NCBI GenBank assembly: GCA_949361645.1
Contig: OX442422.1
Coordinates: forward strand, 2,879,563-2,943,562
DNA from: Spongilla lacustris
Lineage: Eukaryota > Porifera > Demospongiae > Spongillida > Spongillidae
Reading direction: 5' to 3'
Length of the DNA: 64,000 bases
Shown: one piece after another, positions 1 to 64,000 of the stretch
How the letters are laid out: each line of letters begins with the position of its first letter
Position numbering within the stretch: position 1 is the stretch's first letter
The notes under the pieces: model-generated
Database searches by the model: none
Told to the model about the DNA's origin: nothing
Seen by the model: the letters and a program-made list of their open reading frames with translations, nothing else
Program-made: the position numbers and the translations under genes

Positions 1-434
1 ACATGGTGTAATGTATTTGATGTGACCTGTCACCTATGTGTAGCAGTGATCATGATATACAAGAATAGAATCAGTGCCATTTATCATTACAATGCCTTAT
101 TTAGAAAACTTTTGCAATGAGTCCTAGACTATGCAGAGTTATTAGTAATTTTATTATCTTTATTTTTAAAAGTAAATACCTCAGTACAAATGACATGTGT
201 ATATTCGGCTCTGTGTGTGGTAACAGTAATAGATCCAAACACTAAGAATTCATGAAAATGCCAAATAAACACATGAAAATGTCACTAAAAGCATGTTCCA
301 AGTTGTCGAGTTGTGGATGTTGAGTAAACACAACCACCTTGCCACATCCAAACAGAGGTGTTCAATTACATAGACATAGTACTATTATGGAGGTGATGCA
401 AACATAAATTCCGCTCCTAGGAACACGTCTTTCA
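1..434. other. No recognisable feature
   Basis: AT-rich sequence with no convincing open frame, RNA gene or repeat. It abuts the 153-bp satellite, whose first partial copy begins near 430. Confidence 0.5.
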
Positions 435-2040
435 ATGCAAAGTAGACTGCAGGCACTCTGGAGCTGCAATGAATGTAAGAGTGTCCAGACCATCCTGTCC
501 AAAGTTATGGAGGGCAAAATAAATATAAATTTGAACTTCCACAGAAAAACACCGCTGACCAGACGAAACTACGCCCATATGACACGCCCTTCTACCGGGC
601 AGACTGCTGTCATGAGGTGTAGTGAATCTAAGAGTGTCCAGACAATCCTGTCCAAAGTTAAGAAGGGCAACAGGAATAGAATTTTGAACTTATGGACAAA
701 CACACAACTCACGTGACGAAACTACACCCATATGACACGCCCTTCTACCGGGCAGACTGCTGTCATGAGGTGTAGTGAATCTAAGAGTGTCCAGACAATC
801 CTGTCCAAAGTTAAGAAGGGCAACAGGAATAGAATTTTGAACTTATGGACAAACACACAACTCACGTGACGAAACCACGCCCATATGACACGCCCTTCTA
901 CTGGGTAGACTGCTGTCATGAGGTGTAGTGAATCTAAGAGTGTCCAGACAATCCTGTCCAAAGTTACGAAGGGTAACAGGAATAGAATTTTGAACTTATG
1001 CACAAACACACGACTCACGTGACGAAACCACGCCCATATGACACGCCCTTCTACCGGGTAGACTGCTGTCATGAGGTGTAGTGAATCTAAGAATGTCCAG
1101 ACAATCCTGTCCAAAGTTACGAAGGGCAACAGGAATGGAATTTTGAACTTATGCACAAACACACGACTCACGTGACAAAACCACGCCCATATGACACGCC
1201 CTTCTACCGGGCAGACTGCTGTCATGAGGTGTAGTGAATCTAAGAGTGTCCAGACAATCCTGTCCAAAGTTACGAAGAGCAACAGGAATAGAATTTTGAA
1301 CTTATGCACAAACACACAACTTACGTGACGAAACCACGCCCATATGACACGCCCTTCTACCGGGCAGACTGCTGTCATGAGGTGTAGTGAATCTAAGAGT
1401 GTCCAGACAATCCTGTCCAAAGTTACGAAGGGCAACAGGAATAGAATTTTGAACTTATGCACAAACACACAACTCACGTGACGAAACCACGCCCATATGA
1501 CACGCCCTTCTACTGGGCAGACTGCTGTCATGAGGTGTAGTGAATCTAAGAATGTCCAGACAATCCTGTCCAAAGTTACGAAGGGTAACAGAAATAGAAT
1601 TTTGAACTAATGCACAAACACACAACTCACGTGACGAAACCACGCCCATATGACACGCCCTTCTACCGGGCAGACTGCTGTCATGAGGTGTAGTGAATCT
1701 AAGAGTGTCCAGACAATCCTGTCCAAAGTTACGAAGAGCAACAGGAATAGAATTTTGAACTTATGCACAAACACACAACTCACGTGACGAAACCACGCCC
1801 ATATGACACGCCCTTCTACCGGGCAGACTGCTGTCATGAGGTGTAGTGAATCTAAGAATGTCCAGACAATCCTGTCCAAAGTTATGAAGGGTAACAGAAA
1901 TAGAATTTTGAACTAATGCACAAACACACAACTCACGTGACGAAACCACGCCCATATGACACGCCCTTCTACCGGATAGACTGCTGTCATGAGGTGTAGT
2001 GAATCTAAGAGTGTCCAGACAATCCTGTCCAAAGTTACAA
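435..2040. repeat. 153-bp tandem satellite, about 10 copies
   Basis: The motif GACACGCCCTTCTACCGGGC recurs every 153 bp (for example at 581, 734, 887, 1040 and onward). Each unit also carries GTGTCCAGACAATCCTGTCC and TCACGTGACGAAAC. Units differ by only a few substitutions. The first unit (435-590) is the most diverged, and the last decays after 2035 into unrelated sequence. Because 153 is divisible by three and the unit lacks stops in one minus-strand frame, it creates a long 51-aa-periodic open frame (722-1573) that I do not regard as a gene. Confidence 0.95.
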
Positions 2041-2675
2041 AGACCATCATGTCAAGTTACAAAGGGTGATGAAATACAAATTGATGATACATATGACTGG
2101 AAACCTGCCCAAAGTGATAAAGAAGCCCCCATGATTCACTAGCAAGAATGTGTGGCATAACAAGTGAAGCATTGTAATATAACACTGTAAACAACAAACC
2201 TGTAAGACATGCATGCATTTAGGAATGAGAAGCAGGAGATAAAATAATAATAATTTTGCTTAAGCATGTTTATGCGTAAAAATACATACACCGTGGCGGT
2301 GCTAAAGTATCAAGCTGCAGGGACGACCATATTTAATTGTCCCTATAAATATGTTTCCAGAAGTACATGTTCTGTAGCTGTTGTGTTTACGAGTGCGCTC
2401 CAAATATAGCGCACTGAAACTTATTAAGTCGAAAGAGGACATCGAACTATACATGATCTCAGGTTCTGATACTTACTTGCTTATAAGCCGAGTAGAATTT
2501 CTTAGTTCACGGAGTCTTCTTCAGCTGAAGTAAACGTTCCGGGTTACAATTAAACGCGTTGAGTCCAAGCTACAGCGATAAAACGCGATTCATTAAACCA
2601 CTTCCCGCAATAACGCGATTAAGCGGTTGTAACGTGATTAATCGCGGTACGCTTAAATTATTTTCCTACGGGTAT
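2041..2675. other. No recognisable feature
   Basis: Unique-looking sequence between the satellite and the G/T-rich repeat. I see short self-similar stretches with CGCGATTAA-like words at 2575-2650 but no gene or element ends. Confidence 0.4.
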
Positions 2676-3210
2676 TGACCCCAGCATGTGTGGGCACCCC
2701 TACAGGGTCTGGTAACCCCATCTGTAAGAGAGCTGGTGGCTCCACTACTTGCAGTGTGGTGGCATTAAATGTAAATTCACTTGCATTGTGCGGCTGTTGA
2801 GTTCACTTGCAGTGATCATGGGGATGTTGGTTTTGATGTGTGACCATTGGCCCCTTGAACTTGCAGTGAATGGTCACTGGTATTGTGCACTTGTAGTGAG
2901 AAGGCTGAGAAGGCTGCTGAAACTTGCAGTGAAGGAAATAGGTAGTGGGAGATAGGGCACCGTATGTGCGGGCTGCTAAGTGAAGGTGAATGGTTCCATA
3001 GATAGTGGGGGCATATGTGGCTTGTGGCTCCAGTTCATGGCTCCGCGAAATTGTCGGGGATGCCATTTCCACTTACAGTGTGACTCCATGGTGCATGCTT
3101 TATTGTGGGGGCCCCCCAATGACCCTGCAGGGGTTTTAGCAGCTGGTGGATGCCTCGCTGGCAGTCTGATGACTCCATCTCTGTAATTGCTCCACTGGTA
3201 ATAACTGGAC
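2676..3210 (+). repeat. G/T-rich long-period repeat, first unit
   Basis: This unit begins with TTGACCCCAGCATGTGTGGG, which recurs at about 5690. It continues through GTAACCCCATCTGTAAGAGA, which recurs near 5738 and 6490. It contains many copies of a short word like TTCACTTGCAGTG. It is cut at 3211 by a TA-flanked foldback element and resumes at 4714. Confidence 0.85.
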
Positions 3211-3212
3211 TA

Positions 3213-4711
3213 CAGTGGAAACCATCACACTTGCTCCTATAATTTTTTTGTACTGTTATTTTGTTCACTTGAATATATTTCAATAACAATGAGATCAAAT
3301 GAAAATCTGACAAGGCAGGTATAGTGTACAACTATTTTTCAATATATACTGAAAGTTAAAAAGCATCACGTGACTATTTACTTTTGTTATTAACACTTGT
3401 TGTGACCCCAGTACAAAAAAAATTGTGAGCATAATTCCTTCTCCTGTAGGCAATAGATCTTGACCATATTCGCAATATATCTAAAGAACAAGCATTAGCA
3501 ACCTTTGGCCGAGTCGGTTTTTAAGTCCGGTAAATAGTTACGGTATTATCGAGCTAGATATGCGTTTTTAGCTCGTAAAAGCTTAGCGATGCTATTTCGT
3601 AGTACGCTCTCACTGGACTGCTATATTTCGCTTCCGAGTCGTCACATGTTAGATCTATCGCGAAATCGTACTTGGGAGGCAATAGACCCTTCTTTGCCGT
3701 TAAAAAAGTGCCATCAGAGCTGAGTACCTGAAAACCTCCGCCATATCGCGATGAATTACATTTGAAACGTCATCATTGCATCATTTTGTATCGTGAATAT
3801 ATTTATAATGTGACGTATCGGCAGAGATAATATAGCATCAAATTGGGCAGGTTACAAGAAACGTCAAAAAGCAAGAGGCAACTCTAAAGCTGGAAGGGAA
3901 GCGTACCCAATTAGCTATTTGGAAGCTGCCATCTAGGATTCGAAGCTTTGGGTGATAGAACGCTAGCCTTGGCGAATGTCTTGATGGTCCATAAAGCTTC
4001 CCAATTTGATGCTACTGATTTACTAAACGTTCGCCGTGAGTGGCTGCAAGATGCAGCATCGCTAGGTTAAGAACCATTTTCACAATCCCTTGCATCCATT
4101 CGTATTATCGTCACATTATAAATATATTCACGATACAAAATGACGAAATGATGACGTTTCAAATGTAATTCATCGCGATATGGCGGAGGTTTTCAGGTAC
4201 TCAGCTCTGATGGCACTTTTTTAACGGCAAAGAAGGGTCTATTGCCTCCCAAGTACGATTTCGCGATAGATCTAACATGTGACGACTCGGAAGCGAAATA
4301 TAGCAGTCCAGTGAGAGCGTACTACGAAATAGCATCGCTAAGCTTTTACGAGCTAAAAACGCATACCTAGCTCGATAATACCGTAACTATTTACCGGACT
4401 TAAAAACCGACTCGGCCAAAGGTTGCTAATGCTTGTTCTTTAGATGCATTGCGAATTTGGTCAAGATCTATTGCCTACAGGAGGAGGAATTATGTTCACA
4501 ATTTTTTTTGTACTGGGGTCACAACAAGTGTTAATAACAAAAGTAAATAGTCACGTGATGCTTTTTAACTTTCAGTATATATTGAAAAATAGTTGTACAC
4601 TATACCTGCGTTGTCAGATTTCCATTTGATCTCATTGTTATTGAAATATATTCAAGTGAACAAAATAACAGTACAAAAAAATTATAGGAGCAAGTGTGAT
4701 GGTTTCCACTG
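3213..4711. mobile_element. Foldback TIR element, 603-bp arms, TA target duplication
   Basis: The left end starts CAGTGGAAACCATCACAC and the right end is its reverse complement, each flanked by TA (3211-3212 and 4712-4713). The arms 3213-3815 and 4109-4711 are almost perfect inverted repeats. The 293-bp loop (3816-4108) holds a second inverted pair, TAGCATCAAATTGGG at 3833 and CCCAATTTGATGCTA at 4000. There is no transposase frame. The TA duplication and CAGTG ends are typical of non-autonomous Tc1/mariner (pogo-like) elements. Superfamily assignment is inference from the ends only. Confidence 0.9.
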
Positions 4712-4713
4712 TA

Positions 4714-7030
4714 TTACATGTAAGTTCACTTGCGGTAATAGTTCTGTCCACTTGTAGTGAGGGAGCTGACCCCTGCATGGGCTATTAACTCAACATACAG
4801 TGAAAGACACATAGTGTGCAGGAGTGCCGAGGGGGTGGGTCCCAGTGTGTGGGGTAGTTGCAGTGAAGGCTAATGGTTCCACTGGTAGTGTTTGGAGTAG
4901 CGTGGGTGTACGTACAGTACATGTAGTTCATGGCTTCCTCTAAAATTTGGGGAGTACTTGTAGTGCGATGGCTGGCATCTCCATTGGCACATAGCTATTG
5001 ACCCAGCTTATGTGGGCAGTGTAGTTCTGGTAACCCCATCTGTGAGAGAGCTGGTGGCTATACTGTTAGCAGTGTGTAGGTATTAAATGTAAGTTCACTT
5101 GTCTTGTGCGGCTGTTAAGTTCACTTGCAGTTATGGGGAATGGTCGTTCTAATGTGTGAGAATGGCCATGGCCCCATGAACCTGCGGTAAATGTTCATTG
5201 GTATGGTGCACTTGTAGCGATATGGCTGGTAATCTTGGCTGATGAAATATGCAGCGAAGGATAGGTACATGTAGTGGGAGATACTCCTGCTAAGTGAGGG
5301 CTAAATTGGTTCCATGGATAGCGGGGGGCTCCAGTTCATGGCTCTCCTAATATTGTGGGGGGTGCCAATTGCAATTGCACTGTTGTGAGTTTCCACCAGC
5401 CTGATTATTCTGGGGGCCCCAATTACCCTGGGGTGTTTGGCAGCTGGTTGCTACCTTGCTGACAGTCCGATAACCGCTGGTGCTAACCGGACGTGCAGTA
5501 TGGGGCTATTAAGTTCACTTGCATTAATGGTTTCAATGATACTGTCCGCTTGCAGTGAGGGAGCTGATCTCATTGGTCCCTGGGCCGTACGATGACTCAA
5601 TGTGCAGTGAAGGGGGCAGGTATACGCACAGTACATGTAGTTCATGGCTTGTGGTGCGAGGGTTGGCATCTCCACTGGCCTCATACCTATTGACCCCAGC
5701 ATGTGTGGGCACCCCTGCTGGCAATGCAGGGTCTGGTAACCCCATCTGTAAGAGAGCTGGTGGCTCCACTACTTGCAGTGTGGTGGCATTAAATGTAAAT
5801 TCACTTGCATTGTGCGGCTGTTGAGTTCACTTGCAGTGATCATGGGGGATGTTGGTTGTGATGTGTGACCATTGGCCCCTTGAACTTGCAGTGAATGGTC
5901 ACCGGTATGGTGAACTTGTAGTGAGAAGGCTGAGAAGGCTGCTGAAACATGCAGTGAAGGATAGGTAGTGGGAGATAGGGCACCGTATGTGCGGGCTGCT
6001 AAGTGAGGGTGAATGGTTCCATAGATAGTGGGGGCATGTGTGACTCCAGTTCATGGCTCCCTGAAATTGCGGTAGGTGCCATTTCCACTTGCAGTGTGAC
6101 TCCATGCACCAGCATGCATTATTGTGGTGTCCCCCAGTGACCCCAGGAAGTTTAGTAGCTGGTGGCTTCCCTGCTGGCAGTCTGATAACTCCATCTGGAA
6201 TGTCTCCACTGGTGCTAACTGGAATGCAGTGTGGGTTTTTAAGTTCATTTGCATTACTGTCTGCCTGCAATGAGGCTGGTCCCAGTGTGTGGGGCACTTG
6301 TAGTGAGGGCTAATGGTCAGTGTTTGGAGAGCGGTGGGTGTACGTTCAGTGCATGTACATGTAGTTCATGGCTTCCCCTGAAATTCGGGGACTGTTTAAT
6401 TGCTTGTAGTGTGACAGCTGGCATCTCCACTGGCATCATACCTATTGACCCAAGCATGTGTGGGCACCCCTGCTGCCAGTGCAGGGTCTGGTAACCCCAT
6501 CTGTAAGAGAGCTGGTGGCTCCACTGCTTGCAGTGTGGATGTATTATTTGTAAGTTCGTGAGGCAGTAGTGATGGGGACTGGTGGTTTTGCTGTGTGGGG
6601 ATGGCTCCATTGTCCCCTTGAACTTGCAGCGAACAATCATTAGTGGGGGTGTGGAGGGGGACTGGACCAATGGGGTTCTGCTTACATGTAGATGTAAGGC
6701 CATTTGCAGTGAGGGCTTGGTAGTGTTGGGAGGGGGCATGTGTGGTTTCCCTTGGTACATGTACATGTAGTTCATGGCTGCCCTGAAATTGTGAGGGCTG
6801 CATGCCAACTCCATTTGCAGTGAGAGGGTTAGCAGTGTCTCCACTGGTATTGACCCCATTGGTTAGTTGGTGGCTCCTGTGAAGGGTCTGATATGGGCGG
6901 GTGGTTCCATAGGTAGTGCGGGTTGGTGGCTTTGCATGGCATCTGTTGGTTATTCGGGGCTGCTGTCTGGACTTGCAATGTAGTAGTCAGGGCCCATATG
7001 TTGGGGGGCGGGGCCGGTGGCTCCTTTAGT
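4714..7030 (+). repeat. G/T-rich long-period repeat, continuation
   Basis: Units of about 0.7 kb: the marker word GTAACCCCATCTGT occurs near 5032, 5738 and 6490. Shared sub-blocks include a shared block ending TTCACTTGCAGTGA (5790-5840, matching 2765-2815) and ATGTAGTTCATGGCT. Short minus-strand open frames here are chance products of the repeat. The DNA resembles a satellite of compound short motifs; I see no coding function. Confidence 0.8.
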
Positions 7031-7048
7031 GATTTAGCGGCTGCTTAC

Positions 7049-7164
7049 TCCCTACAACCACCATCGTCAGTGGTATGACCGCCGTCTCTACCGTTCTCGA
7101 TCTCCCCATCCTCGTCGAATGTATCTTGAATATCGATCATCGTATCCGTACCGCTCGAACTCAT
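7049..7164 (-). CDS. Candidate first exon of an unidentified acidic protein
   Basis: On the minus strand an ATG at 7164-7162 opens 38 codons beginning MSSSGTDTMIDIQDTFDEDG. The frame ends at a good splice donor, GTAAGC (7048-7043), after AGG GA, leaving phase 2. The residues are Ser/Thr then strongly Asp/Glu/Gly-rich, as in disordered N-termini. The intron would run into the G/T-rich repeat and no second exon was found. The plus strand is also open here and reads as an Arg/Ser/Tyr-rich tail ending at 7173, so the coding strand is not proven. The family is not recognised. Confidence 0.3.
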
Positions 7165-7324
7165 CCGCCGATTGAAACTCTTACGAGCTTGTCTTCAGTG
7201 GACGTCGCCATGCATATCGTTTATCTACACAGAAGATAACGAATATCAACTGTGACAGGGACGATAGATTAAATACTTACCCAGCTAGCTAGCGCAGTAT
7301 TAGGTGTGGCTATAAGTTATCCAA

Positions 7325-7787
7325 GTCTCAGCCCACAGGAAGTAGTTGCATATTCATGTACTTTTGGTATGGAAGCGGTTCACGCACGTACAATGGCGCG
7401 ATACGAGCGGGAAACTTGTACCAACTTTGCGCCGCTGTATTTCCGTAACTGATGACATAAAAATTATCGAACAGAACAAATCGATAGTTATAGGACCTCT
7501 CTACCTACAAACCGAATTTGAAGCGATTTGATTACTCCTACCTAAAGTTATGGTGGGTTTGAACCCGGTGGGGTATCGGACGTTGCAATACTGGCACGGA
7601 GCAAGTGCAAGACCCCAAAATGTATTTTACCGTAGGGAAATAGTGTAGTATGAAGTGTTGAAAATGGATAGTTGATAGCGTTAACCGTTCGGAAGATATA
7701 GCGATTCAAAGGAGAAGCATTTTTATAACATTTTATATATATATATGCGAAACGACATTTTCTCGTGAACTGTCCCATATATAATAT
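7325..7787 (+). repeat. Dispersed repeat (about 460 bp), copy 1
   Basis: This copy runs from GCCCACAGGAAGTAGTTGC to ACTGTCCCATATATAA. It carries GTTTGAACCCGGTGGGGTAT and ACCGTTCGGAAGATATAGCG. The same element occurs at 28300-28760 (plus), 19120-19555 (minus) and, more diverged, 18690-19135 (plus). No terminal structure or coding frame was recognised. Confidence 0.85.
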
Positions 7788-8586
7788 ATATCAGAGTGCA
7801 GTACACTATACACGTGACTCACCTCGTCAGTTGAATTTACAGAAGCTCCATGCACTTTTGATTAACTTCGTCCATCATTATCGCCCCTTTGTGCCGCATC
7901 TAGAAGGTCCTGTTCTTTATTCTAACGTTTGAAACTGTACAAGATAAATGTTCATTTTTGCACATGAGTAGTATATACATGCACATGTATGATCGTAAAA
8001 ACCAGAGGTCATCAAATTGGGGGCGTATACCGCTTGTACGTTAACACAACATGTTCATGATCATACTCAATTATCATATCTCCCTTTCTGAGTTAGAAAT
8101 CGTACAGTGTACCTCCTTTTTACTTGGTCGTAGAGTGGTCATGTCCATTCTCGGCAATTTCCTAAATTGCCGCTATGCTCCCATCATTCAAAAAGAAATG
8201 TCGAAATTCAATTGTAAATTATTCAAGGCCGTTACACATCACATACATGTATACATGACTCTTTGACTTCTAATTAACATACCCCGTAGCCAATTTCTTC
8301 TTTCAAAATTTCAAATTGCTCGTAGGAATTTTTATTGACCTGGATGAAACACATCGAACATGGAGTGCACAGTAATTAATGTTATTACGTACAGCACTGG
8401 TGCCACAAGTTTCACAGCCAATACTATATACATGTATTTTCTTGGTTGTAAACTGATCATGAAGCATTATTTACAAACACATACACACCTGCCCATATGC
8501 ATGCACTACACTGTGCACCTCTCTGGGGACCTTCTTGCTTCTCCATGAACACATCATTTGGAACATGTGTGATGTCTTACATGTAG
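7788..8586. other. AT-rich non-coding sequence, probably intron or intergenic
   Basis: Contains no credible open frame. It ends with a pyrimidine-poor but usable acceptor (ATGTAG) at 8586 before the exon that begins at 8587. Confidence 0.4.
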
Positions 8587-10714
8587 CTGCCCAGCATTAG
8601 TCACCCCCAATCAGCTGCAATGGGCCTAGTCTCCTTCCCCATCAGCATTGGGTCCAGACATAGTTACAACAGGTCCAGACCCCCACAACAGTCAATAACA
8701 ACAGAGACCCCAATTTGCTCGTCAGCAGGTATACTCACTTTTTTCTAATTCATTAAAAACATACTTTATTTTAGGGTGTGTAACCGATTTTCAGGTTTTG
8801 CAGGTTAACCGATTATTCGCGATTACCTATTCGCCGGTCGACTATGCATTTAGAAGAATAGCAGGTTACCGATTTCAGAATTTCCTTTAGTCGAAATAAC
8901 CGATTCTGTTTTTCTTAGTTGCGATTAGTCGATATTCGTTTCCTTCATATGCAGAAATCGGTAGGAAATCGATTACCCTTTTTATATGCCCTTCGCTTTT
9001 GTACAAAGGGTTAATTAATCGATAAACAGAAACATGTTTGCCATGATGTAATGAACATTATTCTGGGGACCCGGCTGAAATAGTAAAGGTAACCATCTGC
9101 AGAGATAATATACTATCTCTGCCATCAGTCCAATCAACGTAAATACGCGCAGTCAGTGGGGACGGCGATTTAAATACGTTCGCGCTCTCTGCAGTAGATA
9201 TAGTACATGTGCGTTAATCGAATGTGCTATATGTACTCTTATGTACACAGCAGCACAGGTGACTGGCTCTTTTTCCAGACGTTCAGCCATAACCATAGAT
9301 ATTTAATATCTACGCCATAACATTATGAAATCGTACATGTCTTGATTGGCGGCTTTGGCATATGCGTGGAAAGGTACCCAACTTGCAAGAACGTGTTCTT
9401 AGGTGAAAAAATATTTGAAGCACTTATAATTCCCATCCACCTGGATGTGGCGTCACATTGGAATGCACCTCGTTCCCAGTCCCTACGGATACTATCTTAT
9501 AAGGGACGTGTAACTGTTGTTTTAATGTTGGCTGATAAGTAATAAAACTGGCTATACGTGTATAGACTTGAGAAACTGTGATTTACCTGGCCAATATCAA
9601 ACATCGGAAAAACCTCGAAAAACCTAGGTAATCGTTGGCAAATTAGTGGTGCACTAATCGCCAAAATCGATTTAATTTTTCTAATAACCGATTTTCAAGT
9701 TGCTATTAACCTGAAAAATCGATTGGACTTTTTTTCCGGCATAGTCGAAATAATTGATTTTGATTTATGAAAAAGGTTACACACCCTACTTTATTTGTTT
9801 CTGCACATCATAAAATAAGAACATTAGATGTGATCAAACAGGGGCACAAAATGACATGATTATTGTGGGGTGGGCCTGCTAATGTATTTTTAAAGAGGCT
9901 GGGCCTGTTTATATATAATTCATTGCCCATATATGTCAGGGGAGAGAGCTACATGTATACTGTATGCGCAAGTTGGCCTCTGACTGTCTATCACAGAGCT
10001 GTGCGTTCTCTGCTAACAGAGCATCTTGAACCTGCAAGGTAAGGGGACAAGGTAAGGGGACATGAACGGAGGTGACATGGATGGAGGTGACATGGATGGA
10101 GGTGACATGGATGGAGATGACATGGATGGAGGTGACATGGATGGAGGTAAGGGGACATGGATGGAGGTAAGGGGACATGGATGGAGGTAAGGGGACATGG
10201 ACGGACGTAAGGAGACATGGATAGAGGTATGGGGACAGGGATGGAGGTAAGGGGACATGGATGGAGGTAAGGGGACATGGATGGAGGTAAGGGGACATGG
10301 ATAGAGGTAAGGGGACATGGATGGAGGTAAGGGGACATGGATGGAGGTAAGGGGACATGGATGGAGGTAAGGGGACATGGATGGAGGTAAGGGGACATGG
10401 ATGGAGGTAAGGGAACATGGATGGAGGTAAGGGGACATGGATGGAGGTAAGGGGACATGGATGGAGGTAAGGGGACATGCATGGATGGAGGTAAGGGGAC
10501 ATGGATGGAGGTAAGGGAACATGGATGGAGGTAAGGGGACATGGATGGAGGTAAGGGGACATTTGTGCAACTCGAGCTAAGCCACACGCCAATGGAATTT
10601 CCTTCTCCCCCCTCTCCTCCTCTACCCCCCACCTCATAATAGCAGTTATTTAGTGATGACATGGATGGGGAATTGGGCTCCTCACTGAAGGAGATACTGG
10701 AGAGGGCAGAAGCA
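8587..10714 (+). CDS. Partial host gene, three phase-compatible exons, family unknown
   Basis: Exon a (8587-8728) reads from LPSISHPQSAAMG to TETPICSSA and ends in phase 1 before GTATAC. Exon b (9999-10038, acceptor CAGAG) reads AVRSLLTEHLEPA and ends in phase 2 at AG|GTAAGG. Exon c (10654-10714, after TTATTTAG) reads SDDMDGELGSSLKEILERAEA and ends in phase 0 at a consensus GTAAGT. All three join in one frame without stops, which is the main evidence. The b-c part looks helical and acidic. Intron a-b contains a complete hAT element and intron b-c a 20-bp minisatellite. A more standard acceptor for exon b two bases upstream would break the frame after exon a. I do not recognise the product, and neither terminus was found. 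Confidence 0.45.
8772..9788. mobile_element. Non-autonomous hAT element, 8-bp target duplication
   Basis: The ends are TAGGGTGTGTAACC and its reverse complement, flanked by the perfect 8-bp duplication CTTTATTT (8764-8771 and 9789-9796). Subterminal DNA is rich in short words such as AACCGATT and ATCGATT on both sides. An 8-bp duplication is the hAT hallmark. The element lies in an intron of the gene at 8587-10714, has no transposase frame, and shares its ends with the element at 51825-53837. Confidence 0.88.
10039..10562 (+). repeat. 20-bp minisatellite built on a splice-donor sequence
   Basis: About 20 copies of GGTAAGGGGACATGGATGGA with few variants, preceded (10071-10139) by a shorter 15-bp form lacking the AAGGGGA-type segment. 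The array starts exactly at the 5' splice site of exon b (CAAG|GTAAGGGGAC), so the donor appears to have been amplified. No unit has a stop in any minus-strand frame, which produces three overlapping Pro/Ser/His-rich open frames that are not genes. Confidence 0.93.
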
Positions 10715-11502
10715 GTAAGTACTGAGTTTGCTGAAGTTACCCAGTTGTCCAGTAGTTACGCTGAACGTGTAACTTTTATATTTTAAAACACCCGAAAATT
10801 CTAATTATTGCATCATTAGCTAAATGTGTACACATGTACATACTACGTGCACGTGTTACTACACAACACCCACACTAAGTTCACAACTCTACTTATAATT
10901 ACAATGTGCACGTGACATGTGGAACTACTTGTACAGGTATAGCTAATATAGTACATGTCCATGTAGCTGCAGCTGGGCATTAGCTTCATGCATGCAGACT
11001 GTGCTTCCAATTGTGATACCTTTTGGCTTCTTTTCCTTACGTATATACAATTGAAGGAAGTTCTGTTTACGTGCCCAATTTACGTGCATAACGATAGCGG
11101 CTGCTTTATTACATGGCATGACATGGCATTTGGCATGATAGGATGACGATAGCGTAGGCATAAATTCATAAACACGTAACCCGATAATGAGCGCTAGAAG
11201 AATATTGTAGGAGCGAGAGGTTTGTCGTTAATATGCACAGCTCAGCTTTGAATTACATCGGTCTAAAGTTGGAAGGGGAGAGGCTGATAATAGTGTAAGA
11301 AATATGAATTGTATTCATGTAATGTAGGTATTTCTCTAGAGGTGAGCACACTAAAAATCCCATGACAAGGTGTCGGGCGTAATCGTCATAATGAGTTTAT
11401 AAAAGCGCGCACCACTTAATCACATGCAGCGCTTGTACATTGTAAATATATCTGTACAGCAACACGTACCACTAGCTACAAGTGAGCTGTAGACTAAGGA
11501 TA
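10715..11502. other. Intergenic or intronic DNA upstream of a receptor fragment
   Basis: Begins with a consensus donor GTAAGT. The rest is AT-rich with ACATGT words and no credible exon. The last 100 bp would contain any promoter of the 7TM fragment, but I see no specific element I can defend. Confidence 0.35.
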
Positions 11503-11868
11503 ATGGCGGAGTGCAAGAATAATTCGACGCATCACACTGGTAACGATGTTATGATCACAATCGTCACAGCTACGTGTGCGTCCGTGTTGATATGCATAGT
11601 TGCTGTGATCGCTATTTTTGCTTTGAATCTACACAAGATCATGGTTTACAGACTGGCCCTTTACCAAATCCTGAGTGCTGTTCTGCTAGGAACTTTGTGG
11701 ATTACAAGAACAGTGGTAAATGACGTGTTGGGATACAGTCCATCCAAAACCATGTCCGGTTTTGTGGTATATGCCCTTTTTTGTGCAACTATTGCCACCA
11801 ATTGAAAGTGATTCTTAACGCGTGGGCTGTCTTTCATCTGTTAGCTCTCTCCCTGTTTTACAGGAACC
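11503..11868 (+). pseudogene. Seven-transmembrane receptor N-terminal fragment, frameshifted and truncated
   Basis: From the ATG at 11503 the frame encodes a short extracellular tail with an NNST glycosylation site. A hydrophobic helix follows (about residues 17-41, ITIVTATCASVLICIVAVIA), then a short basic loop (NLHKIMVYR), a second helix (about 49-68) and a start of a third. The frame stops at 11803. One base out of phase, coding resumes as LKVILNAWAVFHLLALSLFY, another clear membrane helix, so a single-base deletion near 11801 is the likely lesion. Short tail, TM1, basic loop and TM2 fit a GPCR-like receptor; the exact family is not certain. Sequence identity ends at about 11869, where the satellite-armed palindrome begins, so the receptor is cut off. 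Confidence 0.6.
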
Positions 11869-14142
11869 CTAAAATTTCTGAGTCAGGTCCTCAACCTATA
11901 GACACACTTATTTATTTGTACCCCCCACCTTTAAATACCTTCCTACACACCTGATGGTGGCACTGTGCGTCTGAAGTAGTGCTATGGTGCTATGCTTGTG
12001 AAGTGGTGCCTATTGTGTAGTGCTATGGTGCTGTGTTTGTGAAGCATGTGAAGTAGTGCCATCCCTGTTTAGTGCTGAAGTAGTGCCATGGGTGAAGTAG
12101 TGCTATGGTGCTGATTGTGTAGTGCTATGGTGCTGATTGTGTAGTGCTATGGTGCTGATTGTGTAGTGCTATGGTGCTGATTGTGTAGTGCTATGGTGCT
12201 GATTGTGTAGTGCTATGGTGCCGATTGTGTAGTGCTATGGTGCCGATTGTGTAGTGCCATGGTGCTGATTGTGTAGTGCTGTGGTGCCGATTGTGTAGTG
12301 GTATGGTGCAGTGCTTGTGAAGTAGTGCTTTGGTGCTGATTGTGCAGTGCTATGGTGCTGCATTTATGACATGATATGGTGCAGTAGTGCTATGGTCAAT
12401 GGCATAAGAAGTATGGGGGCCATTGGGACCATAGCCCCCCCCCCCCCCCCCCCCCCCAAGTCCCTCCATAGTACCATGTATAAGAGTATAAATGGAGGGG
12501 GGAGGGGGGTGCCACGCACCATCCTAAACATAGGTCAGATCTCTCCCCCCTACCCCCTCGGCCTATAGACATGCTCATTTATTTGCACCCCCACCTTCCT
12601 ACACGCCTGATGGTGCTGTCCTTCTGAAGTAGTGCCTTGGCGCTATACTAGTAAAGTAGTGTTGTGGTGCTTATTGTGTAGTGCTATGGTGCTGCACTTA
12701 TCAAGTATTGATATTGTGCAGTGCTAAGCAATGCTATGGTGCTGTGTTTGTGAAGCATGTGAAGTAGTGCTATGGTGTTGTGCATGTGAAGTAGTGCCAT
12801 CCCTATTATGGTGCTGAAGTAATGCCATGGGTGAAGTATGTGTGCTGATTGTGTAGTGCTATGGTGCTGATTGTGTAGTGCCATGGTGCTGATTGTGTAG
12901 TGCCATGGTGCCATGGTATGTGCTATGCTTGTGAAGTACAGTGTAGTGGTGCTATGGTGCTGATTGTGTAATGCTATGTGTAGTGTTATGGTGCTGATTG
13001 TGTAGTGCAGTGCATGTGAAGTAGTGCCATCCCTGTTATGGTGCTGAAGTAGTGCCATGGGTGAATTATGTGTGCTGATTGTGTAGTGCTATGGTGCCAT
13101 GGTATGTGCTATGCTTGTGAAGTACAGTGTAGTGTTGCTATGGTGCTGATTGTGCAGTACTATGGTGCTGATATGGTGCTGATTGTGTAGTGCTATGGTG
13201 CCATTGTGTAGTGGTATGATGCAGTGCTTGTGAAGTAGTGCTACGGTGGTAAAAGTGTAATGCTATGGTGTTGAAGTAGTGCTATGGTGCTAAGCGTGTA
13301 ATGCTATGGTGTTGAAGTAGTGCTATGGTGCTGTGCCTGTGAAGTAATGCTATGGTGCTGATTGTGTAGTGCTATGGTGCTGCATTTATGACATAGTGCT
13401 ATGGTCAGTGGCAAAGGAAGTATGGGGGCCATTGGGACCCCCCTCCACAGTGTGAAATAGTGTTATGGTGCAGTCCCTGTGATGTTGTGCTATGGTGCTG
13501 TGCCTGTGAAGTAGTGCTATGGTGCTTGTGAAGTGCTTTTTAAAAAAACATACATGTTCAAGCTGGGAAATTTGTTGGTGTACATGTATTTGTATTTGAA
13601 TATGAACACTTACCATTCAGCTGGTATGTGAACACTATTACCATTCAGTCTATGTAAACTTTCCAGTGGCCCAGTCCTGCCATAATCTGTAGTGATAGGT
13701 TAACAATATTATTCACTGCCACCATATATGCAAGGCTTCCAAAGCTGCTTCTGTGAAGGACTGATCTTGTACTGTGTGAGCTCTTTTTTTGCACCCCCCA
13801 ACTTTATATACCTTCCTTCGCACCTGTTAGTGCCTTGGTGCTATGCTTATGAAGTAGTGCTATGGTGCTTGCTATGGTGCTGTTTTATCAGGAAGTGCTA
13901 TTTTGCAGTGCTATTGTTGCAGTGCCTGTGAAGCAGTGCTATGGTGCAGTGCCTGTTAAGTTGTGCTATGGTGCAGTGCCTGTTAAGTTGTGCTATGGTG
14001 CAGTGCCTGTTAAGTTGTGCTATGGTGCAGTGCTTGTGAAGTCGTGCTATGGTGCAGTGCCTGTTAAGTTGTGCTATACTGCAGTGCTTGTGAAGTAGTG
14101 CTATGGTGCAGTGCCTGTTAAGTTGTGCTATACAGCAGTGCT

Positions 14143-14215
14143 TGTGAAGTAGTGCTATGGTGCTGTGCCTGTGAAAAAGCACTTCACAGGCACAGCACCA
14201 TAGCACTACTTCACA
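14143..14215. repeat. Hairpin at the array inversion point
   Basis: Left half CTATGGTGCTGTGCCTGTGA and right half TCACAGGCACAGCACCATAG are exact reverse complements around a spacer of a few A/G/C bases (near 14177-14182). Array units before it run in one orientation and those after it in the other. Confidence 0.9.
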
Positions 14216-14289
14216 AACACTGCATCATAGCACTACTTTACAAGCACTGCACTATAAGAAATAACAAGCTTGTTGGTTGTGAACACAGT

Positions 14290-14550
14290 CTATGTAAACT
14301 TTCCAGTGGCCCAGACCTGCCATAATCTGTAGTGATAGGTTAGCAATATAATATTCACTGCTAACATATGCAAGGCTTCCAAAGCTTCTACCCCTGTGAA
14401 GCCTGGACTTAAAAAAAAATCTCTCAACACTGCTCTTGTACTATATGAGCTATTATACAAATATCCAAGTATGTTGCACAGCTCCCTGGGCCATGTATGA
14501 GGGGCACCACTTAGAATTTGCAAACACACACGTACAGACACACACACATA
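14290..14550 (-). other. Coding-like segment at the centre of the first palindrome
   Basis: A minus-strand open stretch reads from SGAPHTWPRELCNILGYLYN down to TYHYRLWQVWATGKFT and a stop at about 14290. It may start at an acceptor (TTCTAAG). The distal part is duplicated at about 13660-13780, where the same residues HYRLWQ.WATGKFT are kept but a stop interrupts the rest. Conservation of the reading frame between two copies hints at former coding. I do not recognise the protein; it may be part of the mobile unit or of a captured gene. Confidence 0.3.
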
Positions 14551-14589
14551 TGCAGGCACATATACACACACAATCACAGATGTAAGCAA

Positions 14590-15360
14590 TCACTAATGTA
14601 CATCAGGGTTGGCAGTCCGGGTAAGGATAGCTTTTGGAATTTAGAGGTGGTGGCAAGAGGTGAGGCAAGCTTATAGCTGGTGCCTCCGTATCTTAGGCTT
14701 CACACACACACACCCCAGGTCAGAGCACAAGGTGTCATTGGCAGTATGTATTGACCTGGGCACCCTCGCTTCCAATAGTGCTAGGGGGTTATATGAAGAG
14801 GTGAGAAGTGATGGGCAAGTCTAGAGCCATTGCCTTTCCCATGTACCAGTTGGATAACAGCTTTGGCAAGTTTTGGAGTGGTCAGGAGACATAGCTCCAC
14901 ACTGAGGTGGTCACTATAGCTGCATGATGGCCGAGGTGGTCGTAGCTTGCCTTAAAGAACATCTACTGTTTCTATCAGAGTCACCTTGACTATATTTCCC
15001 ATGCAGCCATTAAGTGGTGACCTGGCCTGCATGGCCTCAGTTCAAGGTGCACCTTGTACCATGGAAGCTACATGTGTATTGCTTGGGCATTGCACCCCAT
15101 TAAAACGGGGCTGTAAACTATACATGAACATTAATTAAAGGCGTAGTACGCTTTCAAAAAGGAAGATTTCAAGGAGCATCAGATGTGTACATGAGTCACA
15201 AGCCCATTCCCAATTTACATGAAAATGGGTGGTGCAAACTGTTGTCTTTTCAAATGAGGATTAAGGGCTAACCTTCCTACATGTATAGCAATTACCAATA
15301 CTCCTGAAACAAATAGGGTAACAAGTTGTCTTTGATCTGCAGTGGCTAGCCCACCATAAA
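14590..15360. other. Unique spacer inside the palindrome
   Basis: The sequence between the central coding-like segment and the right array. It has no open frame of note and no repeat that I can see within the window. Confidence 0.4.
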
Positions 15361-18352
15361 AAGCACTATTTCACAAGCACAGCACTATACTAGCACTTCT
15401 TAACAGGCGCTGCACCATAGCAATACTTCACAGGCACAACACCATAGCACTACTTCACAGGCACAACACCATAGCACTACTTCACAAGCATTGCACCATA
15501 GCTCTACTTCATAAATTCAGCACCATAGCATTACACTATTAGCACCATAGCAGTATACAATCAGCACCATAGCACTACACAATCAGCACCATAGCACTAC
15601 AAAATCAGCACCATAGTACTAACCAATCAGCACCATAGCACTACATCAGCACTAAACAGGGATGGCACTACTTCACATGCACAAAACTATAGCACTACTT
15701 CACATGCTTCACAAACACAGCACCATAGCATTCCACAATAGCACTACTTGATAAACACAGCCCATAGCACTACACAATAAGTACCACAACACCACTTCAC
15801 AAGCATAGCACCATAGCACTACTTCAGAAGCACAGTGCCACCATCAGGTGTGTAGGAAGGTATTTAAAGGTGGGGGGTACAAATAAATAAGCGTGTCTAT
15901 AGGTTGAGGACCTGACTCAGAAATTTTAGGATGGCGTATACCACTCCCCCCTCCATTTATACTTCTAAACATCATACAGAATAAAGGTGAAGGGGGAGGG
16001 GGGGGGGGGGGGCAATGCCTCTCTACAACAATAAAATGGAGGTAACGGCCCCTATGGCCCTTGCTTCCTCGCACAAGCACTGTACCATAGCACTACGTCA
16101 CAAGCACTGTACCATAGCACTACGTCACAAGCACTGCACCATAGCACTACTTCACAGCTACTGTACCAAGCACTCCTTCACAGTCACTGCACCATAGCAC
16201 TACTTCACAAGTATAGCACCATCAGGCGTGTAGGAAGGTGGGGGGTGCATATAAATGAGCATGTTTATAGGCCGAGGGGGGAGGGGGGAGAGATCTGATC
16301 TATATTAGATCTTTTAGGATGGCATGTAGCACCCCCCTCCATTTATATAACCCATAGCACTACGTCACAAACACTGCACCATAGCCCTACCTCATAAATG
16401 CAGCACCATAGCATTACACTATTAGCACCACAGCACTACACAATCAGCACCATAGCACTACACAATCAGCACCATAGCACTACACAATCAGCACCATAGC
16501 ACTACACAATCAACACCCTAGCACCCCACAATCAGCACCATAGCACATACCATGGCACCATGGCACTACACAATCAGCACACATAGCACTACACAATCAG
16601 CACCATAACACTACACAATCAGCACCATAGCACTACACAATCAACACCCTAGCACCACACAATCACCACCATAGCACATACCATGGCACCATGGCACTAC
16701 ACAATCAGCACACATAGCACTACACAATCAGCACACAGCACTACACAATCAGCACCATAGCACTACACAATCAGCACACATACTTCACCCATGGCATTAC
16801 TTCAGCACCATAATAGGGATGGCACTACTTCACATGCACAACACCATAGCACTACTTCACATGCTTCACAAACACAGCACCATAGCATTGCTTAGCACTG
16901 CACAATATCACTACTTGATAAGTGCAGCACCATAGCACTACACAATAAGCACCACAACACTACTTTACTAGTATAGCGCCAAGGCACTACTTCAGAAGGA
17001 CAGCACCATCAGGCGTGTAGGAAGGTGGGGGTGCAAATAAATGAGCATGTCTATAGGCCGAGGGGGTAGGGGGGTGAGATCTGACCTATGTTTAGGATGG
17101 TGTGTGGCACCCCCCTTCCCCCTCCATTTATACTCTTATACATGGTACTATGGAGGGACGGGGGGGGGGGGGGGGGGGGGGGGGGGCTATGGTCCCAATG
17201 GCCCCCATACTTCTTATGCCATTGACCATAGCACTACTTCACAAACACTGCACCATATCATGTCATAAATGCAGCACCATAGCACTGCACAATCAGCACC
17301 AAAGCACTACTTCACAAGCACTGCACCATACCACTACACAATCGGCACCATAGCACTACACATTCAGCACCATAGCACTACACAATCAGCACCACAGCAC
17401 TACACAATCGGCACCATAGCACTACACAATCGGCACCATAGCACTACACAATCAGCACCATAGCACTACACAATCAGCACCATAGCACTACACAATCAGC
17501 ACCATAGCACTACACAATCAGCACCATAGCACTACTTCACCCATGGCACTACTTCAGCACTAAACAGGGATGGCACTACTTCACATGCTTCACAAACACA
17601 GCACCATAGCACTACACAATAGGCACCACTTCACAAGCATAGCACCATAGCACTACTTCAGACGCACAGTGCCACCATCAGGTGTGTAGGAAGGTATTTA
17701 AAGGTGGGGGGTACAAATAAATAAGTGTGTCTATAGGTTGAGGACCTGACTCAGAAATTTTAGGATGGTGTATAGCACTTCCCCCCCCCCCACTCCCCCC
17801 TCCATTTATACTTTTATACATCATACAGAATAAAGGTGAGGGGGGAGGGGGGGGGCAATGCCCCCCTATGACAATAAAATGAGGGTAATGGCCCCCATGG
17901 CCCTTGCTTCCTCGCACAAGCACTGCACCATAGCACTAAGTCACAAGCACTGCACCATAGCACTACGTCACAAGCACTGCACCGTAGCACTACTTCTGAA
18001 CAAACACTGCACCATAGCACTACTTCACAAGCACTGTACCATCGCACTACAACACAAGCACTGCACCATAGCACTACGTCACAAGCACTGCACCATATCA
18101 ATATGCAATCAGCACCATAGCACTACTTCAAAAGCACAGAACGATGGCACTACTTCACTAGTTCATAAATGCAGAGTGCCATAGCACTACACAATCAGCA
18201 CCATAGCACTACTTCACCCATGGCACTACTTCAGCACCATAACGGGTACTGCACAATAGCACTACTTCACATGCACAACACCATAGCACTACTTTACAAG
18301 CACAGTAACAGCACTTCTTATAACTGGCACTGCACCATAGCACTAGTTTGTG

Positions 18353-18689
18353 TTGCTAACGTTGTGCAAAGAAGGCAGCAAGACTTATAGTACATGTAGT
18401 ATACAGTAAGGCTTAGCAATCGTACTTGTCCCCGGAAAGCCTTTTCCTAAATGAATCAATCACCACCCTCCTGATGTCTGCGATGTATTATAATGTGGCT
18501 ATGAGTGCGTACGTACCGAGTTGGCACGAGAGTTCACGTGCATTTCACGATCGCCTCAATTACTTGTTAACTTTACTTCGCTAATCGCTAGTTGTAAAGT
18601 CAAAGCCAGCCGTAACGAGATTGTTTCCACTTTAATTTTCAGCAAGCAAAAGTAGTACTGGGTCTTTGGGGCGGAGAATAGGCGGAGCC
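18353..18689. other. No recognisable feature
   Basis: Unique-looking DNA between the first palindrome and the next repeat; no supported frame. Confidence 0.4.
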
Positions 18690-19555
18690 AGATATAAATT
18701 GCATATTCATGTACTCGGAAGAACGGGAAGCGCGTTAAGATACATTGGTGGCGCGAATGGAGCGGGAAATATGCACTAACTTTGCACTGCCATATTACCG
18801 TAACGGATAATATACAAATCAACGATCTGAACAAATCAATAGCTACAGGACTTCACTATGTATGTTCCGAATTTGACGCATTTTCAACACTCGCACCTCG
18901 AGAAATGTGGATTTCTAACCCGCGGGGTTAACAAATGCTGCACCCGCTGCACGGAAAATACGTTGATTACAAAAATCGATTTCCACAGAGAGAAATGGTG
19001 TGGGAACAAGTGTACGAAATTTGAAAGAAAAAGGTTGTACCGTTGCGAAGATGTGCTGTTAAGTGTAACGTGCAATTTTTATAGTGATAAAATTATAACC
19101 CCAAAAGCCCGATTTTGCTGGACACTGTCCCATATATATATATGTTATAAAAATGCTTCTCGTTTGAATCGCTATATCTTCCGAACGGTTAACGCTATCA
19201 ACTTCCTATTTTCAGCACTTTATACTACACCATTTCCCTATGACAAAATACATTTTGGAGTCTTGCACTTGCTCCGTGCCAGTATTGCAACGTTCGATAC
19301 CTCGCCGGGTTCAAACCCGCCATAACTTTCTGTACGAGAAATCAAATCGCTTCAAATTCGGTTTGTAGGTAGAAAGGTCATATACCTATCGATTTGTTCT
19401 GTTCGTTAATTTTTATGTCATCCGTTACGGAGATACAGCGGTGCAAAGTTGGTACACTTTTCCCGCTCGAATCGCGCCGTTGTACGTACGCGAACCGCTT
19501 CCATTCACCGAAGCACATGAATATTCAACTATATCCTGTGGGCTGGGACATTTAT
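18690..19555. repeat. Inverted pair of the 460-bp dispersed repeat
   Basis: 18690-19135 is a diverged plus-strand copy (TGCATATTCATGTACTCGG through ACACTGTCCCATATATA). 19120-19555 is a closer copy on the minus strand, ending near ACATGAATATTCAACTATAT. The two face each other tail to tail. The minus copy is also the outer end of the left arm of the 19.1-28.8 kb palindrome. Confidence 0.8.
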
Positions 19556-20479
19556 AACGACCACCCCACCCACTACCATAGTCTGGGGACCTAGCTGAAT
19601 TGTTTCCTGCAGAAGAAGCTTTGCGCTTCAAGTTTTAGACGTTGACTTGAGCGTATGATTTCGAACGGTGCGAAGACGACAAGATATAAGATTAATCCGA
19701 CGAAGTAGTTTGAGAGCGGTAGCGATTGAAGGCAGATGATATAGCTGTGGAGCAGGCAGACGAGTATTGGATCCCAGAGTGGACAGCTGTGGAGTATGGC
19801 AGATAGCTGCGGAGCAAACAGTGGAGTAACTGCATGTGACCAGTACGCGGAGTGGACTTTACGGCAGACAGCAGTGGAATGAGCACTACTGCAGACGAAA
19901 CCTAAGGCAGGCAGGCAGGCAGGCAGGCAGCTATGTAATGGACCCCAAAGGGAAAAGTTCATAACTATACTATCAACAAAGCCAGGCACAGCTGTGGAAT
20001 GGATTCCAAAGTGGAATCCAGAGTGCAGTAACCAGCTGTAGAGATGGCAGGCAGATAGGTGTGTCCTTAAGACAGTGGAACAACTACCAACTAGTGTGGA
20101 GTGGACCATATAGTAGACAATACATGTAGGTAGTGGACCCTACGGCAGACATCAACACTGTACTGTATGGTAAGGACTCTACTGCAGACATCTATACTGT
20201 ATTGAGTGGACCCTACTGAGTGGACACTGCGGCAGACAACGGAATGGATCATATGGCAGGCAGACAACTGTAGATCGGACCATATGGTAGAACCTCACAG
20301 CAGTGGACACTGACAGCTGAGAAGCAGGCAGACAAGTATGTAACTTTGCAAGCAGTTGTGGAGTGCACTCTATAGCTATTCCTTACAGTGATCAGTGTCA
20401 ACCATGATGTGGTTTTGAATGGGCGCTACCCCTGTGCTAAGCCCTACTACTATTCCTTACAGTGAACCTAGTCAGCCAT

Positions 20480-23240
20480 GAAATGGACCCTCGTATTACT
20501 CAACTTCACCCTACCCCGTACTATTCAGTGGACTCCACCCTACGCCCGCCCCCCCCCCCCCCCCCCCCCACAACTATTCCTTACAGCAAACACAGTGTCA
20601 GCCAAGGAGTGGACCTTCATTTTAGTGGGAATCCATCGAATCCCTTGTGCTGCACCCTACAGCTATTCCTTACGGAGATCACCTTTTGAATGGAATCCAC
20701 CCTACTCTGTACGATTGAGTGGACTACCCCCTGTGCTATGCCCCACAACTATTCCTTACAGCGAACAGTGTCAACCATGGAGTGGGCTCTCTCATTAATG
20801 CACTCCAAACTACTCTGTACGATTGAGTGGAATCCTCCCTACCCTCTGTGCTACGCCCCACAACTATTCCATACAGCGAACAGTGTCAACCATGGAGTGG
20901 GCCCTCATATTAATACACTCCACGCTACTCTGTACGATTGAGTGGACTTCACCCTACCTTCTGTGCTAAGCCCAGCGAACAGTGTCAACCATGGAGTGGG
21001 CCTTCTTTTTAATGGAATCCACCCTACTCTGTACGATTGAGTGGACTCCACCAAACCCCCTGTGCTGCGCCCTACAACTATTCCTTACGGAGATCAACTT
21101 TTGAATGGACTCTACCCTACTCTGTACGATTGATATGACTCCACCCTACCCTCTGTGCTACACCCTACAACTATTTCTTACAGCGAACGGAGTGGGCTCT
21201 CTTATTAATGCACTCTACCCTACTCTGTACAATTGAGTGGACTCCACCAAACCCCCTGTGCTACGCCCTACAACTATTCCTTTCGGAGATCACCTTTTGA
21301 ATGGACTCTACCCTACTCTGTACGATTGAGTGGACTCCACCCTACCCCCTGTGCTACGCCCTACAACTATTCCTTACAGCGAACACTGTCAACCATGTAG
21401 TGGGCCCTCTTATTAATGCACTCCACCCTACTCTGTACGATTGATTGGACTCCACCCTACCCCCTGTGCTACGCCCTACAACTATTCCTTACAGCGAACA
21501 GTGTCAACAATGGTGTGGGCTCTCTCATTAATGCACTCCAACCTACTCTGTACGATTGAGTGGGCTTAACCCTACCCTCTGTGCTACACCCTACAACTAT
21601 TTCTTACAGCGAACGGAGTGGGCCCTCTTATTAATACACTCTACCCTACTCTTTACTATTCAGTGGACTCCACCCTACCCCCTGTGTTACGCCCTGGAAC
21701 TATTCCATACAGCGAACAGTGTCAACCATGGACTGGGCCCTCTTATTAATACACTCCACGCTACTCTGTACGATTGACTGGACTCCACCCTACCCTCTGT
21801 GCTAAGCCCAGCGAACAGTGTTAACCATGGAGTGGGCCTTCTTTTTAATGGAATCCACCCTACCCTGTAGAATTGAATGGACTCCACCCTACCCCCTGTG
21901 CTACGCCCTACAACTATTCCATACTGCGAATAGTGTCAACCATGGTGTGGGCTCTCTCATTACTGCACTCCAACCTACACTGTACGATTGAGTGGACTCC
22001 ACCCTACCCCCTGTGCTACGCCCTACAACTATACCTTACGGAGATCACCTTTTGAATGGACTCCACCCAACTATTCCTTACAGCAAACAGTGTCAACCAT
22101 GGAGTGGGCCCGCTTATTAATACACTCCACGCTACTCTGTACGATTGAGTGGACTCCACCCTACCCTCTGTGCTAAGCCCAGCGAACAGTGTCAACCATG
22201 GAGTGGGCCTTCTTTTTAATGGAATACACCCTACCCTGTAGAATTGAGTGGACTCCACCCTACCCCCTGTGCTACGCCCTACAACTATTTCTTACAGCGA
22301 ACAATGTCAACAATGGTGTGGGCTCTCTTATTAATGCACTCCACCCTACTCTGTACGATTGAGTGTAGTCCACCCTACCCTCTGTGTACGCCCTACAACT
22401 ATTTCTTACAGCAAACAGTGTCAACCATGGAGTGGGCCCTCTTATTAATGCAGTCTATCCTACTATGTACAATTGAGGGGACTCCACCCTATACCCCCTG
22501 TTTTACACCCTACAACTATTCCTTACGAGATCTCATTTTGAATGGACTCCACCCTACTCTGTACGATCGAGTGGACTCCACCCTACTTCTGTGCTACGCC
22601 CAGCGAACAGTGTCAACCATGAAGTGGGCCCTCTTATTAAAGCACTCCACCCTACTCTGTACGATTGAGTGGAGTCCACCCTACCCTCTGTGTACGCCCT
22701 ACAACTATTTCTTACAGCAAACAGTGTCAACCATGGAGTGGGCCCTCTTATTAATGCACTCTATCCTACTCTGCACAATTGAGTGGACTCCACCCTATAC
22801 CCCCTGTTTTACACCCTACAACTATTCCTTACAAGATCTCCTTTTGAATGGACTCCACCCTACTCTGTACGATTGAGTAGACTCCACCCTACTTCTGTGC
22901 TATGCCCAGCGAACAGTGTCAACCATGGAGTGGGCCCTCTTATTAATGCACTCCACCCTACTCTGTACGATTGGACTCCACCCTACACTCTGTGCTACAC
23001 CCTACAACCATTTCTTACAGAGATCACCTTTTGAATGGACTCCACCCTACCCTGTACTATTCAGTGGATTCCGTCCTAGTACCCTGTACTGCACCCTACC
23101 CCCCCCCCCCCTGTATTGCTTATAGTGAACAATGTCAGCCATGGATTGGACCCTCTTATTAATGGACTGCACCCTAGGTCCTGTACTATTGAGTGGAATC
23201 CACCCTACCCCTTACAGTGAACAAAATCAGCCATGAAGTG
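20480..23240 (+). repeat. 115-bp tandem array, left arm
   Basis: Consensus blocks in order: CTACTCTGTACGATTGAGTG, GACTCCACCCTACCCCCTGT, CTACAACTATTCCTTACAGC, GTGTCAACCATGGAGTGGGC, CTTATTAATGCACTCCACCC. Neighbouring TGTACGATTGA words lie at 21321, 21436 and 21551, a 115-bp spacing. Variant units lack parts or carry an inserted GGAGATCACCTTTTGAATGG block. Open frames across it shift phase every unit and are not genes. Confidence 0.93.
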
Positions 23241-23463
23241 GACTCGTATTTTAGTGGACTCCATCCTACCTTGTGCTGGTCTTACAGCAACTCCTTAATG
23301 ATCGCCTGAACACTTTTGTTGAACCTTATGCTAAGACTGCTACATGTACATGAGTATGTCAAGTTTGCATATGATATACATACGTGTAGCTATTGGTTTT
23401 CGTATTGGTGTTCACTGGTACATGAGCCAGGTAGTATGGTAGTTGCCTTAAAACATATATGAA

Positions 23464-23600
23464 CCTTACTAGCCCTGTCAGACCAACAAAGATCAGAGAT
23501 AGGGCTAGTAATGATATTCACCGTTAGTACAACAGCTCCGCTTAGTGGTGAATGTCATTACTAGCCCTATCTTTATGATCTTGGTTAGTCTGGCTATGGG
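23464..23600. mobile_element. Small hairpin element at the palindrome centre
   Basis: CTAGCCCTGTCAGACCAACA with GATAGGGCTAGTAATGATAT on the left mirrors GTCATTACTAGCCCTATCTT with GATCTTGGTTAGTCTGGCTA on the right around about 30 bp. It looks like a short MITE or a foldback remnant. No target duplication is clear. Confidence 0.6.
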
Positions 23601-23999
23601 GTACCTAGGCAAGGTACCAAAACTTTATCGTAAGCTTAGCAGTCATACATACATGTACAACAAGGTTCAACAAAGGTAGGGCACAGCATAGAAGTCTACA
23701 TGTAGGTTCCACTCCATAGTGAGGGGTCTCTACTATTAGGTCCACTCCATACTTGTCTGCAGTCTTTTGGACATACCTCTCTGTGGAGTCCATTCCATAG
23801 CTCTGCATTTTGGTGACAAATGTTTCTGCAGTCATGTTTTCCACCGTATCATTCACTTCATAGCTGTCTGCCATAGGGTCTACTCGGTACAGTAGATGTC
23901 GTTCCAAGCTAAACACAACCACCTCACCCTTGCCATCCTGCTACATGTATACATCTATGACCACACACCTTTGCCAGCCTGCACCAAGCTGAACATTGC

Positions 24000-26990
24000 A
24001 TTTGATAGGGTGGAGTCCACTCAATAGCTCTGAGAGTCCACTCAAAAGAGGGTCCACTCCACGACTGACCTTGTTCGTTGTAAGCAATACAGGGGAGTAG
24101 GATGGAGTCCCCTCAATCGTACAGGGTAGGGTGGAGTGCATTAATAAGAGGGCCCACTCCATGGTTGACAGTGTTCGCTGTTACAAAGAATAGTTGTAGA
24201 GCGTGTAGCACAGGCCCAGGGGGTAGGGTGGAGTCCACTCAATTGCACAGAGTAGGGTGGAGTGCATTAATAAGAGGGCCCACTCCATGGTTGACAGTGT
24301 TCGCTGTTACAAAAAATAGTTGTAGAGCGTGTAGCACAGGCCCAGGGAGTAGGGTGGAGTCCACTCAATCGCACAGAGTAGGGTGGAGTGCATTAATAAG
24401 AGAGCCCACTCCATGGTTGACAGTGTTCGCTGTTACAAAGAATAGTTGTAGAGCGTGTAGCACAAGCCCAGGGGGTAGGGTGGAGTCCACTCAATCGCAC
24501 AGGGTAGGGTGGAGTGCATTAATAAGAAGGCCCACTCCATGGTTGACGCTGTTCGCTGCAAGGAATAGTTGTAGGGCATAGCACAGAGGGTAGGGTGGAG
24601 TCCACTCAATCGTACAGAGTAGGTTGGAGTGCATTAATGAGAGAGCCCACACCATGATTGACACTGTTCACTGTAAGGAATAGTTGTAGGGCGTAGCACA
24701 GAGGGTAGGGTGGAGTCCACTCAATCGTACAGAGTAGGTTGGAGTGAATTAATGAGAGAGCCCACACCATGGTTGACACTGTTCACTGTAAGGAATAGTT
24801 GTAGGGCGTAGCACAGAGGGTAGGGTGGAGTCCACTCAATCGTACAGAGTAGGTTGGAGTGAATTAATGAGAGAGCCCACACCATGGTTGACACTGTTCA
24901 CTGTAAGAAATAGTTGCAGGGAGTAGCACAGGGGGAAGGGTGGAGTCCACTCAATCGTACAGAGTAGGGTTGATTCCATTAAAAAGAAGGCCCACTCCAT
25001 GGTTAACACTGTTCGCTGGGCTTAGCACAGAGGGTAGGGTGGAGTCCAGTCAATCGTACAGAGTAGCGTGGAGTGTATTAATAAGAGGGCCCACTCCATG
25101 GTTGACACTGTTCGCTGTATGGAATAGTTGTAGGGCGTAGCACAGGGGGTAGGGTGGAGTCCACTCAATCGTACAGAGTAGGGTAGAGTGCATTAATAAG
25201 AGGGCCCACTCCGTTCGCTATAAGAAATAGTTGTAGGGTGTAGCACAGAGGGTAGGGTTAAGTCCACTCAATCGTACAGAGTAGGTTGGAGTGTATTAAT
25301 AAGAGGGCCCACTCTATGGTTGACACTGTTCGCTGTATGGAATAGTTGTAGGGCGTAGCACAGAGGGTAGGGTGGAGTCCAATCAATCGTACAGAGTAGG
25401 GTGGAGTGCATTAATAAGAGGGCCCACTACATGGTTGACAGTGTTCGCTGTAAGGAATAGTTGTAGGGCGTAGCACAGGGGGTAGGGTGGAGTCCACTCA
25501 ATCGTACAGAGTAGGGTAGAGTCCATTCAAAAGGTGATCTCTGTAAGGAATAGTTGTAGGGCGTAGCACAGGGGGTTTGGTGGAGTCCACTCAATCGTAC
25601 AGAGTAGGGTAGAGTGCATTAATAAGAGAGCCCACTCCGTTCGCTGTAAGAAATAGTTGTAGGGTGTAGCACAGAGGGTAGGGTGGAGTCCACTCAATCG
25701 TACAGAGTAGTGTGGAGTGTATTAATAAGAGGGCCCACTCCATGGTTGACACTGTTCGCTGAATGGAATAGTTGTAGGGCGTAGCACAGAGGGTAGGGTG
25801 GAGTCCAATCAATCGTACAGAGTAGTTTGGAGTGCATTAATGAGAGAGCCCACACCATGGTTGACACTGTTCACTGTAAGAAATAGTTGTAGGGTGTAGC
25901 ACAGAGGGTAGGGTGTAGTCCAATCAATCGTACAGAGTAGGTTGGAGTGCATTAATGAGAGAGCCCACACCATGGTTGACACTGTTCGCTGTAAGGAATA
26001 GTGGCGTAGCACAGGGGGTAGGGTGGAGTCCACTCAATCGTACAGAGTAGGTTGGAGACGAAAGTTTTCCACTCCAACGTTTCTTCTTACAAGGGTGGAG
26101 TCCACTCAATCGTACAGAGTAGGGTAGAGTGCATTAATAAGAGAGCCCACTCCGTTCGCTGTAAGAAATAGTTGTAGGGTGTAGCACAGAGGGTAGGGTG
26201 GAGTCCAATCATTCGTACAGAGTAGGGTAGAGTCCATTCAAATGGTGATCTCCGTAAGGAATAGTTGTAGGGCGTAGCACAGGGGGTTTGGTGGAGTCCA
26301 CTCAATCGTATAGAGTAGGGTAGAGTGCATTAATAAGAGAGCCCACTCCGTTCGCTATAAGAAATAGTTGTATGGTGTAGCACAGAGGGTAGGGTGAAGT
26401 CCACTCAATCGTACAGAGTAGGGTGGATTCCATTAAAAAGAAGGCCCACTCCATGGTTGACACTGTTCGCTGGGCTTAGCACAGAAGGTAGGGTGGAGTC
26501 CACTCAATCGTACAGAGTAGCATGGAGTGTATTAATAAGAGGGCCCACTCCATGGTTGACACTGTTCGCTGAATGGAATAGTTGTTGGGCGTAGCACAGA
26601 GGGTAGGGTGGAGTCCAATCAATCGTACAGAGTAGTTTGGAGTGCATTAATGAGAGAGCCCACACCATGGTTAACACTGTTCACTGTAAGAAATAGTTGT
26701 AGGGTGTAGCACAGAGGGTAGGGTGGAGTCCACTCAATCGTACAGAGTAGGTTGGAGTGCATTAATGAGAGAGCCCACACCATGGTTGACACTGTTTGCT
26801 GTAAGGAATAGCTGTAGGGCGCAGCACAAGGGATTCGATGGAGTCCCACTAAAATGAAGGTCCACTCCTTGGCTGACACTGTGTTTGCTGTAAGGAATAG
26901 TTGTGGGGGGGGGGGGGGGGCGGGCGTAGGGTGGAGTCCACTGAATAGTACGGGGTAGGGTGGAGTTGAGTAATACGAGGGTCCACTTCA
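24000..26990 (-). repeat. 115-bp tandem array, right arm (inverted)
   Basis: The reverse complement of the left-arm array: CCATGGTTGACACTGTTCGC, GGAATAGTTGTAGGGCGTAG and GGTGGAGTCCACTCAATCGT recur throughout. The same variant units occur, including the GATCTCCGTAAGGAATAG block. It ends at a G-run (26905-26920) that mirrors the C-run at 20549-20571. Confidence 0.93.
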
Positions 26991-27595
26991 TGGCTGACTA
27001 GGTTCACTGTAAGGAATAGTAATAGGGCTTAGCACAGGGGTAGCGCCCATCATGGCTGACACTGATCACTGTAAGGAATAGCTATAGAGTGCACTCCACA
27101 ACTGCTTGCAAAGTTACATACTTGTCTGCCTGCTTCTCAGCTGTCAGTGTCCACTGCTGTGAGGTTCTACCATATGGTCCGATCTACAGTTGTCTGCCTG
27201 CCATATGATCCACTAAAATGAAGGTCCACTCCTTGGCTGACACTGTGTTTGCTGTAAGGAATAGTTGTGGGGGGGGGGGGGGGGGGGCGGGCGTAGGGTG
27301 GAGTCCACTGAATAGTACGGGGTAGGGTGGAGTTGAATAATACGAGGGTCCACTTCATGGCTGACTAGGTTCACTGTAAGGAATAGTAATAGGGCTTAGC
27401 ACAGGGGTAGCGCCCATTCAAAACCACATCATGGCTGACACTGATCACTGTAAGGAATAGCTATAGAGTGCACTCCACAACTGCTTGCAAAGTTACATAC
27501 TTGTCTGCCTGCTTCTCAGCTGTCAGTGTCCACTGCTGTGAGGTTCTACCATATGGTCCGATCTACAGTTGTCTGCCTGCCATATGATCCACTCC
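26845..27595 (-). repeat. Tandem duplication of about 360 bp in the right arm
   Basis: The block from CACTAAAATGAAGGTCCACT through the G-run, GGTTCACTGTAAGGAATAGT and CTGTCAGTGTCCACTGCTGT to TGCCTGCCATATGATCCACT occurs twice in direct orientation. The left arm has it once (about 20230-20640, inverted). This is a secondary event after the palindrome formed. Confidence 0.85.
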
Positions 27596-27905
27596 AATGT
27601 CTGCCGCAGGGTCCACTCAGTAGGGTCCACTCAATACAGTATAGATGTCTGCAGTAGAGTCCTTACCATATAGTACAGTGTTGATGTGTGCCGTAGGGTC
27701 CACTACCTACATGTATTGTCTACTATATGGTCCACTCCACACTTGTTGGTAGTTGTTCTACTGTCTTCTGGACACACCTATCTGCCTGCCATCTCTACAG
27801 CTGGTTACTGCACTCTGGATTCCACTGTGGAATCCATTCCACAGCTGTGCCTGGCTTTTTTGATAGTATAGTTATGAACTTTTCCCTTTGGGGTCCATTA
27901 CATAG

Positions 27906-27939
<34 letters not shown>

Positions 27940-28299
27940 TAGGTTTCGTCTGCTGTAGTGCTCATTCCACTGCTGTCTGCCGTAAAGTCCACTCCGCGTA
28001 CTGGTCACATGCAGTTACTCCACTGTTTGCTCCGCAGCTATCTGCCATACTCCACAGCTGTCCACTCTCAGTCTGGGATCCAATACTCGTCTGCCTGCTC
28101 CACAGCTATATCATCTGCCTTCAATCGCTACCGCGCTCAAACTACTTCGTCGGATTGATCTTATATCTTGTCGTCTTCGCACCGTTTGAAATCATACGCT
28201 CAAGTCAACGTCTAAAACTTGAAGCGCAAAGCTTCTTCTGCAGGAAACAATTCAGCTAGGTCCCCAGACTATGGTAGTGGGTGGGGTGGTCGTTATAAA

Positions 28300-28760
28300 T
28301 GTCCCAGCCCACAGGATATAGTTGAATATTCATGTACTTCGGTGAATGGAAGCGGTTCGCGTACGTACAACGGCGCGATTCGAGCGGGAAAAGTGTACCA
28401 ACTTTGCACCGCTGTATCTCCGTAACGGATGACATAAAAATTAACGAACAGAACAAATCGATAGGTATATGACCTTTCTTACTACAAACCGAATCTGAAG
28501 CGATTTGATTACTCGTACAGAAAGTTATGGCGGGTTTGAACCCGGCGGGGTATCGAACGTTGCAATACTGGCACGGAGCAAGTGCAAGACTCCAAAATGT
28601 ATTTTGTCATAGGGAAATGGTGTAGTATGAAGTGCTGAAAATAGAAAGTTGATAGCGTTAACCGTTCGGAAGATATAGCGATTCAAACGAGAAGCATTTT
28701 TATAACATTTTATGTATATACACGAAGCGCAATTTTCTCGGAAACTGTCCCATATAATTA
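28300..28760 (+). repeat. Dispersed repeat (about 460 bp), copy 4
   Basis: Begins CCCACAGGATATAGTTGAAT and ends ACTGTCCCATATAATT. It is the mirror of 19120-19555 and forms the outer end of the giant palindrome. Confidence 0.85.
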
Positions 28761-28922
28761 AAATTATATAATTATAATTATATATATATATACGTGCATG
28801 TGATCAAAGCTGCAACCGAATTAGGGTTATGAATAATTACTTAGAGGGCGCACTAAATGTTTGTACATGTTTGTTGCTTCTAGCACTATGACGTCAGAGC
28901 ATTAGCTGAACGGATACACATA

Positions 28923-30180
28923 CAGTGCATAACATGCTAGTTGATGATAAAATTTTTTACATCACTTTTATATTTGAGTGGACTTTTTAAAAGCCTGGTT
29001 TGGGATATCCAAAATCCAATTACGGAATGTTGTTTATGCATCATCTGGCATTAAAAGTACAAAACCACAACTGCTCACGTGACTTCCTGACTGCATAGCG
29101 TTTCATTTTCAGTAACCACCCTAAACAAGTAGTTTTTAAGGGATTTCTCCACCGTTACATGCTGGATTGCGCTGAAATTCGGTGTGTAAGTGTAGCATGG
29201 CCCCTTATCTAAAACTGCCGCGTCCGAATTCGAATGCGGGAAAAAGTTTCGGCATTGGCATCCTTTAAGGACAGATTTTAGACGGAATTGTGCTTAGTAT
29301 GGCGTTTCGTTGCGTGCGCAATCTGAGGTCCCAGGATCAGCTAGTAGATAGTAAAATGATGAATGAATCCAAGGCAGTTGCAGTCGTGACTTTACTGATG
29401 GTTTGGCAGCTAATAGAAAGCCTCTAAGTCGGAGGGATGAAGAAAAGTCGGCCATGTACAATGAATTACATTATAAAGTTGACGTCATTGTATTTCGTGG
29501 GAGTGGTAACGTCCATTTTAGAACCAAAACCTACAGGAGACCACAAGCGAGCGACAAGGAATGCATCATCACCTTTTTGGGCACCTCTGAAGAGGAAAAG
29601 TCCCACGAAATACAATGACGTCAACTTTATAATGTAATTCATTGTACATGGCCGACTTTTTTTTATCCTCCGACTTTGAGAGCTTTCTATTCGCTGCCAA
29701 ACCATCAGTAAAGTCACGACTGCAACTGCCTTGGATTCAACCATCATTTTACTATCTACTAGCTGATCCTAGGACCTCAGATCGCGCACGTAACGAAACG
29801 GCATACTAAACACAATTCCCTCTAAAATCTGTCCTTAAAGGATGCCAATACCGAAACTGTTTCCCGCATTCGAATTCGGACGCGGCAGTTTTAGATAAAG
29901 GGCCATGTTACACTTACACACCGAATTTCAGCGCAATCCAGCATGTAACGGTGGAGAAATCCCTTAAAAACTACGTATTTAGGGTAGTTACTGAAAGTGA
30001 AACGCTATGCAGTCAGGAAGTCACGTGAGCAGTTGTAGTTTTGTAATTTTAATGCCACATGATGGATAAACAACATTCCGTAATTATATTTTGAATATCC
30101 CAAACCAAGTTTTTAAAAAGTCCACTCAAATGTAAAAGTGATGAAAAAATTTTTACCATCAACTAGCATGTTATGCACTG
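28923..30180. mobile_element. Foldback TIR element, 580-bp arms, TA target duplication
   Basis: The left end is CAGTGCATAACATGCTAG and the right end its reverse complement, each next to TA (28921-28922 and 30181-30182). The arms 28923-29502 and 29601-30180 are nearly perfect inverted repeats of equal length around a 98-bp loop. It is the same architecture as 3213-4711 but an unrelated sequence. The small plus and minus frames near 29403-29747 mirror each other and are arm artefacts. CAGTG ends plus a TA duplication suggest a non-autonomous Tc1/mariner-type element. Confidence 0.9.
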
Positions 30181-30182
30181 TA

Positions 30183-30671
30183 GCCGATATAAATCAATAC
30201 ACGGTCGCTGGTGCTGGGGTACAATTACGGAGAGGTCACATGACACTATATGTTTTTTTTTACTTTTATAAAAATACATGTACAGCTAGAGTCTACAAAC
30301 GTTACAATGAAAAGAAAAACCACTGGCTAAAAGCCTATAGATTGGGGACCCGATAGGTGGTAGTTGTACCCCCATCAGTCGGATCCCTAGTCCTAGACTA
30401 CTAAAAGGCTTGGTCATTAAAAAAGCTAAGGTCTCAGACTATTAAGTTGCAATTGCAGCTTCCTTGCCAAAAATAATAACAAGGGTATTTCGGAGGAGAT
30501 TAATTAAAACTCGGCCATCTAACTAGGAAAGGACAGCCTAAGTACGAAATTAAATGGGTAGGTTTGTCTGCCCATGAAGTATGAAGGAATGCATGCAATT
30601 ACAGCAGAAAAACTAAAAAGGAACGCCACAACCTACATGTGTACTGGACATGCACGGGTGCCAAATAATAC
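30183..30671. other. No recognisable feature
   Basis: A mixed-composition stretch between a foldback element and the first retrotransposon fragment; nothing supported. Confidence 0.4.
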
Positions 30672-30958
30672 TAAGGTACGTGATTTGGGCACGCCCTCTT
30701 CCTTAGCGGTAATCATTGGCACTGCTCAAAGAGGTAAGGTCAGTCGACTCCCAGGTTGTTCTGTTGTTGCTACATCAATGTGGTGGATTCTGTCGGATGG
30801 TCCATATTGCTTTATGCACCCCTCCTTCTGTAGCACTGGAAGGTTTGCACGTATTTGAAAAGGAGGTCCGCCAGACTTTTTCCGCAGACAGTATGTGCAT
30901 TGACCCATCTGATTTAGTTTGGCAACAAACTCAGCAGAGCCTGAGCAGGGATGGTCTG

Positions 30959-32174
30959 TGTAGGATTAGGTCTTGACTGATTGTTATCACGCGCACCGCA
31001 CGTGACAATACAATACATTATACCACATCTCCCTTTCCCACGCGCACCGCACGTGACAATACATTACACCACATCTCCCTTCCCCCGAAGTCAAATATTC
31101 GTTCTTTTCTTTCTTCCGTCGTCATTTCATACACTCTATCGCTTCTGTCTCTTCTTTGCCCGCCTGCTTTCCCGCACATATTCTCTCAGGCACACGCTTA
31201 TTCTTGCAGCCTCTCTTGCACTCTCCCGGTTCCATCTTGCCTCTCTCTTGGCTCAGGCCCTCTCTTGGCTCAGGCCATCTTGCCTCTCTCTTGGCTCAGG
31301 CCATCTTGCCTTTCTCTTGGCTCAGGCCATCTTGCCTCTCTCTTGGCTCAGGCCATCTTGCCTCTCTCTTGGCTCAGGCTATCTTGCCTCTGCCTCCATG
31401 CTGTCTCTTACTGGCTCTCGCCCTCAGCTTGGGGTTCAGCGTATCACCGTACGTAACATCCCAGCGTCGGCACTCGCCCTCGGCTACGGCTCTGGCCTCA
31501 CTGGCTCTGGCCGCTCGCCTCAACTCAGTCTCCTGGCCCATGGCCCTTGTCTCGACACACATGGCTACATACCTCTCCTTCGCGGAAGCATATCACCCTT
31601 CTCTCCCTTGGTGGCAGAGCCTCTTCTCTCCACCCCGGAACTTTATCCAGTGGTAGGCACGCACTAGCTGCCCTCCCTTGCGGCAGGCACGTTCAGCCCT
31701 CTCCGGCGGCAGGTACATTCAGTCCACCCCGGCGGCAGGTACTCTTTGTCCTCACCAGCGGCAGGCGCTCTCTGTCCTTCCCGGCGGCAGGCACACATTA
31801 GCTGTCCTGCCCGGCGACAGGCACACTCACTTCTCCGCGGCAGCAGGCACTCTGTCCTCCCCGGCGGCAGGCGTTCTGTCCTCCTCGGCAGTAGGCACGC
31901 TCTGTCCTCCCCGGCGGCAGGCACTATTGGCCACCCGCGTGACCGTGCCTGTTTCGACGTCGGACTATGTCCACGACTCCTTCCCGATGGCAATCCCGGT
32001 AGCAATGGCTTGGTCAGGGTGGCGGTGGTAGGTACCTTCACCTCCTTCTCCTTTCCTCCTCTTTCGAGGTTGAAGGACCCGCCACACGCTACACCGCTGC
32101 CACCATGTAGGATTAGGTCTTGACTGATTGTTATCACGCGCACCGCACGTGACAATACAATACATTATACCACA
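30959..32174 (+). mobile_element. Miniature LTR retrotransposon (TRIM-like), 69-bp LTRs
   Basis: Direct terminal repeats of 69 bp (30959-31027 and 32106-32174) start TGTAGGATTAGG and end ATACCACA, with the TG...CA ends of LTRs. The element is flanked by the 5-bp duplication GTCTG (30954-30958 and 32175-32179). The 1.2-kb body has no gag-pol. It contains a 27-bp direct repeat (TTGGCTCAGGCCATCTTGCC, about 31250-31400) and a roughly 30-bp repeat with CCGGCGGCAGGCAC (about 31675-31930). A second copy lies inverted at 57373-57724 plus 63930-63981. The small LTRs, small size and lack of genes fit TRIM elements. Confidence 0.85.
31250..31930 (+). repeat. Two short tandem repeats inside the TRIM body
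   Basis: Six to seven units around GGCTCAGGCCATCTTGCCTC (31250-31400), then about nine units around TCCTCCCCGGCGGCAGGCAC (31675-31930). The inverted copy near 57373-57500 has only two units of each, so copy number varies between insertions. Long Leu/Ser- or Arg/Pro-rich frames here are repeat artefacts. Confidence 0.85.
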
Positions 32175-32554
32175 GTCTGGGGTCTCGAAGTGTATCGCTT
32201 CACTCATCAGCAGTGTCCTTTATGATGTCAGGCTTTGCTAGTCACCATCTTCTTCAATCTTTTGACCACTTTCATAACTGTATTTCCCCAGCAGAGGTCA
32301 TGAATTGTTTGTTTCTCCAATGACCTAAAAGAAGCTGTCCAGTAAAATAGAGAACAAGCCGTTTCAGTTGCTGTTTGATGCGTCCTCCATTCCAAACAGG
32401 GCTGATCCAACCTTTCAGCTTTTTGGCTATCATTTACATGTATACCACCCCCAGGTCTTGACAAGGCTGAATTCCAGACAGGCGTAAACTGGTAACTAGG
32501 CATCGGCATGTTTGGTGGTAGATTAGTACTAGAGGTAAACATTTCCATTCCTAG

Positions 32555-34190
32555 ATCTTTCCCTAAAGGTACATTAGATCTTTCCCTAAAGGTACACCCG
32601 CCAGCCCTACAGGACACTGTCCAACACCTGCTAGATGCTGCATCTATCCCTCTTCACACCCCCATTGCCTCCTCCCTGAAGGAAGTTGTGAACCTTCTGG
32701 CCTCCGGAAAGGTTCCTTTATCCGTGTCAACTTTCTAGGCAGTTGCGTAGACTGACAGGGAAATGCATTTGTGCTGTCCTAAAGGATAGGATCTCTTCAT
32801 TCTTCCAACTCTCTCAGTTTGGGGTTGTAAAGCAGGTGCAGAAAAGATTGTGCACAGCTTAGGGAAATGCATTGAAGATAACTGGCTAAGTGGTGACTTT
32901 TTAGTATTTAAGATGGACATGTCAAATGCTTTTCATGTGGTTTCCAGGCAGGCAGTCCTGAATGATTGTGCAACCTTCTTCCCTGAGCTATTGCCATGGG
33001 TCTCATGGTGCTGTGGATCATATGGGCAAGATTAGTTCCTAGTACGGAGTACAGCAGGGTGATGCACTAGGTCCAATTTTTTTGCTGTGGTCCTCCATAA
33101 ACTTGTGACCAGCATACATTATCAGTGTAGATGCAGACGATGACTGGTTCCACCTGCTGCTAGCTGGAATCTGGATGATGGTGTTTCCAGCAGATAAGCA
33201 GGCCACACTTAATCTGAGCCATGGTGGCCTTGGTCTGCATTCACTTCATCACCACTCTCCTGCTGCATACATCTCATCTCCAACCATGTCAGTGCCTTCG
33301 GACGTTTTCTCTGCAACTTCAAAGGACAACCTTCTTGCTGCAGTGAATGCTTCAAATGCCATGGTCAGTCAGCCAGATGCCATCTCAGTTGAAAGTGTAC
33401 TTGATGTTCCACCTCGCCAGCACTCACTATAAAGAAGCTGACTTCAATTCCCTCTTTTCAGATGCCAGCACTGTGACAAAGGCTAGATTGCATGCTATTT
33501 CAGTGCTCCAAGCCCATGCATGGCTTAAAGTGCAGCCTTCACCAAAGTTAGGTCTTGCGTTGATGCCTGATGAAGCACAGGTCATTCTAAAATGGTGGCT
33601 TGGCCTTCCCTTGACACCTGATGGCACTCCATGCCTGCTTTGTCATCACAACATGGATGGTTGGGGACATCACATGCTTACTTGTCGTTCTGGAGGTGAT
33701 ATAATATAATTAGACAAAACCAGCTCAGAGACTGCATGCTTTGCTGACTTCTGCAACAAGGCACGCCTTTCCCCACAAATTGAGAAAGGAAGTGGCATTC
33801 TTCCTAAGGATCAATCCAGACCAGCAGACATCCTAGTGCCAAACTGTTTCCTCTCCCGCCCAGCTGCATTTGACATTATACCAGGTAATCAATCCGCAAT
33901 TTTTACAAGAAGTGGCTCAAACCTGTGGTCATGCAGCTGAGATGGGAGAAGAATCTAAGCACTCTAGAAATGATCAGGCTTGTGCCCTTAGAGGATAGTC
34001 ATACATCCCTATGGTTGTGGAAGTGTTTGGGGGTTGGGGCAATGAAGCTATCGATGTGCTGTCTAAACTGTCAAAAAAGATGGCCACCCAGCCATGTCAA
34101 CCTCTTATTGAGGTTACATCAACCATTTACAGTCACCTCAGCATGGCAGGGTAAGTTTGGCCAGATGTGTCCCACCAACCACATCTTGTG
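32555..34190 (+). pseudogene. Non-LTR retrotransposon copy 2, degraded RT
   Basis: Starts with RSFPKGT and QHLLDAASIPLHTPIASSL (as 43730-43830 of the better copy). It continues in other frames with LRRLTGKCICAVL, FLVFKMDMSNAFHVVSRQ (RT motif A) and CATFFPELLPWVSWC. The segment with the YxDD box is deleted near 33130-33180, where it jumps to NLSHGGLGLHSLHHHS. It then reads WWLGLPLTPDGTPCLLCHHN (C-terminal CCHC region) and ends in a diverged tail with PMVVEVFGGWGNEA. Many frameshifts. The tail differs from the other copies, suggesting another subfamily. Confidence 0.75.
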
Positions 34191-34316
34191 ACTTTTAGTC
34201 ATACACAATGTAGTGTTTTAATAAATAGTTGTGAGTATTAAATTGTAATGTACATGCATATAGATATACAAATATAATTATATCCAAGGTGTTGCTTAAA
34301 ATTCTTGTGGATGTCT
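34191..34316. other. AT-rich 3' tail between retrotransposon copies
   Basis: Short AT-rich sequence, plausibly the 3' untranslated end of copy 2. No poly(A) run is obvious. Confidence 0.35.
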
Positions 34317-35502
34317 CTGTAGTTTATCTCCAAGTGTCCTTCTCACTTCTCCACATGTGTGGAAGCTACTGTTAGATAGTACACCTAACCAGAGCAACCC
34401 CACATAGCCTCTTTGCAGACTCTCTTAAGTCCTTTGATGAAGAGATAAGGCTTTGATGTCTTTGATTCTCACTGGCAGCAAGCACAGCTCATTCCATGTT
34501 TTGGTGGACTAGGCTTTCATTCCCTCACCCCTCACTCCTCTGCTGCTTTCATCTCTTCCCTTGCCCCTTCAGGACTGTGTAGCCCTGATGACATCCACAT
34601 GCTACAGGCTGTAACATCCAAATCTCCTCACAGGACTCTATCACTGTGGAAACCACTTTAGCCTCTCCCCCTCCGCAGAAAGCTTTGTCTAAGAGGTTGG
34701 CGCAGATCTGATGTTCATATATTCTAGTCCTTGCTATCCTCCTCCTCTCCAGTGAGCAAGCCTTGAATCCTTTCCATCACTACCCCTCATGCAGGTTCCT
34801 GGATCTCTGTTGTCCCTTCCACTGGCTTAGACCTGCACCTTGACAATGCTGAGTGTCAGGCTGCTCTTAGATGGTGGCTGGGTCTTGATACCTCAGGAGG
34901 TTCCTCGTACCCTTTTGCCCTGACATTGCCCTATACCCACTAGGTCATCATGCAGCCTTTTGCAGACATGGTGTGGATGTACATGTAGTTTCACATCATA
35001 ATCATTTGCATGACATACATGTATCATTGCTGACTTTTGTTGCCATGCCCACCTTTCTGTGAAGGTGGAAGTGGGATATAGTTTAAATAGGGAATATTTC
35101 AACTCCCGTCCTGCAGATGTTATTGTTCAAAGTTGGGACAGAGGAAAGCCTGCAGCCTTTGATGTCACAGTTACCTCACTTCTCACTCCTGCTGCTCTGA
35201 ATGAAGCTAGTGTATCTGCAGTGGCAGCAGACCATGTGGCTGAAAACAGGAAGCATGCTGCTAACAATACAAAATGCCAGGAGTTGGAGTGGACATGTAA
35301 ATGTATCCCCCTGGTGGTGGAAATGTATAAAAACTGGGGGAAGGAAGCACAAAGTGTATTTTCCCACTTGGCATCCCTGCTTGCTGTTAGCCAGTCAAGT
35401 TCCAAATCAATAATGGTTGCTGATATATATGGCCGCCTCAATTTGCCACTGGTGAGAACAGTGGCAAGGGCCATCATGGGAAGGGAGTTGGCCCATGGAT
35501 AG
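34317..35502 (+). pseudogene. Non-LTR retrotransposon copy 3, 3' half with endonuclease domain
   Basis: 5'-truncated. It begins in the thumb (LLHMCGSYC, then VHLTRATPHS and KSFDEEIRL) with stops, and passes RWWLGLDTSGGSS. The last 147 codons (35059-35502) are open: NSRPADVIVQSWDRGK, AAFDVTVTSLLTP and a conserved end ADIYGRLNLPLVRTVARAI before the TAG at 35500. The RPADV...FDVTVT block is the restriction-like (PD-D/ExK type) endonuclease signature of R2-like non-LTR elements. This is the longest undamaged endonuclease tail in the cluster. Confidence 0.75.
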
Positions 35503-35630
35503 ACTTATTGGAACTGTGATAAATAAGCTTTACATTGTGCTAATACTTACTTTTGTGTATGCTTTGCTTGTAATCCTATGTTTATATATAATAATTAACA
35601 CATCTAAAGGTAAACTGCCAAATTAGAATG

Positions 35631-35830
35631 GGTTGGCTTTATTGGAACGGGGGGGGGGGGGGGGGGGGGGGGGGGGAGGGGTCCAAAGTGGTAGAAGACT
35701 AGAGTAGGGGTTTGAACCTCATTCTACATGTATGTATCAGTACGCAAAGAGGAATGAGGCTCAAACCCCTACCTCTAGTCTTCTACCACTTTGGACCCCC
35801 CCCCCCCCCCCCGTTCCAATTCAGCCAACC
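35631..35830. mobile_element. 200-bp hairpin MITE with poly-G/poly-C arms
   Basis: Left GGTTGGCTTTATTGGAACG, G-run, then GTCCAAAGTGGTAGAAGACT and GGGGTTTGAACCTCATTC mirrors the right end: GAATGAGGCTCAAACCCC, AGTCTTCTACCACTTTGGAC, C-run, CGTTCCAATTCAGCCAACC. Target duplication is at most TG. It sits between the 3' end of copy 3 and the truncated start of copy 4. Confidence 0.8.
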
Positions 35831-36581
35831 TGTTCTTATTTCTCAATTTACCTTAAATGTGAATTATACACTACAGGTGATTTGAGCATCTACCCATCAG
35901 AGATAAAGTCTTCAAAAGGACTGAACTTTGAAATCCTAGGTGCCCGATAGTGACTTTGTGTACTGTGATAAATATGCATCTCAGAAACGTGCAAAGGCCC
36001 AGGAGCTGGATCCTCAGGTGGCTATGCTTCTCCTTCGTCAGTGCGGCAGTTTCTGTAAGATGGTACATCTAGCTTGTTCTGCACCTCCCTCTCTTATGGC
36101 TGTTGCATTGCAAATGTTTGATAATGACTTCATGAGGCTTTTGCTGAATGCACTGCAGTGGATGGCAACAGGCCCAACTCTCTCTTAGCAGAGGTGGGCT
36201 GGGTCTACGTAGCCTTTCACACCACCAAGCAGTAGCCTAAATTTCATCTATAAGTGCATCTGAGAAGTGTTCAGTGTCCATGTCCCACCTGCTCCAGTGA
36301 ACCTCTTCAATGCACTCATTCCATCTGCTGATGTCATGCTCTGTCTAGTAAGATTGATAATCACCGATTTATGCTTCTGTAATAGTCCGTCACTGCGCAT
36401 GTCAGCAACCTCTGAACTCTGGTCATGAGATGTGCAGACTGTCTGTCCATTAATGTTGTCTGTAATGTCACTATAAATAGGGACCATTGATTTGTATTTG
36501 GTGTGCTTATTATTATATTGTGTCGGCTGCTATCGGTGCCAACGGGTTGCGAGCGCTCTTTACACTGGCGTAGACGGCAGG

Positions 36582-36857
36582 ATGGCAAACAAGCCATTCC
36601 TACTGCCGGAAACTTTCAGCGGAGAGTCTGGGACGAAATGGGACGAATGGATAAACCATTTTGAAAGCTGTGCGGACGTGAACAACTGGACTAAGGATGA
36701 AGATAGATTGAAATGGGTACGCGTGCGCCTGGTTGGTAAGGCTCAGACGGCTTTTCGGAGGCTTGGAGAGGATGAGCGAACAGATTACAGTAAGTGCGTT
36801 GGTGCATTGAAACGCCGCTTTGATCCAGATAGCAAGCGAACGCTTAAGGTGGGTTGA
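36582..36857 (+). pseudogene. Gag N-terminal fragment of the Ty3/gypsy element
   Basis: The ATG at 36582 lies just inside the element. It encodes PFLLPETFSGESGTKWDEWI then LKWVRVRLVGKAQTAFRRL and CVGALKRRFDPDS, the capsid-like start typical of Ty3/gypsy Gag proteins. After about 85 residues the frame runs across the internal deletion and stops at 36855. The capsid C-terminal half and nucleocapsid are absent. Confidence 0.75.
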
Positions 36858-37836
36858 GGTTTATGCTATTCCGAACCAGGAGGCATTAACTGTGGCCAAA
36901 ATGTTGGTGGATGAAATGTTCTGTCGCTTTTCTCCCCCTGAGCAGTTACACTCCGATCAAGGAAGGCAATTTGAGGCAGATTTGTTGAAGGAAGTCTGCA
37001 CCCTGCTTCAGATACACAAAACCCGTACAACGGCCTACCATCCTCATTGTAATGGGTTAGTAGAGAGGTTCAATAGAACATTGTTAGACATGCTATCTAC
37101 AACGGTTAAGGATCATAAGATGGATTGGGACCAGTGTATACGGAGGGTGTGTTTAGCATACAACTCGAGTGTGCATGCATCCACAGGATACTCCCCTTTT
37201 TATTTGATGTATGGTCGTCAAGTAAACCTACCTGTTGACCTGATGTATGGCTCAACCCCACACGAAGCCTGCACCTTGGGTGATTATGCACATACGTTGC
37301 GGAACAATCTCACAGAGGCATATGTGTTGGCTCGAAGGAAAGGTATTACTGAGCACAACCGACAAAAGGCTTTGTACGATGTCAAAGTGCATGGTGCTCC
37401 GTACCAAGTAGGTGACTGGGTATGGCTACATTCACCAGCGGTGCCTCGGGGTCAATGTAGGAAATTACATCATCCCTGGACTGGGCCTTTTAAAGTGATT
37501 GAGTGCATTGGGGAATGTGACTATAAGATTAAAAGCAAGAATGGAAAAATGATTAGAGTGGTGCACTTTGATCGTCTTAAGCCATTTGTACCAGGTACAA
37601 GAACTGAGACGTTCCTGGGACCACCACCAGAAAATCCAGACGAAAATGAGGCACTTTTGGAGTTTGCACCTGTGGGAAGCAACATAGAAGTCCTTGATGG
37701 AATAGGGGAGCAGGTACCTCAGGAGTTACTACCACATGAAGAACCTGCAGAAGATGAGGCTGCCCATGCTGATCAACCTGCAGAAGTACAGCACAGGTAT
37801 CCCCAGCGAACACGAAGACCACCCGATAGATACTGA
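36847..37836 (+). pseudogene. Integrase C-terminal part of the Ty3/gypsy element
   Basis: Starts mid-domain at RWVEVYAIPNQEALTVAKML. It contains the second catalytic Asp in LHSDQGRQFEADLL and the Glu in NGLVERFNRTLLDML, but the zinc-binding HHCC region and first catalytic Asp are missing. Downstream is a chromodomain-less integrase tail (APYQVGDWVWLHSPAVPRG, HHPWTGPFKVIECIG, VVHFDRLKPFVPG), an acidic stretch and the end RYPQRTRRPPDRY, followed by the purine tract and LTR. The remaining frame is intact over about 330 codons. Confidence 0.85.
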
Positions 37837-38547
37837 CCTTCTGGAAGAGGGAGTGGTGTAATAGTCCGTCACTGCGCATGTCAGCAACCTCTGAACTCTG
37901 GTCATGAGATGTGCAGACTGTCTGTCCATTAATGTTGTCTGTAATGTCACTATAAATAGGGACCATTGATTTGTATTTGGTGTGCTTATTATTATATTGT
38001 GTCGGCTGCTATCGGTGCCAACGGGTTGCGAGCGCTCTTTACACTTCTTTTTGACCATTCATTTGTACCTGACAGAGCCCGCTTGCTATCAGTTTCTTCC
38101 CCCAATTCTGCAGCCTGGCTTTCTATTCTTCCCTCACCAGGTCTTAACCTGCACATGGACCCTCAGGAATTCCAAATTCCCTTAAAATGGTGGCTAGGTA
38201 CGGATTTGGCTCAGGGCCTCAACTGCACCTCCTGTCCAAGTCTTGCCTTGACCCTTTGGGCCACCATGCTATTACTTGCAAGCATGCAAGCGATATTGTT
38301 TCCTGCCCCAATAAACTCCGTGATGTTTTTGTGGAGTGTTGTAGGCAAGCTAATGTATCTGCCCAAGTCAAGGTTGGAAGTGGCTTTGGGCATGACAAAT
38401 GCAACACCAGACCAGCAGATGTTATTGTTCCCAACTGGTCTCTTAGGAAGCCTGCTACATTTGATCTTACCATTATCTCACCGCTAAACCCTTTTATTTT
38501 GTCTGAAGCGGGAGTGATGGCAGGATCTGCAGCTTTAGTGGTGTAAG

Positions 38548-39685
38548 AACTGCAATGCAGTTTAATGGCTATAGTATCCTGATTCTAGTACATGTACCTT
38601 TAAAAAAGGCTCTCCATATGCATGGTGTTGTACAATTATAATTTCAAAATGCTTAATCTAATTATTATGCCCATGTGATTTCTTACCAGCATTGAATAAT
38701 CAGCTTGTAGATAGCCCTGGGACACCCAATGACAAACATACATGCATAAACATGCATGCACATGCATATGAAGCCACTAGTCCCATACCTTGCAAACTCT
38801 CGTGTCAGATAATAAATTATTTCTAGCTGCAAGGTCTCTGTGTACAAAACCTTTCCTGGAAAGGTAGGCCATGCCTGATGCCACTTGTTGGCAGAACATC
38901 AGCAGCTGGTTGGACCAGGTAGATGGTAGCATTTCACCTGGGCTAAATAAATGTGGAGAAATTTGTATTTACTGATACATGTGCACATTAGATATTCTAC
39001 CATGGCCTTTGCTTTAGAAGATAGTTCCTCAAATCTCCATTGGTGAGTAGCTCTAGTACTATCATTACCTAAAGGCTGGTTCCAATCTTAATAAAAATGT
39101 CACTGTATGAAGACTTAGATACATGTATGCAAATCACTGAAAAGATCTTATACATGGTACATACAGGGTTTCCAATGGTTACCACTCCATACAGCTGCAC
39201 TATGTTTTCATGGTGGAATTGTCCATTGATAGCTGCTTCCTGTAGGAACTTGGCCTCATCCTGTGGAGAGGCATCACTCTTGAGCATCTTCAAGGCCACA
39301 TCTTTTTGTTCAGCTCCATAGCCATGATTCCACTTTCCCTTGTTTACAGTTCCGAACTCCCCAGAACCCAGATGTGTCAGCACTCTGAGCAAGGAATGGT
39401 GTGCAAGTTGGAAATCCATGCATGTAGTCACAATCATATCATTTAGTTCATGAAGATCAATAAACTTACTGGATTTGCTGCCTTGGGATTTCAAGGTACT
39501 TCTTGGCAGACATTTGCTGATATATCTCCTCATAGTCTGAGGAAGGCATCCAAAATGGATCTTCTGCACAATCAGCAAGCTCCTTATAGTGATCACCTGA
39601 AATAAGCACAACAATCACATGCAGAGCTGGAAATGCAGTTATGGAAGTGCATGTGTGTAAAAATAATAATAATAATAATAATAAT
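38548..39685. other. Insert of about 1.1 kb carrying the kinase fragment
   Basis: The left junction is after GCAGCTTTAGTGGTG, where retrotransposon coding stops. The right junction is at the (AAT)n run 39663-39685, followed by CGGAAGTTGCAGGCCAAT where coding resumes. I see no TIRs, LTRs or clear target duplication. The mechanism could be a captured segment in an unrecognised element, a repair-mediated insertion, or two separate retrotransposon copies that flank a gene piece by coincidence. Confidence 0.5.
38789..39596 (-). pseudogene. Receptor tyrosine kinase fragment, four exons
   Basis: On the minus strand four exons join in frame. They are 39596-39470 (juxtamembrane: EDPFWMPSSDYEEIYQQMS, KKYLEIPRQQI), 39384-39165 (P-loop LGSGEFGTVNKG, VALKML, FLQEAA, HHENIVQLYGVVTIGNP), 39068-39001 (hinge VMIVLELLTNGDLRNYL) and 38942-38789 ([17 protein letters not shown], then HRDLAARN). 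Each boundary has GT/AG and matching phase. HRDLAARN is the tyrosine-kinase catalytic loop. The exons encoding DFG, activation loop and C-lobe are not found, and no signal peptide or transmembrane exon is upstream, so this is a fragment. It lies between two halves of a retrotransposon copy. The residue after HRDLAARN is Asn where Ile or Val is usual. Confidence 0.85.
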
Positions 39686-39906
39686 CGGAAGTTGCAGGCC
39701 AATAGCCCCAAATGTCAAGAGCTAGGGTGGGCCTGCACACCCTTGGCAGTAGAAACGTACGGCAACTGGGGTGAGGTTGCTCAAGGAACATTCTCCAGGC
39801 TTGCATCCCACCTTGCCATCAGCCAGTCCAGGCCAAAGGCATTAGTGGTGGCAGACATATATGGCAGGCTTAACCTCCGTTTGGTGAAGTCCATTGCTAC
39901 GGCACT

Positions 39907-40759
39907 GGGGCCGTTCATATATTACGTCACACAAATTAAGGCTGTTTTGGACCCCCTCCCCCCCCCCCCCCCCCCCCCTCCGTCACGGAACCGTCACAAT
40001 AATCCTCTCCCCCCCTCTTAATTACGTCACATTTGCTCCCCCCCCCCCCCCCCCTTCATGAATAATCATAAATCGCTTCGAGCGTGCATATTTGGCCAGT
40101 TTCGCGCCGTAATGCAAGCAAAGTTCAAAGAAACAGTTTTCGCATGCTACTGTCAATAATATATCATACATCTTCGCAAGCATGAAGGTCTTCTTCATTC
40201 TAGGCCACCGGGCTTATTATACCCGGCATAACTCCTTCGAGGTCAAAGTGATTTTTACCAATCCAGACTGCCTAGCCTGTTTCAGGCAGTCAAATTTATC
40301 TCATCTCTGTGCCAGCAACTTGATGCGCGTGACTCTAATGTAATAATAACTCGGTTTGGTCAAACGCGCCGGTAGTCAGGCAATGCCCAACTAGGCAGCA
40401 ACTAGCTCTTATTGGCTTGTCTCGCTTATGAATCACCATATGTTTCTGCAGCATCACGTTTAAAGCGAAATAGAGAGAGCAGATCTTGCACGACCGGCCG
40501 AAAAATCAAATGCAAGTGGACTGCCTGGTACTGATGCCATCATCGAGCGCGTAGATCAATATTACCCACGACATGATGAATCAATTTTAGTAACCGCTAA
40601 ATACCATCGTGCATCATAGACCACGACAATGAATTTTAATTCAAAATGTGACATCACGCCAGCCTAACCCCCCCCCCCCTCCCCCCCCGTCACAAACCGT
40701 CACAATTGTTCAGACCCCCTCCCCCCCCCTTTTGCGTGACGTAATTTATGAACGGCCCC
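39907..40759. mobile_element. TIR element, 853 bp, ACT target duplication
   Basis: The ends are GGGGCCGTTCATATATTACG and the reverse complement of GGGGCCGTTCATAAATTACG, flanked by ACT (39904-39906 and 40760-40762). Subterminal regions contain C-runs and ACCGTCACAA repeats on both sides. Removing it restores the reading frame of retrotransposon copy 4 across the site. There is no transposase. The 3-bp duplication suggests the PIF/Harbinger-ISL2EU assemblage, but that is tentative. Confidence 0.85.
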
Positions 40760-40862
40760 ACTCCTGGCGAGAGAGCTTCATCCATCCTGACTGTGTATGT
40801 AGGAAATAGTAGTTGCATGTTTTTCAAGTGGTGTATACATGTTGTAATATATTAATAATATG

Positions 40863-40900
40863 TGTATTATGAATAATAATAATAATAATAATAATAATTT
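40863..40900 (+). repeat. (AAT)n microsatellite
   Basis: A run of AAT/ATA trinucleotides, similar to the one at 39663-39685. Confidence 0.9.
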
Positions 40901-40977
40901 ATATGTATATGATGATGGCGCTACGGTACCGCGGTTGAGCTGAGTTCTTATTCTGATTCATTGGCACATGCCTATTC

Positions 40978-42193
40978 ATGAACCGGAGCCCGCAAAGTCT
41001 AACGAGCCGCCGTCGGAAGTGCTGTCGCTGCAACGGTGTCAATGCCTGCTGTAAGTTTTGTGCCTGTGCTAGAGCGAACCGCGCGTGTACCGATTGCCTC
41101 GCGTCAAATCATGATCGCTGCCTAAATGCACCAGCAGCAATCTCCGCACCATCCAGTGTGCTTACAGGCAGTGCCTCGAGCTCTCAGTCACTTTGCCTGC
41201 ATAATTCCCCATTGCCTGATTCCCAGCAGCTGCCTCGATCACAGCCATTGCCACAGCTGCAATCCACTTCAATACTGCATACTTTGCGTCCCACAAGCCT
41301 TCGACTTCAGTCACAGCCTACTTTAAATATAGGCCTACATGTACCCCTGTTAGAAAAGCGCACGGAATCACCACTGCCTTCTACCGATACACCTTCATCG
41401 AGCACTCTCCCTCCGCCATCTTTAGTTGTCCAGCATTTGCATGCTCAAACCCTAATTCCAGCAATAGCCCCTGCAACTATATCACCAGAGCAGGAGTCCT
41501 CTCCATCTTCTAACAATTCGTGCTCCCAATCGACATCGGAAGGCCCCATTCAACCTCCACCAGAGCTTCCCTCCCCAGGATATATCCTACCTTCTTCCGC
41601 ACAAGCACACTGTTCTTACACAGCCACCTCCACACTTTATTCATCATTCTGTCCCTCTCCTTCCCTACCCTCAAGTCCGTTTCTAGCTCCACCCACAGAA
41701 CAGCAGGCATCTCTCCCATCTGTTCAACCCTTTATACTATCCCAGCAGACCCCTGGGCCTGTCGAGGTGGCTATCCCTGGATCAATTCCAAGCTCCAGGT
41801 CAAATGAAGCTGTTAGGACCCAAACTAGAAAACAGTGTATTGTTGTAGGATGCCAAGAGTTGATTGCCCCAACCATGTGGCGATCCCATATGACACTCAA
41901 TGCCAAAGGCATTTTCCCTGGTGGTATTCCTAACTTTTGGTTAGAGGAGCAAGACATATATTGCGGTGCATCCTGTCACCAGCTGGTTGCAAACTCAAGA
42001 TCTTCCTCCCACTCCCAACGCTGCAAGGGTAGAGCTCACCCTACTTCTAATCCAGTGGATACTCCTTCTCTGGTACCATGTAGCCAAAGTGAACCAAATC
42101 CAAACCTTCCCTCTTTTGAGGAGGTGTGTCAGCTTACCCTCCCAACTTTACGGTTTGTCCCAAAGAAATCAAGACCTTCATTTGCTAGGGTTC
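40978..42193 (+). CDS. N-terminal zinc-finger region of the retrotransposon ORF
   Basis: The ATG at 40978 follows stops and begins MNRSPQS. Residues 13-48 are a dense cysteine cluster (KCCRCNGVNACCKFCACA, then CTDCLASNHDRC). A long Ser/Pro/Gln-rich linker follows. Near residues 286-350 a second zinc-finger pair is visible: CIVVGCQELIAPTMWRSHM, then FWLEEQDIYCGASCHQLV and SSHSQRC. It ends at SFARV, where the TIR element at 42194 breaks the codon. Coding resumes at 43264 with LSATMRQVLLENSEQAWLKL after the GTTC duplication. The fingers presumably bind nucleic acid, as in related elements. Part of a disabled copy. Confidence 0.75.
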
Positions 42194-43259
42194 TGTCACG
42201 CAAAAATTGTACCGGGCGAAAAATGTACCGGCCGGTACACTTTTCGCAACCAAAATTGTACCGCCCGGTACAATTTTAGTTGCGAAAAGTGTACCGGCCT
42301 TGCCAAAAGTGTACCGGGTAGTGAGAAAGTACCGTTAGCTTTAACCAGCTAGAAGTAAGTTGTCGGTTAGACCTGGCGAAGAGATATTCGATGTCCTGGC
42401 TGAATTGCGTATATCTATACAGGCGCGTAGTAGTACAAGGTTGAAAAACGGGGGGGGGGGGGGGGGGGGGGGGGGGAGGGGTCTGCACGTATGTACTACA
42501 TACATGTACATGTATGTATAGGCTCTGGATGGTACTGTACCAATGTGCTTCGTGTACAGAGCGAGTCAGTACTACCGGAGGGGGCCCTTGCCTACGGACC
42601 TGCTATTGGTGCAAAGTTTTTTAACAAGCACTTCTGCTGCATTTGGATGCAACTCATTAGTTATTGCAATTTTGCCTATATGGTCATTGTTCAAATGACA
42701 TGCACTTTCTAAATTTGGTATAAATATTCATTTAACGCTTAACAGCCTAACAGGGTGTTGTTTTTTTGTGTGCAAATATGATTGGCTATAGTCATAAGTA
42801 ACGATATCTGTTATCAAAATCCTCGTCAAAATCAGCAATATGTTTCAGACCGAGGCTTGTACATTGAGTTTATATACTATTGCATTTGCCTAACATATTC
42901 ATAGTGGTTGGATATGTAGGCAAAATAAATAGCTACTTTGGAATGTATTGCACCTACAATACCGACGCATGTTATGTTCAGTGAAGTGCACTATAGTGTC
43001 AGAATTACCAACTATATACATGTATAACTGTAGGTTCAAGTTTTTATATATTTCAGCGAACTGTGTACAACACGTATTAAACTAGCAAAATACGTAATCC
43101 GACATCCTATATAGCTAACGGTCCTTTCTCACTACCCAGTACACTTTTGGCAAGGCAGGTACACTTTTCGCAACCAAAATTGTACCGCCCGGTACAATTT
43201 TGGTTGCGAAAATTGTACCGGGCGGTACAATTTTCGCCCGGTACAATTTTTGCGTGACA
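42194..43259. mobile_element. TIR element, 1066 bp, GTTC target duplication
   Basis: Begins TGTCACGCAAAAATTGTACC and ends with the reverse complement, between GTTC (42190-42193) and GTTC (43260-43263). TIRs of about 150 bp consist of alternating GGTACAATTTT/AAAATTGTACC palindromic boxes and TTGCCAAAAGTGTAC, ending at the mirrored AGTGAGAAAG and CGTTAGCT words (42330-42345, 43115-43130). The interior has a long G-run (42450-42476) and no transposase. A 4-bp duplication is unusual; Sola- or Academ-like elements are possible but unproven. Confidence 0.88.
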
Positions 43260-43263
43260 GTTC

Positions 43264-43946
43264 TCTCAGCCACAATGAGACAAGTACTACTGGAGAACTC
43301 AGAACAAGCTTGGTTAAAACTTTTCATGCTCCCTAAGTGTGTCCTACCTTCACGTAAACGCAGAGGTCGCCATGATGTGCCTACTTCAGTAGACTTTCTA
43401 TGTAGTTTATGGTCCAAAAATGAGTTTGGGACTCTCTGGAACCTTGCCAAAAACAACCAAAAGGAAAACCGTCAACCACATGACCAGGCAGCTAAACACA
43501 ACCGAGATCTGATTGCTCATGCTATCTCATTGGGAAGAGCTGGCTTGTTCGGTAAAGCATGCAAAGTTCTGGAGTCGAATGGGTTAGCCCCCAACAACGA
43601 TGCCACCTGGCAATTGCTGCAGTCTAAGCACCCAAGCTGTCCTCCCCCTGTAGCCCCTAATGTGAACACTATTCCTATTTCTGTTGGACCAGGCTTTGAT
43701 ATCTTGTCTACTCTTCGCTCTTTCCCAAAAGGCACTGCAGCGGGTCCCTCTGGGCTTCGCATACAACATTTGCTGGATGCTGCTCTTATCTCACTCGCAA
43801 CACCCATATGTGCTACTCTCAGGGACATTGTAAATCTCCTTGCTTCAGGAAAAGCACCTCCAATGGTGGCTAGGATTTTGGCCGGAGGAACATTAATTGC
43901 ACTAAATAAACTGAAAGATGGTAGCCCCCCAGATATTAGACCCATA
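43264..43946 (+). CDS. Retrotransposon ORF, linker and start of RT
   Basis: Continues the ORF after the TIR insertion: LPKCVLPSRKRRGRHDVP, NKPALP-antisense region free of stops, ISLGRAGLFGKACKVLES, then RSFPKGTAAGPSGLRIQHLL and NLLASGKAPPMVARILAGG, which is the N-terminal (fingers) signature of non-LTR RTs. It ends PPDIRPIEWENR and a stop at 43962-43964. Homology demands a one-base shift at about 43947 to continue as GESLRRLTGKC. Confidence 0.75.
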
Positions 43947-43948
43947 GA

Positions 43949-45379
43949 GTGGGAGAATCGTTAAGGAGGCTCACTGGAAAGTGCATTTGTGCTCTGGTCA
44001 AGGACAAAGCTTCTGATCTTTTCCAGCCTCTTCAACTGGGAGTTGCCTGTAGTTCAGGCTCGGAAAAGATTATCCACGGCCTGAGAAAAAGCATTGAGGA
44101 CCATTGGATGGAAGAGGACTTTGTGGTCTTCAAAATAGATATGCAGAACGCTTTTAACCTTGTTTCAAGACAAGCAGTTCTTGATGAATGTGCCACATCC
44201 TTTCCTGAACTTCTGCCCTGGGTTACATGGTGCTATGGTACACACCCCCTGCTGTGGCACCAGCTTGGTCATCTTTCGTCAGAGACTGGAGTGCAGCAGG
44301 GTGACCCCCTTGGTCCATTGCTTTTTTCTTTGGTACTCCAAAGGCTGATATCAAGCATAGACGCTGATGATGATTGCATACAAGTGCTCTATCAGGCTTG
44401 GTATCTTGATGACGGGGTCCTCACTGGAAGGCGCTCAGCTGTGTTACGGGCACTTTCACTCATTGAAGAGCTGGGTCCTTCTCTGGGCATTCACATCAAC
44501 TTGACAAAATGTGAGCTCTTCAGTCACTTTGGTAATTCAATGTTCCCACCTGCAGTGAAGTTTTCACACCATCCTAACCTTGAAATTCTGGGTGCCCCGA
44601 TAGGTGATTACCTGTATTGTTCAAAGTTCATTGCTGGGAAGTGTGCCGATGCCAGGAAATTTCTCTCTTCCTTGGTAGATGTAGCAGCAGTTGACCCACA
44701 TGTGGCCTTGTCTCTCTTGCGTTTGTGTGGCAGCTATTGCAGATTGGTCCACCTTGCTAGGGCCACTCCATCAAGTCTGGCAGGTTCTTTGAAGCTGTTT
44801 GATGAAGAAGTCAGAAGGTGCTTCTCATCTTGCTTTTCCATCGACACAACGGACACAGCCTGGACACAGGCCCAGCTTAGCTTAGGTTTTGGGGGCCTTG
44901 GTCTGCGCTCTTTATCCCACCACTCATGTGCAGCATTTATAGCTTCATTGTCAACATCTGGTTGTAGCAATGCTGATAATGTACATCTGCAACAGGCAAT
45001 CATTCAGTTCAATGATCAGGTCTCTACATCAGATGCAATCGCAGCAGAAGGAGTATCATCAACATCAGTTACTCAGCGTTCTCTGTCTAAGAAATTGGAA
45101 TGCCACCTTTTTAATTTTTTGTTAGGGGCTTCCTCTATGGCAGACAGAGCTCGCCTATTATCTGTTTCCGCTTCTCATGCTGCATCATGGTTGTCCGTAA
45201 CTCCATCTCTGGCCTTGGGTTTGCACCTTGAACCTAATGAGCTTTATGCCTCTATAAGGTGGTGGTTAGGGTTGGACACCTCTGGTGGTTCTCTGTGTCC
45301 TGTCTGCTCTCAGAAAGGCCTGGACCTACTTGGCCACCATGCTACCACATGTTCTCATGGAGGTGATGTAGTGACCTGA
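43949..45379 (+). CDS. Reverse transcriptase core of the retrotransposon
   Basis: An RNA-directed DNA polymerase of the non-LTR class. In the 476-residue open stretch, motif A is FKIDMQNAFN (Asp about residue 64), motif B GVQQGDPLGPLLFSL (about 114-128) and motif C YLDDG (about 152-156). Thumb-like sequence follows (PHVALSLLRLCGSYCRLVHL, SLGFGGLGLRSLSHHS). The C-terminal CCHC finger CPVCSQKGLDLLGHHATTC lies close to the stop. The stop at 45377-45379 sits where the family has Arg (VVT-R-HNLLRD), so it is a nonsense mutation and not the real end. The YLDD and GD motifs are intact. Confidence 0.85.
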   Translation: MGESLRRLTGKCICALVKDKASDLFQPLQLGVACSSGSEKIIHGLRKSIEDHWMEEDFVVFKIDMQNAFNLVSRQAVLDECATSFPELLPWVTWCYGTHPLLWHQLGHLSSETGVQQGDPLGPLLFSLVLQRLISSIDADDDCIQVLYQAWYLDDGVLTGRRSAVLRALSLIEELGPSLGIHINLTKCELFSHFGNSMFPPAVKFSHHPNLEILGAPIGDYLYCSKFIAGKCADARKFLSSLVDVAAVDPHVALSLLRLCGSYCRLVHLARATPSSLAGSLKLFDEEVRRCFSSCFSIDTTDTAWTQAQLSLGFGGLGLRSLSHHSCAAFIASLSTSGCSNADNVHLQQAIIQFNDQVSTSDAIAAEGVSSTSVTQRSLSKKLECHLFNFLLGASSMADRARLLSVSASHAASWLSVTPSLALGLHLEPNELYASIRWWLGLDTSGGSLCPVCSQKGLDLLGHHATTCSHGGDVVT

Positions 45380-45873
45380 CATAACCTGTTACGGGATGTT
45401 GTGGCTAACCTTTTTCGTCAGGCTCACATGGGAGTCACAGTAGAGGCGGGCTATGGCCTTACACATGATAATAGCCGCTCACGCCCAGCAGATGTCCTGG
45501 TAACAAGATGGGAAAAGGGCTTGCCTGCAGCTTTGGATATAACAGTGACATCCCCACTTAATCCTAGCTGCCATCCTTGATGAGTCTTGTTCAGCAGCTG
45601 GAGTAGCTGCAGTAGCCGCAGAGTCCCGCAAACATGTTGCTAACGACCCTAAGTGCTTCGAGCTGGGGTGGACCTGTGTTCCATTGGCTGTAGAAACCTA
45701 TGGGAATTGGGGGGTGGAGGCCCAAGTAACATTTTCCCGCCTAGCCTCTCTACTTGCTGCAAGCCACAGTGTGTCAAAATCAAAGGCAACAGCTGACATT
45801 TATGGTCGCTTAAACCTGACCCTGACCAGGTCTGTGGCCAGGGCTATCCTGGCCAGGGGTCTAAGGCCAAAAT
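45380..45873 (+). CDS. Restriction-like endonuclease domain of the retrotransposon
   Basis: In frame after the nonsense codon: HNLLRDVVANLFRQAHMG, then SRPADVLVTRWEKGLPAAL and DITVTSPLNP, then a one-base insertion near 45570. It continues in the next frame as AAILDESCSAAGVAAV, GWTCVPLAVETYGNWG and ADIYGRLNLTLTRSVARAI to the TAG at 45871. The RPADV...LDITVT pair is the PD-(D/E)xK-like core of restriction-like endonucleases that cleave the target for priming in R2-type elements. The last 60 residues are the most conserved between the four copies in this window. Confidence 0.7.
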
Positions 45874-47030
45874 AGATGTTACATGTACATATACAGTGCT
45901 CATATTGAACTCTTTAGTGTAAGTTTTCTGTATGTCATATAAATTATGTATTAGTTGAATTATATGTAAAAAAAAATCAAAGTGATGTAGGGTAGATATA
46001 TAGTTAGCATTTTGTGTACATTGTGTTTAGTCTAGTTGTATATGTTTATATATCAGTGTATTTGTGCATGTCCATTTATCCAATATTATTTATTAATTTC
46101 AAAAAATAATAATGCGTGTAATATAAAAATCTGCTAATGCATCCATTAGGACTTGAATATTTAAAACTGATTACTTTCTCAGTGTTTGTACACACTTGCA
46201 GTGTAAATGCCCTTCACACAGAATGTGATAGCATTGTGATGGTTCCAGCTTTGCTCCATTTGATTCATATTGCTGAGTATGCGTTAGATATGTTTTCATT
46301 GCTTGGTTGTGGGTACCCGCCTCACAGTGTGCTATGAAATTGCACATCTCTGCGTGTATATATACATGTGTAGTCCCTATATAAAATGGACGCTATATGA
46401 ATAAATATGGAGAGGATAGGGACCTAGGTGATAATTGTAATGAGATTCACTCAAAAATGGCGTGTTTTCTAAGCTTCAACGTTTGCAAGCAGAATTTTGA
46501 CGATAAAATTAACTGTTACGTTGTAAACATAGGTGTCTATGGTGCAATAACCATCGCTCGGTATAAAAATCAATGTACTGTCGTGTATAACGCCCACTGT
46601 GCAAAGCAGCATGCTAAACGCTTTTCGACCTAAACAAACGTGTCTCCCATGAAAACACACAAAGTATTTCCTGGGTTTGAAATATGACTCGGCCAAACGT
46701 TTGGCAGGATTGTTTTTCTCATACAGTATATACCAAATTTTGCTGCCTCAGAGCTGAGAAATATGCTACAAATCCGTTTTTTGGACTGGGGACACTTAAA
46801 AACAAAAACAAACAGACGTGTTAGTCACGCGACACTTACTTATTTCGGTACTTGTTTACAAATGTTTGGTCAACAACACTGTGTTGTCAGATTTTCAATA
46901 CTGCATACAGTTAATGTTAAAAAATCAAGCTAACATTAAAACACACCCAAAAAAAATTTACGACAAGTATCACGATTTCCACTGTACTTGTGGTTTTGTC
47001 CCTACATGTACATGTCCTATACATGATTAT
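45874..47030. other. AT-rich spacer
   Basis: The start is likely the 3' untranslated part of retrotransposon copy 5 (A-run at 45969). The rest, including short frames at 46137-46696, shows no domain or element ends that I can defend. Confidence 0.4.
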
Positions 47031-47337
47031 AGGTATGGATTACCACAACGAACAAGTTCCCCTACATTGTAGAGTGTGTGGGCAGAGGCTGATCGAGCAA
47101 GTACAAGGCAAAGAAAAGAACAGCTATGTTTGCAAAAGAATTTTCAGCTGAGCCTGAAAATAGCTTTTAACATCGACACATCTGGGGATGATGTCAATAC
47201 ACACCCTGAGATGTTCTGCATGAAATGCAAGCTGAGCATGGAGAGAACCATCTTTGCCATATCAGAGGGAGTGCATCACAAATGTACAGGGATGCCATTC
47301 AGTTGAGTGGCAAAAACATACAGATGAAGAATGCAAG

Positions 47338-47390
47338 GTAAGGGGTATACATTAATTTGCTCTAAGTAAACATATGACATCATGGTGTAG
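47338..47390 (+). other. 53-bp intron in the RAG1-like gene
   Basis: Donor AAG|GTAAGG and acceptor GGTGTAG|GTA join EECK to VCEH in phase 0 and complete a C-x-V-C zinc pair. It contains in-frame stops, so it would have to be removed. Confidence 0.7.
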
Positions 47391-50056
47391 GTATGTGAGC
47401 ACTTCCATGCATGCTCAAGTGGGCCATCACTTGATGGAGGCCGTCAGGCAGGCATCACACCTAATGCACTTATAGCTCATTGTGAGAAGATTGCCCCTCC
47501 TCAAGTTCTCCACAGTAGTGAGCCTAGCCCACCTTTGGCAAGTGCTAACAACCAGTCAATGCTGAATGAGCTGAAGTGTGCACTGTGCTCCAACATCCTC
47601 TCCCAGCCACTGAAACTGCAGTGTGGTGCACTGGTGTGCTCCAAATGCCTCCACTGAGGAGTGTATAGCAGCATATGGTGCTGTGAACTGTCTCTGCTGT
47701 TCAGAACATGGTCCCCTGGCTTTATCCCATGTCAGACCAGCATCAAGTGTGATTCTCCTGCTGCTGTCGGATGTTCTGGAGCACTGTACAGACTGCAGCA
47801 GGGACATTAAGGCTGTTGATTATGAAGGGCATGAGTGTGCACCAACACTTACACCTGGGAAGGAGAAGCAAGCAGCAGGATTGCTGAAGAGGGCCATCTC
47901 TACCAGTCCTGACAAACACCAGAGCAAACCAGGAAACCACAGCTGCCTGCTCAAGGACTGTGAGATGAGATGTTTAGAAATGCAGAGGATCCGCACCGTT
48001 GTCAGTGGTGGAGAAGCATCTGCCCTTATCCAAAACAAGGTCCTCATCCTCAGTAATCAAGAGAGGCAATCTTTGTTGGATAAGGCAGGCATCTCATCAT
48101 CCATTGAGATCGGGGCAGCTGAGGTATTGGCGATTAAGGCTGAGCTTGCCCTACCTTTGTACAAACTGAGGTCTAAGGTGGTATGTCACAACATACAGCA
48201 AACGCACAATTCTAACTCACTGGTGTTTCAGATGGCTCAAAGCGTCTGGAATCTCTCTGGCTGGCGAGGAAAGGATGCGCCACATTTCTAGCCAAATTGT
48301 GGGTGAGAATCTGAAAGGAGAGATGGCCCTATTTTCTTTTCCACTTCCATCTGGGGGAGAGTAAATCAAAGGAGCTCCTTTGGTATACATTCCACATCTG
48401 GTGGATAAAGTTGTGCAGCTCTTAGATTGGAATGAAATGTAAGACAGTGGCATAAAAGGTTGTTAAACATGGTTTCGGTTTCAGGACTGGCAGGCTTACA
48501 TGGCATGAGGGGTTTATACCAGCCAGTGAGATGTGGTTGAAGATCGGAGGGGACAAGGGAGGTGGAGCATTCAAAATGAGCTTCCAAATTGTGAACATTG
48601 CCGCACCCAATTCAGTCCATAACATCATGTATTCAGCTCCTTTGCAGCTGGCAACATTGTTACTAACCTCCATGTGGCACTTGATCGCTTTAAGGACCAG
48701 GTAGAACACCTACATGGAATGAAGTGGAGGCGAGAGCTCTATACCTTAAATCTTCTTATAGTACACAAGTGCTATAAATTACAGGCAGTACACAGTAATA
48801 GTGTTCATATGTGGAGACTATGAGTTCTTGTCAAAGATGTATGGCATGTCAGGAGCCAGTGGTATGTACTAGTGGTGTACTAAATGCACATGTAAATGAT
48901 GACCATGCAATATAGGGTGTAACCCTTGCCTATACTGCAAAATTCAAAGCGAGCATATGGTTATACCCCTATCCGTTCGAGGGCACGCCACAGAAAGGTC
49001 ACTTGAAGATATGTGTGCTGACCACCAGTGTTAGATCTCATCAGGCAGTATTAGAAAAGATGCACAGAAGTTCTTTAACTGCATTTCAGTGCCTATCTTC
49101 GACATCCCCATTTCACAGGTAAATGAATCTGATATAGTGATAATTTCTGTTAACAAGCACCATGCAGGCCTGCCCACCTGGCCTCCACATAATGTTGGGG
49201 ATCTTCACTAAGATGTTCCATTTGCTAGAAGCTTTATGCTGTCAGCTGGACTTTGAACTGGCACGTCAAACTACTAATTTCGACTCTTCCAACTTTTCCA
49301 AGTACAGTCAGGCACTGCAGAGGCTTCCAGTGCTCCAAGCAGACCTTGAAAACACCCAGCATTCCCAGGAAGTGTTGCAGCAGGTAGCAACATATGTGGC
49401 CTTAGTTCATGGGGAGAAAAACCCTCTAGCTGCGGATCTAACAATCGGCTGAAAAAAAGTAATCAGTGAAGGCACTTGTATGTAATGATCCAACACAATT
49501 TCTAATAAGCTTATGTCCACTGTAGGAGGTAGAAGTGGCCAAATGCACAGCACTTGTGAAAAAAAGGCTATTCTGAAAAAGAAGGGCCCTTTGTCAAGGC
49601 ACTCGACACTGTGTTGCAATCGTTTGGTGTGCAACGACAGCAGTATTTTGGAGGGGCATTTATTGGCAACCATGTTCATATGGCATTGAAGGTAAACTGT
49701 GCTATGCATGGGCCTATGAATAATTCACACTGAAAAAATTTCTCCGGTATCCAACATCCAGACTCTCTGCATGTCAATATCACAATTTCCAATTTCATCA
49801 CTGCATTCTCCTAGCTCATATGGAAAATGTCACAATATATTTGATGGGAACTTCGTTGACGAAGCACAAGCACCAGGTTGATAAACAATGTTTAGTGTAC
49901 ATGTAGCTAGGGTTCACCATGTGCCTCAGGCCAACTAAATAGGCTATTCAAGAGTTCATGGCCTTTTTCAGAACCACGTTTCCTGAGGCAACAGTCCCAA
50001 TTAAAATGTACCTGTTGGAGGACCATACTCTGTGATGGGTAAATTGCAACCATGTT

Positions 50057-50209
50057 GGCTATGACCCCCTTGGTGAACAGGGGGTAGAGTGTAGGCTTTG
50101 GCCTCCTGGGTGAACAGGGGGCCGAGTGTTGGCTTTGGCCTCCTGGGTGAACACGGGGCCGAGTGTTGCAATTGGCTTTGGCCTCCTGGGTGAACAGGGG
50201 GCAGAGTCT
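50057..50209 (+). repeat. Fourfold duplication over the catalytic-Glu motif of the RAG1-like gene
   Basis: The block GGCTTTGGCCTCCTGGGTGA with ACAGGGGGCCGAGTGTT repeats at about 50057 (diverged), 50094, 50131 and 50174, with spacing of 37, 37 and 43 bp. Only the last copy connects in frame to SIHARFNQL. Because the spacing is not a multiple of three, the earlier copies break the frame. Confidence 0.85.
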
Positions 50210-50529
50210 ATTCATGCCAGGTTTAATCAACTTGGATTGGCATTTGCGCCAATCAAAGACAGAGTGCAGAACCTCAAATGCATAGTTAAAGAGCACTTAT
50301 TAAGTATTGAACCACAACTGGTAGCTGCCATTCCCCCTCCAGCTAAGAGAGCAATAAACGGCCAGATTGTCCTGCATGATTTCAACTTCTGAGATTCAGG
50401 TGGTTTGGTGAGTATACTGTGTGAATTTAGTATGTGCAAAACAGGCATATATATATATTCGATGCAATGAAGGGGGAGGAGACATGGCTTTCTTCCTATA
50501 CTAGTACTGTTAGTCGGATTATGGTGGAA

Positions 50530-51375
50530 TTCTCCCTGTACTGTTGGCCTTCTCCCGGATCGTTTATTGCCCGTCTCCTTATACTGTTGGTCTTCTTCCT
50601 GTAGTGTTAGACTGGTGGCCTTCTCCCTGTACTGTTGGCCTTCTCCCTGTAGGACTTCTCCCTACACTGGTGGTCTTCTCCCTATACTGGTGGCCTTCTC
50701 CTTATACTGGTAGCCTTCTCCCTATACTGGTGGCCTTCTCCCTATGCTGTTGGCCTTCTCCATATACTGGTAGCCTTCTCCATATACTGGTGGCATTCTC
50801 CCTATGCTGGTGGCCTTCTCCCTATGCTGGTGACCTTCTCTTTATACTGGTGGCCTCTCCTTATAATAAGCTGTACTTATACTGTTGGCCTTCTCCCTGT
50901 TGGACTTCTCCCTATACTGGTGGCCTTCTCCCTATACCGGCTGTTGGCCTTCTCCCTATACTGGTGGCATTCTCCCTATACTGGTGGCCTTCTCCCTGTA
51001 CTGTTGGCCTGCTACTATACTGTTGGCATTCTCCATATACTGGTGCGGGCCTTCTCCCTATACTTGTGGACTTCTCCCTATGCTGGTGGCCTTCTCCTAA
51101 TACTGTTGGCCTTCTCCATATACTGTTGGCCTTAACTGGTTGCCTTCTTCCTATACTGGTGGCCTTCTCCCTATGCTGGTGGCCTTCTCTTCATAATAAG
51201 CTGCACTTATACTGTTAGCTTTCTCCCTATACTGTTCGCATTAACTATCTATATACTGTTGGCCTTAATTATCTATATACTGTTGGCCTTCTCCCTATAC
51301 TTTTGGCCTTTTCCCTATACTGTTGGCTTTCTCCCTGTACTGTTGGCTTTCTCCCTATACTGTTGGCTTTCTCCC
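50530..51375 (+). repeat. About 20-bp minisatellite
   Basis: Dozens of units of TATACTGGTGGCCTTCTCCC with variants TGTTGGCC, TGCTGGTGG and longer spacers. A few more units lie at 51597-51655. The open frame of about 220 codons across it is Trp/Tyr/Pro/Ser-periodic and is not a gene. Confidence 0.93.
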
Positions 51376-51824
51376 CACTATATACATGTATATACTGTTT
51401 GCCCCTACTGTCCTAGCAAGGGATAAAGGTTCTGGGGCTATGCTAAAGCTTCATGGCCCATGCCCATTTACTGTTTGCATTAGTTATCACAAATACAATA
51501 ACCTTATGGGTCGGGCCCACTTCGTACATACATGTATGGATACACCTCCCTTGACAACTTATATGTACATGTACTAATAACAGGACACAACTATTATGTA
51601 CTGTTGGCCTACTGCCTATACAGTTGGCCTTCTCCATATACTGTTGGCCTTCCCTAAAGGTTTTCATTCTTAGTTTGCACGGCATTACATGTTGTACATT
51701 GCTCTCATTACCGTCAACAGTAAGGCTCTCAACTGTAGAACTCCAAGTCAAGCTGGCAACAAGTAGACAGGCAATAGAATAACCCTTGGGCTCACCAAAA
51801 GTGTACATGTACATACATGTATGG
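51376..51824. other. Flank of minisatellite, no gene seen
   Basis: Mixed sequence with a few outlying minisatellite units and several ACATGTA palindromic words. No supported coding frame. Confidence 0.4.
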
Positions 51825-52401
51825 TAGGGTGTGTAACCTCCCCTGAATAATGAAAATCGATTTTTTCGAATACTTTTATAACACTAATCGATTTTTCAGG
51901 TTTTTCCGGATCTGAAAATCGATTTTTCCGAATACTTGAAAAGAAAATCGATTTTTCTGAATAGGTTTAGACAATTTGCCAGCCGAATACCTAGGTTATT
52001 CAGGTTTTCTGCTCACTGAGCCACCTAAATGTACACATCACACCAGATACCCTCGTAGAGCTAAACCATAACACCAGATGCCCTCAGCACACAAACATGC
52101 TTACCCCCATCACACCAGTGTCCTCATGTGGCACACAACCATAGCTAACCCCATCACACAACCACAGCTACCTCCATCACACCAGACACCTTCATACAAC
52201 TACCCACATTACACCAGATCAGTACAGCATGCATCCACAGCTACCCACATCACACCAGATGCACTCAGCACACAACCACAGCTACCTACATAGGCCTAAA
52301 TCGCTTGGCCTAACCACATACCTGGTTGTGCGTGTCCCGACCTAAGTTAGCGTGGCAGTAGCGGATCCAGGGGGGGGGGGGGGGGGGGGCACAACGGGCC
52401 C

Positions 52402-52435
<34 letters not shown>

Positions 52436-53837
52436 AGGGTCCCGCCCCTACGTATACACGTACTTGTACGACTATGTGTACGCGAACATATGCAAACGCA
52501 GCGCAGAGATATAGCTACGGCAGAAATGGCCTATACGTACATAATGATACATGGGTCAGGCCATGTATGAATATGATTGCTTTTATCGCGTGACGTAATA
52601 GCATTCGGCTCTACAATAGAAGTACAGGCAAAAGGTATGTTACATTAGCCGGCCGTTTAGCGTATGTTTTTCAATTTTCCCTCTAGAGAGCATATCGAAA
52701 AGTATCAAAAACCGAGCATAACCCCAAAATTAGCCCATGTATTTCTGTGGAGGCAAATAAAGCAATTAATGCCCACGCGTCATGTGACCATATGAAAAAG
52801 GTAGTATTTCAATATTTTCTAAACGAATAAACGGTGAGTTCAACTTCAGTACATGTGCTATCAACGGCGATGCATCGGCGCATTGAACATATAGCGGCTG
52901 AGCTCTTGATCTGTCGCTCCCCAGCCTCGAACAGTAATTACATTTTTGGTGCAGTTTTTACGTACTTTTTGGGGGGTTTTCTACGCAAAAAGCGTTCGCT
53001 TCTGGGGCTCCGCCCCAGACCCCGGTGGGGGAGCTTACAGCGCTCCCCCACACCCCCTAGCTAGGCGGGAGGGGTGCCCCCCTCCCGCACCCTCCCCGGG
53101 GCGGCCCGCCTACTACTTCGCCCCACCCCTCGCCACACCTTCGCCGGTGCCCCCCCCCCCCCCCCCCCCTCCCAATTCCTGGATCCGCCACTGCGTGGCC
53201 ACGCTGAGGTCTACCTACATGCACGTCGCACTTAAGAGTAGAACCACAGATGAAGTTTACGCACCACCGGCCAGCCATACAGCCTCCATTTCACCATCGC
53301 GAGTTTTGAAAATACTAGTAACTAAGTACTAGTAGGCCTATAATTGCGATCGCGGCAATAGCTATCAGCTCAGAGAGATTGATGCAAGAAACCAGCTACT
53401 GTACTTCGAAATGCACTAAGCGAACTAACTTTGATTAGTAGCTGGAGCTGTCCGTCGTCATGACTCGTGAAGAGGGAGATCTGTTGGCTAGTTCGAATTA
53501 CAGTACTGCCCCGCCCGTACATTTGATCTCGTCCCCACGTATAAAATTATAGTAACAACAGTGACGTTAATTAACCAATTAGAAGTAATTACATGTAACA
53601 TCGTAAACGCGTATCCGGATATCGTCATAAAAAGGTATTCGAATAATGGGCGAGTTGTCGATGCGGACGACGAATACCTAAGTACCTCCGAATGGAGATT
53701 CACAAACCGGTTATTTCGAATAGAACAATTCCAATAATCGATTTTTCCGAGTAATGCTAAATTACACTATTCGAACGGATAGGTTTATGCGAATATCCGA
53801 ATAACCCGAATAACCTGATAACCGGTTACACACCCTA
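51825..53837. mobile_element. hAT element, 2.0 kb, 8-bp target duplication
   Basis: The ends TAGGGTGTGTAACC and GGTTACACACCCTA are flanked by the perfect duplication ATGTATGG (51817-51824 and 53838-53845). Subterminal regions are full of AAATCGATTTTTC/CGAATA words on both sides. It shares its 14-bp ends with the element at 8772-9788. It contains a nested TIR element (52356-53193); no transposase was found, so it is non-autonomous. Confidence 0.88.
52356..53193. mobile_element. GC-rich TIR element nested in the hAT element
   Basis: Ends CAGTAGCGGATCCAGGGGG and CCTGGATCCGCCACTG, with long G- and C-runs at both ends and CGTGG flanking each side (52351-52355 and 53194-53198). CAGTGGCGGATCC-type ends are common in hAT-like MITEs. 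Internal Pro-rich frames come from the C-runs. Confidence 0.75.
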
Positions 53838-54069
53838 ATGTATGGACACAAGTAGTGCTGCACATCTGTTGACAACATACTCCCTAGGACAACCAGCAAA
53901 ACCAGGGGTTGTATTTGCATGGCATTGTGCATGTGATTATATTCACCGTATGCAGTGTATGTACACACCTAGAACTTTTATCAGCACAGTCTGGCCACAC
54001 AACAAAATTCATGACATGGGGCCTTTGTTACTTTGTACAAATAAAGATAGGATCAGGGGGTGTTTATGT

Positions 54070-54080
54070 ACACACACACA

Positions 54081-54137
<57 letters not shown>
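54070..54137 (+). repeat. (CA)n microsatellite
   Basis: An almost uninterrupted CA dinucleotide run with one ATA interruption. The His/Thr frames spanning it are artefacts. Confidence 0.97.
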
Positions 54138-54503
54138 CAGCTGATCATGAAGGTGGAGGAGGAGAACATCTATCAGTATCACTTACATTGTCTATAACAT
54201 CAGGGTTTTACATGTGGCATGTCGTGTCAATTAACATGCTATTTAACAGTACATATGAAGGGAAGACTTCCTACAATAATACTGCAGCAATGCATAACAC
54301 AAACTTTCATGAATCCCTCAATTGTGTTTGGCCACTCAGACACACAATGTTTGGCATATACAAAGTTCTCTTTTCCTCCTCCCTCCATCTTCCCTCCCTC
54401 CCTCCTCCTCCCATCAATTTTCCTACTTCCCCCTTCATTCCCTTACTCTCCTTTCCTCCCCTTGTCCCCATTCAAGCTGACGGCCCTGGCTCTCATTTTA
54501 TAG

Positions 54504-56448
54504 GGCACGTCAAATGAAGTACTATCAGACTGAAAGGATTGTGTGTGAAAGGAAAAGGTAAGCTAGCTGGGTTTGTTTAAAACAAACAAACTGAAAACTG
54601 AATAATACCATGCTTTCCAGAATGGAAGAATAGTGTTGTAAAGTGGTTAAGAAGACACTTATATTGGGTTGAAGAAAAGGACGTAAGTTAACCTGTTCTC
54701 TTCTACAGTATGCAATATATGTGTTAAGGTGTTTTCTAGTAATCCGGCACTAGCGTTTTTATTTCAGGGAGTTCAAGTGTCGGCTTCATGATTTTTCACA
54801 TACAACACTCACTAGCTGCAGGAACAATCAGAAGGAGCAGTGTGCATGGATGTCACTATGGATGTAATATAGCATTGCTGTTGTGTTAATTTAACTGCAG
54901 GTGTCACAACAAAGCACTGTTGTACATGTACATGTGATCATGTTTCAAAAGATTCAGCCACATGCAATGGCGTCCTAGCCTGGTTTTGTTTCTCAGACAC
55001 TTGATCCTGTAGTCCTCAGGATGCACTCGGATAGCTCACAACATCAATAACCATTCATTCATTATGCTGAATCATACACGTAATCACATACACACATGTG
55101 ATCCTATATAAGTTAAGGCAAATTAAGGTAATCCAACTCAAAAGACACTGACCTGACCAAGGTTATGATCCATTGTTTATTCTGTCTAAACAATTAAGAT
55201 GGCTTTGTGAATGCAGCTCATTGCAAATACATGGCGGGGTAAGATCATAGTTGGACGTAGTTGCACAACTAATTATGTGCATATATTCAGTGCCTTCCAT
55301 GCATTTGTGCACAGATTAGGTCAGTGAAGTTTGCAGCCCATGTTGCTGCATGCAAATTGGGATATACTAAGCCATCATGTACCTCACTTCCTTGTGAGTG
55401 GAATAAGTCGTTTGTGGACAATGTAAGAAGTAGAAGTATAGGGCGAATTTCAAGTTGTTGCTGATTTTTAAATATGTGTGTGGTTCTATTCTGCAGGTAG
55501 ATCCCTCTGAGGTGATTGACATTGACTTTGTGTAGCCTGTACATAACAGTTTGATGAAAAAAATCAGCAAAAGATGCTGGTTACTTGCTAGGGTCATGCA
55601 GCGCTTTTATCAAATGCATTTGCAACTGGTCCTCATGATAGTCCTATTTTTAAAATAGATCAACACATCTTTTTAAGCGCGATTCACAAAGTTGCTCCCA
55701 ATTCATGTATATTCACGGTCACACCCTTCCTTTCAACAACAGCTGAAGGTCCACCTAGAACTGCATGATTCAGTGCCATCTGTTGCTATAGCTGTGTCTG
55801 ACAAAGCCATTAACCTATTACCTGTTACTGCAACCATGCATGTATGATGAAATCACCACACCGTTGTCTTCTCTTCCCTTGCCATTGACAGCACTGTATG
55901 ATGAAAAATAAAAAGGCTTAAATTGTGAGCAGTTACTTAAAAAGGCCAGTGAAGTTTTTAAACCATATAGTAAAATTATAGAGTTGCAAACATGCAAACA
56001 GAGAGAATGCAGGGAGTGGCATGAGCAATGAAAAGGGCAGATTATACTGCATCTTCATTTCATGAAATTCTGTTTCTACAAAAGCAATGGCAATCCCCAC
56101 AATCTGATTAAAGCGCTACTTGTTGATAAATACTTATAGGTTTTTTTTCTGCTATTAGATGGGGAATCGATCATGAAGAGACTGCAAAACAGCAGTATAC
56201 AGCTCAGATGCAACAGACACATCAAGGATTCAAATGTGTCCCAGCTGGGTTTGTATAATAAATCCTCTTTAGGTGCAAGCCCTGCATGATGATTTTACTG
56301 ATAGAATGTGTATGCTGTGGAATAGGGCTATTAGATGTGAAATGCCCACTATCATACAAGGACATCAAACCTCAAGAACTAGCACTGACTGTTACCGGGG
56401 AAGCATTGATTTATGGATTTAAAATAAAAACACACAAGTACTATGCAC
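54504..56448 (+). pseudogene. YqaJ-type nuclease gene, multi-exon, decayed
   Basis: Exon-like blocks, each with plausible GT/AG borders: 54504-54557 (RQMKYYQTERIVCERKR), 54621-54682 (WKNSVVKWLRRHLYWVEEKD), about 55150-55238 (YDPLFILSKQLRWLCE), 55315-55432 (SVKFAAHVAACKLGYTKPS to EWNKSFVDN) and 55497-55529 (VDPSEVIDIDF); the last two join in frame. The nuclease domain follows: ADYTASSFHEILF (56031-56075), WGIDHEETAKQQYTAQM (56160-56210), then LGASP-like remains and CVCCGIGLLDVKCPLSYKDI (56300-56370) and KTHKYY. WG..HE.TA, GASP and (E/D)-x-KCP are the conserved order of YqaJ/lambda-exonuclease-like domains found in many mobile-element-linked invertebrate proteins. The GASPD Asp lies in a frameshifted stretch and the usual ExK is DVK. 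Cut off at 56449 by a TIR element. Confidence 0.6.
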
Positions 56449-57372
56449 CAGGGGCGGATGCAAGAATTTTCCCGCGCGAAGCGCGGAAGCTTTTGATACC
56501 ATCTAAGTATTAAAGCATTAAAACTATGCTAGTTTTAGTGCTTTTATTTATATGTACAGTTAAAAATTGCACTACAAGAAAAGTATTTGCACCGTGCGGT
56601 TAGATGAGCAAATAGTTTCGGGCCTAAAATTGTTGGGAAAAATGCTTATTTATTATTAGCCATAATGCTTCATTTGAGTCATAAATAGCAAAATAGGGAT
56701 ACGAAATATTCACTTTCCTTGTGATATAAGGCGCCGGCCGAGGTTGGTTTCCGCAGCAAAAAAAAGTAAGAAAATCATGTGAAAATCAACGATTATATGT
56801 GCATGCAGGCTGCATGTAATCAGTCTGTATCAGTATGTATAGGTGTCAGATCACTTGTAAAACCAAGTCTCGAGTAGCATGCTACAGGTAACAACTGTTC
56901 GATGTTAACGCAGGACCTACATGTGGCAGTTCGACATCAAATGCAATGTAATTTATGATACCGTCTGCGTAACTGCTCTAGCATTAATCAACCAACCACA
57001 AACCACACCCGGTTAGGTATGAAAACGATATGCACTACAAACGCTGTACATGACCAATCAGATCGCTCCGCTATCAGTGTGTGCTTGAAAACACAAGAAA
57101 ACACTCAGATTATCGAAGAATTAACGAGTAACGTGCCACGTCATGTGAATATTAATAGTGGAATTATTGAATTGGGGGGGAAGGGGGGGGGCCCAAGTCC
57201 CCCCTGTGCCCCCCCCCCAGATCCGCTCCTGTTCTAACCGTGGCACTGTTTCGCGCGGTTATAATCGCACGCGGTACGCAAAATACACTCATGAATATTT
57301 AATGAGTCGTCCGGAAGGAGGGGGGCACGTGCCCCCGGTGCCCCCCCCCCCCCCCCCTGGATCCGCCACTGC
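56449..57372. mobile_element. GC-rich-ended hAT-like element(s), boundaries uncertain
   Basis: The left end CAGGGGCGGATGCAAG could pair with CAGATCCGCTCCTG ending at 57231, or with CCTGGATCCGCCACTG ending at 57372. Both right ends carry C-runs. No matching target duplication was found for either. Two related elements or a tandem insertion are possible. It separates the YqaJ pseudogene from the second TRIM copy. Confidence 0.5.
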
Positions 57373-57724
57373 CTACTGCCGGGGAGGACAGAGCGTGCCT
57401 ACTGCCGGGGAGGACAGAGAGCCTGCACCTAGGGAGAGAAGGGTGATAGAGGCAAGATGGCCTGAGCCAATAGAGGCAAGATGGCCTGAGCCAATGAGAC
57501 AAGCAGGAAATGGAACTGGGAGAGTTCAAGAGAGGGTGCAAGAATAAAAGCGTATGCCCAAGAGAATATATGCGGGAAAGCCAGCGGACAAAGAAGACAC
57601 AGAAGCAAGGGAGGCCACGGAGTGAAGACAGTAGAAAGAAGAACGAATACTTGACCTTGTGGGAAGGGAGAATGTAATGTGCATGCGGTGCGCGTGGGAA
57701 GGGGAGATGTAGCGTATTGTATTG
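57373..57724 (-). mobile_element. TRIM copy 2, internal part (minus strand)
   Basis: The reverse complement matches the body of the element at 30959-32174: the CCGGCAGTAGGCACGCTCTG units, the TTGGCTCAGGCCATCTTGCC units (two only) and the stretch beside the LTR. It ends at TATTG (57720-57724), where the next element is inserted. The remaining LTR piece is at 63930-63981. Confidence 0.85.
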
Positions 57725-57902
57725 CAGGGCCCGCAGAGCCGGGGGGGGGGGGGGGGGGGGGGGGGCAAGGGGGGCAGCTGCCTCCCCACTTTTTTGGCCG
57801 ATAATGTTAATTTATTTAAAAAATGTATTTATTATCGCGGATGCATGCAGGCGCGCAGCTCCTACATCAATCTGTATAGCATACCAGCCGGACTTTTGTT
57901 CT

Positions 57903-58684
57903 ATTAATGGACTACTTCAGAGCCGTGCTCAAGATTCCTAGGCTACCTGACCCCTACCTCAGAGCCGTGCTCTGGGATCCTACCTGACCCATCTCCCAGA
58001 CCCCACGCACGAATGCTAGCAAGGGTTTGGCTGGGGTATCGGGCCGACTCCCCCTGGCATCGCACGTGATACAATCGATGAAGGGGGGCGGCCCCGAGTA
58101 CGGTACCGCCCCCTTTTGTATCAGCCCCTCACGTCACACGGTTGTGCTTGGGGGAGCCAGGAGGAATCCTGGATGGCCCGAACCTGATCACGGCCCCAAT
58201 ATGGGAACCGGAGATAATTGATGAGGACAAACCCGCTGCTAGGTACGTGCATGCAGCCCCACAAATGCAGGGGCGGGTGGGCGGCTTAAATTCAACGCTA
58301 CCCATGTGCAGCCTGCTCACGGAACTAAACACTAGCGCATGCGCGATACGATTGGCTCCTCCGGTCCATTAACCTCACTTAACCTCCGGTTAACCTCTAT
58401 TTAATGGACTACTTCAGAGCCGTGCTCGAGATTCCTAGGCTACCTGACCCCTACCTCAGAGCCGTGCTCTGGGATCCTACCTGACCCATCTACCAGACCC
58501 CACGCACGGATGCACCATACCTAGCAAGGGTTTGGCTGGGGTATCGGGCCGACTCCCCCTGGCATCGCACGTGATACAATCGATGAAGGGGGGCGGCCCC
58601 GAGTACGGTACCGCCCCCTTTTGTATCAGCCCCTCACGTCACACGGTTGTGCTTGGGGGAGCCAGGAGGAATCCTGGATGGCCC
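57903..58684 (-). repeat. Split direct repeat cluster B1-A2-B2
   Basis: B2 (57903-58179) and B1 (58402-58684) are near-identical direct repeats. B1 carries a small insertion around CACCATAC. A2 (58285-58401) lies between them and matches A1 at 63194-63310. In DIRS-group elements such repeats are used to rebuild a circular intermediate. Confidence 0.88.
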
Positions 58685-58859
58685 AGAGGGGGCGGCCCTG
58701 CCAAGGCCGAACCCCTCCCCCAAGCCCTACCCCTGCCAATATGGATACGTACATATATACCTCAATTACCACCCTCCCTTGGATGAGTTGGATCACATTA
58801 GATTGTAATTGCATTCAAATGGCAAATCCATGAACAGTTACTATGACATTTGCGCATTC

Positions 58860-59480
58860 TCAGAGCAGACGCCGAGCAACGCCCTGAAGTACACTCCTGG
58901 GGGTGCGGACGTAGAGCATGTACGCCGAGCTTTGCCACCTACCCAGCGTCTTAATCAAACAGTCAGGAATACCCCGGATCGCTGCGGTGGCAGCTGCTCC
59001 TATGCGAAAACTGTGGCCGGAGTACAAATGCGCGTCAATTCCCGCCACTGCTAACGCCGAACGCAACGCAGCAACAAACCGGGGACGCGTTAGGCAGCGA
59101 CCATCTCCAAAAACAAAAAGCGGACCAGGAGCTGGGCCTCGTCTTGACATATAATCCAGCACTGCCGAGACTGGACAGATCTCCTGACTCCCACGACCGA
59201 TCACGAGGACGACCCCCTTTTGGAACGGGTCAGTCTTGGAGGCTTTCAACGTTACGCGAAGAGTCGATGGCTCGAGGTGGGAGTCGACTGCTACAGCACC
59301 AAAGCACAGGTGCACTCCCGCATCGAATGAGGTGTCTGAAGGGACGACGACTTCTCCCGATCGCAAGAAACCGAAGAAACACAGACAGCATTGATGTCGA
59401 AAACCTGTCCGGGCCTCTCGACCACACCTGCTTGAGTGCTCCCAGTAAGTAATGGCTCCGACACCAATAAAAAAAATCAT
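58860..59480 (-). CDS. Tyrosine recombinase catalytic domain of the DIRS-like element
   Basis: Encodes the C-terminal catalytic domain of a DIRS-group tyrosine recombinase, which integrates a circular DNA copy. Visible motifs: LCFFGFLRSGEVVVPSD (first catalytic Arg), KASKTDPFQKG (the Lys region), YSGHSFRIGAAATAA (His-x2-Arg), IKTLGRWQSSAYMLYVRTP (Tyr nucleophile). The N-terminal SAM-like domain is missing. The first 35 residues overlap the end of RT in another frame through an 8-T run, which marks a deletion or frameshift junction. The catalytic residues look intact. Confidence 0.85.
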   Translation of the reverse strand: MIFFIGVGAITYWEHSSRCGREARTGFRHQCCLCFFGFLRSGEVVVPSDTSFDAGVHLCFGAVAVDSHLEPSTLRVTLKASKTDPFQKGVVLVIGRGSQEICPVSAVLDYMSRRGPAPGPLFVFGDGRCLTRPRFVAALRSALAVAGIDAHLYSGHSFRIGAAATAAIRGIPDCLIKTLGRWQSSAYMLYVRTPRSVLQGVARRLL

Positions 59481-60210
59481 CGAGGTAGTGGAAGAGATGT
59501 CCTACCCCGTTGGCCCTCGCAATCCATTCCACAGCATCGGCCACCGCAGTGAAGATTTTGGGAGCCGACCTCAAACCGAACGGCAGAACCGTGTCCACGA
59601 ATAACCTTCCCTCCCAACACATGCCGAGCAGGAACCTGTCATCATGATGAACAGGTATCGTTCGGTATGCGCTTCTAATGTCGACCTTCGAAAGAAACGC
59701 ACCTTTGCCCAACTGCACTGCCACCTTAGCCACTACGTCCACTGTAACGTACTCCAATGAGCACAACGTGGGGTCTATGCCGTCATTCACACTGCTCCCT
59801 TCGGGGGAGGACAGGTCCACAATCAACCGCCATTTCCCGGACGATCCCTTTGGAACCAGACCCATTGGACTACACTGCACAATAGGGAACGCCTCGATAT
59901 CAAGAGGTCCAATTACCCTGCCGAGGCTACGTTCCTCGTCCAAGTATGAAGAGACAAGATTGCTATCCTGGCGGGTAGAGGCCATATTGCCCCTTGCCCT
60001 CACGCAAGAATAGCGAACGTGGTCGAAGCCTAGCCGAAACCCAAAACACAGACCCTCCATAATGAACGCACAAATTCCTTATCTGGGTGCCGTACCAGGT
60101 GATGGGACCACGCTGCCTGCTTCATCGGCGTTCTGATGAGTCGCAAAAAACTCAGGAGGATTCCAAGGCGACTGATGTCTACAACTGTCCAACGCCAGGA
60201 GATGGGATGT
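59435..60210 (-). CDS. Reverse transcriptase of the DIRS-like element, truncated
   Basis: An RNA-directed DNA polymerase related to Ty3/DIRS RTs. Order: FRLGFDH, then DEERSLGRVIGPLD, CSPMGLVPKGSSGKWRLIVD, FLSKVDIRSAYRTIPVHHDD (motif A), LPFGLRSAPKIFTAVADAV (motif B) and LFHYLDDFF (motif C, YLDD) at about 59470-59490. Directly after YLDD the frame meets the recombinase region; thumb, connection and RNase H are lost. Upstream of the main frame (60060-60210) related coding (AAWSHHLVRHPDKEFVR) lies in another frame, so there is also a frameshift near 60060. Confidence 0.85.
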
Positions 60211-60356
60211 ATAACGGTACGCTACCGAATCTGTGAGGCAAAATATCTGATAATCTAATCATCGATATCAACGCAAGCAATCAACACGAAAGTATGCAAG
60301 AACAAAAATTACAATAACAATCAGAATGACAGCTAACAGTTGGCTAGGCACCAGGG

Positions 60357-61199
60357 TCACTTGAATGTGAGTGGCTTGTTACTGGGCAGATATGGGCGGG
60401 AACGGGTACATGCCGTAATAGGGTGAGAACCAGCGCAGGAGGAGCACACATGTCGACGCCGACACTTAGCGTACATGCACCTGCCCGAATTGTATAGGAG
60501 ACATACTTGCTCTGACCGTGGGTCTGATGCGTTGGAGCGCTGGTCAGGTACACTTGGCCGCTGGTCAGGTACACTTGGCCGCTGGTCGGGCGGGTTGGCT
60601 GAGACGGCCGCGACAACTGACTTAACCATCCTCCTTCCACAGGCTACATCCAAGTCATCAGTTGTTGTGGGGCAGCCCTGAGCGGCGTGGGCCACCGAAA
60701 AAACAGAATTCGCAGTGGGGTTTTGCTGCTGCCTTCCCCGTGAAGCAGAGTGTGTATAACGAGGCGTTTATCGACGACCACCGACGATATTCCGATGCTG
60801 CTGCTTGCGTCCGGAATGTGAAGTCATAACGAATCCAGCCCTGCCCAGCAGACTCCATACTCGCCCTGTGGATGCCAGCCATGTAGGCCATTAGCTCCAC
60901 CACATCATGAGGAAATCTTCGTGACATTACGCTAACATAGGTAATGAAGCACTGCAGCCATTGGTTAATGTCCGTCACCTGCTTGCGTTTTCTAGCTGGG
61001 AATAGCGAGCTTAACGCTGACTCCTCCTTCTTGGGTGCTATATGCTCTGGAAGCAAGTCGGCCATATCGACAAACTCCCACGACCAGATACGTTCAGCCA
61101 GCTTGGCTGGGACTGGCTGAAGCCCCTCAGCAATGAAAATACCGCCCCTAACCGGGGCCGCCGGAGCCGGGGCGGCTAGAGCAGCCCCACTTTTTATTG
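60357..61199 (-). CDS. Gag-like protein of the DIRS-like element, main part
   Basis: Two overlapping frames form one gag. 61199-60658 encodes GLQPVPAKLAERIWSWEFVD, MADLLPEH, FITYVSVMSRRFPHDVVELM and LYTLCFTGKAAAKPHCEFC. 60695-60357 encodes a Pro/Asp/Gln-Arg repeat and the finger CLLYNSGRCMYAKCRRRHVC with CSSCAGSHPITAC. The LYxLCFTG and Cys/His pattern is characteristic of DIRS-group Gag. The frame change near 60680 is probably a decay frameshift. Confidence 0.75.
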
Positions 61200-62182
61200 A
61201 GTACATTAATAACTTTAATTAACTACACACTTATTTAGACAGCTGGTAACTCTTTCGCCGTTTTTTTTTTTTTTTTTTCGTACCGATTCAGAATAGTGTA
61301 CATGTCTTGCAGCAAGTTGCCGCTACCCGAAATCGGTAACAAGGCACACCAGCCTTTGAACTTTAGCTTTCCCCAGCGTGAATTTGGGAAATTATCAGTC
61401 GTGAAGCGCTCGTTCCAAGCTCAGTGGTTCCAATTAAAGGTGGCCATGGCTACATTACGATGTTAATCGTGCTCAAGCTTTCTGCTTTTCGTGTGTCATG
61501 ACTTACAAGAATAATTACAAGAATAATTATTTACTACCCCAACTTCCCCAACCCTTTGGGTGCCTGTCTGCCAGATGTGTATAATAATGATATAATTATG
61601 TAAATGGTATACCTTGTGTATGTACATTACATGTATCAAATAATGTTTGCATGTCATGCACTCAAGTACTGTACATGTATATGATTTACTCCATAAACTG
61701 TCAATTGTTGATAACTATACTTGTGTTAGTTTCTCCCACATCAAAAAAAAATGTGCACACATAGCATATGACCTGTGGGGTGCACTGGCAACAGTTTATG
61801 TAGCGTTGCTGAAATGTGAAGAGTTGTACTACTTGCCATGATTAGTTTATGCATGTATCCTACTAAACTCATTGCATCCATCTTCAAGAACAGAATGGAG
61901 CTCCATTATTGTTGTACATCCATTTACATGTATGTCCTGATATCATGGACATTGGACTGTGATATATAAATATGCCCTTGGCACCCAAAGGGTTAGAGAA
62001 ATCCTTCATATCTACGAGATTTAATTGCTGGAAAGAATTTTACAAAGTTCTAAATTTACGAATTCATTGCATACATGTAGGAGACAAGTATTTGGGTCTG
62101 AATTTAAGGAAAATGATTATTGTACGGGAATTATCTAACTTTTGGTATCGATAAGCGTGATAATTAAGTCATGAATATTAAT
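61200..62182 (-). mobile_element. Unclassified 983-bp insertion in the DIRS gag
   Basis: Flanked by an 11-bp near-repeat, GAGCAGCCCCA (61189-61199) and GAGCCGCCCCA (62183-62193), one mismatch. Gag coding is continuous across it once removed. On the minus strand its end has CAATAAAAAG, and a T20 run lies at 61260-61279. No TIR or long frame. A retroposed sequence is possible (inference). Confidence 0.45.
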
Positions 62183-63204
62183 GAGCCGCCCCAATTGTCG
62201 ACTCCTTCCGGCGGCTGATGCCACCGAGGAAGAAATTGGCTGTGAAAGCGTCGCGTACAGCGTGCTGCCACTACTCGCCGATGATTGGTGGGGCTGCGCA
62301 CCCCCAGACCACGAGTTCCCAACCGCGTTTGAGGCGCACTGGTGGAGCGACGAGCCCCCGACCAGATTGGATGGTGACTGGTGGAGCGACGAGCCCCCGA
62401 CCAGGTAGGATGGTGACTGGTGGAGCGACGGGCCCCCGACCAGGTAGGGTAATGACTGGTGGAGCGACGGGCCCCCGACCAGGTATGATGGTGACTGGTG
62501 GATCGACGAGCCCCCGACCAGGTAGGATGGTGACTGGTGGAGCGACGGGCCCCCGACCAGGTAGGGTAATGACTGGTGGAGCGACGGGCCCAGGATGGTG
62601 ACTGGTGGAGCGACGAGCCCCCGACCAGGTAGGGTAATGACTGGTGGAGCGACGGGCCCCCGACCAGGTATGATGGTGACTGGTGGAGCGACGAGCCCCC
62701 GAACGGGTATGATGGTGACTGGTGGGGCGATGAGCCCCCGAACGGGTAGGATGGTGACTGATGGAGCGACGTGATCGACGAGCTCCCGACCACATTGGAG
62801 GAAGACTGGTGGACCCGCGTGTCCTCGACCAGCCGAGCTGATACGCCGGGCGCCTGATTGCCGTCGGGCTCCGAGACACGCACTACGTCATGAGCTAATG
62901 GGATGGCACGTAGCTCTGCCACGGGTGGTAACTGACCCAGGTCTAAGCCCCGCGTATGGCAAAGGATAGACAAAACACATTGCAATATTGCCCAACGCCC
63001 GCCCGTACTGGCAGGGGACTCACACTCACCTCTAGACACTGGAGCATTTTGAGTACGCTGCTCCCCCACCGCTCTTACTAGGTTGCCCACCAAGTTCTCC
63101 AACCTCGACAACCGGGCCCCCACCTCCTCCTCTTCCCCATCTCCAAACTCAGGATCCACGTTAGACATTTCAAACGAGCTCGAGACTAGCGAACTTAAAT
63201 TCAA
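62183..63204 (-). CDS. Gag N-terminal region with 13-residue repeats
   Basis: Minus-strand frame starting at 63204 (MNLSSLVSSSFEMSNVDPEF). It has an acidic stretch, a likely short coiled coil (ARLSRLENLVGNLVRAVGEQ) and then about ten copies of a 13-residue unit like SLHQSPSYLVGGS, encoded by a 39-bp minisatellite at about 62355-62765. Indels shift the phase so that the unit is read as ARRSTSHHPTWSG further on. The frame lies inside the DIRS-like element directly upstream of the rest of gag. Confidence 0.6.
62355..62765. repeat. 39-bp minisatellite inside the gag region
   Basis: Units of TGGTGACTGGTGGAGCGACG with AGCCCCCGACCAGGTAGGA, about ten copies; one copy near 62590 is shortened. Confidence 0.93.
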
Positions 63205-63929
63205 CGCTACCCATGTGCAGCCTGCTCACGGAACTAAACACTAGCGCATGCGCGATACGATTGGCTCCTCCGGTCCATTAACCTCACTTAACCTCCGGTT
63301 AACCTCTATTGTATTATTGTCAATGTGCAGTGTTTGACGCTTGTATTTTATAATGATTTGATTCTTTTGCTTTCACTAAGGAAACTGCGAAATATATTGG
63401 ATTACAGATAGCCAACCGATTGGATTCGAATTATTAAGGTTACTATGAAGCAATCGATTCATTACGGTAATTTACGGTAACATATGTTTTAATGATAGAT
63501 TGACCGCACGCCTACATGTATAGGCGATAAAAAGCCGTTTTAACCTACCGCATGTAGGCGTTCCATTGCGACTTCTGGTCCTCGCATGAAATAGCGTATA
63601 AAACTTTCAGGCTTCACATTCGCTTTAATGGAGATTAATATTGCATGGCTCTGTAGATACGCGATCAAAAAGATGAAGCTTAAAAGTTGGAAATTAATAT
63701 TGACCTGGACGAAGTTGCCTCTGAGTTCGCCGCTAGAATTGACAATTGAAAGCGACATTTTGGTGTGATAGGATCGATATTTAATATTGTGCCTTTTTGT
63801 GCCTTTTTGTAACGTAACTTATATTTGTACGCGCGTTTCTATGAATAATTTCCACATGCAGGGAGGTGCGAAGGAATATAACAACTTAATTTCTGCCCCC
63901 CCACTTTATAATACCCTCCGCGGGCCCTG

Positions 63930-63981
63930 TATTGTCACGTGCGGTGCGCGTGATTACAATCAGTTAAGACCTAATCCTACA
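63930..63981 (-). repeat. TRIM copy 2, LTR piece
   Basis: The reverse complement begins TGTAGGATTAGGTCTTAACT and matches the first 52 bp of the 69-bp LTR at 30959. Only the outer part of the LTR is here, because the GC-ended TIR element was inserted at TATTG. Confidence 0.85.
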
Positions 63982-64000
63982 CCCATGGTTCTTCACAGTC

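What the first reader, a model, noticed from the sequence alone, without database searches (positions are those of the whole stretch)
47035..50392. RAG1-like gene in a probable sponge genome: zinc/RING N-terminus linked to a DDE-like core
Ordered motifs match the RAG1 N-terminus (CRVCG; F-ID-T...DVNTHPEMFC-x2-C; EWQKHTDEEC; RING-like CALC...C). Downstream blocks are compatible with the RAG1/Transib catalytic core: MWLKIGGDKGG (D), CGDYEFLSKMYGMSGASG resembling the second-Asp region, and LLGEQGAESIHARFN resembling the Glu region. Finding N-terminal and core-like parts in one locus bears on whether RAG1's two halves were joined before vertebrates. The copy is dead here, but splice phases and family constraint are still readable.
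Basis: partly seen in the sequence, partly recalled or inferred. Interest (0 to 1): 0.8.

Follow-up and report, generated by a model that had tools for sequence, protein, structure and literature searches.

The report
Dead sponge Chapaev transposon, RAG1-like
This is a broken copy of a jumping gene in what looks like a freshwater-sponge genome; its family's protein has the same head, ring finger and cutting core, in the same order, as RAG1, the enzyme that builds our antibodies, but it belongs to a related and already known transposon group called Chapaev.

Summary

One result goes beyond that paper. N-terminus and core share a history inside Chapaev (Mantel r 0.92). Yet RAG1's N-terminus scores like another Chapaev's (93.5 bits versus 35.9-118.9), while its core scores 7.1 versus 400-543. 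That fits an exchanged N-terminal module better than plain co-inheritance; saturation or rate differences are not excluded.

The parts
46428..46987 (.). about 560-bp dispersed repeat that abuts the gene and stands where the element's 5' part should be; not part of the transposon
   Evidence: 33 of the 53 DNA matches (93-95% identical, 32 of them nearly full length; only 40 of 957 candidates were scored, so a lower bound); the 5' junction alignment shows the window departing from L029, L030 and L031 at about 46985
47035..50392 (+). dead transposase gene of a Chapaev-group transposon (exon remnants and introns)
47035..47337 (+). RAG1-type N-terminal zinc domain ('Chapa' domain / PF12560 region), first exon; one frame break after SYVCK and one before VEWQKH
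   Evidence: PF12560 E 0.0048, below cut-off; family profile to RAG1 N-terminal chain 21wb E 4e-14
47338..47390 (+). presumed 53-bp intron (GT...AG), phase 0
   Evidence: read and the protein match; not tested with transcripts
47571..47700 (+). RING finger (CALC ... CLCC), frame broken at about 47652
   Evidence: PF15227 E 1.4e-4, below cut-off; family profile to 1rmd (RAG1 RING/zinc-finger chain) E 6.3e-14
47782..47838 (+). zinc finger after the RING (HCTDC...HEC), at the position of RAG1's finger after its RING
   Evidence: family profile aligned with RAG1 up to residue 383; conserved Cys/His columns
47916..47917 (+). point of a 108-bp deletion relative to six other copies; shared with the sister copy L029
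48456..48704 (+). DUF1280 core piece with the first catalytic Asp (48552-48554)
   Evidence: PF06918 E 5.7e-9, 36.3 bits against a cut-off of 25
48816..48938 (+). second catalytic Asp (48816-48818) and, after an intron, the C-x2-C zinc motif (48927-48938); spliced, the Cys lie 19 and 22 residues after the Asp
   Evidence: Asp in 28 of 28, Cys in 27 of 28 and 27 of 27 relatives with a residue there
50009..50026 (+). place of the H-x4-H zinc motif, first His replaced by Tyr in this copy
   Evidence: His in 28 of 28 relatives with a residue there, both columns
50053..50207 (+). four 37-bp tandem copies expanding the region of the catalytic Glu
50192..50206 (+). EQGAE: candidate catalytic Glu (50204-50206) at the place of RAG1 E962
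   Evidence: hhalign register; Glu in 28 of 28 relatives with a residue there

Best explanation
The locus is a dead, 5'-truncated copy of an autonomous cut-and-paste DNA transposon of the Chapaev group in a freshwater sponge. Working relatives would encode one transposase of about 850-1,050 residues: a RAG1-type N-terminal zinc domain, a RING plus zinc finger, then a DDE core of RAG1 fold with C-x2-C and H-x4-H zinc motifs. Shown: the domain order, the fold (by prediction), the conserved catalytic and zinc residues, the CACGG...CCGTG ends and the 4-bp target duplications of relatives. Inferred from RAG1/Transib: pairing of the two ends, cutting at CAC/GTG through a hairpin step, staggered joining 4 bp apart; dimerisation and ubiquitin-ligase activity of the N-terminus. 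This copy itself cannot act.
Against: The window copy has lost its 5' end and no 3' end was found, so its own duplication cannot be read; no end motif in the window beats chance. The window's own pieces reach Pfam's cut-off only for DUF1280. Core-to-RAG1 similarity by sequence is very weak: hhalign probability 2-3%, E about 0.02, although in catalytic register. 39 of the 84 N-terminal matches have no listed core within 3.5 kb. The N-terminal stretches of both models are of low confidence. The end pairs were picked by the CACGG pattern, so that all 13 carry it is partly by construction; the 4-bp match was not part of the pattern.
Confidence: 0.94

Rival explanations
1. A true RAG1-like (RAGL/TransibSU) or Transib gene.
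For: Same domain order and fold as RAG1; same spacing from the second Asp to the C-x2-C motif.
Against: No PF12940 match in nine relatives at E<=10; 4-bp, not 5-bp, duplications in relatives; RAG1's core scores 7.1 bits with a clade-A Chapaev core profile that gives seven other Chapaevs 400-543; little room for a RAG2-like gene in the typical 4.55-kb elements (inferred from the ends and the protein span 3393-6647 of L014). The only PF12940 match found in the genome is another locus, below cut-off, a Transib relative.
Confidence: 0.03
2. A domesticated host gene instead of a transposon.
For: Spliced, RING-bearing, and present among predicted E. muelleri gene models.
Against: Many near-identical dispersed copies with terminal repeats and target duplications; the window copy is a pseudogene with siblings in the same genome.
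Confidence: 0.02
3. A Chapaev core that recently captured an unrelated host RING/zinc protein, so that the RAG1 likeness of the N-terminus is only generic RING similarity.
For: The profiles also match TRIM, RNF125 and TRAF6 RING proteins.
Against: RAG1 is the best of all PDB matches and the match runs from residue 101 to 383, across the non-RING zinc domain; that domain alone gives E 4e-14 with chain 21wb and 61.6 bits with RAG1. N-terminal and core trees agree: Mantel r 0.92, 10 shared splits of 20, none in conflict at support 0.9 on both sides; also within clade A alone, r 0.87.
Confidence: 0.01

Closest known systems
Chapaev transposons with Chapa domain and RING (Kapitonov and Koonin 2015, PMC4411706: lancelet, sea anemone and others)
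   Same: Core (DUF1280), N-terminal Chapa zinc domain, RING, CAC/GTG ends, 4-bp duplications
   Different: Host is a sponge; the word sponge does not occur in that paper's main text and no sponge is in its species list (section 2, part 2). The window copy is dead and truncated
Vertebrate RAG1 / invertebrate RAG1L (RAGL, ProtoRAG)
   Same: Order N-terminal zinc domain - RING - zinc finger - DDE core; predicted core fold; D, D, E and C-x2-C / H-x4-H zinc motifs in the same order
   Different: 4-bp instead of 5-bp duplications in relatives; core barely alike in sequence; no PF12940 match; little room for a RAG2-like partner in the typical relatives
Transib (HzTransib, 6pqx)
   Different: Transib lacks the N-terminal zinc/RING half (PMC4411706); a separate Transib relative, with none of the 84 PF12560 matches within 30 kb, exists in this genome
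N-RAG-TP of Aplysia (known here only through passages of PMC8355894)
   Same: RAG1 N-terminal-like sequence in a mobile element
   Different: That account describes it as N-terminal sequence only; here the same module is joined to a Chapaev core. Whether N-RAG-TP is itself a Chapaev piece was not tested

Membership tests
Chapaev (CMC/CMCT clade) | DUF1280-type DDE transposase core | tested here: met
   PF06918 E 5.7e-9, above cut-off, in the window
Chapaev (CMC/CMCT clade) | 5'-CAC ... GTG-3' terminal inverted repeats | tested here: met
   Met in relatives: alignment of copies of one family ends at CACGG and CCGTG; 13 of 20 fetched loci gave a pair of such ends, 10-13 of 15 end bases alike (the pairs were found with that pattern). 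Sibling L030 of the window family has the CACGGTTGTTT 5' end. The window copy has lost its ends
Chapaev (CMC/CMCT clade) | 3- to 4-bp target site duplication | tested here: met
   Met in relatives: perfect 4-bp duplication in 12 of 13 elements; not testable for the window copy
[quoted passage not shown]
   C-x2-C: 27 of 28 and 27 of 27; H-x4-H: 28 of 28 in both columns, of relatives with a residue there; first His lost in the window copy
Chapaev with Chapa + RING (subgroup) | Chapa zinc domain followed by a RING, upstream of the core | tested here: met
   45 of 84 N-terminal matches of the genome have a core downstream
RAG1 / RAGL | RAG1 recombinase core by sequence profile (PF12940) | tested here: not met
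   no match at E<=10 in nine relatives
RAG1 / RAGL / Transib | 5-bp target site duplication | tested here: not met
   0 of 13 related elements; not testable for the window copy
RAG1 / RAGL | N-terminal zinc motifs and RING/zinc-finger domain | tested here: met
   family profile to RAG1 101-383, E 8.7e-34
RAG1 / RAGL | RAG1 core fold | tested here: met
RAGL | convergent RAG2-like partner gene | tested here: inconclusive
   typical relatives are 4.55 kb between their ends with the transposase filling most of it; the genome-wide search for PF03089 did not complete
Transib | solitary core without N-terminal zinc/RING half | tested here: not met
   N-terminal half present

The most novel reading that the evidence does not exclude
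RAG1 is a chimera whose two halves have different ages relative to Chapaev. Its N-terminal half (zinc domain, RING, zinc finger) is a Chapaev-type module, split from Chapaev N-termini about when the deep Chapaev clades split from one another, and was placed in front of a Transib-type core, by exchange between co-resident transposons or by fusion. This would argue against the published parsimony view that N-terminus and core were inherited together from the common ancestor of Chapaev and Transib. Support: within Chapaev the N-terminus diverges faster than the core (mean identity 23.0% against 30.1% between clades A and B), yet RAG1's N-terminus is as close to clade A as clade B's is (23.9% against 23.0%; 93.5 bits, above 5 of 7 other Chapaevs), while its core is far outside (7.1 bits against 400-543; 12-15% identity in the structural alignments to RAG1). 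This sponge genome holds both a Transib relative and many such Chapaevs. Against: N-terminal identity may have reached a floor set by zinc ligands; rates may differ; with the clade-B zinc-domain profile RAG1 beats only 2 of 18 Chapaevs; and RAG1 does not nest inside a Chapaev clade in the N-terminal tree (weak supports, one RAG1 sequence).
Probability: 0.27. Interest if true: 0.75.

Novelty: new member of a known kind. Interest (0 to 1): 0.45.

Why it matters
Where RAG1's two halves came from is an open question, with two stories in print: joint descent from an old transposon (PMC4411706), or fusion of a Transib core with a separate N-terminal element (PMC8355894). This sponge carries the whole order zinc domain - RING - RAG1-fold core in many Chapaev elements, some apparently recent, and the same architecture appears in a hemichordate protein. 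The two sponge sets seen here fall in separate deep Chapaev clades (one set is Calcarea if the recalled Sycon gene prefix is right). So the fused form looks old within animals, and the comparison of N-terminal with core divergence becomes a direct test between the two stories. The locus itself is an ordinary dead transposon.

Tried and rejected
Tried and dropped: phmmer of two single window pieces against PDB gave nothing useful. A second protein search with alignment A1 returned 3 proteins, all from Ptychodera; candidates were capped. A search with P0047 did better (32 proteins, 15 with both PF12560 and PF06918). Looking for the element's ends inside the window gave 7 matches against 8.01 expected by chance, so none is claimed. 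dN/dS between families was not used as proof of selection, because dS is saturated in most pairs between families. hhalign of the family against mouse RAG1 core is reported only as weak support. Families not listed by VIA-align are not taken as excluded.

Considered and rejected: a contaminant or assembly artefact (many dispersed copies in a 248.6-Mb assembly); a RAG1 gene proper; a host gene.

Not answered: a search of this genome for RAG2 (PF03089).

Full report
OBSERVATION. The conceptual gene runs on the + strand from ATG 47035 to 50392. Pfam finds PF12560 (RAG1 importin binding) at E 0.0048 and RING models at E 1.4e-4 or weaker, all below cut-off, and PF06918 (DUF1280) at 5.7e-9, above cut-off (10 pieces given). 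The read-through (16 pieces) finds 68 proteins. Most bear names of the freshwater sponge Ephydatia muelleri (NCBI names; the eukprot prefix 'Em' is taken as the same species, recalled). The best is 69% identical over 99% of the query. There are also hemichordate (Ptychodera flava), lancelet and unnamed metagenome proteins. Its L013-L020 element family is 77.7-85.4% identical to the E. muelleri protein P0003, so the host is probably a close relative of E. muelleri (inference).

STATE OF THE COPY. It is dead. A guided comparison shows 9 stops among 807 aligned codons, against 0 of 866 in relative L014 and 0-7 in the other nine loci compared (introns may contribute). The reading frame changes several times inside conserved domains. 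The first zinc histidine is a tyrosine. Four 37-bp repeats expand the region of the catalytic Glu. The closest relative lies about 164 kb away on the same contig, start to start (C9:2762562-2766016, 93% identical). It shares a 108-bp deletion at 47916/47917, present in neither L030 nor five more copies, and the 20-bp minisatellite downstream, so the two probably come from one already broken copy (inference). At about 46985 the window copy breaks off against a dispersed repeat of about 560 bp. Sibling L030 continues upstream about 430 bp to a CACGGTTGTTT end.

WHAT THE ELEMENT IS. In 20 fetched 10-kb loci the two ends of 13 elements could be paired; for the other 7 (L009-L012, L021-L023) no pair was found, so they were not tested. 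The boundaries were first seen where copies of one family stop aligning, and then sought with the CACGG pattern, so that the 13 pairs carry it is partly by construction. 12 have a perfect 4-bp target duplication, the other (L015) matches at 3 of 4; none has a 3-, 5- or 6-bp duplication; all 13 5' flanks differ. Eight of them form one family of mostly 4.55 kb (L013 and L016 are longer), 98.2-99.6% identical in the pairs listed, which suggests recent insertion. These are Chapaev hallmarks: 3- to 4-bp duplications and CAC/GTG ends (PMC4079192, passages). DUF1280 is the Chapaev transposase and shares a clade with RAG1 in an RNase H-fold classification (PMC3985635, passages). PF06918 has 116 matches in the genome and PF12560 has 84 at E<=0.1. 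Of the 84, 45 have a core match 0.9-2.0 kb downstream on the same strand, 0 upstream, 0 on the opposite strand; at E<=0.001 it is 15 of 22. 39 of 84 have no listed core; fragments, decay and limits of the search are likely reasons, not tested.

N-TERMINUS. A profile of 16 relatives matches mouse RAG1 144-373 at E 8.1e-19. A profile of 29 relatives matches RAG1 101-383 at E 8.7e-34, ahead of every other PDB chain in the ranked list (best 60 of 229 shown), RING proteins included. The N-terminal zinc chain 21wb alone gives 4e-14 and the RING/zinc-finger chain 1rmd 6.3e-14. Of nine relatives scanned with Pfam, five exceed the PF12560 cut-off (P0004, P0009, P0020, P0046, P0047); P0001 falls below it, and P0003, P0023 and P0052, whose gene models lack part or all of that region, have no match.

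IN THE SAME GENOME. PF12940 finds one place, below cut-off (C2:13146440, E 0.018). Its open frame matches HzTransib at 4.8e-12, ahead of RAG1L and RAG1 (0.029 and weaker). It is a Transib relative; none of the 84 PF12560 matches lies within 30 kb. So both kinds of element live in this sponge.

HISTORY. For 23 relatives with both halves, N-terminal and core trees agree: Mantel r 0.92, p 0.0001, 10 shared splits of 20, no conflict where both supports reach 0.9. This is not only the contrast between clades: within clade A (16) r is 0.87, p 0.0001, within clade B (5) 0.94, p 0.016. The halves have travelled together within Chapaev. Proteins with names beginning scpid (P0072, P0081, P0087; prefix recalled as the calcareous sponge Sycon ciliatum) fall in another clade than the freshwater-sponge ones, so two deep Chapaev lineages with this architecture occur in sponges if that recall is right. 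The comparison with RAG1 is discordant. A profile of 16 clade-A N-termini gives RAG1 93.5 bits, above 5 of the 7 other Chapaevs (35.9-118.9). The matching core profile gives RAG1 7.1 bits and the same seven 400-543. With five clade-B members, RAG1 gets 68.4 bits for the N-terminus, above 8 of 18 others (16.7-103.4), and no reported score for the core (others 313-505). By domain: zinc domain alone, clade A, RAG1 61.6 bits, above 4 of 6; clade B, 34.5 bits, above only 2 of 18. RING, clade A, 44.8 bits, above 6 of 6; clade B, 38.2 bits, above 15 of 17. Mean N-terminal identity: A-B 23.0%, RAG1-A 23.9%, RAG1-B 20.8%; without Cys/His 19.1, 20.4 and 16.9%. Core identity A-B is 30.1%; RAG1 rows of the VIA alignments show 12-15%. 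In the N-terminal tree RAG1 joins between clade A and the rest on a branch of 1.93 with weak supports (66.9/76 and 55.5/63), so it is not nested. Only one RAG1 sequence was used. Saturation, stronger constraint on zinc domains, or a fast RAG1/Transib core could also give this pattern.

LITERATURE AND NOVELTY. PMC4411706 (passages and section 2, part 2) describes Chapa plus RING in two Chapaev subgroups and infers that Chapa, RING and core were fused in the common ancestor of Chapaev and Transib; 'sponge' does not occur in its main text. PMC8355894 (passages) argues for fusion of a Transib with an N-terminal-only element. PMC7204232 (passages) reports RAG1L-RAG2L pairs in molluscs, a nemertean and cnidarians, with N-terminal zinc motifs well conserved in most; 'sponge' and 'Porifera' do not occur in its main text. 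PMC12730594 (passages) groups Chapaev, Transib and RAG1 by the C(2)C and H(3-4)H motifs. Searches for sponges with Chapaev or RAG1 elements (12, 5, 3, 0 and 1 papers) listed no paper whose title or start of abstract reports them; apart from PMC4298943 (passages) they were seen as listings only, in an open-licence library that lacks most subscription journals. Verdict: a new member of a known kind, with a comparison that may bear on RAG1's origin.

Noticed in passing
G000:C2:13146440-13146691 (L033:822-1433, minus strand): A Transib-like transposase fragment (HzTransib E 4.8e-12; PF12940 20 bits, below cut-off) in the same sponge genome, with none of the 84 PF12560 matches within 30 kb.
   Followed up: partly
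46428-46987: A dispersed repeat of about 560 bp with at least 33 other matches at 93-95% identity, abutting the dead gene where the transposon's 5' part should be; its kind is unknown.
   Followed up: no
43940-45376: A reverse transcriptase open frame (RVT_1, E 6.3e-15) of a retroelement just upstream of the finding.
   Followed up: no
36811-37833 and 59233-60078: Further retroelement remnants: an integrase (rve, Integrase_p58_C) and, on the minus strand, a reverse transcriptase (RVT_1 E 3.7e-9).
   Followed up: no
50611-51375: A 20-bp minisatellite of about 39 copies (consensus ACTGTTGGCCTTCTCCCTAT) just downstream of the gene, shared with the sister copy at C9:2762562-2766016.
   Followed up: partly
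L009-L011 (about 3700-4030), L012, L024: Chapaev copies whose three best printed N-terminal matches cover only the RING (L009-L011) or that have no N-terminal match at all (L012, L024): the N-terminal modules may be lost in some families or copies.
   Followed up: no
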